A program made the position numbers and the translations under genes. DNA of 64,000 nt from Whitmania pigra (lineage: Eukaryota > Annelida > Clitellata > Hirudinida > Haemopidae): contig JAJTWR010000299.1 in assembly GCA_021613335.1 (NCBI GenBank), forward strand, positions 4,065,501-4,129,500, given 5' to 3'. The notes beneath the pieces are model-generated. The model saw only the letters and a list, made by a program, of their open reading frames with translations, ran no database searches and was not told where the DNA came from. This document shows positions 1 through 64,000 of the stretch, piece after piece; the first letter of the stretch is position 1; every line of letters begins with the position of its first letter.

Positions 1-650
1 GTCACGCAATATCTTTGTAAATGGTTTCAAAGAACATTGGTTTGAGTTGGTTGAACATTTATCAGATATGCAACAATGATAAACAGGCTTGTGGAGCTAA
101 TAAAAGGATCACTGAAAAAATATCTGGAATAATTTGTTGAACTGACCAAAGCAGATTGTTTAATTAATTGGTTGGTAACCCTCCTTATCCTTTTGTCAGG
201 AACATCTGCAGGGAGTGGCAGCTGCTTCTAATCTGAGTTTAAATAAAAATCTCCATCTTTCTTCGAATTTATCCAGGTAGTAAATTACAAAATTAATTTC
301 AGAATGGGACAATCAAATACCCCACATTAGACTTTTAAGAATCAAAAGTGATTTTTTACCGTATTTGGGAGACTACGGTTAAGCAGCGGGAAAGTTAATT
401 TTTGAAAACGAATAAGGTAACCAAAAAGAAACGAATGTTCTGCTACAAAAGTCAGATTGGTGGCACTTGGATATCTATATGGGTGAAACGACTGCTGGCA
501 GGATGCTGGAGAATAAAATAGTAAACATTTTTGTAAAATTACGTTTTGACATTTGGGCCGGTGACGGAACTGAGAATATGCGCGGACAGTATTCTGTAGT
601 GTCTGACCGATAATCGTATCGGGGCCGAATTAGCGCTATATTTTAATGGG
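1..650. other. AT-rich sequence without recognised gene
   Basis: No exon, RNA gene or repeat could be recognised here. Open frames are short and have no family resemblance that I can see. It may be intergenic sequence or decayed repeats. Confidence 0.4.
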
Positions 651-674
651 GCCGTTAGTTTTACCTTAATTTGA

Positions 675-1080
675 AGCAGGGCTGGCCTTAGGTAATTGGA
701 GGCCCTAGGCGAAGTGAATTTTGGTGGCCCCAAAATGAAATAGAAAAATAAATACGAAAAAAAATAAAATTATTAAAAACTGCCTGTATTTATATCTAAA
801 TCAACAAATACCTGAAATTTATACAAACATATTCGTGCAGATGTCATAAGCCTTCAACAAAAATCAACTTTTCGTGCTTTGATGGCAGAGACTGGACGAT
901 ATCTCGTTCGATAGATATCATTGCCAGACTGTTCAGGCGTTCTGGCGTCATAGTTCTCAAATAGTTTTTTATTAATTTCAACTTGGAAAAACTTCTTTCC
1001 CCCGATGCAACAGCAATCGGAATTGTCAATGATGTATGAAGAGCTATAGCGACATTTTGGAACAGCAGTATTCAAACCAT
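675..1080 (-). mobile_element. hAT transposon 3' end with transposase C-terminus
   Basis: Two overlapping minus-strand frames between 844 and 1075 encode a hAT dimerisation-type C-terminus (IPIAVASGERSFSKLKLIKN, then a run ending in LAMISIERD). This is the conserved tail of ZMYM1-like hAT transposases. The two frames carry adjacent parts of it, so there is at least one frameshift. The sequence from 675 starts CAGGGCTGGCC and looks like a hAT terminal inverted repeat, placing the 3' end of the element at 675. No matching opposite terminus was found, so the copy is truncated on its 5' side. Confidence 0.6.
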
Positions 1081-1255
1081 GATCATAAATAAAAACTGTT
1101 TAATAACTACGGCACCTAGGATATCAACTAAGAATACTCTCACAGCTGGGGAGAATTTACTTGTGTGTTTATTTAAAGTTTACGAATATTAATGAATTAG
1201 ATCATGCGATTTGTTTTGGTATACAGTTAGTGCTCGACTTACGACCACGATCAGT

Positions 1256-2190
1256 TCCGACACACCCGTAACGTTTATTGTGCAAGGGTAATGAAAAACA
1301 CGAGACCGAGCCGAGCTTGTTGTCATATTCATCCTGACTAACTACCAGCTTGGACAACCATCTTCCAGACCGTCTGGATTGTGTGGCCAGGAGCTGTTCA
1401 TCAAGGTCGATGTGGTGGACTGACTTGCTCCGTTGTAATAATAATAAATGTTGGCTTCTGCATGACGAAGTGCACATCTTCAATGCCTGACATGACTCGA
1501 GATTGCAATAATCTGCAATACTCTGCTGCACGGCATATGTCGATTGCTTTCTTGAAATCGAGCTTTCGTGTTTGAAGTAAGCGTCGGTGGGTGATGTCGT
1601 CAATGATTCCGGCGACAATTTGATCACGGACGGCTGAGTCCTGGAAATCTCCATACTCACATGTCTTGACGAGTTTCCTGAGTGATATCAGAAAAGGCTC
1701 GGCTGGTTCCTGTTTCTTCTGGTGAAATACGAAGCGTTCGTACACTTCGTTGACTTCTCCTACAAAGTGGCTCTCTAGGGCAGCCATGACTTTCGAAATG
1801 ACATGTGTCTCTTCCTCTGGGAAGTCAAACAAAGCAAATATGTCGTGTGCCTCTGGTCCTACGCAGGCGAGGAAAATTGCAACTTGCCGCTCCTGCGTTT
1901 CATCATGAAGTTTTGTAGCGATTGTATAATTCAAGTATTGCCGCTTGAATCTTCGCCATTCTAGTGCAGAATCTCCTGTTATTCTCATCGATGTGGGAAG
2001 TGGAATAGAAGTCGCCATCTTCTGACACCATGTAACGTTTATTGTGCAACGTTAATGATAAATACGAGACCGAGTCGAGCTTGTTGTCGTATTCGTCCTG
2101 ACACGCAACGTTCCTAAGGCGCATGTCCGAAAGATACTTCAAGCATATTTATAAACATATATAAGCAATATATATTAACAAGACCGGTCG
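1256..2190 (-). mobile_element. deleted gypsy-type LTR retrotransposon
   Basis: On the minus strand the order is LTR end (about 2190 to 2027), a primer binding site starting TGGTGTCAGAAG, a gag reading frame, a short piece resembling the end of pol, and a second LTR end (about 1345 to 1258). The two LTR pieces are clearly alike (a tract at 1260-1345 matches 2028-2105) but not identical. Protease, reverse transcriptase and integrase are missing, so this is an internally deleted copy. The primer binding site shares TGGTGTCAG with the SAP-domain LTR element at 8.2 kb. Confidence 0.65.
1401..2018 (-). pseudogene. LTR retrotransposon gag (capsid) fragment
   Basis: The 205-residue frame begins MATSIPLPTSMRI directly after the primer binding site. 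It reads as a gypsy-type capsid: a W-R-R-F-K start region, helices with an FLACVGPEAHDIF motif, an EVYERFVFHQ segment and a final RLLQTRKLDFKKAIDICRA segment. In family members this region assembles the retroelement particle. No zinc knuckle is visible before the frame ends, and the downstream sequence jumps to a pol-like tail. It is a remnant rather than a host gene. Confidence 0.6.
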
Positions 2191-2391
2191 TAACACGTTT
2201 TGGTCGTAAGTCGAGTACGCTATGTGTACAGTAATGTGAAGTGATGTTATAAAAATATTTAAGTTAAATTATATCATAAATTTATTTTATTATTGTTATT
2301 AATCATACTTTTCTATGTTCATTTTGTGCCATTGGTATCATCTCTACACTATTTTGTCTCTTATTTATGCATCGTCAGGTTTAAGAAATAC

Positions 2392-3709
2392 CAGCGTTGC
2401 CGTAAGTACTCCAAAAATGTACTTAAGTATAAGTACTTGGGGCTGACGGTACTTATAAGTACAGGTACAAGTACGTTGTAGTCAATTACTTACGTATAAG
2501 TACAAGTATAAGTATAAGTACTTTTCCTTCATTGATCAGAAATAATATTTGTTATCTTCAATACAATGTTAAGACAAGTGTAACAGAGTTTACATTTATC
2601 AATAAAATTGTTTATTTTTCTTTAAAAGAAGCAGTGTTTCAAAATATTTGTCACAGAGTCTGTTAAGCTGAGGAGTCAGTATAAGACCAGCTTGACTGAA
2701 TAGTCTTTCAACAGGTGCAGATGATGGAACGGTTCCATCACGATACTAATTCTGTCCTTCATATCATAGATGGCTCTATAACTGTTAAATTCGGAGTTCC
2801 ACCGAATTGAGTTTGGCTTAGGTATTGTTCTTCCAAGAACATCAAACACAGCTTCAGCAGCTTTTGAACTCTGATGGGATGCATTACTTAAGCTGGAACA
2901 TTTGCCAGCCACTGATCGATACATTCGCTTATAGGTTGCATCACTTGTCAGTGCTTTATTGGCATCCACAGAAGCCAACAAATTTATTGTGTGCGAGAAA
3001 CATGGTAAATGAGAAGGCAGATAAATACATGATTCTGATTCCGTCTGCTCAAAAAACTGTGATATTTCTAAATGACTATTAGTCTCATCATCAATGTCGC
3101 ATCCATCAGATGGTTCCACCTCTAATATGCTTGGCTCAGAAAATTGTTTTAAGACTTTAACGAAATTGCCTCCATTGTCAGTAACAGCATGCACTATATT
3201 AGAACTGTCTAGGTCAAATTCGGTAAAGATGCTCATAAGAGTGGATGCAATTTTGTCAAATGAATGAGTACCTCGAAATCGTCTAAATGCAAGTGCTGTA
3301 ATCACTTTGGCTCAGCCAATGGCATGTAACACCAATGTAACTTCGAGCATGGTTAGTCCAGATGTCAGCTGTGGTGCATACATGTTCACAGTCATGTAAT
3401 ATCTTTTTCAGATTGCCTACCATTGTATCAAACATAGAAATCAGCCTGTTTTGTAGGGTTTCTTTACATATCACCTTGACTTTTGGATTGAACCCCTCGA
3501 TTCCTGAACCCAGAACTTTCTACAATAGAGAGAGGCTGCATCTCACTGACTACAAAATCTACTTATTTAAAAATAAAATTTAAAAGTACTTAAAATGTAC
3601 TTATTAATAGTTATTAAAAATGTATTTAAGTACTAAGTACACAATCGTGAAAGGACTTAAGTATAAATACTCAAGTACAACAAATGTTTTTAAGTACTCG
3701 GCATCACTG
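2392..3709 (-). mobile_element. hAT element with perfect 8-bp target duplication
   Basis: The element is bounded by AGAAATAC at 2384-2391 and AGAAATAC at 3710-3717. Termini are CAGCGTTGCCG at the left and, reversed, CAGTGATGCCG at the right. Both subterminal regions are packed with AAGTACTT-like repeats (2400-2530, 3580-3700), typical of transposase binding arrays. It carries a broken minus-strand hAT transposase (see 2676-3474). A related terminus occurs at 49840-49989. Confidence 0.88.
2676..3474 (-). pseudogene. hAT-family transposase, frameshifted
   Basis: Two minus-strand frames (3474-3283 and 3305-2676) join into one hAT RNase-H-like transposase. The upstream piece has the TTADIWTNHARSYIGVTCHW segment, which carries an acidic residue typical of the family. 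The downstream piece has VTDNGGNFVK (second conserved acidic site), a CFSHTINL segment and an IRWNS segment. Just beyond the last stop, antisense codons at about 2665-2725 spell the SSAPVERLFS-like dimerisation tail, so the end is broken too. It is not expected to give active protein. Confidence 0.8.
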
Positions 3710-3894
3710 AGAAATACACTGCTTTAATTGTATGTTCAACTGGTTTAACACGTATTTGTAAAACATACAAAATACAGGTGTGGAAAATACTATAGGAATC
3801 TTTCCAAATTTTCCAATCGCAAAGCACATTAAATTGTCATTAACATCCAAATATATAAACATGTATGAAACATTTTATTGGCCACTGGTGCTTG

Positions 3895-4285
3895 GCTGCA
3901 GATCATTAATAGTCGTCATCTAAGGCAGCGGTTGGGAGTACCGGAGTTGGTTTTTTCATAAACATGTTGAGCTTTGTCTGAATTGTAGGTTTCTTTTTTC
4001 CATCATAAATTTCACGATACGGACGAAAAACATCGTGCGCCATCCTTTCAATCCTTGCAAATCGTTCGATGTATTAGTTCATTCAATAAAGATAAACCTT
4101 CTGATAATCCTTAGTGGTGAACTTTGTTTCTGGCTCATCCTCTTCTTTCTTGGCTTTTCTTCTTTCTTATTCCGCTACTCTTTCTTCTTCCAGTTCGATT
4201 AAATCTTCATTTGTAATTTATCCGGATTCTTAATCTAGCAACTCTTCGACATCTTCAATAACATCTTCACGTGCGATCACTTACT
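3895..4285 (-). pseudogene. pogo/Tigger transposase C-terminus with PIP-box-like tail
   Basis: Reverse translation gives a decayed acidic tail, with NEDLIELEEERVAE, then ERFARIERMAHDVFRPYREI, then QTKLNMFMKKP and a stop near 3910. The order of an acidic 'NEDL.ELE' block, a short helix and a Q-x-x-L-x-x-F motif is known from the C-termini of pogo/Tigger-like transposases, where it can bind PCNA. Several in-frame stops show it is dead. Confidence 0.55.
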
Positions 4286-4448
4286 TTCGATTTAAATTTA
4301 AATTCGTATTGTGGTAGTAAAGTCGAACAGTCGTAGGTTGCATAGACCATAAGTCGAGCACTAGCTGTACTTCTTTAATTTCCCTTTTTTATATTCTTCA
4401 AAACCAACAGACCTTGTCAGCATGGCATTCCAGAAAACACCATTTCAG

Positions 4449-5412
4449 CAGGGATGGGTAAAATCACGTTCAGAGTGATTGGAAATCAAAATCAAGATCA
4501 CCAGACAAAAAGTGATTTGAAATCGAAATCAGGTTCATGCATGTGATTTCACGTTAAAATCAGGTTCACTTGAAGAGTTATTTAAAAAATCATCAAAATC
4601 AAATCACTTTTGACCAAAAGGTGCACGAACTTTTTCAGCACTGTCAATTTTCAAAAGATTTTACTAACTTTTAAAAACAAAAGTTTTTGAAACATCGAAT
4701 CATGTAGTCTGTTCCTTCTTGATGTTTGAATCAGTCCTGCCGATGGCAGTATTATAGCGCACAAAGTGACTAGGGGTGTGCAGGTTAGCAAATAGGTTAC
4801 GTGCCTGCATACGTCGGTAATGGCAACAGTCGTAATGTGTCGTGTTCGAAACCCAGCCTGCACTGTCACCAGTTTCCTTGGGAAGGACCGCTATATAAAT
4901 AGTTACAAGAAGCGCCTCTGACGCTATGCATATGGCGCTATATAAATAAATGAAGTTACAACAAAGATTTTTTTGACTAGGCTTGATTCATAACTGGAGA
5001 TGACATTCCGCATCAGACAAATAAATCATCGTATTGGTGCGGATACTGTTTACCTTGTTAAAAGTGACTTTTTGTTTTATCATTATCAGCAATTTTACAA
5101 CTTTCGTTCACCATGAGGTCGGAATAGCACTAACAACAACAATACAAGTTAATAAAAGGAAGTTGCATCGATTATCAACTGATAATGTCATAAAGAAAGA
5201 TATTATATATTTAAAAAAAACTAAAATTTAAAATTTAAATTTTATATGATTTCGTGATTTTTACATAATAAAAAAATCATCAATCATCAAAAATATGATT
5301 TAAAATAAAAATCAAAATCGCACAACACACGATGATTTTGAATCAAATAATCACAAAGGTGATTTTATTTCGTGATTTTAAATCACTTGACTTGAAATAC
5401 TACCCATCACTG
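4449..5412. mobile_element. non-autonomous hAT element with perfect 8-bp target duplication
   Basis: CATTTCAG occurs at 4441-4448 and again at 5413-5420. The element begins CAGGGATGGGTA and ends TACCCATCACTG, giving matched hAT-type termini. It has no transposase frame. Both arms are full of short AAATCACTTTGATT-like repeats (4455-4620 and 5235-5395). A SINE sits inside at 4776-4961. It was inserted into a pogo/Tigger transposase gene whose N-terminal coding sequence resumes at 5421. Confidence 0.88.
4776..4961 (+). repeat. tRNA-derived SINE, family A, copy 1
   Basis: This matches the four other family-A copies in the window. It has a tRNA-like head with a B box (GTGTTCGAAACCC), a body with CCTTGGGAAGGA, then the tail GCGCCTCTGACGCTATGCAT and GGCGCTATATAAAT. 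The A-box region (TTAGCAAATAGG) is slightly decayed. It lies inside the hAT element 4449-5412. Confidence 0.85.
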
Positions 5413-5420
5413 CATTTCAG

Positions 5421-5830
5421 GATGGAAAAAGAAGGCCGACATGATAAAGCAAATGTACAAGAAGTATGTCTTTGATCCATCAAGTAAAAAACGTAAAATG
5501 GCTGAGCACAAAGATATTGACTGTCACGTCCGAAGGTCCGTGACCGTGGTACCGGATACCTTACAGAAGGTGGGACGGTCAAATTTTATTAGTTGTATTA
5601 GTTGTGCAGTATTTCAATGATTCACAAATTCGCGAGCAACAAAATTTCCCGTCAATCTCCATCCGATGGAAAAGGCTGACATCCTTGCTGCCAAGCTAGG
5701 ACATCCTGACTTTAAAGAAAGTTACGGGTGGCTGGACCGTTTCAAAAAGAGGCACAACCATTGTCTTCAAAGCAATTTATGGAGAGCTCTGCGGTTCAAC
5801 AGGAGCAAATGAATTTATTTATTATGTTGA
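5421..5830 (+). pseudogene. pogo/Tigger transposase N-terminus (CENP-B-type HTH), broken
   Basis: Read in shifting frames, the strand gives KKRKMAEHKDID, later FPVNLHPMEKADILAAKLGH and DFKESYGWLDRFKKRHNH, then the IYGES/AVQQEQM-like end. This is the CENP-B-type DNA-binding domain of pogo/Tigger transposases. An unrelated segment at about 5522-5600 and several frameshifts interrupt it. The hAT element at 4449-5412 landed just upstream. There is no catalytic DDE part. Confidence 0.6.
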
Positions 5831-5875
5831 ACACTCAAATGCGCACAATTTTGAACACTTATGAGAATCGGAGCA

Positions 5876-6724
5876 TATGTTAACCCATGGCAAATAGTAA
5901 ACCCGTACAAATTGTTAAATAGAAGAAAATTTATCACATTAATAGACAAGATTTAAGAAGAAAATACTCAGCTATTATAATTTATTAAAAAAAAACTATT
6001 GATAATAGTTTGATTCCTTAACTTTGTGTTCTAGATCTTGCTGATGCAAGGTCGATGGCGCTTTTTCAGGTTCAGCTTCATTAACACAAGCATCATTATA
6101 TCATTGTCGTATGCAATTTTACGAAGAATTCGCAAGCATTATAACTATCTTTCAGCAATGGAGCTGTTATTGGTAGACTCTTGGAGCGAGCTAGGCAGAA
6201 CCATTCAAACACTTTGCCATTGACTTCCTCATAATGACATTGTGTCATCTTTATTCCTTTTTCCCATTTCATTTTAATCTCTTGTTTCTTTGAGATGATG
6301 TTTGCTATCTGATGTCGCCTAACTTTGAGATTAGAAATTGCCTCATTTTTATTTTCCAATGGCAACAGTGCCTTTTCTAAGAATCTCTCGCTAAAAATCT
6401 GTTGGAAATATATCAAAAGTCACTTAAACAAGAGCGAAAGAGGAAGTTTGAAATCTAATATAAGCACAAATCTAAAGATGCTTTATCGCTCACTTATTTT
6501 TTAAAAATTTTATTTAAATAACTTTTTTAATTTAAAAACAAATGTGCCTATAGGCAAATTTTGGAACTATTTCAGGCATGCTTTTATTAAAGTTTGAAAG
6601 GTTCTTAATTTGTCACTGTTATTAAGCGTCAAATTGTACTATAAAAAAAATCCGTTCTCGAAAAAAACGTCACTAGACGCAGTTTTTCCCTCTATCAAGG
6701 TGTACGCTCTGGCAGTATTTACTG
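5876..6724 (-). mobile_element. pogo-like transposon, copy A
   Basis: The right end is CAGTAAATACTG-like (reversed) at 6724, followed by TA. The minus-strand frame 6416-6096 encodes a pogo/CENP-B-type DNA-binding part with [20 protein letters not shown] and [20 protein letters not shown]. The segment 5876-6010 matches the inside of copy C (44330-44430). The left terminus is missing. Copies B (26950-27624) and C (43447-44502) belong to the same family. Confidence 0.75.
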
Positions 6725-7383
6725 TACATAACAATATTATTTTAAACCTCTCGAAAAAAAGTATTGGTCTTGATTAGCGCTAGCGAGAAAGTATTGGCGA
6801 TACCATTATCGGCCCACGATGCTATTTGAGTTTGACATACCTGGTATATAGCAATGATGCGATGTTAAGCTCGCAGCAGCATAACAAGTTTAATGCGGTG
6901 GAGTGTCCTAAGAAGTCATCAAAAGCAAATGAAATAATAATATATTTTTGGGAAAATGCGTTATTGCTTTGCTAGAATTGAGTCTGAAAAGCAATCAAGA
7001 CGTTATCAATAATTCAAGACTCCTGACGTACAATAAAATTGATTGTTTGGAAGTAGTCATGGTGCTTGGATTATTTCCAATGAAGGATAATTAATAATGC
7101 AGGATCTGCATTGTGGCTTAAAAATAGGAAGTCCGATATTATTTGGTATTTGCCCTCCTGTACAGACATTTGGTTTCGTTTTGCGCATTGCTTTATTTCC
7201 TGATGAATTTATAGAAATAAAAATTAATTTTAATAATTAAAAAATTAAATATATTTATTAAAACGTTTAAATTACATGAAACATTTAAGTAATCTTAAGT
7301 AATCTTGCTTTTATAACTTGCTTTAAAAGGTTAAAGAGATTTATAATTCAATAATTGCTGAAAGTAATTACCTTGAACAAACA
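6725..7383. other. upstream flank of the polycystin-2 gene
   Basis: No TE border and no coding exon could be recognised. The 5' UTR and promoter of the polycystin-2 gene may lie here, but no core promoter element was convincing. Further N-terminal exons are possible, because vertebrate polycystin-2 has a long N-terminal tail before the first membrane segment. Confidence 0.35.
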
Positions 7384-10300
7384 ATGACGGAAGAACAAAG
7401 AAATGAGTTATATGAGAGCAAAACACCTCAAAAGAAGGCTATGGCTAATATCGGAAGTTTATTTAAAAGTGAGGTATATTATATTCGTAAATATTTATTA
7501 TAAAAAATAATTAATTCCATTGTGAGGCCTGTTGGATAGCTGAATTGCGTTACTGCCAGCAGGGCCGTTCAATTTATTTGTAAAAGTTCACTTTACAAAC
7601 AAACATTGGTTAATGTCTAATTAAGTACTTTTGTTTAATTATATCAATTTTAAATAGAAATTGTAAATTTGTTTGGGATTTACATTTAATTGTTTCCTTT
7701 TTAATTAGTTTTTGTTAGGAGCTTGGTGGTTCCGTAAAATTTCTGAAATTGTGCACTGCTTAATTATCGGTTCTTATTTCTGATATTCACAATTATATGA
7801 AAATTCCAGGTTTTTGGGCGACAAAAGATACAATTACAAATAATGAAGCTGATCTGAAAATAAAGACAACTCTCCGGAAACTAATTGTTTATATATTGTT
7901 TTTGGCTGTCCTTTGTATCGGTGCGTATTTAGATTATTTTTTTATTTGCCCACATACTTTTCTTGAAATATTCTAATGTTTCAATTCCAAGTTGCTTTCG
8001 GAATGATGAGTAGCTCGATGTTTTACTACAATCAAGCAATATTTAATTTGTTCCTGGATGCAGAAGTGGAGGAGAAGGGACCTTCATTTACTACGATGAC
8101 ATCAATAGAAGATCTATGGAAAGTAACTACTATTATTGTTGTTGTCGTCATCATTGTCATTAACAATCTCGACACGGGCTGAAGCAGCCCCTTGCATAAT
8201 ACTGTTGTATACTTAGATTTTTGGAGATTAATTAAGTTTATATTGCTAAAATAATTAAATTTGTGTTTAATTATATTTGGCATCTTTTTCGGGCACGTGG
8301 GATCTATTTTTGCTACAGAAAAGCATTCTCGACAATCAACTGACAAACAACGAGAATCAAGACGACCTGGAAGCCCAAATATCCATTTGCATCCTTAAGT
8401 ACCTCAATTCTTAAACGCTTAACTTCTATTATTCAGTTCCGTTAACTGAATACCTGCTCTAATAAACTTATTAGTTAACTTACTTATTTGCGGACCCCCG
8501 GGTTATTTCATTGGTGTCAGGAGTGGGATCCCAAAAAGTAAGTCATGAGCAAGGCATTAGAAGATTTAACTGTTGCTGAAATGAGACGTGAACTTAAGGA
8601 GAGAAAAATGGATCCAAAAGGGTCCAGGGAAGAATTGCAAGATCGTCTGCAGTCGTGGATAATGGATCAGGGTGAGGATCCAGAGGATTATTTATTTCTT
8701 GATCCATTCCAGAAAATGTTTTTGATGGCCTTTGAATCCATAAAGTCAGAGTGCAACTATCTATTCAAGTGGGAAGTGTTGATGGAAGATAAGCAAGCAG
8801 TTGTCATAGAAAAGGTAGCTGAGGTTTCCTCCAACGAGGCTGTCACTAGCTATCAACCAGAGGAAACTCCAACAAGCGTCATAAACATCATGCCAGCTGA
8901 AGCTTCAGCAGTACACCCGATTGCCACACTGGTTTCGGTTGAGAAGGAGACCGAGGAAATTGTAGATGGAAGAACTTTGGGAAGCGAAGTGTTTCTTCCA
9001 TGGAGTGAGGAATCGGGGAAGAAGCTGATGGAAGAGCTGGGTGAGGAGAACGGTGCTGAGGAGACCTTTGCTGAGGTGAGTGAGGGCAGTTTGGTGGTTG
9101 ACGGAGACAGTCCAATAGTAGAGCTTCCCATAAAGATGGGCACTGTAGAGAATAAGGACAACGGTGAGCTGAGGGAGAGTTTCGCAAACTCCAAAGAAGT
9201 CGCGCCAGTGTCCGATGAGCCAGTTCCGTGCACGATTGCCTCGTTGGTGTCGGTTGTGGAGAGGACCGAGGAAATAATTGAAGGAGGGACTTTGGTAGAG
9301 ACCAGAGTGGAGCCTCCTCGCGTTGAGGAATCAATGGAGGAACTGGACTCGGAAAACAGTGGCGATCGATTTGAGTTGGGAGTTTCCAGATTAGATTCAG
9401 CTATGGATGTCGTGGAGATTGGAGCTGCGGATGTCATCGTAACTGAGAGTGGAGATGTTGGCGGTGAGGTGCTTGGCGATAATGAGTACATAGTTGAAAA
9501 GGTTGGATCAATGTCCGAGAAGCTTATTTGTGGAGTTCTCAGCCAGGGCGGGCTTTCTGGCCTTCAAAGGTCGTCGGAGACCCGCGGTGAGCATTTAGTA
9601 CTGTTGTTTGTTTTGCTGATCTTTTTCAGCAAGCGTTTTAGTAGAGATGCGAGAGGAGGACGGACTCGCATTGAAACAATGATGGTACATGGGCACCGTG
9701 TTAGAGATTGTGTCCCGAGAGTAAAAATGAAGGTGGCACACATTCGCCGACTGGCGAAGTACCACGGGGAGCAGCAGTCTGTTCGGGACGAACAGATTTA
9801 AGGAGGGTGTAATGTTGTATACTTAGATTTTTGGAGATTAATTAAGTTTATATTGCTAAAATAATTAAATTTGTGTTTAATTATATTTGGCATCTTTTTC
9901 GGGCACGTGGGATCTATTTTTGCTACAGAAAAGCATTCTCGACAATCAACTGACAAACAACGAGAATCAAGACGACCTGGAAGCCCAAATATCCATTTGC
10001 ATCCTTAAGTACCTCAATTCTTAAACGCTTAACTTCTATTATTCAGTTCCGTTAACTGAATACCTGCTCTAATAAACTTATTAGTTAACTTACTTATTTG
10101 CGGACCCCCGGGTTATTTACTGAATTTAAAATGTTAATTCAATAACGAAGTCAAAATGATTTTCAAACAAGTGATGAAGATGTGATAACGAAGTCGCTTG
10201 ATTCTTTCATAAAAATTTACTGAAAGTTTGTCGCAGACTAACTTTGGCAGATAAGGCAGCATAAAGTTCAGATACATAAAAACGCTGCTTGTTTTTTATT

Positions 10301-13300
10301 TCTAAAACAAAAAAAAATAAATTTTAATTTAACATTTACAGTTTATAAAAAATCCCCTTCTATCAAATCTTTACCCAGAGAAGTGGTATAATGATTTCAA
10401 TTTAACTGACGAAGAAACTGGATTCGTGATGCATGAAAACAAATTACTTGGTGTCCCAAGACTGAGGCAATTGAGAGTGAGAAACAACTCTTGTATAATT
10501 CCAGACAGTTTCCAAGAATTGATTAAGGAATGTTACGACACGTATTCTTCGTATAATGAATTCAAGCATTCGTTTGGAATGAATGGCACCGCGTAAGTTC
10601 TTGCCCATAAAAATATTTCTGTTTGAACTCTAATTTGGATTCTTTGTAACATAGATGGACATATCAAGATGAATCATTTATGAAAAGTTCCAGTTACTGT
10701 GGTCAATTAGCTACTTATGGCGGCGGTGGCTTCGCCCAAGACTTGGGGCTGACTTTAGAGGACTCAAAGCTTCTGGTTGACAATTTGTTTGAGAATCTAT
10801 GGATTGACAGAGGCACACGAGTAGTAATAATAGAATTTACTCTTTATAACGCCAACATAAACTTATTTTGTATTATCAGGTAATTGCTTAATTATTATTC
10901 TAATTAAATTTAATAAGTTAATTTAAATTTGGAATTTTTTATCAGGCTGGCTGGAGAGCTTCCTCCCACAGGGGGAGTATTTCCGTCTTGGAGTCTTCAA
11001 ACTGTAAAACTTCTTAGATATGTTACCACGATGGATTATTTTGTTCTAGCCTGCGAAATTTTCTTCGTAATTTTCCTAGTTTATTACACAGTCGAAGAAG
11101 TGCTTGAGGTGAGAAGTGAATGTCGTTCTTAATACTTATGGCACAAGAGAACATTCCAAAAAGATTTTGATTTTGTTCACTGTACGTGATTTATGATTGT
11201 AAAGGGCATATAAAATTTCAACCACAAATAACCGATTTGCAAATATCAAAACAAATTTATTATCCATAAATTATTGGACTTTATGTTATGTGAACAATTT
11301 TAATGTGGAAGTTTCATTTTCAGATAAAATTGCACAGGTTCTCGTACTTCAAAACTTTCTGGAATATTTTAGACATCGTCAATATTTTAATTGGATACAG
11401 CTGTTGCATCTTTGACATTTATAGAACAGTTTCTGTGGGAAATACGCTAGACAAACTTCTACAAAATCCCACCAACTTTCCTAATTTTGTATTCCTTGGT
11501 TACTGTCAGGATTTGGCGAACTCTGCTCTTGCTATTATGGTATTTTTCTCTTGGATAAAAGTAGGTGCTTTTTGCTATTTATTAATTCATACTCATCTAA
11601 CCTGAAAGCGAAGGCATACATATATGTGTATATATTTTTATTCTTGATGTGCCTTGTACAGATTTTCAAATACATAAGTTTTAACAAAACAATGACTCAA
11701 CTCTCATCAACGCTGAGTAGATGCTCAAAAGATTTAGGAGGCTTTGCCATCATGTTTTTCATATTCTTCCTGGCGTTTGCTCAACTCGGTTACCTTTTAT
11801 TTGGAGCACAAGATCCAGACTACAATTCATTTGGGACCTGCATGTACTGGTTTTGATTCAAATATTTGACCATTCCGCATAACTTACCATTATTGCTATA
11901 TTTTACAGCTTTACATTATTTCGTTTCATTCTTGGAGATTTCAATTTTGCCGCTCTCGAACAAGCGAACCGTGTTCTGGGGCCAATATATTTTGTATCTT
12001 ACGTCTTTTTTGTCTTCTTCATCCTTCTGAATATGTTTTTAGCCATAATTAACGATACTTATTCAGAAGTAAAGTCAGACTTAGCAGAAGCCAAAAATGA
12101 GTTTGAAGTAGGAGAATATTTTAAAAAGGCGAGATCTGTGATTATTGATTTTTATAGGTGCAACCATCACAAATTGTAATTTGTTAACAGGGCGCCATAA
12201 AAATGTTGGATAAGTTACACATCAAGAAAGAAAAGTTGGTAGACATTCAGTCAGCCATGAAAACAGGAGATTTGAACAATGATGGTGTCGTCGACTTTGA
12301 AGAATGGCGTCACAACATGAAACAGTTGAAATATTTTAGAAATTTCAAACTCAACAAATTTCTAATCATTACTTGTTTTATTTCTTAGGAAAGGTTATGC
12401 CGATGCCGAAATTGAAGCGGTATTTGCCAAATACGATACCGATGGAAACCGAAATTTGGACGAAAAAGAACAAAATATGATGGAATCAGATTTGGAACAT
12501 CAAAAGGTTGAAAGTACATTTCAGTTTTTAGAGTGAGGTAATTTATTCAGAGAACAGTGTGATTTTAAGCTAATTCCGGGGCCTCATTTCAGCTTTTTCC
12601 AGGAGATATTTTCCTAACAAACCCTTGTCCCTTTCCCGCAATAAGGTCCCTGGTACGGCTAGGATTTGGGGTTAACTAACGGCGCCGCACAAAAATCCTT
12701 AACAACTTGGCACACAAATTAGCAGGGACGCATAGAAGGCAAAATAGTGGGGGGGGGGCAGTTTTTCCAAACCTCTAAAAACGTTTACTAAATATTTTGT
12801 CGATATTTATTGTTCGCTAACTGGAACTATTATGACCAACTCAAAAATTTGATAAAATTTAATATCGCAAAAGTCATGATACATTAAAATATGCGTGCAA
12901 TGTCTTCCGAATAATAAACATAAAATCTATTTTTTATACAAAAATAAAAACATCTCCAATAGTGTTTGATCCTGAACTTGATAATCAAATGAGCCTGACC
13001 CCAAAAAATCAAAATAAGATTATATACACATTTGACATTGTATATTTATAATAAAAAATTGAAATATGAATCACCTTTTTAATCTTCAGTAACTTGAATT
13101 CGCCTTTGTTTTAACTTTGCCCGAGAAGAAATAACATCTGCTAATTTAATCTCATCTAATAATTCTCTTTCACAAGCTATGTGGAACTCTTTGTTGTTTT
13201 AGTCTTTCATCTGTCATAGTAGTAGAGTATTTTTAACAAACTTAAGCTGGCTGTGTTTTCTCTAATTAATTGAAAATCCTGCTGTTATAACAAATCGCAC

Positions 13301-14979
13301 GAATTTGAATGCCTGTTTGAGTGAGAATTTATGTTCATTTGCAGTCGTTAAGATAACGGCCATTGTTTGTGCTTATAAGCAAAATTCAAATAATATTTCC
13401 ATCTCAGCTTGCAAACTATTGGCATCCATTTTAGATTTTGGTGGAAACAGTTGAGCGTTTTCAATATTTCTGATTGTTAAGTTATTTTTAGAAAGATGTT
13501 TTAAATTATTTAGAAACTTACAACATGTAAACAAACTGATCGACTTCAAAAAGTTTAATAGTGAACTTCCTTGAACTCCCGCCCAAAGAATGTCTAAATT
13601 GTAAATGCTGTTTGTCATCAAAAGGCAACGGCGCCACTCTACGTCCGTGATGACTCTTACAATTACCTTTCGCACTAATTTGTAATATAGATGAAAATTG
13701 TTTTCCAGCTTAGATTAATTGCGTCATCTCTGTTTCACTGTTGTGGAATTCCAAGATCTTAGTGGTCGTTTTTATGTTTTCTACTGCATTAATAATGTTC
13801 AGGTCAATCGCTTCCAACGATTTAGTTAACATTTTTACCTTGTACAGTAATCGTAACAGACGGAATAAAGTCAAAACTCTTGATACGTTTGTAAAAGCCC
13901 GTAGCATTAGATTTAGCCTTTAACATCTCTTCTGGTACGAATTTTCATAAAGTACTACCAATGGCTTCTAAGATTTGCCTGATTGGCTAGTAAACATTTA
14001 GAATGATCGCAAGCTGCCAGCCTTGCTCTCCTTCAAGGGGCATCCCTGCAGATTAGTTTTTTAAGAGAAATTAAATAATGAATATCAATATACAATTTTT
14101 CAATATATAATTTTTGTACAAAGTGGATGTAAATGTTATGGATGCACAGTGTGATTTAATCATTAATCATCTATAAAAAAAAATTCTCGCAAGTTGAAAA
14201 GTGGACAGTTGGAGGGGTAATTGCTTTTGCAGAATCCGCACTATAAGAAAATTTTTAAAGCCCGGAGGGGCTTTAGTCTATTTTCTAGCTATTTCAATGG
14301 CTAGTCATCAATTTCTAGTTTTGTTAGGTCCTCTAGCTGAGGGTATCGATGTAAAACTATTTTTAAGAAAGAGGGGTGCTTCAGCTGGTCCTGGCTCCTT
14401 CGGTACGTTGAGTACATTGCAGTACAACCGGGAACGGCTTTGAAATTGAGCAGGACCACCTGCTCCGTCCAAATAATCTCGTTATTCAACGGATGTTAAT
14501 ACACTTACCTAAGAGGGCTCTCCGTGTCAGTGCAGGCTGGGTTTAGAACACAACACGTAACGACTGTTGCTATCACCGCCGCATGTAGAAACACGCAACC
14601 CGTTCGGCCATTTTGTATGCTCTCAATCGCTTCCAACGATTCGGTATCCGATATTTAATAACAGGGCTGCCGACGTCCTCAACACTAATCATGATAAACT
14701 TAATTACAAAAATTAATTAATGTTTGCCTCCACGGTTACAATATTATAATACTGGCTTGATAAGTCACTTTATGTAACAAAATTATTCAGACGCAGCTAG
14801 ATGAGGCTATAAACAAAACGACAGAACTTCGTGGTGACCATGCTTTACAGTTTCTTCAAAAAAGAGTGCAGCAACTGGAAGAAATTACAGCAAAAATAAA
14901 TATAAAAATCACAGAGATTTTACGATTTCTAGAAAGCTCTCAATTGACTCCATCTGCGGTGGAAATGTTAAAGAATTGA
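7384..14979 (+). CDS. PKD2: polycystin-2 (TRPP-type cation channel)
   Basis: Twelve exons with matching phases: 7384-7468, 7810-7920, 7992-8122, 10342-10592, 10655-10879, 10946-11108, 11324-11560, 11662-11843, 11909-12137, 12191-12324, 12389-12506, 14791-14979; 684 residues. S1 (about 50-66) is followed by the extracellular polycystin domain with [17 protein letters not shown] and KECYDTYS, keeping both disulphide cysteines and the N-glycosylation site. S2 to S6 follow, with selectivity filter RFILGDFN and S6 [17 protein letters not shown]. The tail has two EF-hand loops ([24 protein letters not shown]) and a coiled coil ([20 protein letters not shown]). The family forms Ca2+-modulated cation channels in cilia and ER. 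Human PKD2 has about 968 residues; the N-terminus here is short, so upstream exons may be missed. The 12137 and 12506 donors are the least certain. Confidence 0.93.
8203..8508 (+). repeat. 5' LTR of SAP-ORF retrotransposon
   Basis: Direct repeat of 9813-10118. It contains an AATAAA at 8461-8466 that could serve polyadenylation, and ends near GGGTTATTT before the primer binding site. Confidence 0.9.
8545..9801 (+). CDS. SAP-domain protein of LTR retrotransposon
   Basis: The frame is 418 codons long and starts 17 bases after the primer binding site. Residues about 6-40 ([20 protein letters not shown]... to RLQSWI) form a SAP domain, a DNA-binding helix-extended loop-helix also found at the N-terminus of some animal retroelement gag proteins. 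The middle is strongly acidic and holds an imperfect internal duplication: [17 protein letters not shown] and [18 protein letters not shown] hydrophobic run ([11 protein letters not shown]) precedes a basic tail with [18 protein letters not shown]. The tail and acidic blocks recur in the decayed copy at 24-25.6 kb, so they are family features. The function is unknown; a chromatin-targeting gag-like role is inference. Confidence 0.75.
   Translation: MSKALEDLTVAEMRRELKERKMDPKGSREELQDRLQSWIMDQGEDPEDYLFLDPFQKMFLMAFESIKSECNYLFKWEVLMEDKQAVVIEKVAEVSSNEAVTSYQPEETPTSVINIMPAEASAVHPIATLVSVEKETEEIVDGRTLGSEVFLPWSEESGKKLMEELGEENGAEETFAEVSEGSLVVDGDSPIVELPIKMGTVENKDNGELRESFANSKEVAPVSDEPVPCTIASLVSVVERTEEIIEGGTLVETRVEPPRVEESMEELDSENSGDRFELGVSRLDSAMDVVEIGAADVIVTESGDVGGEVLGDNEYIVEKVGSMSEKLICGVLSQGGLSGLQRSSETRGEHLVLLFVLLIFFSKRFSRDARGGRTRIETMMVHGHRVRDCVPRVKMKVAHIRRLAKYHGEQQSVRDEQI
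9813..10118 (+). repeat. 3' LTR of SAP-ORF retrotransposon
   Basis: By eye it is identical to the 5' LTR at 8203-8508 over 306 bases. It follows the stop of the SAP-domain frame by only 11 bases. Confidence 0.9.
12723..14048 (-). mobile_element. hAT element in the last polycystin-2 intron
   Basis: The termini are CAGGGACGC at the left and, reversed, CAGGGATGC at the right. The flanks CAAATTAG (12715-12722) and CAGATTAG (14049-14056) differ at one base, as expected for an aged 8-bp TSD. Minus-strand frames inside recall a ZMYM1-like hAT transposase: a stretch with [20 protein letters not shown] at 13710-13907 and a broken C-terminal tail with LKFVKNTL and [14 protein letters not shown] around 13080-13270. 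Several stops show decay. Confidence 0.7.
14507..14610 (-). repeat. SINE family A, partial copy
   Basis: The reverse complement gives GCCGAACGGGTTGCGTG, a middle like GCGGTGATAGCAACAGTCGT, and AAACCCAGCCTGCACTG. This is the tRNA-like head of family A. The LINE-like tail is missing. Confidence 0.7.
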
Positions 14980-16178
14980 TAAAAGGTAATTTATTTTATT
15001 TAATTGCTTTTATTTATTTTTTTTTATTTTTTTTTATTTTATTTATTTTTTATTTATTTGGCAATGAGTTCAATAATAACATATTTTGTTATAAGTTTAT
15101 AAGGTTATTAGTTAGATGTTTCAAATTGTAAGCTGTCGTTCCAAAAGCATTTAAAGCATTAAAATGTGATAATTATAAATATATCATTCATTTTAAGAAC
15201 TTGTTTAAGAGATTTAGTTCTTATTTTAGTTTACTAGTTCAAAAATTCAAATTTTATCAAAATTCAAGATCTTCTGGCATATCCTCACGCAAAACAACTA
15301 ATTGCTTAAGGCAGCCGTTAATATCTTGTACCACGACGCTCATCTACTTAACTTGCCGCCGCCAATATTTACTGTTAATAAAATTTATGCGAAATTCAGG
15401 AATCGTTTGTCTTTTTAGAGCCCATGGATATATTCGCAGACACCAAAGAATTTTAACGAAAGATGAATTCAGTTATTTTAACTTTCATATTTTTTGAAAC
15501 GTGAACCCAATATGTTCACTCTTCACCAATTCAAAAAAAATTTCATTGATCACGAAAAACTGCTGTTTTTATGACTAATTCACTGTTACCACATAAATAA
15601 ATATTTGCAAGAATATATAAGATGTAATTAAATTAAATTGATGAATATGACTGTTATCATAAATTCGGCGTGAGCAAATTCAAAATACAACTAAAGATGA
15701 ACTGCAAAAGAAAAAAAGAGCATGTAGCAACTTAAAGTCATAATTACATTTTATTTAGTATTTATTTTTTAAAAGACTAAATTACTAAAATAAAGAACAT
15801 TATTTCACTAGTTCAAATGTTATCGCTTAATTACTTAATGACTGCAAGATATACCAACAATTCTTTTAACAATTGATACGTAGAGACGGTAATATAACAT
15901 ATAAATAATATGGAATTATGTATGATCTCAACAATTGCAGCATCAATACTTTTACTTTTAAAGTAACTTTTAAATACTACAACGTTTTGCTTTTACTTAA
16001 GTACATCTTTGAATAAATACTTTTACTTTTACTTAATTTCTGAAATGTGGTACTTTTTACAACACTGAGTATTTTTATGTAAAATATTGTGGGATAAGCA
16101 AATACTGTAAACAGACAACCGGCTCTAGAACACAGTTGCAATGGGTTGTGTTTATGAATCAGTGCGTCGTATGTGTGC
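14980..16178. other. AT-rich flank downstream of polycystin-2
   Basis: Long T-runs at 15010-15060 and no recognisable exon. The part 15795-16060 is a dispersed repeat also found at 18145-18385, sharing CTAGTTCAAATGTTAT and the ACTTTTACTTAAGTA tract. A short minus-strand frame at about 15269-15350 begins MSVVVQDINGCLKQL; I do not recognise it. Confidence 0.4.
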
Positions 16179-16352
16179 GTGCAGGATATCCGAATGGTGC
16201 CTGCATACGGCGGTAATGGAAACAGTCGTAATGTGTCGTGTTCGAAACCCAGCCTGAACTGCCGCCAGCGCCCTTGGGAAGGAGAGCTATATAAATGGTT
16301 ACAAGAAGCGCCTTTGACGCTATGCATATGGCGCTATATAAATGAAGTTACA
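16179..16352 (+). repeat. SINE family A, copy 2
   Basis: Head GTGCAGGATATCCGAATGG, B box GTGTTCGAAACCC, and the full LINE-like tail with GCGCCTTTGACGCTATGCAT followed by GGCGCTATATAAATG. It is close to the copy at 62883. Confidence 0.85.
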
Positions 16353-16402
16353 AAGAAGTTACAATGCGTACTAGATTTATCATTAATTGTTATTTCGACA
16401 AG

Positions 16403-16660
16403 ATGAGTTCAAAAAGAAAAAGCTATTCAATAAAATGCAAGAAAGGACTCGTGAAACACTCATGTGACAAGATTGTTACTGCTTTCTGTAAAGAAAAGAA
16501 ATTGAATATCCGAATGATCCGCAGAGTGTGATGATCTCAGTTAACAGTTGGACGAGGAGAATGCAAAGATAAGCTTGAATCAGAAACTGTATGAAGCCTA
16601 ACCAATTCGAGTTGGGTTAAGAAATCAGTATATAAAATCACTGACAGAACACAACTGGTA
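16403..16660 (+). pseudogene. pogo-like transposase N-terminal fragment
   Basis: The frame starting at 16403 reads MSSKRKSYSIKCKKGLVKHS and then KIVTAFCKEKKLNIRMIRR before a stop. This resembles the first DNA-binding helices of pogo/jerky-type transposases. Downstream codons in another frame give RRECKDKLESETV, which continues the theme. It is a short, broken relic. Confidence 0.4.
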
Positions 16661-17101
16661 ACAATGCGGCAAGGGAAAAAAATACTCGTATAAAGAGAGT
16701 TTTCTCGTTGCTAAATATGAGAGCTAGATGTTCTGCGAGAAATGGATTCGCAAGCAACTCCGACAGGAAATCAGAGTTTAGAGATTTATAATTTATAATT
16801 CTTACAAAGACCCAACAATAATGAAGAAGTTGATGCGATTGTATTTGATTAATTTAAAAAATATATAACTTAAGGATTAGTTATAGACTTTTGCGAACGG
16901 CTAGGATTTGAAATTAACGGAGTCGCACGAAAGCTTTTTCTAACATTCTTGTAAAGTATTACTTTTATTAATAAATGATTAAAATCACGCTTCTTGCCTT
17001 TAATAGCATAACTAAATAAGGCTTTGGTGTGAAAAAATGTGCTGATCAGTTGTTGATATATATAAAAATATATGAAAATATAAGACATCCCGAACATAAG
17101 A

Positions 17102-18686
17102 TGAGGCTTAAAACCCTAATGTCTGTTTCGGAAGTGAGAGGAGTCGCAAAGAGGGGAGAAGCTCTGTTTTTTTTCTGTCACAAAAAAGAGATGTGCTGTA
17201 ATTTGTTAACTTATAATGTCCTTTAAGAAATTAGTGAAATGTTACTAAATTATTTAGTTATAATGACAGAAGATTTCATCGATATATTTTTTATTATAAT
17301 ATGACATCGTTAGAATTGATATACTTGGCTTAAAGTTTGTTAAATATAAAGTGAAAACATTATTGTAGAATTAATATGTAATGATTTCAAGAAAGCCTTT
17401 AAGGACATCATGGATTTTGACCCAGCATGCAAATTTCCCTGCTTAAAGTTTACTGAAGGATTTTTTGCATCCCCATAGTTAATGGCTTCTCTTATCTACA
17501 CCAACAGTGACAGAGCTTTACCCACAACCTCTGCAGCACTAGATTTTAGCGCAGTAACATGTTTTACAAATTCCTTCTTTGATAGGGAGTTGGCTATTTT
17601 TTGGTATCAAGAAAACAACTAAATTCTAAATGCTACAAATCTAATTACATTCAGATACAGCATTATTTGTCTTGAAACACCTTTCTTATGTTTAGAAATT
17701 CATCGGTTCCATGGAAGTGAGCTATGGAACTTGCGCAATTACAGAAAGCAACCTATTATAATTGTTACTTTTTTAAGCCAAAGTCAATACATATACGACC
17801 ACAAATTATATGAATTTATAAACCAATCAATATTTAAACAACACATAAATTGCCTGGAAACAATTGCTTCACTGCACTCCTTTGAACCTCAGATTCGTCC
17901 ATCATGAGTGGGAGTTCCAAAAAAGATAGAATTGTTTAATGATACTCAATGCTTATATTGTATATCAGCCCTTGTTTCATTAGCAACAAACACTGTCACC
18001 ACACTGACATTGTGTAAAGAAAAGATAGACAACGACTATGAGAGCGAAAGAGGAAATTTCACCAAAACAACAGTTCCCCAGTCATTTTTCTTAGTTATGT
18101 TGAAAGTTAACAAACAATTTTGATTGTGTATAAAAAATAAAAACACTTTCATTAGTTCAAATGTTATTGCTGAATGGCTGTTAGTACTAGCAGTTAGTAC
18201 CAATAATTGATACATTTAAAAAATATGGAATTACTCAGTACTTTTACTTTTTACTTTTTAAGTAATTTTTAATTGCTTTAACGTCTTACTTTTACTTAAG
18301 TATATCTTTGAATGAATACTTTTACTTTTACTTAAGTAAATTTTTGAAGTATTGCTTGTACTTTTACTTAATTACTGAAATGCTAAATAGCAACCTACTA
18401 TTTATGACAACATATAAAGGTAATGATAATGAAAAACATCAGAAATTGCAGAGCTTTAAGTTGAGTATTTCAATTCTAATGTCTGATGACATGTCATAAT
18501 AAAAAATTTATCGATAAAATGTTTGGTCAATATAACTAAATAATTTAATAACAGTTCATTAGTTTCATAAATGACATTGTAAGTTAACAAATTACAGCAC
18601 ATCACTTTTTGTGACAGAATAGAGCTCCTCCTTTTTTTGCGACTCCTCCCACTTCCGGGACAGATATTAGGGGCTTTTAAGCCTCA
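17102..18686. mobile_element. element with ~225-bp terminal inverted repeats
   Basis: The left arm (17102 to about 17330) begins TGAGGCTTAAAACCCTAAT. The right arm (about 18460-18686) ends with its reverse complement, and the match continues across the arm (gaggagtcgca, gctgtaatttgttaactta, attatttagttata and gttagaattgatat tracts). The core of about 1.1 kb has no convincing coding frame and includes a repeat also seen at 15795-16060. No TSD was evident. Long arms with a non-coding core suggest a non-autonomous DNA transposon or foldback element. Confidence 0.75.
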
Positions 18687-18694
18687 GCATTTTT

Positions 18695-18740
18695 TCCCCA
18701 TCTTAATCATCTAGTTATGAAATAGACGTTAATAAAGAAC
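18695..18740 (+). repeat. SINE family B tail fragment
   Basis: It contains TCTTAATCATCTAGTTATG and GACGTTAATAAAG, which match the tail of the tRNA-like repeat at 60768-60890 and the fragment at 14465-14500. Confidence 0.5.
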
Positions 18741-19148
18741 TAACTCAGCATTTAAGCCTCAGCCCCCAAAATAGGCACTAGCGCGTCTTTTATATTAATA
18801 TAGGATACTGTCTTATTTTCATGGAAATACGTTATTTTTAATGGATTTTTATATTAGAGGCTTAATATATATTTTAATTAAAAAAGTTTAAAATACAAAT
18901 TTCAACTTGCCACAAAGAGGATGTGTACTTATATTCATCATCTGTTCGGTTCGCTGAACTGCGGATCGTAATTTTTTTTGTTTATTGATTACTTTAGATT
19001 TTGACAAGGTTACACAATATTATAAAAAGTTATTTTGGTTTTAAACACAATATTTGAAAATATTGATATTTTCGAGCAAAAAGCAAGGGGCGTTATCATT
19101 TGCCAACGTGATTGCTTATATAATTTCTTTTCTTTTCTCAGCTCAGAT

Positions 19149-22100
19149 ATGATCGAACTAATAGAAGATGATTTGTACTACATATTAAAATCCAGCAGGA
19201 GTAGCCTTTGGTGTAGCAAGATTGATGGCTCTTTTTCTGTGCACCAATGTCTGATCACAATTTTTATTTATGTTATATGTAGTAAATACTATGGAATCAT
19301 AGTTTATTAAATTTTACAGCTGATGACATTATGAAGGCTATGAATCCTATTTGCTTAGGAGTTGTACATGCTTTGATAGGAAAGTTTAGAATGGGAAATG
19401 GTATGTTTGTGTTCACAATATTTGTGATTTTATTTACCAATGATTTTTTTGTATCATTAATAAAAAATGCCGAGTTCTTATCATACTTAGCATTTTTTAT
19501 TAACATTTTTGAGTTCTTATCATACTTAAGAATGTTTTTACCATACCCAAATCTTGTTATTTAGTTTTTGGTAAGCAATAATACAATTTTTTTTTATTTT
19601 GTTGGCTTTTTGCCTGCACAGCTCATTGCAAAGAATCTATGCAAATACTAAGTTTCCCAATAAAAGTTCAGCATAATTTTTCAAGTGCTCATGATGTGAT
19701 TCTGAGTTGAGATCATTAGCCAGCATTATAGTAGTACCACAGGTCTGTCACAACAAACAACAATAGTTTGATTTATAACGAAATTTGATATTGATAAAGT
19801 AAGTTATGATTATCGTAAACATCCTTGGGGTTACCTTTATACAATCAGTTGTGTCAGTTTTGCCTATAAATTTTTATAATTCAATTTATCATTTATAATA
19901 TGTCTGTAACATTTATTTATGATATCTCTAACATAATGTAGATATCTTCAATATCTGTTACAGATATTGTAATCAATCACCATAAGTTTCCATATTTATT
20001 TGTTTTGTTTTTATGAGTAATAAGTGAGATGATACACTGGAAAAATTGAAAGAGATTGTGTTATAAAAATATCATAAATAATTATTTTGTGCTATTTTTT
20101 CATTGATACAAATAATCATGTAATAAAATTTAGTAAAGTTGTTTTCCAGACAATGTTTTGATTTTTATATATTTTATATATCTACATAATATAATAAAAT
20201 ATATATATATATATATAGATATATATATAGTTTTTATATTTGCACCAATAGATGGAGATTGGAAGTTACTGTTGGTGAATAAAGTTCAGAAAGTTGGATC
20301 TTTACCTCCTCAAAATTCACAATGTTTCAAAATAACACAAATACTTGTGCTAACACTGAATCCTGACAAACATTTTGATAAAGATCAAGACATTGAAGTA
20401 TGTGATAATCCATTGTTTTTTTGGCTTAACATTAAAATTGTTTAATTCTAATAATTTGATTGTTACTTTATGTCAGCCTTGTCCTAAACACAGATCATCT
20501 GGTGACAACACAAAAATGATTTTTTCTAACAACTTCAGTGGCATGAAAAATCCTCTTCAAAAGAAATGGAATCAATTCATGCATGTGGCTGAAAACATTA
20601 AGCCAAAAAAGGTATTTAATTAAAAAATCTTAGATGCAATATTATATTTTATTATAACAATAATCATAATAGTTATAACCAATTTTAATATGGAACCCAC
20701 TTATCTCAATTTTGGTTAACTCGCTAACCCCATTAAGTCAACACTTTTGAAGTTGAACTGTCAAATTTCCTCTTTGTCTTAGCATTTTCTCTTTGGTTGT
20801 GTTGATTCTTTTATGTCGCCGAACCCTCAGGCTCAAAAGAGGACTAAATTCATCACTTTATTTTGATTGTCTTGATCCCTGCAGATATATAAAAAAATGA
20901 AACTCTATTGCCTATACTGCATAGATCACATCGATTGATGGATGGGTGGGTTGATGTGAGAATGGATAGACGGGTGGGTGTAAGAATGGATGGATGGCTA
21001 AGGGAAAGGATGAATGGATGAAAAGTGGATAACAGGATGGAGGTAAGGGGGGTTGGATGGGTAGGTGTAAGGATTGATGGATGAGTGCAAGGGTGAATGG
21101 ATGCGAGGGTGTAAAGGTGGAAGGATGGATGGATGGCGGATGGACGGATGGTAGCAATAAAAATCGTCCGTAACAACAACTATAATTGCTCTCAACAAAT
21201 AGTTTCATGCTGAGCAACATCCTCCACTTTATACACTTCCTAAACGTCTTTTTCACAAACAAAAAAACCATCATCATTACCATCGTCATCCTTATCTTTG
21301 CCATCATCGTAGTTGTCATCATCATCATTACCATCGTCATAACCATCGTTATAAAAGTAAAAAAGCCACCTAAAACTTGCATGTACATTCTTGTTTATTG
21401 ACTTACATTATGTATATAAATAAATTTCAAGCACATGTTAATATACAGCCACCATATTGATTTTTGGTCATCTCGATGTTTTTTGACAAACCCTAAAGCC
21501 ATCAACGTAACTGGGTTCGACTGTAATTAATTTATGTCTTTCCACATGCTTAGTATCAGTGATATGCCACTATTTTAGTTTGAGTGAACAATTACTCTGA
21601 GCAGCATTCTCTAAATGTATGTTTTGTGTCTGATTATTAATTTTCTGTGGTTTTGCAATGTATATATTTACAAAGAGTTGAAAATATTGAATATTTTAAG
21701 ATTTGTGTACAGAAATTTTAGAAAACCCAACTTTACAGAATGTTTCTGCCAATTGCTTAGGATATTTACATACAAAGAAACTTCCCTAGTCTTGAAATCT
21801 TCATCGTACACTCAGACCAATATTATAGGAAATACCCATCTTTTGGGTATTTTTTTTAAAATATGTCATGAAAATTTCTATAATGTTAGTATGTTATGTA
21901 AATAGTGCTTCCTAAGTTATGTTTTAAATTTTGTGAAGTATTTTTTCAAACTTAGTATAAAATCCCAAAAATGTGTTTTTGAGGTGCCCAAAAGAGATAG
22001 GAAATACACATCAAAAATCAATAATGACAATAAAAATTTATTTTTTGTTTACACAAAAAGTTATTTAATGTGGAATTATGTTTCCCTTCTTTTCTATTAT

Positions 22101-25100
22101 TTCAAAACATCTTTTGTCCATTAACAAAATTAATTTTTTTATAAAGTTTATATGACAAGTCTTATGTTGTGGATTTCGATGTTGGGGAATTTTACTATAT
22201 AGTTGCACACCTCGTACTTGTTAGTCTTAACTTTACTTACTTTACAATCATTTATTGTTTGGGTTTTATCATTTTGTTCACATTTTGTTCTTTCATGTAT
22301 TAATTCAGAGGCATTTGCACAATTTCGTTAAAAGTTAAGGGGTTCCCATGATGGCAGATGCCAAAACTGACCAGTTAGCCCAATGATGTATAAAGTTTTA
22401 TTACAAAAGTTACAGTGTTTAGTGAACAACTTTGGTCTAAAATGGAGAAAGATAGAAAGACTAGTTAAAAAATGTTGCAGCAAGGCATGGGATGTTGTAT
22501 TTAATAGAGAATATCATGATCAAAATTTATTATCAAATTATCTAAAAATTATATATATATATATATAAAACATATTTTAAATTTTCTCTTAGCTTGCCTC
22601 AAAACTTTCTCCTATAACACACATTATTTCTGGCAATATGCCAAATTCATCTCAGGTAACTTTGGCAAAGCTTTAATTATATTTAAGAATATTGTAATAA
22701 TCTTACTTTTATCTCTTGCTTGGTTGTCATTTTTGAAAAGAGAGATTCAAAAGAAAAAGAAAAATTTGAGAGAAGAATTATGGAGGTAATTGGATTGCTT
22801 TATTTCATGTTGTTAATTATCAATGCAGTGATGTCAGAAAAGTAAAATGTTATGTAAGTTATTCAAAAAAATGACAGCATGAATTGTGATAGGAACTACA
22901 CAGAATGTTCAATGAAGCTGATTCATTTTACTTTACTCTGGATGGTGCCAATTTGACAAGCAATATTCAGGCCATGCAAGAAAAAATTGGAAAGAATGAA
23001 TTTCAGGAAAGTTCATGGAAACTTGCTGATGATCACTACTTTTGGAATAAGCACATGCTAAATGAACTCATTAAGTTATCTGAGGTGAGTTTGATATTGC
23101 TAGGATGATAAAGTAACATCAGATATTAGTCATTTTCTGTTTGGAGCCAAAGCTAACTAAACTAAAATGTTTTTACATATTCACTGTTTTGAGCACATCA
23201 CTCTAAATGTTTGAAATCTTTTAGCACAATAAATTAGCAAATGAATGGATTCTCCCAATGATTCAAGGCTATGTTCAAATTGAGGAATGTCCAATCAAAT
23301 TTGAAGATGAAGAAGATGTTGTTAAAATGCCATCAAGTGATGATTTCTTAAAGATTAAAATGTGCATAATTTCTAGAAGATCAAGGTTTAGAACAGGTGA
23401 AATAATGTAAATTATTTAGTAAACCTTGGTTGAATACAAAGTTAAGGGGTCGCATCCTTTGCACTAAGTATTTTATGTGTTTAAGTAGTATGGAGATTAA
23501 CTGGTCTTGTAAATCCAGGAGGAGAGAAGAGTGAAAAAATTATTTATTTAACAAATTTTCTTTAGTCATTTGAACTGATGCTTAAATACCATCCATGGTA
23601 CCTGACCATCGAATGTTGGGGGTCGTATGTTTTGTGATCTTTTGGCAGTATTTGGTCTTACCTGTATAGGGTTGTTTTGAGGTTTTTCCTATGGTACTTC
23701 TTCCTGTTTGGCTTTCAAGAGATTAATTTCTGCTTACAAACCTTTCATCTTTACTTGAAAACCTCCCATCTTAGTTCTAAATTGCTTCTTAGATTGTTTA
23801 TCTCCGACTTCAGACCTGTTCCTTGATGCTCCATTGATGCACAGTGATTCTCAAATATTACAAAGAAGTCTTCTTTCATTATTCTCAGCAAAAATATAAA
23901 CTTCTGGATCCTCACCCTGGTCTAATATCCATAACTGCAGACGATCTTGCAATTCTGCCTTGAATCCTTTCGAATCCATTTTTTCTCCTTGAGTTCAGGC
24001 GTCATTTCCCCAAACACTTAAATCTTCTAAGACCTTGCTCGTGGCTTACTTTTTGGGATCTCATTCCTGACACCAATGAAATAACCCGGGGTCTGCAAAT
24101 TAGCAAGTTAACTAATAAGTTTATTAGAGCAAATATTCAGTTAACAGAACTGAATAACCAAAGTTAAGTGTTTAAGGGATTTGAGGTACTTTAGGATGCA
24201 AATGGATATTTGGGATTCTGAGTTGTCTGGACTCTCACTGATTGTCAAGTTAGGTGATTAATGAGATGCTTTTTATAGCATTAATAAAGAGATGAAAATT
24301 CATAAAGAAGATATCAAATATAATTAAATATAAATTTAAAATATAAACTTCACATTTACAACACTACACCCTCCTTTAATCTGTTCGGGATGAACCGTGA
24401 TACTTTGCCAGTCAGTTGATATGTGTCACTCATTTTTACTATGGGGACACAATTTTTAACATGGTGTCCATGTACCATTAATGATTCAAAGCGAACTTGT
24501 TGTCCACCCACAGTGTCACCATAATGCTTGATGAAAAAGATACTCATCAAAACAAATAATAACATTCAAGGCTTGCCCCATGAATTCTGAAGGCCAGAAG
24601 GTTTGTTATGGCTGAGAATTCCATAAGTGAATTCCTCAGACTCAACTTCTTCAACCTTGGACTCATGACCATCGAGCACTTCATTGTCAACATCTCCGTT
24701 CTCCGCTGCAATGATAGTGGATATCATTCCTCTGCAGCCTTGACCTCCACGGCGTCCACCACTGAATTGAATTCAGCCACCTCCAACTCAAATTACTCGC
24801 CACTGTCCTCCCTGTTCACTTCCTTCACCAATTCCTCAGCGCAAGGAGGCTCAACTCTGGTCTCTACCAAAGTCCTTCCTTCAATTATTTCCTTAGTTCT
24901 CTTTCCAACCAATACCAACGAGGCAACCATGCACAGAATTGGTTCGTCGGAGACTAGTGTGACTTCTTTTGTATTTGCGAAACTCTACCTCAGCTCAGCA
25001 TTTTTCTCATTCTCAACATTGTCCACCCTTATGTGAAGTTCCTCCATTGGACTGCCCTTGTCAACCACCAAACTGCCCAAGTCAGCTAAGGTCTCCTCAG

Positions 25101-28100
25101 CACCATCCTCTTCACTCAAATCTTCCCTTGGCTCCTTCCCCGATTCCTCACTCCGTGGAAGACTTTGATTTCTCCCAAAGTGCTGTTTCCTTGGTTTTTG
25201 TCTCAACCGAAACCAGTGCAGCAATCGGATACACTGCTGATGCTCCAGCTGGTATGGTATCTTTGGTGCTTTCCAGAGTTTCTTCCATTTCGTAGTTGTC
25301 GGCAGCCTCAATGAAGGAAATCTCAGTTACTTATTCCATGACAACAGCTCCCAAGCGCTCCCTGGACACGTTAAAGCTTCCAAATTGTGCAACGAGTTCA
25401 TCTCTGAAGCTTTTTTTTTATTGCGGATCAATAAATAAATAGTCCCCTGGATCTTGCCCCTGGTCTAATATCCATTACTGCAGGTGATTTTGCAATCCAT
25501 TTTTCTCAACTTAAGTTCACGTCTCATTTCACCAACACTTAAATCTTCTAAGAGCTTGCTCATGGCTTACTTTTTTGGGATCCCACTCCTGACACCAATG
25601 AAATAACCCAGGGCTCCTCACATTATTTAGTTAACTAATAAGTTTATTAGAGCAAGTATTCAGTTGATGGAACTGAATAACCGAAGTTAAGTGTTTAGGG
25701 AATTTGAGATACTTTAGAATGCAACAGGATATTTGGGCTACTGAGTTAAATTAATTTGTCTGGATTCTCGTTGATTGCCAAATTATTATTGAGATGCCTT
25801 TTATAGCAATAATAAAGAGACATCATGTATAAAGGAGATACCAAATATAATTAAATATAAATTTAATTACTTTAGCAATATAAAATTAATTATTCCATGC
25901 CACATTTACAACAATGTTATATGAAAAAAGTTGAAGACTGCTTTTATTTTTAGGCACCCGATACAAAAGAAGGGGTGTTGACAGTGATGGTCATACAGCC
26001 AACTTTGTTGAGACTGAACAGGCAAATCCTTTTTTTTGATACTTTGATAATTTATGTGATAGTAACAACCATCACTTTTATATGAATTACATTTTTCTCT
26101 TTATTGTTCTAGAATTAAGAGATTTTTATTGATTTCATTTTAATATTTTATCAATTATAACTTTTTATTATTTTATATCATTTATTGCACTCAATGTGTT
26201 ACCAATATTAATGCAAGAAATTCAGCAAAATTGATCAGATTGTCATAAATTTAATATATTGTACATATTACATTCCTGCAAATACTTTTGGATCAGTGTC
26301 AATGATTTTCTGTGACACTGCCAATGTTACCAAATGCTAAAAATTGGTGCAATCAGTTAAAACATTGCAATCAGCCTTATTTAAATAAATATATATTTAA
26401 TTCGTTAAAAAGTAATTCTTCACATCTCAGATTTTGGAGTTTGTGAATCATGTGGTTTCCTTTACTCAAATCAGGGGCTCAATTCCTTTACATTGGAGTC
26501 AGTCTGGAATTAAGTACAAACCTACTCCAAAAATTGAGAAAGGTAATTTTTTGAAGTGGAGATATAATCAGATCCTACAAATATTTTTAGTTATATTTAA
26601 GTTGCTTTAAAAAGATCGTTACCCCAAAATAATCTTATTTGATGGCTCATAAACTCAGATAACTCCGATAACAGATATGATTCTGGTAAGAGAGTCCTCA
26701 GACATATACATAACAGTGTTTCCATCAATGAAAATTGTTTAAATTATTTATTTGTCTTCATAAGCAACATTTGTTCACAGCCCATCCTGTATGCCAGGGA
26801 GTGCCATTGGGTAGGAGTGGCTAGTACATTCTAGATCAATTTAAAAAGTGAAGTTTTTAAAAATCCTGCTGGGTATGGGGTCAAGGAGAACAAGTTTATA
26901 AAGTGTATTTTGCATGTGTTGCAATGAATTTATTAAAGAGGTTGATGTAGTATACGTTAAGAGAGTTGCAGCAGTTCAGCCATGAGGGAATTTCAGCAAT
27001 GGACCTGTTACTGGTAAATTGTTGGAGCGAGCTATGTAGAACCATTCAAATACTTTGCCATTGGCTTCCTTATCATTATAAGGCCTCATCTTCGACATTG
27101 TCTTATCTTTACTCGCTTGCTTTGACTTCTTTCCATTTCTTGTTAATCTCTTCTTCCATTTGATGTTTAATATCTGATGTCAGCTAACTTTGAAGTCCTC
27201 GCTACATTTTGAGATAAAATTAAATCTTTCACAAGCAGAAATTACCTAAATTTTTCCAACGGAGAATCCATCGCTAACAATTTATTGAAAATCAATCAAA
27301 AGTCGCATAAAAAGGGCAAAACAGGACTAAGCAGGAAGTTCGAAATCTAACATAAGCACAAATCCAAAGTTGCTTTATCGCCCACTTTGTTTTTGCAAAT
27401 TTTATTCAAAAAAAGTTTAAAATTTCAAAAACAAATATGCCTATACGCAAGTTTAGGAACCATTTCAGGCATGCTTTTGTTAAAGTTTGAGGTTAAAGGT
27501 TCTTAATTTAGCACTGTCATTAAGCCTCAAATTGTAATACAAAAAAAAAATCCGTTCTTTAAAGAAATGTCCCAAGACGCAGTTTTTCCCTTTATTGAGG
27601 TGTCTGTGTTGTCAGTTTTTACTGTATGTGCAAGAGCATCTGCTTGGTCATTAGAGTGCACGGATATTCTGAACTTGTGTTCAAATGTGAAAAAGATCAA
27701 TAACATTTTTCTATGGATTTCCACTGATATTCATATTTCTTTACTAAATGGTATTGCAATTAATTGTGATCTTGAGTAATGTTCTCTCTAATTTTGTTCT
27801 GTAAAATCATGTAGAAAATCATAGTGTTTTAGCAGCACACTTTTTTGTGCCTGTGCACCTGAATTTTGTTCACAGGTGTCATCCAAGACAACAATGAAAT
27901 CAGTGTTATTTGAAACTCAAAGTTATCTTTATTCATTGTAACAGCTTAATTAAAAGTGTTATAAATCGACATCACTTATAATGATGCAAGTCTGCAATAT
28001 TAAAATACAGTGGAACCCATTTTTATCAACCTTATATAACAATCAATCTATATTAAATATTATATAAATTATCTATATAAAATTTCAATTGCTGTTGTGT

Positions 28101-31100
28101 AAAAAAAACCATGTGCACTCTCACTTATTAATTATATATAAAGAAATTGCAAGCACATATTAATATTCAGTCTCCGTACGAAATTTCGGTTATCTCGATC
28201 TTCAGTTATCTCGAACCCCTAGGCCGGCGACATACCCGGGTTTGACTGTACTCGCAAAGTGTAATGTACATGTATGGTAATGTACACTAGAGACCGGTGG
28301 AAGGACATTTTGGCGTAACCTCCAACCGTTGGACTTACATTATTTATTGATTGATTATTTTTTATTTGATCTTATTAGGTGATACTTTATTCTGCAGATT
28401 TTGAACAAAATCATAAAGCTTTCTCAAAGCATTTGCATTCTCTTATGGACAGATATGGTGATGTCAAAATTATCAGTTTGATTGATCAGGTAAGTGGCAG
28501 TGTCACTTAAAATATCAAAATGATTTGAAAAATAATCTAATGATCTGTTATTTAGAAATCAGCCCATAATTTTTTTGTACAAATGGCACTTTGGCATCTC
28601 TTGGACCTACTGTAGGTCGCAAACTCAAAAATATTACATGTCATGTAAAGTGATTGTGATGGTCATACAAAGATTTATTTAAAACTTTGCTTATTAACTG
28701 TTTTATTACTATTTTTATTATTATTTATTATTACTATTTATTACTATTATATTGATGTTGATGCATATTGCAACGAAAATTAATTTTAGAGTTAGGCTAT
28801 ATAGGTTTGCAAATATTGGAAAAAAGTTTTGTTAGTAAATGTTAAACATGCTAAATGTTAAAAAAACTCCTTACTTAAGAAATATGATAGCACATTCATG
28901 AAACTCTATGATCATCTTTCAGTTGAAAAATTATCAGATTCTGCATTTCAAAATGCAAAGGGTCTTTGGTCAATTTCTCTCACCTAGCTGAGTTAGGGTC
29001 AGCCTGTTCTCTGAAACATTTGAAGATTGCTAATTCATTTCCAGATATAGCGGATGCTTAGAGCAATCAGAGCAATAACAAATTTTCTCCAAAATTATTT
29101 CCATCACTCGAAGATGACAAGCAAAATGAAGGACTTTGTCTAAGAGCTTTTTTGACCAAAACACATCCTCCACTGAGGTGATGTGCATTACTGCTGGTAT
29201 ATCAAAGCTCAAAACCTTGATCTTTTGAGAGACTACATTCATTTAGACAGGCTATAACAGCATTAACTTGAGATTGGCCCATTCCACCAGTCAGCAATCA
29301 ACATCATATTCACTATTACTGGTAATTTGTTAACTATTTTTTTAGGCAGTAAGTATCTTTAAAGAATTAAAGGTGATGAAATAAGCACAAATGTTGCAAC
29401 TATTACAAGCTAGGTGGCAATATGGACTTACAAATGTATTTACAAGTTCAAGTTAACATGAAGCAGAATAAAGTAATGAAACTGAAACCTTCAAACTTCA
29501 GCAACCTTATGCAACTTCATCTCCAAAAATCATTTCCAATTTGCATAAAAGTTCAATCCAGTATCTATCACCTATGTGTATTCAGTTAACAAGTTCTAAT
29601 CAATACAATTTTATTATAAACGTTTTTGCAAACATTTATGGGCCTAACTTACATTATGGTGTTATTCTTTCATTACACATAAAAGATGATGTGAATTAAA
29701 AATTACAAGGACACTTTTAGATGTAATACAATAACTCTAAGATGTTGAAATTGATTCAACTTAATCTAAAATAAAAGAAGCTCTTTACATCATAAAATAG
29801 AACAAAAGTCTATGTACAAGATGATCATTTCAATGGAACATTAAAATTGTTCTTTAATAATGATAATGCCATCTATATTAATTTTTTTCATCATTTTTAT
29901 TATTTCTGTTATTGCTGTGAAAATCATGTTGTGAAAATTTATTTTGTCAAGAATACAAATTTTTCTGGCTATTGGTTGTTGCAGTTTTGATGTCATAGCA
30001 TAAAACTACTACTTTCAACAGTTTTATTAATTATAATAATTATTTATTTTGAATTTTGAATATCAAGTGAAGTCTTGGCCTTAATTAGTATGTTTTTGTT
30101 TGCTAGGATGGTAAAGAAAAAATCATTGGAGATGCTTTATTTCAGCATGTCATCTCATTTAATCATCCAAATATTTCTTATGTAACATTTGACTTTCATG
30201 AGTATTGGTAGGTCCACATTATTAATATACATTGTGCAGCATGATTTCAACAATCTTATTTATTTGATTTAGTCAAGGCATGAGGTTTGAAAATGTTAGT
30301 ATTTTGACAGAAAATGTTTTAGACATTATTCAGGATATGAAATATTGTTGGTTAGTTAATACCTTTGAAAATTATAAAAAAAAAACAATTGTTTAACAAG
30401 CTTTAAAATATGTTTTTTGAACATAGGGTAGATAAAAATGGATTGATTTGCAAGCAAAGAGGTGTCTTTAGAGTAAATTGCATTGATTGTTTGGACAGAA
30501 CAAACATTGTTCAATCTGCCTTTGCCAGGATTGTACTTGAAATGCAAGTTAGTAAAGTTATAAAAGGAATCATTCCTGATGCTGACTATTTATTTAAACT
30601 TTTTGTAGTTCCGAAAGCTCGGTTTATTATCTCCGGAGAGACAACTGAGTGGGAACTACAAATCTGTATATCAGCAAATGTGGGCTAACAATGGAGATGT
30701 CATTAGTAGGCAGTATGCAGGCACTGCAGCTCTTAAGGTTAATTTATAAAATTTGGATAAATATTTAAATTTAGTATAGAAAACCAGTAAATTTTTAGTA
30801 AAACGAAATTTTTTACTAAATAGTGGGACTTCAGCATGTAAATTAGGTCAGAGAATTGCATTATGCTAAATAAGTTATTTAAGCTTATGCTTATGGTGCT
30901 ATATAAATATACTTATTATCATCATTGTTTTTGAAATTATTTATTTATTTTTTTTGTAATACAAACAAAACTCACTCCAAATATTTAACAAACACTTTCA
31001 TGGATCGAAGTGACCATGGGCCTGAATGAGAATCATTCAATTTATATCATCAGAAAAAGCCATTCATTGCTTTCTCCTACAGCTTGTGTAGATCCACCAA

Positions 31101-34100
31101 ATCTTGTGTGAATTCAAATGAAATAATAAAGTCATAGCATTTTCTCATTGGTTATGTTCTTATATGTTGCTGAACCCAATTCATTCTTGTTGATTTTATC
31201 TGAGGGATAACGTGCTGCAAACGTTTAAGTTTATTTCTTTTGTTCTAAAAATGTCTGTATGTGTTAAGAGAAAACTGGACAGTCAATGGAGAAAAAGTAC
31301 AAAATCGTATTACTTATATTGCATAGATCATATCAATTGATGTTGTGTAAAGAAAACACCAAAAGTGCATGTACATTCTCATTTATTAAAGTTCATTATG
31401 TACATAAAGAAATTGCAAGCACATGTACATACAGCCACCATATATGGTTTTATTTCATACTTCTATAAAAATGCAGCAGAGAAAAGCAACAACCCTAATG
31501 AAAAGAATTGTCTCTTTAATTCAACTTTAATATATGAATATCACTTTCAAAATAGCAGTACTTTTTTCAATACAAGAACCAAGGAGCCTCTGGCACCGGG
31601 CTTAAGGCAACATAGAAATGAACTGTTGTTATTACTATTCTTTTTCTTCGCATATGTATATCATCATATGTAGTAGCAATACTCATTTTGTGGTCCAACA
31701 ATGACTACCAAAGACTGATAATGATGTCAAAATTTCATCTATTTAATTCCATGCTTTTGATAAAAATTCAATTATTTTGCTATCACTTAAATAGCCCATT
31801 AAAACATTGAAGATATTTGCACTAGTTCATCTATAAGGTGTTTGCGTGCTATACTGCATTTGCCAAAGTGAGATCCATGTTTGCTTCGCTGCAAGATAGC
31901 ATTATTTTCAGGGAGATTACACACGAACTGGGGAAAGAAAATTGGCAGGCATGATGAGGGATGGAGTTAATTCAGCCAATAGGTGACAACAAATGACTTT
32001 TTTTGTTTTTGATTATTCAACGCAGTTATTTAACACATTCCAATCATATTCTAGTCACAAACAATGTTGTTTTTGCATGATACCTGTTATTATTTGTGTT
32101 ATAGTTTTACTTTGATGCAGCTCCAAGAGGAATTCAAATCCTAGCTGCAATAGTTTCTGTTACAAATTGTTAGATCATGCAATTTCACATTTTATTACTA
32201 ATTTCAATTAATTGCTAATTTGCTTGATGAATTATGAATCATAATTTATGATATTGCCACTATACATATTGAGCTCTAGTGCCCATTCAAAGAGTTCAAA
32301 ATGGCTCAATTGTCACCAAATTACACTGTGTCAACGACAATATTCTACAATTATCCATGTTCTATTAGAAAACATTTCATTCCTTGGCATCTTATAGAAA
32401 TTAGAACTTAATTAGGAAACTCAAATTTTTTCAGGAGATTTGATTTCAAAATATTTGTAACATTAACAGAATTAAGAGTGCATTACAATTTAGAGAAAAA
32501 TTATTTCAAATAGTTATAGCGTACATTATACTATAAACATTGTTTCAACAGATACTTCATTAATCAGGTCAAGGATGTTTACAGACAGGCAACACTAGAT
32601 CTTATGCAGGGCAATGTGATCATATGGGAATCTTTGGATGGATCAAAGACTGATTTGGATGAAGGAAATGAACCAATGAATCTAAAAGAAGAGGATTTGA
32701 AAGGTGTTGTTGAGGACTGCGAGAAACTTCTTATTCATGGGCCTGAGCAATGCCAGGGTTGGCACAATTTTCAATAAAGTTAAAAAGAATTATGTAACTC
32801 TTTACAAAGTAATATGTAGATCAAAAGTTTTGTTTTGTTTTTTTGCAACTGGGCTTACAGGAGGTTGGGGTCTGGTTAATTGTGAAAGGTTGGCAGAAAA
32901 CATTGCAAATGAACCAGTTGGCGATGTTGTCCAACAGGCTGTTGAAATCGACCTCATTTTACTTCTGTCCAACACCTTTACCTACGTGGCTCGGTTTGTT
33001 TTTAATCTCTGGATTTATATTAAAGCAAATTAGTCACTAACTTTTGTCTTGAAAGATATGATGACATTAAAGAATCTGTGATGAGCTATCAAAAAATTGC
33101 TTTAGCAAATGTTGCCTGCATTGAACTTGGTATGCAAGAAATTTATCATTCAGATTTAGATTTTTTATAAACAGAATGCTGCTTTCTTTTTTATATATTT
33201 AGGCTTAATCAGCTTTGCTCCGAAGTTGTACCAGTTATGCTTCAGACTATTCTATACACTTAAAGGAAAGGATCTTGTTGAAGAACATTCAACTGAAAGC
33301 AATCTTAATTTTTATACTTTTTGCTTGCCTGGTGCAAGGCTTCTCAACATCGGAACAAACAGTATTAGAAATGCTGATGAAATCAAGGGTATAAATATGC
33401 TCTGTGTTTCCTAGGCATTAGGAATTTGTAGGCATTATACATTTATTATATGTTTTATGTACAACTTTATATTGTTTAATCAACTTTCTCATTTTAAATG
33501 CCTTGATGCTACTTTAGATTTTTTCATCCTTGCATTGAAAAGCCAATGCTACAAACTAAATGCTGAAAATCTGATTTTAAGATAGTATTCAGGAAGTATC
33601 TCAACAAGCTAGAGAAAAGATGCTATGAAGACTACTATTTATTTATTTTTTGCTGAAGTGTTTTATTACTTTATTTGGGTTTTTTAATATTTACTAATTA
33701 TAGTAAGTAGCATGTAAAGGCCATAATATAATTTATATATATTATAATGTAATGATGGTGATAGAAATATTTTTCTCTACAGAAAATCTAATGTCTATTG
33801 CTGGAGCAATTGCCTCAGCATGTAAGGCAAATGGAAATTTTATCAAAATTGAGGAAACCAAAATTGATGGGTTGTTTTCAATTAATTGTTAACTTGAAAC
33901 TATGTTTTCTCTGACATTTTGTCTACATTTTTGACACTAGTCAAATGAAAAGTAAACCTCATCCTGGATTAGTGACTATTGCTTCTCAAGCACAAAAATT
34001 GGTTGACATCAATCTTCTTGAGCCTTTATCTTCATCTAACTATGATTTTGCTGTTGGAAGTGTGTGTGGGACCATTGGGCATCTAGGTAATGTTCCTACA

Positions 34101-35051
34101 ACAGAGTTTGAAGCAAATCATTTATTTGAAAGCACTTCCCTGGAATGTGTTCAAAAAGAAAGAACTTTTCGGTCAGCTCTAAAAGAATTTGACAGTAGAA
34201 GCATTGTATGCTTTGATCATGTATGTCTTCCAGGCTGTGGCATCCTTGTCATAAGATCTAAAAATCAGTTAAAGTTAGCACTGTTACGAGAGGCTGAATC
34301 ATTTCATTGCATTAATGTTAATAACTACTTTGAAACTATTCACTACCTGAAACAATTTCTTGAAAGTAGAGCTGATGTAGATGACATTTCCTATGTCCAA
34401 CTTTTTCTGAAGAAATCATCAATGCTTAACAAGCAGAACAAATCTAAGTCCCTTGATTCTTCAGGCATGCTTCAGAGGATTAAAAGACAAGCTAATATTA
34501 AACCAAAGAGTGCATTAACAAAGATGGATGTTTTAACTGAAGAGGACAAGAAGATACATAATGATGGAGTTGAGCATGATTTTGTGCTAAATGCAGCTTC
34601 ACTTTGTGAGAAATCGGTTGTTCCATGCCTTAAACATGAGTATAATGAGCAGGCAATATCTACTGAGATTGCAGAATTTAAAGAAACAAATTCCCTTGCT
34701 GGTCATTCCGTTGATCCGCACATATTCCCTACTAATCAAAACTTACATATTCTGAATCAAATGAAAAATTCAAAGAGTGAAAACTCATTTATGGACAAGA
34801 ATTCCACTTTTAACCTTCTTTCTAATATTGATGATTTTGATTTTTTAGAAGAATCAACTTCAACTGCTTTGTCTAAATTCAAAAGGAAGTTTGTTCAATT
34901 AACTTTATTATCACAGCAAATTGGTGCTCCTCAAACAATTCAAGGGAAGCAAGCCACTGAATTTGAGCAAATGAGAAAACAAGCAAAATCTAACTCGATG
35001 AGATCTAAACTAAGGTTCCAGTACATGAAGTCTCAAGTTATTTTGCTGTGA
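19149..35051 (+). CDS. INPP5F: Sac2-type phosphoinositide phosphatase
   Basis: Twenty-two exons: 19149-19248, 19320-19400, 20252-20397, 20477-20611, 22593-22655, 22741-22785, 22893-23084, 23225-23396, 25954-26021, 26431-26542, 28398-28489, 30107-30207, 30273-30350, 30427-30547, 30609-30737, 31912-31982, 32552-32757, 32861-32993, 33056-33129, 33203-33388, 33783-33870, 33941-35051; about 1,167 residues (human INPP5F 1,132). The SAC domain keeps NPICLG, SRRSRFRTGTRYKRRGVD, RGSIPLHWSQ, the catalytic CIDCLDRT (C-x5-R) near residue 480, and TGERKLAGMMRDGVNSANR. An hSac2 domain (YDDIKESVMSYQK to GANGNFIKIEETK-like sequence) and a long unstructured tail follow. The family removes phosphate from PI4P on endosomes. 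Exon 5 is the weakest. The intron after exon 9 uses a GC donor. Exon 11 could begin at 28379, see findings. Confidence 0.93.
20190..20240. repeat. (AT)n microsatellite
   Basis: A run of TATA/ATAT dinucleotides in the intron just before exon 3 of the Sac2 gene, a few bases from its acceptor. Confidence 0.8.
20930..21160. repeat. GGATG-rich minisatellite
   Basis: Imperfect repeats of GGATGGATG and GGGTGGGTG type, interspersed with GTAAGAATGG. It creates long spurious His/Pro/Ser-rich reading frames on the minus strand. Confidence 0.85.
21265..21350. repeat. CAT/CGT-rich simple repeat
   Basis: Short tract of ATCATCATTACCATCGTCAT-like triplets, inside a Sac2 intron. Confidence 0.7.
21525..22592. 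other. Sac2 intron sequence without recognised content
   Basis: AT-rich, with short open frames that resemble no family known to me. A short (AT)n tract at 22549-22567 precedes exon 5. Confidence 0.4.
23820..25913 (-). mobile_element. decayed tandem copy of the SAP-ORF LTR retrotransposon
   Basis: On the minus strand the order is LTR (25913-25598), primer binding site (25596-25580), interior (25597-24364), second LTR (24363-24079), primer binding site, then a second partial interior (to about 23820) that ends within the SAP-domain region. So two interiors share one central LTR. Family traits are all visible: LTR start TGTTGTAAATG, TGACACCA-type primer site, SAP start region, the SEESGK acidic block and the MVHGHHVKNCVP tail. 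The full interior again lacks any pol gene. It lies in the Sac2 intron between exons 8 and 9, antisense to the gene. Confidence 0.85.
24364..25575 (-). pseudogene. SAP-domain ORF of old LTR copy, broken
   Basis: Fragments in two frames match the intact protein at 8545-9801. One has SEESGKEPREDLSEEDGAEE and a SLVVDKGSPMEELHIRVDNVEN-like run (25311-24985). The other has FFIKHY and LMVHGHHVKNCVPIVKMS (24565-24356). Frameshifts and stops separate them. The preserved order shows that this family's interior has long consisted of this single gene. Confidence 0.75.
26950..27624 (-). mobile_element. pogo-like transposon, copy B
   Basis: The right end is CAGTTTTTACTG at 27613-27624, followed by TA. 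The interior parallels copy A: an antisense MALLLV..CWSELCRTIQ-type shadow at 26966-27163, and the CCTATACGCAAGTTTAGGAACC and TTTCAGGCATGCTTTTGTT tracts. The left end is missing. It lies in a Sac2 intron. Confidence 0.7.
28008..28248. mobile_element. pogo/Tigger-type MITE with TA target site
   Basis: The 241-bp element begins CAGTGGAACCC and ends GGGTTTGACTG, flanked by TA on both sides (28006-28007, 28249-28250). It has no coding capacity. Relatives lie at 20690-21520 and 31125-31450, all in Sac2 introns. Confidence 0.75.
28490..30106. other. Sac2 intron without recognised content
   Basis: AT-rich intron of 1.6 kb. No TE terminus or foreign coding sequence was recognised. Confidence 0.4.
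31125..31450. repeat. MITE-related repeat fragment
   Basis: Shares AGCATTTTCTC, GCATAGATCATATC, GTGCATGTACATTCT and CAAGCACATGTACATACAGCC tracts with the elements at 20690-21520 and 28008-28248. Neither terminus is preserved. Confidence 0.55.
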
Positions 35052-35086
35052 CTGAATGGAACATTCAAGCATTCCTATGCAAATCT

Positions 35087-35092
35087 AATAAA
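35087..35092 (+). terminator. polyadenylation signal of the Sac2 gene
   Basis: AATAAA lies 36 bases after the stop codon of the last exon. This gives a very short 3' UTR if used. Confidence 0.5.
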
Positions 35093-35479
35093 ATGATTCC
35101 TTTGGATGCTCAATGTTTTTATTTTAAATTCATTTGTTCTGGACTGGCATCCACAATATATATCAAATATTGAAGTAATTATTTACTTCATTTTAGCAAA
35201 TTTATTGAACAAATATAGACCACTGCATCTTTTGGACCTTTTGTTTTTGCATAATATGTTTTAGTTGAAATAGGCATGAGACAGAATATCAAGTCTAAAG
35301 TACTATAAATACTGAAGATTCAATTAAGATAAGTTTCATTTAAACACTGGCAAGGTGAGAGATAAATCTTTACTGGGAAATGTCAGTATATCACTTGCAT
35401 ATGAAAGTCAAATTTTATTATTCTGCAGTGTCTACTGATATAATTTTTCCGATATAGTTTCCTATTATACAGAACTCAA

Positions 35480-36003
35480 CAAGTGCAAATATATAGAATT
35501 TTATATAGACCAAAATGTGTTACAAGTGGAGTGCCTCGAGGGAGAATCCTCAGACCAACGCTTTTAATTATTTTTATCAATGACTTAACTGACATCAACA
35601 CAATACCTAATGTCAAGATGAAGCTGTTTGCTGATGATGTCAAGCTCTATGCCTGCTATGACTAGTCATAACCTACAGAGTACAACTGATAAACTCATAG
35701 ATTTGAGTGAAACGTAGCAGTTAAAGTTAGCCTTGGCGAAGTGTTGCATGTGCCACCTTTACAGTCGTTGTGACAAAACATCCAACCCAACAATATTTCA
35801 TTAGTGATCGTAACCTCGAACATGTTTCCATCACCGGAGATCTTGGTGTTTATATTGACAAAAATGTCGCATTTATCCCTCATATACAAAATATTATACA
35901 AAAAGCCTCTAGAAAAGCCCGCCTGCTGCATCTTGCCTTTTCTTCTGGAGACAGAACTATCCTTGCCAAAGCATTCAATATATATGTTCGACTACTGTTG
36001 GAA
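35480..36003 (+). pseudogene. older non-LTR reverse transcriptase fragment
   Basis: Plus-strand frames give VTSGVPRGRILRPTLLIIFINDL and FADDVKLYACYD (reverse transcriptase motifs around the catalytic DD). Then come a stretch with GVYIDKNVAFIPHIQNIIQKASRKA and a C-terminal part ending KAFNIYVRLLLE. It is a 5'- and 3'-truncated LINE of jockey/CR1 type. The minus-strand LINE inserted right after it. Confidence 0.75.
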
Positions 36004-38700
36004 TAATAATAATAATAATAATAATTAATTTATAAAGCGCCATGTGTGTAGCGTCAGAGGCGCCTTGTGTCTTCGCTGATCCATGAAGCCCTGGGTCTTC
36101 AGGTGGCGTTTGAGGAGCTCCAGGGATGGCTGGGCTCTGACGATGGAAAGAAGTCTGTTCCAGACAGCTGGAGAGGCGTACGAGAAGCCTCTGTTTGGGA
36201 GGGATGATTTATGTACGGTTGGTAAAGTTGAGTGGCTGACGATGAACGAAGACCAGATGTTTGGCGGCGATCTAGTAGATGATGGAGAAAAGGTGGGGTG
36301 GATGTTGCTAAAGTGTGATATGTCATGAGGGCAATTTTGAAAGTGATACGACTATGGATAGGCAGCCAGTGCAATTTCTTCAGACGGTCCATGCTATTGA
36401 GGGTAGAGTTGATGAGGACGAGCTTGGCAAGCTTGTTTTGGACGCGTTGCAAAGATTGAATTAAAGAAGCAGATGTGCCATAAAGAAGACAGTTACAATA
36501 GTCTGAGCGGGAGAGAACAAGGCAGCGTGCAACGGCGGAAGTTATATCAACGGAAAGTAGAGGATGTGCCGGATAGCCCAGATGAGATGATTGCAGGATT
36601 TGATAATAGAAGCGGAATGTTCTTTAAAGGTGAGGTGTGAATCAAAAATAACACCAAGAAACTTGAGGGTAGTAGAGGAAGGGAGGAGGGTGCCAGCGAT
36701 GCTTATAGAAAGAGGAGGCGACAGAGTTTTGAGGCGAGTGGGTGTGCCAATAAACATAATTTAAGATTTCTGAGGATTCAGTTGGAGAAAGTTAACGAGA
36801 TGCCAATCATTGATGGCATCCGTGCACTTCCTCAAATTCTCGAGTTGATCTGAGATGTTATGGCTGGAAAGAATAGAGCAAAGACTTGTGTCATCGGCGT
36901 ATTGATGGAAGGATATGTTGAAGTTAAGAATAATGTTAGACAAAGGTGAAGTATAGGTTGTGAAAAGCAAAGGTCCCAAGACAGAGCCTTGAGGAACACC
37001 GGCGAGTAGTTCAACTGGAGGGGAGAAGTGATCACCTAGTTTAACATATTGGGTTCTGTTGGAAAGGTAAGATTGTAGCCAGGAGAGTGCAAGGCCATTG
37101 ATTCCAAAGTCAGACTGAAGTCTCTCCAATAATATCTGGTGGTTTATGGTATCAAAGGCAGCCGAGAGGTCGAGTCCGACCATCACAGCGCAATTGCCCT
37201 TGCCACAGATGTCGGTGAGATTGTTGAAGATGTGTGAAAGGGCTGTTTCTGTAGAGAAACCAGGTCTGTAGGCAGATTGGAGAGATGAGAAGTTAGAGGA
37301 TGCTGTGATATGAGGTCGGATTCTGGAGAGAATGAGTCTTTCTAGCAGTTTTGACATGGTAGAAAGGTTGGAGATGGGTCTGTAGTTGGTAGGCAAGCTT
37401 GGATCGAGGCTTGGCTTTTTTAGAAGGGGAAGGACTTGGGCCCTCTTGAATATGGACGGAAAAGTGCCAGTACTGAAAGATAGGTTTGCTAGCTTAGAGA
37501 GGATTGGGGATAGAATTAGAGCGAATTTCTTGAGAGGGAGTGTATCGAGAGGAGATGACTTGTTGAGCAGTGAGTGAATAAGCTTGAGAACCTCTTCCGA
37601 AGACATAGGTTTTAGGACTGAGATTAGGGTGCCTGAGAATTGCCTGGCTGGAAAAGATGAGATGGTTGATGAGGCGAGAGTGTTGGCGATTGATTCGTGG
37701 ATTTTGGTAATCTTCGAGATGAAAAAAGAGTTAAAAGAATTGACCAAGTTTGAGCACTCATCATCGGTATAATATTGAGGAGGACGGCTGTGAAGCAATT
37801 TGTGAAGAGAGCGCCACATGGAACGGGGATTTACATCAGACTTGAGTTCTTCCTTGATGGAGGAAGCCCTTGAGTTTAAGATCGCAATCTTGGCTGTTTC
37901 CTTGACAGACTTGTAGAGTTGCCTGGCGACGTCATTGCGTTGACGAAGATAGCGACGTTCCAAGCGCCGGCAGTTTTTCTTTGCTTCACGAGAAAGCTGG
38001 TAATTAGGATGGTGACCGACTCGAATGGAAAACTTCCTGATTGGGCCTGTGTCTGTCGAGGAGCTCCTCAAGAGATTTATGGACCTGTGTGGCGAAGCCG
38101 TCAGTGTCGAGATCGCTGATTAGGAGTTCTTCAGAAAGGCGAAGAAGGTCTTTCTCAAAAACGCCCAAGTCGATTCTTCTGATGCTGCGGCGATGAATGA
38201 TACAGGTGGAGGGGGGAGGTTTGTCAATGGAGATATTGCAGGAGATGAGATAATGATCAGAGTAGGTGACTTCCTTTATTTTTATACTGGAGACGAGGCT
38301 ATCGTGTGATGATGGGGTGATGAGCAGATCTAGCGTGTGGCCTTTGGAGTGAGTTGGAGAAGTTACATGTTGGAGGAGTCCGTGGGAGTCGATCAATTTT
38401 TCTAGATGTTCATCAATGATGGTACCTGAACCAGCGGCGTTGAAGTCTCCACAAATGATGAAGGGTAGGTTGTGGGAAGAAATAAACTCGATGAGGTCTT
38501 CAAACTCTTTTAAGAAAGATGACGTGACGGGGCCAGGTGGACGATATAAGGATGATATGATGAAGGATGTCTTGCGATTGTTGAGCTTGAGGTGGAGGTC
38601 TTCGAATTCAGCATGAGCAGGAGATCCAATGTTGGTGGTCTTCAATTCATGACGGTGAATGACAGCTATGTCACTCGTAATAAAACAAATGTCGTAAGAT
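36003..38700 (-). mobile_element. CR1/L2-type LINE, 5'-truncated
   Basis: On the minus strand, an endonuclease-like domain (38700-38004; IICGDFNAAGSG, TLDLLITPSSHDS, YSDHYLISCNI) is followed by a reverse transcriptase (38071-36761; LPTNYRPISNLSTMSKLLER, LDLSAAFDTINH, GVPQGSVLGPLLF, HQYADDTSLC) and the C-terminal region (36757-36099; LKFLGVIFDSHLTFKEH, MQRVQNKLAKLVL). One frameshift near 38040 and a stop after LNPQKS near 36760 break the frame. The 3' end runs through GGCGCCTCTGACGCT and GGCGCTTTATAAAT into (ATT)n repeats at 36003-36025. The first part of the endonuclease domain is lost. Confidence 0.9.
36761..38071 (-). pseudogene. LINE reverse transcriptase coding region
   Basis: A 436-codon open frame holds the entire reverse transcriptase core, from the helical region before motif 0 through the YADD catalytic box. 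It is interrupted downstream by one stop and upstream by one frameshift relative to the endonuclease frame. It is one or two changes from continuous, so the insertion is fairly young, but as it stands it cannot make a full protein. Confidence 0.85.
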
Positions 38701-39079
38701 GTGCTAGAGTGAATAATAAAGCATTATTATAAATTGATAAACTTGAATACTGAAAAACGTTTTTAGCGTTAACCCTAAAATTATCTTAAATTGAATAAAA
38801 AATATATGTATATAATGGACTTTTTTTTAGATTTTTCAGGTCGCAGGTCAGGAGCAGGAGATCCAATGTTGGTGGTCTTCAATTCATGACGGTGAATGAC
38901 AGCTATGTCACTCGTAATAAAACAAATGTCGTAAGATGTGCTAGAGTGAATAATAAAGCATTATTATAAATTGATAAACTTGAATACTGAAAAACGTTTT
39001 TAGCGTTAACCCTAAAATTATCTTAAATTGAATAAAAAATATATGTATATAATGGACTTTTTTTAAGATTTTTCAGGTC
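38615..39079. repeat. 237-bp tandem duplication across the LINE 5' boundary
   Basis: The sequence from GAGCAGGAGATCCAATG at 38615 to 38851 is repeated nearly perfectly from 38852 to about 39079. The unit contains the LINE's 5' coding edge plus flanking non-LINE DNA, so the duplication happened after LINE insertion. Confidence 0.9.
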
Positions 39080-39495
39080 GTATTATGGTGAAATTTTATT
39101 AGGTAGGACTTCTCTAAAGAAACATGAGTTACTGTAAGCGACATGTTGCCTTGATTTAAATTTTTTTTAATTCCTCTGCCTGGACTGATTTGTAGAATTT
39201 GCACTTAATTCTTAGCAAAAGTGAAAAACTAGTGAGGAATACTCCAAAGCCATATTACACACTTCTTCCAAATTTGATCCTTGCTTTCTATTTTGAACTT
39301 AAGTTGTTGGAGAAAATAGGGGTTGTTGTAACGTTTCTCAACCACCGCATTTACGTCTTACGGATAAGCGACTTCCTCTAAATTATTTGACGTTAATTAC
39401 TTCCTTAGATTTTAAATAACTTCGTTATATTTTTTAGGCCTGCTTACTCAAAATAATTTTAATTAAAGATGATAATACAAATGCAACAAAACGAC

Positions 39496-39599
39496 GGTGA
39501 AGTTAGCAAGACCTTTTTAAAAAAAAATATGTTTTTAGCTGTATGCGTTCCAGATTTATTGGATGTCAAAGTTCTTGCTGAAGTCTTGCTAACTTCACC
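39496..39599. repeat. inverted repeat, 17-bp arms
   Basis: GGTGAAGTTAGCAAGAC at 39496-39512 is exactly reverse-complemented at 39583-39599, with a 70-base loop. It lies downstream of the aldehyde dehydrogenase gene and could be a small foldback element or a 3' UTR hairpin. Confidence 0.75.
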
Positions 39600-39888
39600 A
39601 TCATTGGAACAAATTAAGAAGGCACAATAATAACCTATGTAAATAACATAAAAACTTAAGTGTAACAAAATAATAGGCAGAACCTTTGCCAAATGTTTTA
39701 TTTGCATGAATTGTTTGCAAAGAATTGTTAAAAATTATTATTGTGTCAGCAAAGCAAAGGTAAAGAAGTAAACTTAACAATACCAATGTTTAATATATAT
39801 CAGAAATTTTCATCTTGTTATTAAAAAAAAATATCTAGTACGTCCAAACGAATAGCAGTTCATGTAGCACCACAGAAAGCTCCACACA

Positions 39889-42800
39889 TTACTTAAGCTT
39901 GGAAGGAATCTTGATTGTTACCTGTCAAAATGCAACATCATAGAATATTAAAATATTATTATTATCATCATTATCATTATTATTATTATCTATATATAAA
40001 AATTCAAGTCTGATGGATTTTCAAAGCCGATTGGATAAGAAAGCTTCGCTCAGAAAATGAATAAAATCAATAAAAATGAAAAATCTTAAATTTAAATTAA
40101 ATTAATTTTCACTAATAAAATTAAGTCAATTCCTTAATTTGTTCTTAATCGTTTGCAATAGAACCTGGTTGCGTTAAAACCTTACAATCTAATGTAGACA
40201 AACTCCACCAACAAACTGATTAAAAGCAACAATATTCTACTACCACCCAGGTAACGCTGGACAGAACATCCTAAATTTTTAAATGTCTTATGTCTTAACA
40301 AAATTAATTAAATAAAATTTTCATTTTTAATATTTAAATTAACAATACAAATTTTGATAGAATATTCTACTTCAACCCGAGCAATGTCAGACATAACATC
40401 TAGTTACTTTATAAAGTCAGAGTTTTTTTTAGCAAAAACGATTTGATAAGTAAGAACAACAATTCGTATATTGAAATGATATATATATAATATAGCCCAT
40501 ATATAATAGCTTGTCGCTTGTCTTCGCCAGTAAATTTCATTATTAAAACACATTGCAAGATTCCTGGTATCACATCTAATGACCATCAAAAGAACTTACA
40601 TTCTTAACTTCAGTATAGGCTTCCAAACCATACTCCCCCAGTTCTCTTCCATGTCCAGAAGATTTAAATCCACCAAAAGGTGCAGCAGCATCAAATACGT
40701 TATAGCAATTCACCCTGGTAACAAGTTACTAAACTTCACACAGAGAAAGCAAAGACATAATTATAATACCTAATTTAAAATTAACCAAACGCTATATAGA
40801 AATATTATTATTGATTCTAAGAAGATTTATGTCATGCAGAAAAAAATTCATAAATCATTGTTTACACATTTCATATGATATTTCAAATGATTTTTCATAT
40901 AATATTTCTGTTTTATTAAGCATTAACAATGGACAATAAAAGGCCACTTCTGTCATCATAAAACAATATATTAAAAAAATATTTTTTAAACATGATAATC
41001 GTTAGTGTTGATAGAAAACAATTTAAACAAAAATAAAGTCTGTGGCTTCAACACAAAGAATTGGATAATTAAGGAGATGATCAGGAGATGACTTCATTTC
41101 AATAAAATTGTTTACCATACAGTTCCAGCTTCCAGACTATGAGCCAAGTACAGGGCTTTTCCAATGTCTTTTGTATTGACAGCAGCAGCCAAACCATATT
41201 CTGAATTGTTGGCTCTTTGAATGACTTCATCTACATTCTTGAATTTCAAAATTTGCATAACCGGACCAAAAATCTGAAAATAAAAATATAAAAACAGAAT
41301 TTAGCACAAATTTGACAAAACAGCCCTATAATTGGAAATGAGTCCAATTATACAAATATCACTCTAGTCCATTAAATTATTTTATTATTTTTAATTAATG
41401 TTATTTTAATAGAAGTTAACCTCTTCTTTGGCAATTGTCATGTCATCCTTCACATCTGCAAAAACAGTAGGCTGAATGAAATAACCCTTCCTATCCACAC
41501 GATTTCCTCCAGTACAGAGTTTTGCTCCTTCCCTCCGTCCGCTCTCAATCATACCAAGAATTTTTTCTGCTTGTTCTTTATCAACCTTAGCAATAACATT
41601 TCAGTGAAAAGATAGCATCAAATATGGGTAACAAAAAAAAGTTATTTTTAAAACCTGAGGTCCTTGATCAACTTTTACATCAAAAGGATCACCAACAACT
41701 CTCTTTTTAGCTTTTTCTACAGATTTCTCTACAAATTCATCATAAACTTTCTCCTCAACATAAATTCTTGAACCAGCACAGCAGCACTGGCCTTGATTAA
41801 AGAACAGTCCAAAATGGCTTGTTTCTATGGCTCTATCCACTAAGAACAAAAAGCTTAACATAAATAAAATACAATAAACAATATAAGCAGAGTAAATAAT
41901 TCAGAATGTTAATTACTAACAATCAGCATCAGCAAACACTATGTTGGGACTTTTCCCACCAAGCTCTAGGCTGACTCTTTTGAGATTGCTGTTGGTGGCA
42001 TTTACAGCAACAATTTTTCCAACTTCTGTTGAACCTGTGAAAGCTACTTTGTGGATGTCCGGATGGCGAACAATTGCATCTCCAGCAGTGTGCCCAAAGC
42101 CTGGAATAACGCTTATAACACCAGGTGGAAATCCTGCCTGTGATTATTTTAAATGAGGTTCAATCGAATTTAAACATTGGTAGAACATTGACAAGTCAAA
42201 TTATTTGAATTTAAATTATTTTACTGGTTATTTACAAACCTCAGCAGCTAAAGCAGCAACATAGTTAGCGGACAAGGGTGTCTGCTCTGCAGTCTTAAGT
42301 ATGACCACATTGCCCATTGCTAGTGCAGGTGCCCACTTCCAAGCTTGCATCAGCAGTGGAAAGTTCCACTGAAAATATTCATTAATGAAAAAGATTAGAA
42401 ATGTTGATAGTAGAAATATAAATTATAATTTTTGTATTTAGCCGATTTTCTGAGTGCCTTATGTATCTGAATAGGATGTGAAGGCACTTCTTAATCGATC
42501 CACCATTTATATAGTGCTCCTATCCGAGGGTGCTCCCTGGCGGTGCAAGCTGGGTTGCTAATACGACAGTTGCTTTCACCGTTGTTCGCAGGCAAGCATC
42601 CCTCTAAGCCAACTCGCATGCCAATAATGTATGTTATATTAAATAAAGGCATTAAGAATCTTACTGGTATTATTTGGCCACATATGCCCACAGGTTCATG
42701 TCTTGTGTAACAGAAATAATCTCCATCTACATTTAAAAAGTAACCGCAAGTAATGATAGGTTTACCATGCAATTTTCATAATATTAATTTTGGTATACCA

Positions 42801-45800
42801 ATTGGGATGGTTTTTCCATGATTTTTATTTGCAAATCCTGCATAATATCTGAAATTACATGGAATTATGAACAACATTTATAAACTAAATGTAATGTAAT
42901 TAATAAGTACCAACATAAATTCCACCAAGGACCAATAAACAAAATAGCATTTTTAGCCAAAACTTTAAGATGCCGCAATAAGCTTAACAGAGTAAGTACA
43001 TTACTAAGTAACTCTTACCTATAACACTTTATGGAAAGGTCCAAGTCTGCATTGTATGAATATGAAAAAGGCTTGCCATTGTCCAATGTTTCTAGAGACT
43101 GCAAAGTAGATTTCATAATAATATAATAAAAATGACAAATTATGTTAGGAAAAGTATGAAACAATTCAAAGTACTTGCACATCCAGAAATAAGACAATTA
43201 TTAAAGCCAGTCAATTATTATATATATACTCAATTACTATAAAATAAATTAGTATGCACCAACACTTGAATGCAAACTAATAACTAGAGACAAGTTCTTA
43301 ATTAGACTTAGACAATTAGTAATTAGACTGAGTTACTGTTTAAGTGTTCAGTTATGATATTGTATATATATATTAAAGAAATATTAAGATGTCTCTAAAA
43401 TGTCTCTACAAATATTTATACTTATATTTATATTTTAATATACATACAGTAAAAACTGCCGACATGGACACCTTGATAGAAGGAATAACTGCATCTAGGG
43501 AAGTTTTTTCAAGAACGGATTATTTTGTAATACAATTTGATGCTTAATAACAGTGCTAAATTAAGAACCTCTCAAACTTCAATAAAAGATGCTTGAAATG
43601 GTTCGAAAACTTGCCTATAGGCACATCTGTTTTTTTTTAATTTTTGTAAATAAAATTGGTAAAAAAGTTGGCAATAAAGCATCTTTGGATTTGTGCTTAT
43701 GTTATTATGTTAGATTTCAAACTTCCTCTTTTGCTCTCATTTAAGTGACTTTTAATAGATTTCCAACAGATTGTTAGCAAGAGATTCGCAGAAAAGACAC
43801 TGGTTGCCATTGGAAAAGAAAATTGAGGTAATGTCTGCTTACAAAAAAACAGCCAAAGCTTGTACAAGACATCTTCGGAAAAGACACTGGTTGCCATTGG
43901 AAAAAAAAATTAGGTAATTTCTGCTTACAAAAGAAATAATTCTGTCTCAAAGTTTAGCAAGGAATTCAAAGTTAGCCGACATCAGATAGCAAACATCATC
44001 GCAAGGAAAGAAGAGATTAAAATGAAGTGGGAAAAAGGAGTAAAGATGACACAATGTCATTATGAGGAAGTCAATGGCAAAGTGTTTGAATGGTTCTGAC
44101 TAGTTTACTCCAAGAATCTACCAGTAAAGGGTAACAAGACAGTTATAACGCTTGCGAATTCTTCATGAAATTGCATATGACAATGATACAATCATGCTTG
44201 TGTTAATGAAGCTGAACCTGAAAATACTGCTTTCATCCTTGCATCAGCAAGATCTGGAACACAAAGTTAAGAAACACAGAAAGAATCAAACTATTATCAA
44301 AAGTTTTTTTTAATAAATTATAATAGCTGAGTATTTTCTTCTTAAATCTTGTCTACAAATGCAATAAATTTTCTTCTATCTATCAATTTGTATGGGTTTA
44401 CTAGTTACTGTGGGTTAGCATAGACACCTTGATACAGGGTAAAACTGGTCATAAGGTCATTTTTTTTAAATGTTAAACTTTCCCTACAGTCAGTTTTTAC
44501 TGTATATATTAATTTAAGAACAAATCTTTAAGCTAATCATGACAAGCATGCAACCCTACAGCCAGATAAACTCTATCCCTCTCCATCAAGTCTGCAAGTT
44601 TGTTCAATAACATTCCACGATCTGATGCATTCATTTTTCTCCATGGCGAACCCAACTTGAATGCTTCTTTGGCAGCTTCAACAGCTTTCTCAACATCAGC
44701 CTTAAACAGGAAATAATGAGACTAATCGACAGCAAAAAGAAAAAATTAGTTAATACTAACTTTGTCACCCTCGGCAATTTCACAAATGACTCCCTCGCTT
44801 GAAGGGTTAATTGTTTGGAAAGTTTTGCCACTAACTGCATCATGCCATTCATTATTTATGAAAATCTGCAATGGTCATTAAAAACATAAGAAATAATGCA
44901 ATATAAATATGAACCAAACATATTCCAGAAGAAATGGTAAAAACCAATCACTTCTGATATGTTACTTGTAATGATATTCTTAGCAAATGAGGTGTTGTAT
45001 GACTTCAAATTAAATAATTTATAATAACTCATTGCTTCTAAATAAACTCAAAGTGCAAAATAAAACAAATCAGAGCACTACACTAAGATCAAAACAAATT
45101 TTAAATGTGTTTAGTTATTTTAAGAAGTCAGCTTCACAGAACATTTTAGGCTGCTTGAAAATAACAATCATCCAAAAACTTTGGGAATAATCTCTTGTCT
45201 AACAATCTAAAAAAATTGTGAAAAATCTTCTTAAACAGGTCTGTAATAATGAATAAATACATTTTGAAATCATTAAACCCCGACTTAATGAACAAAAACA
45301 AAGAGCTAATTAAAAAATAAAAAGTTCAATATGATTTGACATTATTTGTGACCTTCATACAACTCTCAACATTTGCTGTCTATGCTAGTCTTGGCTAGTC
45401 TTGGCTAGTCATCTAGTCTGTCACATGAGTGTAAAATTATTAAAAATGCCAGATTTCCATAAAAATTAAACATTCAGTCTATTGAAAGTTCAATAATCTG
45501 GATGCATAAAACTAATTCAAAGTTAACTCTAAACATGAAAAAAACAAAACCCTAGGAAATGTTAAAAGAAACAAAATAAAAAAAAATTAACTCACAAATT
45601 TATCTCAGCAATCCTATGTTGCAGTGATAAAAATAATTATTTCTGTACACTTAACGCAATGGTAGAATATAATCATTCCTGAATAGCGCTTATCGACATT
45701 TAATAATACTTTTGCTTTAAAATGGGCATTCATTAAATCACATCAATGTCATTTATTAAATACCAAAAATAATAAAAGCTTGTAATACCTTGGTGAAGTT

Positions 45801-45917
45801 CAGTTCAGGTTTCTCGATAGGTTTTGGCACACTAGATAAACTAGCACTTCCACTATGCCAAAGAAATTTAGCATTTTTTAGAATTCGTGACGCCCTAAGC
45901 AGAACCTGAGAAGCCAT
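39889..45917 (-). CDS. ALDH2: mitochondrial aldehyde dehydrogenase (ALDH2/ALDH1B type)
   Basis: Thirteen exons in minus order: 45917-45789, 44865-44761, 44700-44560, 43098-43019, 42848-42799, 42726-42665, 42368-42240, 42137-41921, 41839-41655, 41585-41421, 41273-41116, 40714-40600, 39921-39889; 522 residues (human ALDH2 517). The start [20 protein letters not shown] is basic, hydrophobic and poor in acid, as for a mitochondrial presequence. Catalytic features are all present: IPWNFP (oxyanion Asn), FTGSTEVG (NAD loop), LELGGKSP (general base Glu), [12 protein letters not shown] (nucleophile Cys, near residue 323), EEIFGPV-type block and the C-terminal [18 protein letters not shown]. The enzyme oxidises aldehydes to acids with NAD+. 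All phases agree. ALDH2 and ALDH1B1 cannot be told apart here. Confidence 0.95.
42500..42620 (-). repeat. SINE family A, decayed partial copy
   Basis: The reverse complement shows CAACCCAGCTTGCACC, CGGATAGGAGCACTATATAA and a scrambled tRNA-like head. It lies in an aldehyde dehydrogenase intron and is the most diverged copy in the window. Confidence 0.6.
43447..44502 (+). mobile_element. pogo-like transposon, copy C, both ends preserved
   Basis: It begins CAGTAAAAACTGCC and ends CAGTTTTTACTG, with TA on both sides (43445-43446, 44503-44504). The plus strand at 43925-44100 encodes the family DNA-binding part: [38 protein letters not shown] and NGKVFEWF before a stop. There is no DDE domain, so it is an internally deleted copy. 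It lies in an aldehyde dehydrogenase intron, antisense to the gene. Confidence 0.85.
44940..45788. other. first intron of aldehyde dehydrogenase
   Basis: AT-rich. It has a short direct triplication of TAGTCTTGGC at 45385-45415. No TE border was recognised. Confidence 0.4.
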
Positions 45918-46582
45918 GCTAGCTCTTCGAAGATCTAATTGAAAAGAAGCACAGGTGTCGAAGGGCCTCCATTAAATATCACAAAGTTGACTGAATATGC
46001 AGCATTAATTTGATGAAAGCTTAGCTAAAAAATAAAAATAATTTAGCAGCGTATTTGAATTATCTATCAAAGATTTTCACAATTTTTAAATTGCGAGGTG
46101 ACCTTTGAGCATCCATCAAACAAAATTTGTGCATAACAAAGTTCATGATTAAAAATTTTTTTACAATGTTAAAAAAAAATATCAAACAAATGATATAATG
46201 AGGTGACATTTCCTCAATTTAAAAGATTGACAGAGCTTTGCGTCGAATTGTGAGACAATCAAAATAAAAATGTTTATTTAACAGTTGTATGCTGTAGAAG
46301 ATGATTTTTTTCTTATTTTATCAGCAGCAGTATTCCAAGCTCTGCGTAATAATTGATGTCCAAAGGCAACCTAGACGTGGCACCAAGTACTGGGCCAAAG
46401 TACAAGTACTGGAGGCTTAAGTACGGATACAATGGCAGTTTTGCCAGTGAACTTTTTTGGGAAAAAACTCAAATTATATTAAAGCAACTTTTATCGTAAC
46501 TATCAAACCAAAGATACGGTTATAAACCTCTATAAAAGTCTCAAGAGAAATATAGACTATATATAGACTATAAATATAGAGA
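45918..46582. other. upstream flank of aldehyde dehydrogenase
   Basis: Should contain the promoter and 5' UTR of the minus-strand gene. No core element could be assigned with confidence. Confidence 0.35.
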
Positions 46583-46590
46583 AATATAGG

Positions 46591-47818
46591 CAGGGGCGCA
46601 ACCAGCGAAAAATGCTGGGGGGGGCTCAAGTTTAGAAAAGCCCGACGCAGTCGAAAAATTTTTGAAACTGTTCAAATCAATACTACTAATTTTAATTAAT
46701 AAAGAATTAAAGATAGAACAGATTATTATTATAAGTTTTTATTTATAAGTCTGCAGTCTTTTTTGTATCTTTAATAATTTATTAATGAGCTTGACTATCT
46801 TCTGTTTCAAAGTTTCAAGCCAGTTAAAGCAACTGAAAAAAAAAAGTTTATGATATGTTTAAAATTGTAATATGATATGATTGATATCCTAAACATTTCA
46901 CCTAATCTAAATTATGTATAAAATTAAGATCCTAAACAGTTTAAAACAATTTTGAAATGTTGTAGTCTAAATTACATTTTGATGTGTTTGCAGTTACAAA
47001 ATAATTTTTCGATCAGTCTGTGAAAATCTGTTCACCATTTTATTTACTGGAAGAAGTGCAGTAGTTTTTTTGTTCACAGGTATTCTCAATAAACTTTGCA
47101 AACGACAGGCAGACATAGTCGTCCCGAGATGACTTTTAATAAGGCGAAGTTTAGAAAATGCCCTTTCTGCATCTGATGACGTAAATGTCTGAATAAGAGC
47201 AACATCGAGCATATGCAACTCGGGCTGAATGCTTGTGGCACAGAAAAGATCTTGCAGTTCGATACATGCATTGGGATCAGACTGATCAGCACGTAAACTT
47301 GTCGATGTGAATTGGAGCTGTCTTTGCACAGTTTCAGCGTCTTTTCCATGAATGTTGCAGAATTCCGAAAGTTCGGGAGTCATTGTGCCATTCTGCAAAG
47401 CATCAAGAGCAGCCAAGGCAGGGTTGTCAAAACGACATTATCTGATCATCAGATAACCAGCGAAAAATCCTGGGGGGGGGGGCTCAAGTTTAGAAAAGGG
47501 ACGAAAGCCCGACGCAGTCGAAAAATTTTTGAAACTGTTTAAATCAAAACTACCAATTATAATTAATAAAGAATTAAAAATACAACAGATTATTATTATT
47601 ATGAGTTTGACTACCTTCTGTCTACAGTCTTATTTTGTATCTTTAATAATTTATTAATGAGTTTGACTATCTTCTGTCTCAAAGTTTCAAACAGGTTAAA
47701 TCCCCTTACCCCCCCCCCCCAAAAAAAAACTCATCAGATTTGGAAAAATTGCAGGGTCTCTCCTATTAGGCCTGGGGGGGGCTTGCGCCCCCCCCTGCCC
47801 CCCCTAGTTGCGCCACTG
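46591..47818 (-). mobile_element. hAT element with perfect 8-bp target duplication and poly-G termini
   Basis: AATATAGG stands at 46583-46590 and again at 47819-47826. The left end is CAGGGGCGCAACCAGCG; the right end, reversed, is CAGTGGCGCAACTAGGGG. The minus strand encodes the C-terminal part of a hAT transposase (46994-47416). A sequence of about 150 bp near the left end (46598-46745) recurs at 47455-47605 (ACCAGCGAAAAAT, CCCGACGCAGTCGAAAAATT), so part of the terminus is duplicated internally. A non-autonomous, internally deleted copy. Confidence 0.9.
46994..47416 (-). pseudogene. hAT transposase C-terminal fragment
   Basis: A 140-codon frame contains ALIQTFTSSDAERAFSKLRL and IKSHLGTTMSACRLQSLL, the hAT dimerisation motif (here SSDAERAFSKL), followed by a basic tail. 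The N-terminal zinc finger and the catalytic core are missing. Confidence 0.75.
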
Positions 47819-47961
47819 AATATAGGGTAGAAAGAAAAAGGTCACCTCTTAAATTTATCTAGGTTTTGCACCTTGGTAAACGCTGAAGTGACGTCGCTAC
47901 ATATGAGAACGTGGAGAGAGAACAAGAGTACACGAAGAAGAAACTTATAGATGTCTCGGGC

Positions 47962-48480
47962 AGAGATGGGCACTAACTAAACTTTTTTAGTTAAACTTTA
48001 ACTAAACTATCAACTAAAAAATTTTAGTTAAACTATTAGTTACAACTGTTTTAAAAAAGTTGTCAACTAAACTAAAAGAAAGTAGTTAAACTTTTCTCAA
48101 CTTTTTTCTGTCAAATTTCTGGCATATTTATTTTATCAAAATATCAGTGGACAAAATGAGTCAATGATGCACTGAACAGTCCTTCAACAGGTGCAGAACT
48201 TGGATGTATGAACCTTATTGGTTTGAATAATTTGGAAAAGCTCAAATCTAATGTGTGAAATAAAATTGGAGCTGGACATAATATTGCCGCAGATCCGTTT
48301 ATTTCCGCGAAATTTTGTGGTATTTTGAATAAAAGTAATTTCAAAATAAGTACTTTGTATTTTAATATTTTGAGCACCTCAAGAAAGTAATTTGTATTTT
48401 AGCGTTTTAAAATACTTTTCTTAAGTTTTTTAGTACTTGGTATTTCAGATACTCAGTGGGTCAGTATTTTCCAACCTCTG
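47962..48480 (-). mobile_element. hAT fragment related to the 2.4-3.7 kb element
   Basis: It begins CAGAGATGGGCACTAACTAA and is filled with AACTAAACT repeats. The minus frame 48377-48144 ends with FIHPSSAPVEGLFSASLTHF, a hAT dimerisation motif like that at 2665-2725. The hAT element at 48493-49561 interrupts the right side. Confidence 0.55.
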
Positions 48481-48492
48481 GAAGGTCTAACT

Positions 48493-49561
48493 CAGGGGCT
48501 CCCTAAGGGAGCCGTGGTGTACTTTTCAAAAATCAGCATAAAAATTTTCAAAATTATTTTTAAACTAACTTTTTAAAAAATCCGTGAATAATATTTATGC
48601 ACAAGTAACGAGTATGGAGCAGAGTTTATGATAAAGTACATGAAAGTGTCAATTTTAGCAAACATAAATTTAAAAAACAGCCGACTAATGGAACTGCAGA
48701 TTGAGGTGTCCATGTTCTTACAAGAGAAACAGAGTGACCTTGAAAGTATATTTTGTCAGCCTATCACTGGCATATTTGGCTGACATTTTCACCCATTTAA
48801 ATGAGCTTAACACTAAGATTCGGGGTCCTAACATGACTGTTATTGAGGCTGGTGAGAAACTAGGCTCATTTCTGGAGAAGCTGCCCCTATGGATCAGAAG
48901 AGTGGAGAATAACAACTTTGCCAATTTTCCGAGATTAGAAGAGTCTCTGCAACCCAGTCTGGATGCAGCTGGCACCCTACCAGCTTCTCCTAAAGGCGAT
49001 ATTTTGGCTCACCTAGGAACTCTGACAACTTTATTACGAAAGAGTTCAGCCCCATGATGCCTGAGTCAAGAATCTATTTTTGATCAATTTGGAAAGTGTG
49101 GATGATCAGGACTTGGCCAAAGATGATCTCATTGATCTGAGACACAAAGAGTTGCTAAAGAGGGAGTTTCAGGCCAAGAGTTTGGCTGACTTTGGTGCTC
49201 CATGATGATACCATATCCAGTTCTAGCCAAAAGAGATATGACATCCATCATTCTTTTTGTGACAACCTACTTCTGTGAAGCTGGATTTTCAACCTTGCTG
49301 ATGATCAAAACAAAATCGCGAAACAAGCTTGATGCAAAGGATGACATGAGTGTGGCTCTGTCAAAATTCCATCTACTTGTAAACAAGAAGCAGGAGCAAT
49401 CTTCGCATTAAAAATTTGTTTTCAAAATACATCGTATGGATCTTTTTTGACAGTAAATTATCGTTCATTGCTTTATTTCTTGAAAAATTTTGATAGGGGG
49501 GCCCTGGACCACATTTTGTTCTCTAAGGGAGCCGTGGGCACAAAAAGGTTGGGAACCCCTG
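48493..49561 (+). mobile_element. hAT element (ZBED5/FAM200-like) with perfect 8-bp target duplication
   Basis: GTCTAACT is at 48485-48492 and 49562-49569. The left end is CAGGGGCTCCCTAAGG; the right end, reversed, is CAGGGGTTCCCAACC. It carries a broken hAT transposase C-terminus on the plus strand (48701-49411). Confidence 0.9.
48701..49411 (+). pseudogene. hAT transposase C-terminus, broken
   Basis: The first frame holds LAYLADIFTHLNELNTKIRG and VIEAGEKLGSFLEKLPLW, a signature of the ZBED5/FAM200/SCAND3-like hAT group. The last frame holds VTTYFCEAGFSTLLMIKTKS and RNKLDAKDDMSVALSKF, the terminal dimerisation region. Several frameshifts separate them. Confidence 0.8.
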
Positions 49562-49839
49562 GTCTAACTGGAGGCCTGGCTTACATTTCTATGTGTTTCA
49601 TCTGCTCCACAGAATGATCTGCTCATATTCTGTGAGAAAGTTACAAACAAATAAATAAATGAAGATGTAGTCGACAAGGATATTTGACACTATCTTTTCA
49701 GAACTACCAGACACATAATAGACATCAATAGACTTAGTACACTTAAATCAAAACATTTATATTAAAATTAATGCGTTATAGTAAAGGAAACGCCAAAGAT
49801 TAGAGATCAATTCATTAGCACTTATATTTTTTTAAAATA

Positions 49840-49989
49840 AAATTTAAAAATACTTGGCCGTAATTAAAATGTACTTACTATTAAGTATTAAGTACATCCA
49901 AAATGTATTTAAAATACAAGTACTAAGTACACAATCGTGGAAGGACTTAAGCAGTACGTACTTAAGTAAACGAGTATTCGGCATCACTA
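49840..49989. repeat. solo hAT terminus, same family as 2392-3709
   Basis: It shares TACTAAGTACACAATCGTG and AAGGACTTAAG with 3620-3665 and ends in TTCGGCATCACTA, matching the right terminus of that element. Confidence 0.65.
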
Positions 49990-51455
49990 CTATTGTGGAA
50001 GTTATAAAGCAGACGAAAGTCATCAAAATATTGTTAGTTGATATGTTATATTGTGAATAAACCTCGGCGATTAAGATTTCTTTGAAAGTTTCATTTTTAA
50101 CAATTCTATTTATTTTAGATTGTGGGATTGATTATCAACATGTTTGTATAGATTGTTAGTTAATAAAACACTTTTATCAAACCGACAAATTATTTAATTT
50201 CAAATCTGTATTTTGTAAAAAAAAAAAAAAAAAGGCCCTCCGTAATCCGAATCATATTGTCTGAAAGAAACCCTAGTTCAGTTTCATTAATTTGTTGAAT
50301 TTCGAAAGAAAAATCTTTTTAGTTGCTCTGCCAATGTCAAAATAAGTTACACTAAAATAATCATCAAACATTCCTCTTAAGATCACACCGACCAGATTTT
50401 TAATTTTGATAGTAATTCGTTGTAAACTTGCATTACTTATCAGCAACGTTTCCACTAATTTTTTTAATCAAATCGAAGTGACACGATTTGTTGTAAGCTT
50501 CAAATCATTATTCAAGCTAAGACGCTAATTTGTAAATATATTGTAGCTTAGATATGTATTTTGTATGAATCCTTTTTTCAGCTTTAAATTTGCTGCAGTT
50601 TTATTGAAAGAGCATATCGATACATATGTATCTATGCTATATAGCAACCTGCAGGCTCTTTATTCTCATCGGTGAAGATCACTTTGCCCGGCCGTAACCC
50701 GCTGAACTGGGCAAACTGGGCAACCCATGTTCAGACCGCACGGTCCCCGCCTGGGATGGCTTGTCTTCATAATTTGTTTTTGCCACTTTCTTTGTCAGAA
50801 AGGAAATTTGAAAATTTACAGTTAAAATGTTTTATTATTAAATATTTCGGGGGGAGGGGGGGGGGAGGGGAGAATTAAACCCGAAACATGCCCTCTAAAT
50901 GCCTTCCCAGAGCATCGGTTTTTAATGATATGCATTCGACCAGGTGCGAAACAAGCAACGAATCCAATACCATCTGAAACACTGATTGAAACAGTGGCAC
51001 GATAAAACAAATGCTTAAGATCAAAACATGCGTCTCCAATTCAACAAATTCAAGTGGCCATTCTCAAGTATCTCAAGTGCAATGTTTTCACAAAGTACGA
51101 TACTTTATTGATAACATTTGAAGTACAGAATTTGTCGCGGTCAGCTTTGATTAATGTTTCGAATGTAATTAAATTACAAAATCAGATATTATCTTTCTGT
51201 TGCAGATTTTACATAACTTGATTAATTCCACGCGGGAAGCTTTTTGTTGCTCTGCATGAGTGTATTGCTTCGACACATACTCGTCACGTGCTTTGTTTGG
51301 TGCTAATCACTCTAGGAATGTGTATGAGAGGTTGTCGGGTTGTTTGATAGCCTTTTATAAGTAACACATTTGTCTTTGTGATTGTTTAAGTCTACTTCTT
51401 AATCTAGATAACTGGAATTATCGCAAGAACTTAGCAACGGCTCACAAAATCGGCA
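49990..51455. other. upstream flank of the glutamate carrier gene
   Basis: Contains a short poly-A run (50217-50234), a more GC-rich patch at 50680-50760 and a poly-G tract at 50850-50872. No exon was recognised. The 5' UTR and promoter of the carrier gene probably lie in the last few hundred bases. Confidence 0.35.
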
Positions 51456-54400
51456 ATGGAAGAGCATTTTTCGTAAGTTTACTTTCGGATGCCTTTACTA
51501 ATTTTTGTTTGGGGTTATAATACAATGTAATATAATTTAAAAACATGTTTATATTTACTTGTAACTAAGATACCTTGCCTGCCATGCTTTTACTATTTAC
51601 TTAACATGGAAAGCTTCGAAGATTTTTTCTTACTTTGAGATCAACCGTTTAAAACTCGTTGAAAGGTTGTTGCCAAAAATTATAAATGGAGGAATAGCAG
51701 GCATTGTTGGAGTGACTTGTGTATTTCCAATTGATCTTGTGAAGACCCGGCTACAAAATCAGCAAGTGGGTTTGAATGGAGAAAAGATGTACAAGAATGT
51801 GTTAGTTTTTTTGCAATTATGGGCAACACATTTACTATTACGAATACTTATAAATACAAAATTATTTTGTGCATTTTTTGTTTGTTAGACTTGACTGTGC
51901 AGTAAAAACATTTAGGAAAGAGGGATTCTTTGGAATGTATAGAGGTATTTCTTTTGAATTTTTTTCTAATGAGATTAATAAAGTCTCACATTAAACATTA
52001 CTTTTAGGATCAGCAGTAAATTTGCTCTTAATCACACCTGAAAAAGCTATCAAACTTGTTGGTAATGATTTCTTTCGACACCATCTCAAAACTGCAGAGT
52101 ATGTTGATTACTTTCTGTTTGATCACTTTTGAATTGAATTATAACAACATTATATCCTATCAAAACATCTTGATGTGGCTTACAAATTAAAGAAAATCAT
52201 AAGAAAATTCTTTATCACAATCTTGTTCTATTTCTGAAATTAACATTATTTAACTAGTGATTTTTAGATCTTAACATTTAAATTCCTATTGTAAATAGCA
52301 AGTGCATATTTTTGGAGCTAATAATAACCATTAACATTTAAACATTATTTTGGTTCACCATTCTGCATTGAAGAAGTTTGTTTTTAGCATCAATATTTGT
52401 TTCAAGCCATCTGTTGATATTAATGTGGAATGATGACTTTGTTCTGATGATGTGTTTAGATGTGCAAAGTTCAACAAAGCAAGTTTTTGAAATCTAAAAG
52501 CAGCATTGAGCTAGCTTGCATATTGCTCATTTTAAATTCCGAAATTGAACATCATATGATCTGCCGCAGCAATCAGTTGACTTTGACTCGAGAGATGGTA
52601 TCTGGTGCTGGTGCAGGTGCATGTCAAATCATTATAACCACTCCTATGGAACTGCTGAAGATACAGTTGCAGGATGCTGGTAGAACAGGTCATTTTCATA
52701 TTAATTGCTGGTATTTTCAACTAAAACTTTTTTTAGTAAAAAATTATTTCTAACATTTCATAATTAGTTCTTCCATTATGTAGTAAGCTTTCGCATCAAG
52801 GAGAATTTTAATTTTGTGGAAGGTTTTGGTCATTGTAAGGCACATAACATTGGGATCTCTTAATTTCCGTGACTTGCAACTTTTGATTATGACAATCGAT
52901 CTCTGAACAAAAATCCAATATTGGGGAATAATATCACAAATGGTTTGGCTTGGGATTGTTGGGTGAACAGAACTGACATAGGAATAGTTGGAGGCCAGGT
53001 TCTGCAAGGAGACATCATCCTTGCCAGTCATCTTCCCATTTCTCAAAATCTTTGAACTAAGCTGATAATTGCAATGTCTCGTTTTTGGATTGATGTGTGG
53101 CTTAGGTATATGTTGTTTGAACATCAAAGAACTATGAACTCTAGCAAGCTTTTACATAAAAGTATTAAAAAGTATATGTTCCTCACATAATTCACAAATG
53201 CCATTCAAACTGCTTATAAGCAGCTTCTAATCCAAATGTTTGATAATAATCACTTTTTTAGATTTAATCAATTTTCCAATCTATCACTATTGAAGGTGGT
53301 TTTTTTAATTTAGCAGCGAAAACACAACTAGAAAATGCTGGTTTAACCCAAGTAGCAAGACTTTCTGCAACTAGATTGGCTTTGAACCTTTTGAAAGAAA
53401 GGGGAATATTTGGTCTTTATAAAGGCCTTGGTGCAACCTTTGCTAGAGATGTAACATTTTCAATGGTTTATTTCCCACTTTTTGCTCATTTTAACAGTCT
53501 GGTTAGTTCAGTATTTGATTTTTGTTATTTTTTAGATTTAGATCATTGGGATGATTGTGTCATTAAATTATTGAATGTTTAGGGTAAAAGGCGAGAAGGG
53601 AGCAATCAAGCTGTGTTTTACGTATCGTTTGCAGCTGGCCTTGCTGCCGGAAGTATTGCCTGCTTCTTGGTGACTCCTCTTGATGGTTAAGCACTTGTTG
53701 TCATTTGTATTTTAATTACTTCCTGTATTATGTTTTGATTCTTCATTAAAAGTTGCATCTTTATGTTAAATTAGTTGTGAAGACAAGACTACAAACAATT
53801 ACTAAAGGTCAAGGTGAAAGAAGTTATGCTGGAATTTTGGACTGCTTGCTGTGAGTGATTTAATTTTTATAATTGTTAATAATGCAATGAACATTGATTC
53901 AATCATATTAATTATGTATCCTGACATAAGTAGTGGATGTAATGTATTCAGTGAATCTTCAAATGTACAGTACTAACCATTTCATAATGAGTACTGGGGA
54001 CCTGAGTTATCCAAAAAGAGTGATTTTGTTTGAAATGGGATTTTTTGTCCAACCTGATGTCATTATGTTCTCACCAGAATATTATTATTATTATTTAAGC
54101 ACTAAAAGAAAGAAAATTTTTTATTAAACCATAAACAAAATTAGTATGTAATGTATAATAATGATTCCATGTGCAGCTTGATGGTATGCACACCGACACC
54201 TACAGAAGTAGATACATCTATGGCATGCAAGTTAGCCGAATGGGTTATGTGCCTGCATACCGCGGTAATGGCAACAGCCGTAATGGGTCGTGTTCGAAAC
54301 CCAGCCTGCACTGCGCAACCGCCCTTGGGAAGGAGCGCTATATAAATGGTTTCAAGAAGCACCTCTGACACTATGCATATGGTGCTATATTTTTTATAAA

Positions 54401-55827
54401 AAGTAGAAGCTTTTTCAAATGAGGGGCCTTTTTAATTTAGAAAATTTTGGCGGAACGCAGAATGGTCTGGGGTTCTTTACCTGAAATGTTGGATTTTGGA
54501 AGTCAGGATCCAAAGAAGGACCAGAGTCGTACAACGAGCAAAACGAAACAAAGACGGATTCCTCATGGAATTGTTCCATCATAACACAACTGTCATGAGC
54601 AAAGTGAGGAGATTCAGGAAACCTCAACTGAACAAAGGGATTGCAGAGTTTTCAAATCTCTGACACATGATTGCTGCAGACCAACTGCATCAAACGATAG
54701 ATGGATATGGTCTAAGATTGTTTACAAATGCCGTCTCTCCCAGCGAATGACTATTCAGAACTGCAACAGAACGGTCTGTGCCACGCAAGACATGACACCA
54801 TACTAAGAATGCTAGAGAACAGGCTGAAGGAGAAAGGATACATAACAAAGTTGGAACCCAGAATGAGAGTTCCAGATCTTTGCACTTGGAACAAGTCTGA
54901 TTACATTGTTTGCAATGTGGCGGTTATCAAGGACACATTGGGACTAGACCGATGGCATGAATTCCAGGTGAACAAATGTGACAAACCTGATATTCATAGA
55001 CGGATGGAGCAAAACAACCGATTGCCGATGTGGACAGATAGAAAGCGTTGATCACAGCACTCACATTGAGTTGGAGGGGTGCTGTGTCTTTGAAGTGCTG
55101 GGATTTTTGGAAAGCACAAGAAGACTTCTTGTGTGGATATCCATTAAGGTATTGCAAGAGACATGTGAGATCTGGATGTTTTTCAAACATAGTACCTGGA
55201 GAAAACACGGAAGAAGGAGCCGAAGATGACGCACAAAGAACACTTTCATTATTCTTGATTAGCAGAAATGCTTATGATCTCACGATTTAACTAATTTGAT
55301 GTGACTAATTTACTTTTAATTTAGTTTAGTAATTTTTTTATAATAAATTTTATTGAGCTATTTTGATCAATTTTTCATCTAAGTGAAAATTTCTACGCAG
55401 TTACATGCAGCATTTGCATACTGATCAGTAATACATTTGCCATAAATTTGCTTCATGTTTATCACAAATATTTATAGGAGTTTATAATAAAGTTCTTCAT
55501 TATCTTTAAATGTCTAAACGTTTTGGCGTTAAATTATAATTTTGTTGTTTATATCGATTTTTTACATTCTACTGTTACTTGAACACTGAATGCTGTTTTA
55601 TTTAATTAACAAAGTATTCTTGATACATTTTTGCAAAACGTGTAATTATAAATTGTACAAATTATTTTCTTTCCAGGAAAACATGTAAAGAAGAAGGATG
55701 GCAAGCTCTTTTTAAAGGGGGTGCATGTAGAATGATGGTCATAGCTCCTCTCTTTGGCATTGCTCAAACTGTTTATTATTTTGGTGTTGCAGAGGGTCTT
55801 ATTGATTTTATTCAGAAGCACTTCTAA
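51456..55827 (+). CDS. SLC25A22: mitochondrial glutamate carrier (SLC25A18/A22 type)
   Basis: Nine exons: 51456-51472, 51666-51800, 51889-51944, 52008-52098, 52570-52688, 53314-53501, 53583-53685, 53775-53850, 55677-55827; 311 residues (human SLC25A22 323). The three repeats of the mitochondrial carrier fold each keep the signature: [20 protein letters not shown] and [42 protein letters not shown] and [12 protein letters not shown] point to the glutamate/H+ symporter subgroup. The product should import glutamate across the inner mitochondrial membrane. Exon 1 encodes only MEEHF plus two bases and is the least certain. The linker after repeat 2 is shorter than in the human protein. A18 and A22 cannot be separated. 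Confidence 0.94.
54224..54390 (+). repeat. SINE family A, copy in glutamate carrier intron
   Basis: It has the A box TAGCCGAATGGG, the B box GTGTTCGAAACCC and the tail GCACCTCTGACACTATGCAT. The final part of the tail is changed (GGTGCTATATTTTT). Confidence 0.85.
54430..55260 (+). pseudogene. R2/NeSL-like LINE fragment with restriction-like endonuclease
   Basis: The main frame (54728-55051) contains [38 protein letters not shown] and [15 protein letters not shown]. The pattern RHD-x-I, GY...EPR, PDL, then a hydrophobic strand matches the PD-(D/E)XK-type nuclease at the C-terminus of R2/NeSL-group LINEs. There is no reverse transcriptase nearby, and frameshifts follow ([13 protein letters not shown], then shadows to 55290). 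It lies in the last carrier intron in gene orientation. Confidence 0.5.
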
Positions 55828-57036
55828 GCATACACTAATTTGTATTTTTTTCAATAGTGATTTGGAAGTCAAAATTGAAAGAATTTGTTATTATTTTAAG
55901 ATGCAAAGTATTGCAAATAGGTATATTAAATTTCACATTATGCTAAAAACTATTTTTCATTAGTTTTTTGAAAAGTCTAGTGTTTCTAGTATCTTAAGAA
56001 AGTCATTTTAACAGATTTTTCATTGCATTATTTTTTGCAGACATTTTGCACTTTTTTATGTAATTCTGACACCATAAGCCTCATAGGGTTAATGCTTATT
56101 CATGACAAATGTGGTGACTAGTGTATGGGCTTCATTCCTGATATTTATGTTGGCATCATTATACATGACCTTGTGGAACATTATATGATCATGTGCCTTA
56201 ATGTATGCCATTTCACTTAGAATTATAGTCTTAACTAGTCACAACAATTTAGTTGCAGTTGCAAATTTTGTTATCATTATCAATTTGAATTTATGATAGA
56301 TTATGATATTCTGTGACATGTTTTGCAATTGCTTTGAATAGCAAAAATCATTGTCATTCCCACTCATGTTATAATGATGTGACATTTACTCATAATTTAA
56401 TATGCCAGACTTGATGGTTATTTATCATGGAAGATGATCTAAATCACTTGATTCCAGGAGATAGATAATAAGGTTCCATAATGTTTCAGGACTTATTGGA
56501 TGGTTCCAACAAATAAAGTATGGTTTTTAATGTGTTAATATTGCAACTGATGTATGGCATATGTCAGTATTTTTCAAACCGTTTGAAACTCATTTTGATT
56601 TATGCATTATTTTGGGATGTGTCACAAATTCGTTGGAATTTTATGATAAGTTATTCCATATAGCTTAGGGTTACAGTTGCATTGTATTTTTTAACATGGT
56701 TAAGCTTGTTAAAACAACACTTGATTCTTGATTAAATTACCGTTATTTCTTAATTAACATCCTGTTAGGATTGCATTGCTTAAAACTGATTTATCAATAG
56801 TCTCTGCCAGTGTTGCTTTTTGAAAAAACCAAGATCATATGAAATAATAATAATAACTTTCGTTGTTTACCATTATTATTTCTTAATTAATATTCATGTT
56901 ATTATTCACAGCCATGAATTCATAATTAAATAAAGAACAATGAAATAGGTCAAAATCACCTTTTTATTTTACTTCAAAATTTCTAAAGATTCTGAGTCAA
57001 TGTCAGAAGTTGCATCAGCATCATAACTACAAAAAT
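55828..57036. other. downstream flank of the glutamate carrier gene
   Basis: Probably includes the 3' UTR; an AATAAA occurs near 56510. No TE border was recognised. Confidence 0.4.
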
Positions 57037-57039
57037 TTA

Positions 57040-57560
57040 ATTGTTAATCTCGGATATGAAGTCTCCTGTTGACATATTTCTGCCGACAATGTCCTTCTGT
57101 GACATTGTCAATCCAAACTCCCCTGGCAATTGCTTGTTTGGGTGACAATCGAAAACTCTGTCGTGCACAAGAGTTTGTGTGCATGTTTTGCAGAACCTAT
57201 AATAGTGGCATAGTTGTCTGCAGTAAGCCCAATGATGTTGTTGGGCGGTACGGCATGTGCATTCAACAACTTCTTGGCAGCAGCAAACAAGCCCTTGATG
57301 AGTAAACCACTCTCCCTGCCCCAGAAGTTGTGTTACTGACATTTTCTGATTTGTATATTCTCATCCATAATAATAAAGTCTGACCTCTGACAAATATTGA
57401 CAACTTCTGTCGTACTGTATCCCCTAGGGCTCCTCCAAAAAAGATGTCGCGCAAAGATTCGCCGAAGTTTGATCCTCCTCCTGTTTCGCGGACATCCACA
57501 TTTTTGCAAAAACAAAATATTTCGTATAAAATTATAATAGTGAACAAGCTCCAATCCGAT
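57040..57560 (-). pseudogene. hAT transposase core fragment, frameshifted
   Basis: Overlapping minus frames give MFAAAKKLLNAHAVPPNNII then GLTADNYATIIGSAKHAHKL (around the conserved acidic site) and then TEFSIVTQTSNCQGSLD. Flanking pieces lie in other frames (RNRRRIKLRRIFARHLFW, 57554-57333). This resembles the RNase-H-like core of ZBED5/KIAA1586-like hAT transposases. At least two frameshifts are present. Confidence 0.5.
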
Positions 57561-57970
57561 CTGTAAAATTTGTAACCAATAAGAAACAGTAAATGGCTCG
57601 TACAGGTCCTAAAAAGTCCTAAATTTCCAACATTCAGTTTTTTAGTACTAACAATTCTTAAAAAATGAGGGAAGACATAAAAATTGCAATAAAGTCCTAA
57701 AAAAATGATAAAGGTCTCAAAAAATAATAATGTTCTGAGATTTGATTAGTAACAGTCTTGTTGAAATAACAATTAGCGAGGAAATCGGTTCTAGCGTTAT
57801 AACGTTCGTTCGCTTGTCTCTTTGATACATTAAAGTTTTAATAGTGTGACGATATATATTTGTAAATATGATATTTTATTTAAGGACCATATGGGCAGTT
57901 GTGATGGTTATGCATTGATATTGAGGGACAACGTAAAAGTTTTGCTTCTCTACAAATAAAAGCTTGATTT

Positions 57971-58312
57971 ATGAAAAAAATGAGCTTGAATGCAATGAGG
58001 ATGATTACAGACCATATAAACAGTGTTGGAGGTGTGGGCAATTTTAATATTCTTAAATCTTTCCTGAGCTATATTAAAGCATTAAGGCAGAGATATAAAT
58101 TTTATTTGGATGCTGTAAGAAAACCAAAAGCAGATGAAGAGGACATGATCGTGTTGAGGAAGAAGGTGAAAATTCTAAAACAAGACAGGGATATGTTAGA
58201 CAGAGAATTTCGCATATTAATGAACAAAAGTGCAAAAACCTGGAACAATGAGCTCTTGGTCCAGGCAAACAGCTTGAGGAAAGATAGTGAGTCAAAAGCG
58301 ATAGAAATTTAG
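57971..58312 (+). CDS. unrecognised 113-codon frame, lysine-rich, coiled-coil-like
   Basis: I do not recognise this frame. It begins MKKMSLNAMRMITDHINSV and is followed by charged helical sequence with heptad character (VLRKKVKILKQDRDMLDREF). It lies inside the probable DNA transposon 57596-59316, so it is more likely a TE protein remnant than a host gene. Confidence 0.3.
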   Translation: MKKMSLNAMRMITDHINSVGGVGNFNILKSFLSYIKALRQRYKFYLDAVRKPKADEEDMIVLRKKVKILKQDRDMLDREFRILMNKSAKTWNNELLVQANSLRKDSESKAIEI

Positions 58313-58403
58313 AGAAAGACTTAGAGTTGATTTTGTGTTTAAACAAATTGATATTATGAAGTTTCACTTGTTACTATCTAGTATTATACTTCTAACTTAC
58401 AAG

Positions 58404-59178
58404 CAGTGGCGAATCTAGAACTTTGGCGGGGGGGGGGGCAAATGCTGGAACCTATACCCCTTAAGGTCTCCCCTAAACAATACGGCGGATATTTCAAAGC
58501 CATGATGCTTATTGTAATTAAACCATTACAAAACTGTATTGAAAAATCTATTTCAGGTTTTTTACATTTAAATTTATTCAAATTAAAAGTTTTATACAAG
58601 TGCAAGACGATGTGGACTTAATTTACCAAAACTATTGTTTCTGGTGGAATTTCAATATCTTGGGGCACCCCGTCATAATATCCCGGCGACAAAATAGCCC
58701 CGTCAAAATAGCAGTAAAACTGGTTCATGGTGGGTTTGTTACATGTCCACATGACGTAATGATAAGGTGAGTCCAATAAGGTGATTCCCTTTGTGTGGCT
58801 CGAAGATGTTGTACATCAATCGATAACATAGATTAAATTCCAATTCCAATTCAAACCCTTCATTGTACATATTGCAACGGGAACTCGGGGAAGGAAAAAA
58901 AAATTAAACGATTTAAGGAACCTCCATGGCTTAATGAGTGTCCGGTAAATTCTCTTTGTGCAGATTGCACATGTTGATTGTCAATCGATAATTGATATTA
59001 AATACCAACTTGAAAAGTCCATGTAAAGTGAGGAAGTAGTCGGAATCCTATTAATATTTTAGACGATAAATCTTCCACTTAATGAAATTTCCTGATACCA
59101 ATTAAAATCAAAACGGTCGTTTTAGATTTTTTAGACTTTAAAAATGATGGGGAGCATGGCCACTAGATTAAGCCACTG
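58404..59178. mobile_element. non-autonomous hAT element with perfect 8-bp target duplication
   Basis: CTTACAAG is at 58396-58403 and 59179-59186. The left end is CAGTGGCGAATCTAG, soon followed by a G-run (58428-58438); the right end, reversed, is CAGTGGCTTAATCTAG. The 775-bp element has no transposase frame. Confidence 0.9.
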
Positions 59179-59319
59179 CTTACAAGAATGAATAATTAAA
59201 ATCTAAATATCGTTATTTTTGTTATTATCGTTGGTCCTAAAAAAAATGAAGGTCCTTAAAGTCCTAAAAAAAGTCCAAAATTTTGGTTTTCAAGTTCCTG
59301 TATGAACCATGAGCAATTC

Positions 59320-60470
59320 TTCCATATTCTTTGGCATAAGTCTCAGCGTGTCTTTCCGAATGAATTTTGCCATTTGACCTCTTTTCACTATCACTTAGGC
59401 TGATAGGTTTAAATAGAAAAATGCGACCCAAAAAGTATGAATATTTCTCAAATTTTGATTGACCAAAGATAGTTGATGAAAGAGTAGTAAACAGTAGTAA
59501 GTTTTAGATGTGCAAATGTTTATAAAAACTGGCTTGACGTCCCACATTCCTCTATGGGAAGACCCTCCACGAGCTAGAATCAAGTTCTCTGGCTGAGACA
59601 GACAGTCGAGCTTAGGCTCTGAAGGGGGTTTGCCCCTCTTCGGGATACAGTAGCTTTCTTCCAGCAGGAGGAAGACGCCCTATTGCCCAGGATTGGTTGA
59701 ATAAAGGAACAATGCATTTGGAGCACGGCGAAGGAAGTCTCCTTATCATTTCTACTGTTTCTTTATTTATTTATTATATTTATTTGATTAAAGTCCATTG
59801 CATAACTAGGATGATTTGGACTTATTTCTACTGTTTCTACTGCCTATCGCCTTTTATACACATGCAGCAAAGGCATGCAAAAGGTCTTACTGAACATCCA
59901 AGCATTGAATCGCGTGGTCCCAGGCTGACGACAAAAACATCACGTTCATCACACCTCCGCGCTCATAAAATAAAACGCAGTAATTAAATAAAATAAATAA
60001 CATAATTAATTACAGTCAGGACACTGAGAGTTGTTTAACATTAAATAAATAAATCACAAGGCCAATCGTTGGAAGTTTGCGGAATTAACTTGGAGTTTTC
60101 GTGTTTCGAGGAAGGACAATTATATGTCTCATGTTCGCGTGTAGGAAAGTCATCATCTTTGTATATTTACTCACCGCAAAACAAAACAAAAAACATAGTT
60201 TATCAGAAAGCTTTAAATTGATTAACTGTATTTATCTTTCATGTAAATAAAAGACATTTGATTCATTTGAATTGAATTTTCATTTAATCAAACAAAATTC
60301 AAGCCGTGTAAGATATGACCAGTATTATTAATCTCAATGAATTGAAATTTGGAGGTTAATTAGGATTGATTATAGCTAATTAATTGTTATAAAAAGATAA
60401 AAAAAAAAAAGTAAAATCAGTCAAGCCGGGTTTTCTAGTTATAAATACAGTCAAATCTCGTTACTATGAA
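59320..60470. other. intergenic sequence without recognised gene
   Basis: A more GC-rich patch at 59575-59700 (including GGGGGTTTGCCCCTC) has no clear identity. The rest is AT-rich. No exon was recognised. Confidence 0.4.
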
Positions 60471-60471
60471 A

Positions 60472-60540
60472 CCCAAACCCTAAACATAGCCCCATCCTTA
60501 ACCCTAACCCGGACCTTAAACCTACCCCTAACCCTAAGTT
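60472..60540. repeat. degenerate telomere-like (CCCTAA)n tract
   Basis: Repeated ACCCTAAC and related hexamers (AACCCTAACCCGG, CTACCCCTAACCCTAAG), imperfect. It looks like an interstitial telomere-type repeat. Confidence 0.6.
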
Positions 60541-60544
60541 ATTA

Positions 60545-60665
60545 AAACACGCCAAAGCGGCGTTGGTAAGGCAAGCGAGCGAGACGGATTTCCCTCAACA
60601 TGAATCGAATCCGCGCGCGCTGCCACCGCGAAATGCGAAGCCTTACCAACTACACAAAACAAACC
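60545..60665 (-). repeat. tRNA-like SINE, probable
   Basis: On the minus strand, GTAGTTGGTAAGGC looks like an A box and GGATTCGATTC like a B box, at suitable distance. The ends GTTGGTAAGGC and GCCTTACCAAC are also inverted copies of each other. It directly follows the telomere-like tract. Confidence 0.4.
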
Positions 60666-60767
60666 TGAGCAAACGTAGTGTTCCAGTATTATGTTCCACA
60701 GATACCATAACTCAAAACATCGATTCTTCACTAATATTCAGCGCTTCCTGATTGGCTTGATGTGCTG

Positions 60768-60890
60768 GATTAGCTGGATGCCCGCATGGCCCTCTCGCGA
60801 TGGCAGTGCGGATTCGAACAATGTTGCGGGTGCACCGTCCTAATCATCTAGCTATGCAACGGACGTTAATGAAACAATTAATTATTATTT
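60768..60890 (+). repeat. tRNA-like SINE, family B
   Basis: The A box is in TTAGCTGGATGCC and the B box is GCGGATTCGAAC. The tail TCCTAATCATCTAGCTATGC and GACGTTAATGAAAC recurs at 18695-18740 and, more diverged, at 14465-14500. Confidence 0.55.
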
Positions 60891-61310
60891 AGATTGGCTG
60901 GATCAACAATAGCTTGATTGTGCCTCTTAACCAAGATGTAATTGTTTTTAAATGTTGTAAGATGTCCACATTTTCAAGAAAATTTTTTATGTTGTAAAAT
61001 GACGTAATGTCAAACTTTGAATAAACTATATTGTGTGATGCCCGAGAATTTTGAATTAAATTACATTTTCTATTTATGTTAGATTACTTTGTCTAAAGCT
61101 TCTCGACTTTTCAAAGCAGAATTTTTATGTGAAATAGCATTTTTTAAATTAATAACATTTAAATTAAATATATGATTAAATATCGTCTTACATGGAAACT
61201 CGTTTCTGAAGTTACTCATTTTAACTCAATAAATTTTGGTATGACGCTCTTAAAATTGGAATTATTTTTGTATTTACAGTATTTATTGAAAACGATTTTT
61301 TAGAATATAA

Positions 61311-61648
<338 letters not shown>

Positions 61649-61649
<1 letters not shown>

Positions 61650-61654
61650 ATAAA
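61649..61654 (+). terminator. polyadenylation signal overlapping the NEDD8 stop
   Basis: The last base of TGA is the first A of AATAAA. If used, cleavage would leave a 3' UTR of only tens of bases. Confidence 0.4.
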
Positions 61655-62882
61655 TTGAAAACTATGGAACGTTGATTTCTTATCGTTTGATAAAAAAACC
61701 TTTTGCTATCAGTCTAGTAAAAGACTTGCCTACTTTAACTTGAGAGAATTGATTTAGGTATATTGATTAGAATTTGCAATAAAGTCCGTTCTGATAATCT
61801 ATTAATTTTCTGGGACTCACTAGATTGGTGATCTGTTCGCATCAAATTTTGGATTTGGCTGCATTAACCTTTAATTCCCTGTCTAATTTTCATGTTGGAA
61901 TATGTCTTATTTTATTTCTTTATACAGATATATAGAAATAATGTCATCCAAACTAAGCTAGACAGGGCTACCATATTTGCTAACATGCAGATTGTTTTTG
62001 CTTGTGATTTATGGTCTTTAATATATTTTGATAGAAGGTATTCTTTATCAGATCTAATTAGATTTGATTAGAAATTTGAGGGAGCTTGGAAGGATTTTTT
62101 TCATTTATCTGGAGCTGTAAAGGGATTTTACAGATAATGTGCTATCTTGAAATGAGCAGTCTCTAAATATTATCCAAACTATCACAAAATTTCCGTGAAT
62201 GTTGAATTCCATAAGAATGGACAAAATCAGAAACTGCAACAGAAAATTCAAGAATTTTGTGCTTGGCTACTCTATTGCCCAATTTTAATGCATTTCCCAA
62301 GGGATGTCATATCAGTTTTTTTCTGTGGGCCTTGTCAGCTTGATCAAATGATCTTTTTTGCTTCTTGTAGAAGATGCTAGCAACCCTAGTCGAGATAATG
62401 AACACAGTTCTGTGAGTAAAAAGTAGTGTTTATTTGTTGAAATTTGATATTGAATTTGTTGAAAATTGTTTCAAATGCTAATGGGGTGAATTCTGACATT
62501 ATCAGATAGCCCTTGTGCTTTTGGATGCAGAAATCTAGCAGTTGGATTTTTGCAATTGGTTGATTGATCGTTAAATTCATTATATTGTTTGGGTTGGAAC
62601 ATGTGAGTGAACCTTCAGGCATCCAGAATTTGTTCTATTCATAGAAATCCAAGGGAATCATTGATTTCAGAGCTATGCCTTTCCCCTCATAGAATTTACT
62701 GGATTTGCAAATGATCGAGAAGGACTCAAATGTCTTCTCCAAATGGTTTTTCATCAAAAAGTCAACCTTTTGCTGTTGCAAGGGTGGGACAAGAGACTTC
62801 TGCTAGTTGAAAATCATGGTGGTTTTTTTTGTAAAGTAACAAATAAAATTAACTTTTACTAATAATATAATATATTTGGGGC
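61655..62882. other. intergenic sequence without recognised gene
   Basis: AT-rich with short frames only. No TE terminus was recognised before the SINE at 62883. Confidence 0.4.
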
Positions 62883-63062
62883 GTGCAGGATAGCCGAATG
62901 GGTTACGTGCCTGCGTACGGCGGTAATGGAAACAGTCGTAATGTGTCGTGTTCGAAACCCAGCCTGCACTGCCGCCAGCGCCCTTGGGAAGGAGCGCTAT
63001 ATAAATGGTTACAAGAAGCGCCTCTGACGCTATGCATATGGCACTATATAAATGAAGTTACA
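62883..63062 (+). repeat. SINE family A, best-preserved copy
   Basis: The head has a 7-bp acceptor-like stem (GTGCAGG with CCTGCAC), a perfect A box TAGCCGAATGG and a B box GTTCGAAACCC, with tRNA class II-like spacing (Leu/Ser type). The body is CGCCCTTGGGAAGGAGCGCT. The tail is GCGCCTCTGACGCTATGCAT then ATGGCACTATATAAATG. ATATTTG occurs on both sides and may be the TSD. Confidence 0.9.
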
Positions 63063-63073
63063 ATATTTGAACC

Positions 63074-63560
63074 AGGCCCTGTGAGAGGGGGTGCAGCAGG
63101 TGCGCCACATCGGGGCTTAGAAATGTTTAGGGGGCCCGTGAACATTAGATCTCAATATTGAAGTGGGTCTCATTAATCATGAAATTTTTGTTGTTACTTT
63201 GATACTGAAATAGAAATTCCACCTCAACTTCCAGGGAGGCCCACCTAATTTTTTGAGATCCAGAGTTTTTTTTTATGTGTGGGGGGATATAATAATTTTA
63301 TAGAGCTGAGATTAAAATTTATTTTTATTTTATCTTTATATTTTATTAAGTTTGAGCAACTTCAGATCATTCTATTACTTGTATACTTTTCTAGGCTTTC
63401 AAACTGAATCATCTGGATACAGGCCCCACGAGACGGGGTGCAGCCGGCGTGCGGCACCGGGCCTAGAAAAGTTTAGGAGGCCCGTGAACATTAGATCTCA
63501 ATATTGAAATGGGCAATTGCGCATGAAATTTTTATTGTTACTGCTTACTGTTCCCTATTG
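63074..63560. repeat. duplicated hAT-like 5' terminus
   Basis: Two similar blocks start CAGGCCC at 63074 and 63421 and share GGGGTGCAGC, GGCCCGTGAACATTAGATCT and CAATATTGAA tracts. Either two elements are inserted side by side, or the terminus was duplicated. Confidence 0.6.
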
Positions 63561-64000
63561 ACTTCTGCAACAAAGTCATTCAAGCCAGTAATGCGACTTT
63601 AGATATAGAACTTGCAAACATAGAAAGCTTTCTTGCCAACGAGTGGCTTTGCGAGACGGTTTGAAAGCACTATGGAATAATGCTGGGCTTGTTGTACCCA
63701 GTCTGCAGATAGAAATAAAAGTGTTTAGAAACAGTGGTACCACTGCCAGAAAAAGAACAAGATCCTATGATGAGGATACGCCTGATGAAAGGGTGAATAA
63801 AAAAACGAAGCAGATGAATCCCCTGAAGAGACCCATTTCCGAAAGCACATATTTTATATAGTATTGGATAATGTTATTGGAGGGCTTACAGCTTGTTTCA
63901 GTGCAGCAAAACAGATTTCAGCTTTCTTTTGAACTAGCAATAGAGTTAATAATGTCACAAGAGGAATTGATGCGCAAAGCAACTAAACCAGCGGAGAAGT
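63545..64000 (+). pseudogene. hAT transposase (ZMYM1-like) fragment, runs off the window
   Basis: Plus frames give CNKVIQASNATLDIELANIE and SFLANEW, then the frame 63643-63861 with a basic stretch (ARKRTRSYDEDTPDERVNKK), then FYIVLDNVIGGL-like and FSAAKQIS pieces. This order (VIQ..ATLD..IENI, basic linker, VLD.. start of the catalytic core) is that of ZMYM1-like hAT transposases. At least two frameshifts are visible. Confidence 0.65.

What the first reader, a model, noticed from the sequence alone, without database searches (positions are those of the whole stretch)
8203..10118. SAP-domain-only LTR retrotransposon with identical LTRs: a probable non-autonomous family
The two 306-bp LTRs look identical, so this insertion is very recent. 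The interior has a primer site, one 418-codon SAP-domain gene and a purine tract, with no pol. The old copy at 24.4-25.6 kb has an interior of the same size and gene order, also without pol. The missing pol is therefore a stable family trait and not a random deletion. A family that keeps only a DNA-binding, gag-like protein and borrows everything else would be an uncommon design.
Basis: partly seen in the sequence, partly recalled or inferred. Interest (0 to 1): 0.8.

Follow-up and report, generated by a model that had tools for sequence, protein, structure and literature searches.

The report
Satellite retrotransposon keeping only Gag's SAP
A short jumping element in this animal genome carries one protein gene that joins the DNA-binding front of a bigger relative's coat protein to a domain of its own, and it appears to have spread by borrowing the relative's copying machinery.

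Summary
The insertion at 8203-10118 is real: identical LTRs, primer site, one intact 418-codon SAP ORF, purine tract, no pol. It belongs to a young family: 39 distinct LTR-paired copies were examined, 18 with identical LTRs, none with pol (28 of them were found through the ORF, so only the 16 test for pol). A low-copy SAP-Gag gypsy partner shares primer site and LTR ends. One partner is 95% identical over 275 nt, from mid-LTR into the SAP codons; another has an 84% identical LTR. The ORF joins Gag's SAP N-terminus, a middle of unknown origin and the last ~26 residues of the partner's integrase, in frame. The capsid-like region is missing, so it is not a complete Gag. SAP and residues 101-345 evolve below neutral expectation; the tail does not. 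SAP-only proteins also exist outside this genome, beside Gags sharing their N-terminus, so the design is probably old. It is a variant of the known semi-autonomous kind (TR-GAG, Quinta/Cereba), not a new class; mobilisation by the partner is inferred.

The parts
8199..8202 (+). 5' copy of the 4-bp target duplication (ATAC)
   Evidence: Flank; 23 of 28 LTR-paired loci have perfect 4-bp duplications (mostly ATAT/ATAC/ATAA/GTAT); the 3' copy is damaged here
8203..8510 (+). 5' LTR (TG...CA, 308 bp in the family; 8203-8508 is the part shared with this copy's 3' LTR)
8512..8529 (+). primer binding site TGGTGTCAGGAGTGGGAT, complementary to a tRNA-Leu-like 3' end
8545..9801 (+). SAP-only ORF, 418 codons
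   Evidence: copies; purifying selection
8557..8664 (+). SAP domain (residues 5-40), shared with the partner's Gag
   Evidence: Pfam E 1.6e-9; first 33 codons lie in a 275-nt, 95% identical match with the C11 Gag-Pol locus, cut by the end of the piece fetched
8845..9720 (+). middle region, residues 101-392; residues 101-345 are acidic (55 D/E, 16 K/R) and constrained, 346-392 are neither
   Evidence: only SAP was found by Pfam
8918..8980 (+). first copy of an internal 63-nt direct repeat (78%) in the middle region
9233..9295 (+). second copy of the internal repeat
9721..9801 (+). integrase C-terminal tail with the partner's own stop codon, in frame
   Evidence: 86% over 97 nt with C131:55050-55300, running through stop, purine tract and LTR start
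9800..9807 (+). polypurine tract AAGGAGGG
9813..10118 (+). 3' LTR, lacking its last two bases (CA); AT of the target duplication is lost too
25601..25895 (-). 5' LTR of the old SAP-only copy
   Evidence: 76.8%
24365..25600 (-). interior of the old SAP-only copy, decayed
   Evidence: 71% over the element
24077..24363 (-). LTR shared by the old SAP-only copy and the next, Gag-bearing unit
23560..24076 (-). PBS plus decayed Gag 5' part (SAP to start of capsid-like region) of an autonomous-type unit
   Evidence: 36%, residues 3-158 of the C131 Gag piece, five stops

Best explanation
This is a semi-autonomous satellite of a SAP-Gag Ty3/gypsy element. SHOWN: its 5' end (LTR second half, primer site, leader, SAP codons) and 3' end (integrase tail, stop, purine tract, LTR start) are homologous to the two ends of a gypsy element in the same genome, with one other segment between them in a single frame. 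INFERRED: it arose from the full element by loss of capsid, protease, RT and most of integrase. SHOWN: it multiplied recently, with 4-bp duplications and identical LTRs, and its SAP and residues 101-345 are selected as protein. INFERRED: its RNA is packaged into particles made by the low-copy partner's Gag-Pol, primed by the same tRNA, and integrated by the partner's integrase, which reads the same LTR ends. INFERRED: the SAP-only protein joins the partner's particle or pre-integration complex through the shared N-terminus, and SAP binds DNA or chromatin, favouring its own RNA or cDNA; a protein of a non-autonomous element is kept only if it helps the RNA that encodes it or by group benefit, so it probably acts largely in cis. 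SUGGESTED by sequence: the two forms exchange segments, as RNAs sharing a particle would.
For: Family. Partner: C131 LTR 84% over 311 bp including an identical PBS, LTR-to-LTR span 5.47 kb, SAP-Gag; C11 locus with a 1619-aa open frame, 95% over 275 nt; integrase tail fusion. Capsid-like part missing: the window protein matches the 215-residue C131 Gag piece significantly only at residues 1-60; outside this genome, SAP-only P0002 matches Gag P0003 over 182 aa and stops where the capsid-like region begins. Selection: 17 disjoint pairs, omega 0.52 (0.42-0.67); SAP 0.20 vs neutral 0.77; residues 101-392 0.52 vs 0.74; both below all 40 simulations. Exchange: L028 has a SAP-only-type 5' LTR and a 3' LTR whose first half is 98.6% identical to the C11 partner over 138 bp; SAP domains resemble the same lineage's Gag (79-82% with C11 over 33 residues; 81-98% with P0003/P0004 over 57) more than the other lineage's SAP-only protein (47-61%).
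Against: No expression, particle or mobilisation data. Only three partner pieces (1,101, 251 and 443 bases) were read, so the middle could come from an unread part of Gag-Pol, and whether the C11 frame is truly unbroken was not read. Residues 46-100 and 346-418 show no constraint. Constraint in the middle is moderate (bootstrap 0.39-0.71; lowest simulation 0.55). The C131 partner's SAP is only 42-46% like the window SAP (residues 1-57), and a second SAP-only family whose one checked locus has C131-type LTRs (96%) is only about 46% like C131 Gag at its N-terminus: there SAP does not follow the LTR. Capsid is assigned from a recalled motif and helices only: no gag family in C131 Gag, Retrotrans_gag sub-threshold in P0003 (E 0.048), no fold match. 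L028 lies in a simple repeat and could be an ectopic recombinant.
Confidence: 0.72

Rival explanations
1. Pure parasite: the protein does nothing. The ORF stays open because copies are young and because the RNA itself (packaging signal, recombination with the partner) constrains the sequence.
For: Tail and linker regions show no protein constraint; many copies are very young (18 of 39 with identical LTRs); the SAP part could be refreshed from the partner by recombination.
Against: Residues 101-250 and 251-345, matched by no partner sequence read here, have fewer nonsynonymous changes than all 40 neutral simulations under each of three mutation models, in near and deep pairs, and the middle is conserved at 38-49% with a SAP-only protein from outside this genome.
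Confidence: 0.15
2. Mutualist: like Quinta, the element supplies extra structural Gag N-terminus to particles used by both forms.
For: Shares Gag's SAP and, in P0002/P0003, the coiled coil too; precedent Quinta/Cereba.
Against: It lacks the capsid-like region, so it could hardly build a particle, unlike Quinta's GAG; in the window protein the helix at 54-94 is predicted with low confidence and residues 46-100 are unconstrained.
Confidence: 0.2
3. Interference or host benefit: the SAP-only protein is a trans-dominant inhibitor of partner particles, conserved through selection on the host.
For: Truncated Gag proteins are known inhibitors in other systems (recalled); Gag pieces with the capsid-like part are few (about 21 places among the rows listed).
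Against: The constraint is seen across 34 distinct ORFs of a multiplying family; a self-defeating protein would not be selected there. A single domesticated copy was not searched for.
Confidence: 0.07
4. Independent random deletions of full elements at each locus.
For: Deletion derivatives are common in LTR families (general knowledge).
Against: The 16 LTR-paired copies, not chosen by ORF, all show the same new middle (broken in 6); a SAP-only protein with the middle exists outside this genome.
Confidence: 0.01

Closest known systems
RLG_Quinta / RLG_Cereba of wheat (PMC11302176; passages seen)
   Same: Short partner encodes a Gag-related ORF plus a domain of unknown function, no RT/IN; shares LTR ends and PBS with a full partner; recombination around gag
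   Different: Quinta keeps a GAG domain; here the capsid-like part of Gag is gone and only its N-terminus remains, with an integrase tail fused in frame; host is an animal
TR-GAG elements of plants (PMC8704663; passages seen)
   Same: LTRs and a single Gag-type ORF; one shown to transpose without encoding pol
   Different: TR-GAG carries an entire GAG protein; here not
RLG_Sabrina/RLG_WHAM with RLG_Wilma, wheat (PMC9744471; passages seen)
   Same: High-copy elements without a full polyprotein, some with unique short proteins in place of gag-pro, beside a full partner
   Different: In the passages seen, those unique segments were not linked to a Gag N-terminal module
TRIMs in animals (PMC6934838, PMC3532108; search listing only)
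   Same: Short non-autonomous LTR elements in animals
   Different: TRIMs have no protein gene (recalled)
IAP I-delta-1 of mouse (recalled, no call)
   Same: Internal deletion leaves a gag-pol fusion ORF in a mobile element
   Different: No new middle segment; different clade

Membership tests
Non-autonomous LTR retrotransposon | Paired LTRs, PBS, PPT and target duplication | tested here: met
   (28 of 30 loci paired; 23 of 28 perfect 4-bp duplications; the window copy's own 3' duplication is damaged)
Non-autonomous LTR retrotransposon | No RT, RNase H or integrase core in the interior | tested here: met
   Window. Other copies: 15, interior 1.2-1.3 kb
Non-autonomous LTR retrotransposon | An autonomous-type partner sharing LTR ends and PBS in the same genome | tested here: met
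   activity of the partner not tested
TR-GAG | Single ORF encoding a complete GAG (capsid included) | tested here: not met
   Only residues 1-60 match the 215-residue C131 Gag piece significantly; no significant match to its capsid-like part
TRIM | No coding capacity, usually under about 1 kb (recalled) | tested here: not met
   418-codon ORF under selection, 1.9 kb
Ty3/gypsy (Metaviridae) derivative | Partner pol has gypsy-type RNase H and H2C2 integrase | tested here: met
   PF17919 and PF17921 hits at C131, C11 and C220
Semi-autonomous mobilised pair (Quinta/Cereba type) | Mobilisation of the short element by the partner's proteins | not testable with these tools
   Only indirect: chimeric L028 and lineage-wise sharing of SAP, with the second SAP-only family as a counter-example

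The most novel reading that the evidence does not exclude
A satellite retrotransposon that encodes its own hijacking factor: the Gag N-terminus docks onto partner particles, and an evolved acidic domain with SAP steers packaging or chromatin delivery toward its own copies. The pairing has persisted across species, with the docking module now and then re-synchronised to a partner's Gag by recombination. (Probability lowered from 0.30 to 0.27 on checking, because in the second SAP-only family the SAP domain does not follow the LTR type.)
Probability: 0.27. Interest if true: 0.75.

Novelty: new variant of a known kind. Interest (0 to 1): 0.56.

Why it matters
Most short LTR elements are thought of as passive passengers. 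Here a family without capsid, RT or integrase core keeps a selected protein built from the first domain of its helper's Gag. That makes testable whether a satellite element can encode a factor that favours its own RNA, and gives a marked system (two LTR first-half types, one shared primer site) for measuring co-packaging. A SAP-domain Gag also suggests how an animal gypsy element might contact chromatin; the papers returned by four searches on SAP domains and retrotransposon Gag (open-licence library only, 0 to 3 papers each, judged by listing) do not appear to describe one.

Tried and rejected
Rejected: (a) chance repeat, because the LTR-end+PBS pattern occurs 230 times against 0 for the control; (b) random deletion, because the 16 LTR-paired copies share one structure; (c) SAP ORF as complete Gag, because there is no significant match to the capsid-like part; (d) hydrophobic stretch 351-369 as a membrane anchor, because peak hydropathy is only 1.42 and the region is unconstrained. 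The raw frame test was weak by itself: in the first set the true frame gave 0.55 against 0.60 to 1.16 in the other five, so neutral simulations were added; these put the neutral expectation at about 0.71, not 1, so the constraint is real but moderate. AlphaFold of the SAP-only protein gave confidence only at residues 1-57 (mean pLDDT 34.7). Fold search of the P0003 Gag model found no match with E below 4. The search for relatives of residues 101-345 alone found none, but it also missed P0001 and P0002, which carry the region, so it says little. A 2051-aa open frame at C220 came from a withheld stretch read as N. The tRNA gene check could not be finished.

Rows dropped before counts: one search pooled 30 ORFs with the 10 of 16 that were over 380 codons; one (359 codons) was dropped, leaving 39, of which 34 distinct. 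The 39 distinct paired copies (another 39) are 16 plus 28 minus 5 loci in both. Of the 40 LTR rows, 24 form 12 pairs; 9 of the 16 singles were fetched. In one search, 7 of the 100 ORF rows that do not begin at the SAP start were left out, and pol rows were typed only for contigs that carry a listed PBS site (one such row, on C183, was missed; it is over 1 Mb from any listed site).

Full report
THE OBSERVATION. The window element spans 8203-10118: identical LTRs, a primer site, one 418-codon ORF with a SAP domain, a purine tract. Comparison with 15 other LTR-paired copies fixes the LTR at 308 bp, TG...CA, with a 4-bp target duplication; the window copy has lost four bases across its 3' end and duplication.

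THE FAMILY. The LTR search of the 178-Mb genome gave 1062 candidates, of which 40 were scored and listed. The ORF search gave 501 candidates; 100 were scored and 88 of those have no internal stop. A 27-base LTR-end plus primer-site pattern occurs 230 times with up to three mismatches, against none for the reversed control. Of the 16 paired copies, 10 have an ORF of 388-418 codons; of 30 loci, 28 have both LTRs. Together these are 39 distinct paired copies; the 16 measure 1.83-1.95 kb, and those have LTRs placed as in them. None has pol, but the 28 were found through the SAP-only ORF, so only the 16 bear on that. 18 of the 39 have 100% identical LTRs. Of nine single-LTR rows that were fetched with about 4.8 kb on each side, six are solo LTRs and three are paired SAP-only copies. 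Tandem arrays sharing LTRs exist (L060, L061). The rankings favour young copies, so these fractions are not genome-wide rates.

THE PARTNER. Of the 100 listed primer sites, four lie upstream of a listed gypsy pol hit on the same strand, at C11, C30, C131 and C220. The C131 5' end has an LTR 84% identical, the same primer site, and a Gag with SAP (E 3.8e-7), a coiled-coil-like stretch and a region I take for capsid from a recalled motif. The element spans 5.47 kb from LTR to LTR. The C11 5' end is 95% identical to the window element over 275 nt, from mid-LTR through primer site and leader to codon 33, where the fetched piece ends; the first half of its LTR is different. Its open frame is 1619 aa by the tool's count and was not read. 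Gag pieces reaching beyond residue 140 of the C131 Gag piece occur at 21 places among the rows listed, several with stops. One is in the window, fused through a shared LTR to the old SAP-only copy.

HOW THE ORF IS BUILT. Residues 1-60 match the C131 Gag piece at 45% (E 3e-13), and nothing else matches it significantly. The last ~26 residues, stop codon, purine tract and LTR start match the end of the C131 integrase at 86% over 97 nt, in the same frame. Between lies a middle with an internal duplication, acidic at residues 101-345. Its origin is open: Pfam shows only SAP, and the search with residues 101-345 found nothing but also missed the known relatives P0001 and P0002. The end of the frame looks dispensable: L042 and P0001/P0002 end differently there.

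SELECTION. With 17 disjoint pairs from 34 distinct ORFs, omega is 0.52 (0.42-0.67). Neutral simulations with the LTR mutation spectrum give 0.71 (0.61-0.82 in 60 runs), so 1 is not the right yardstick. Region by region, SAP (0.20 vs 0.77), residues 101-250 (0.53 vs 0.71) and 251-345 (0.48 vs 0.81) fall below all 40 simulations under each of three mutation models; residues 46-100 are at or above neutral, and 346-418 are neutral. Deep pairs agree.

OUTSIDE THIS GENOME. P0001 and P0002 are SAP-only proteins. P0002 is not in G000 (best 63% in SAP, 38-49% in the middle among listed rows), so most simply it comes from another species. P0003 and P0004 begin with SAP and coiled coil and go on into the capsid-like region (P0003 modelled). 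Their SAP is 93% and 98% identical to P0002's, so they too are unlikely to be from G000; that all four come from one species is assumed. P0002 and P0003 share 76% over 182 residues, ending where the capsid-like region begins.

EXCHANGE. SAP-only and Gag forms share 79-82% with C11 (33 residues) and 81-98% among P0001-P0004 (57 residues); SAP-only proteins of the two lineages share 47-61%. Since the middle is common to both lineages, exchange of the N-terminus with the partner after they split is the simplest reading. L028 has the SAP-only type in its 5' LTR and the C11 type (98.6% over 138 bp) in the first half of its 3' LTR; strand transfer between two cDNAs in one particle, or later ectopic recombination, would give this, and the simple-repeat flanks do not decide. 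Against a tidy picture: C131 Gag's SAP is only 42-46% like the window-lineage SAP-only proteins (57 residues), less than theirs with P0001/P0002 (47-60%). A second SAP-only family in G000 (open frames 432-441 aa) carries the middle at 40-44%; one of its loci is flanked by C131-type LTRs at 96%, yet its N-terminus is about 46% like C131 Gag.

COMPARISON. Plant TR-GAG, Quinta/Cereba and Sabrina/WHAM systems work alike (passages seen). Membership in TR-GAG fails because the capsid-like part is absent. Four paper searches on SAP domains and retrotransposon Gag returned no paper that by its listing describes such an element. I therefore file it as a new variant of a known kind.

Noticed in passing
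window 8853-9563 (-), and L059-L061: A long open antisense frame lies opposite the SAP ORF (236 aa stop to stop here; 307-317 aa in L059-L061); probably a by-product of codon composition, but it persists across copies.
   Followed up: partly
L060 (C161:14000-23900) and L061 (C220:793000-799500): Tandem arrays LTR-interior-LTR-interior-LTR of the SAP-only element.
   Followed up: partly
L028 4830-6663: Element whose two LTRs carry different first halves, one of the SAP-only type and one of the C11 partner type.
   Followed up: yes
C11:1494205-1496257, C20:1205423, C99:1599779, C380:98984 of G000: A second SAP-only family with open frames of 432-441 aa; the C11 locus is flanked by C131-type LTRs.
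   Followed up: partly
window 1401-2051 (-): Open frame resembling another gypsy-type Gag (recalled likeness, not searched).
   Followed up: no
window 36099-38723 (-): Non-LTR retrotransposon with endonuclease-like and reverse transcriptase-like frames (recalled likeness); 232-bp tandem duplication at 38612-39080, 99%.
   Followed up: no
window 4773-4961, 16177-16353, 54222-54390, 62878-63063: Four copies of a short dispersed repeat of about 160-190 bp, 86-93% alike.
   Followed up: no
window 61311-61649 (+): Frame encoding a NEDD8-like protein (recalled likeness).
   Followed up: no
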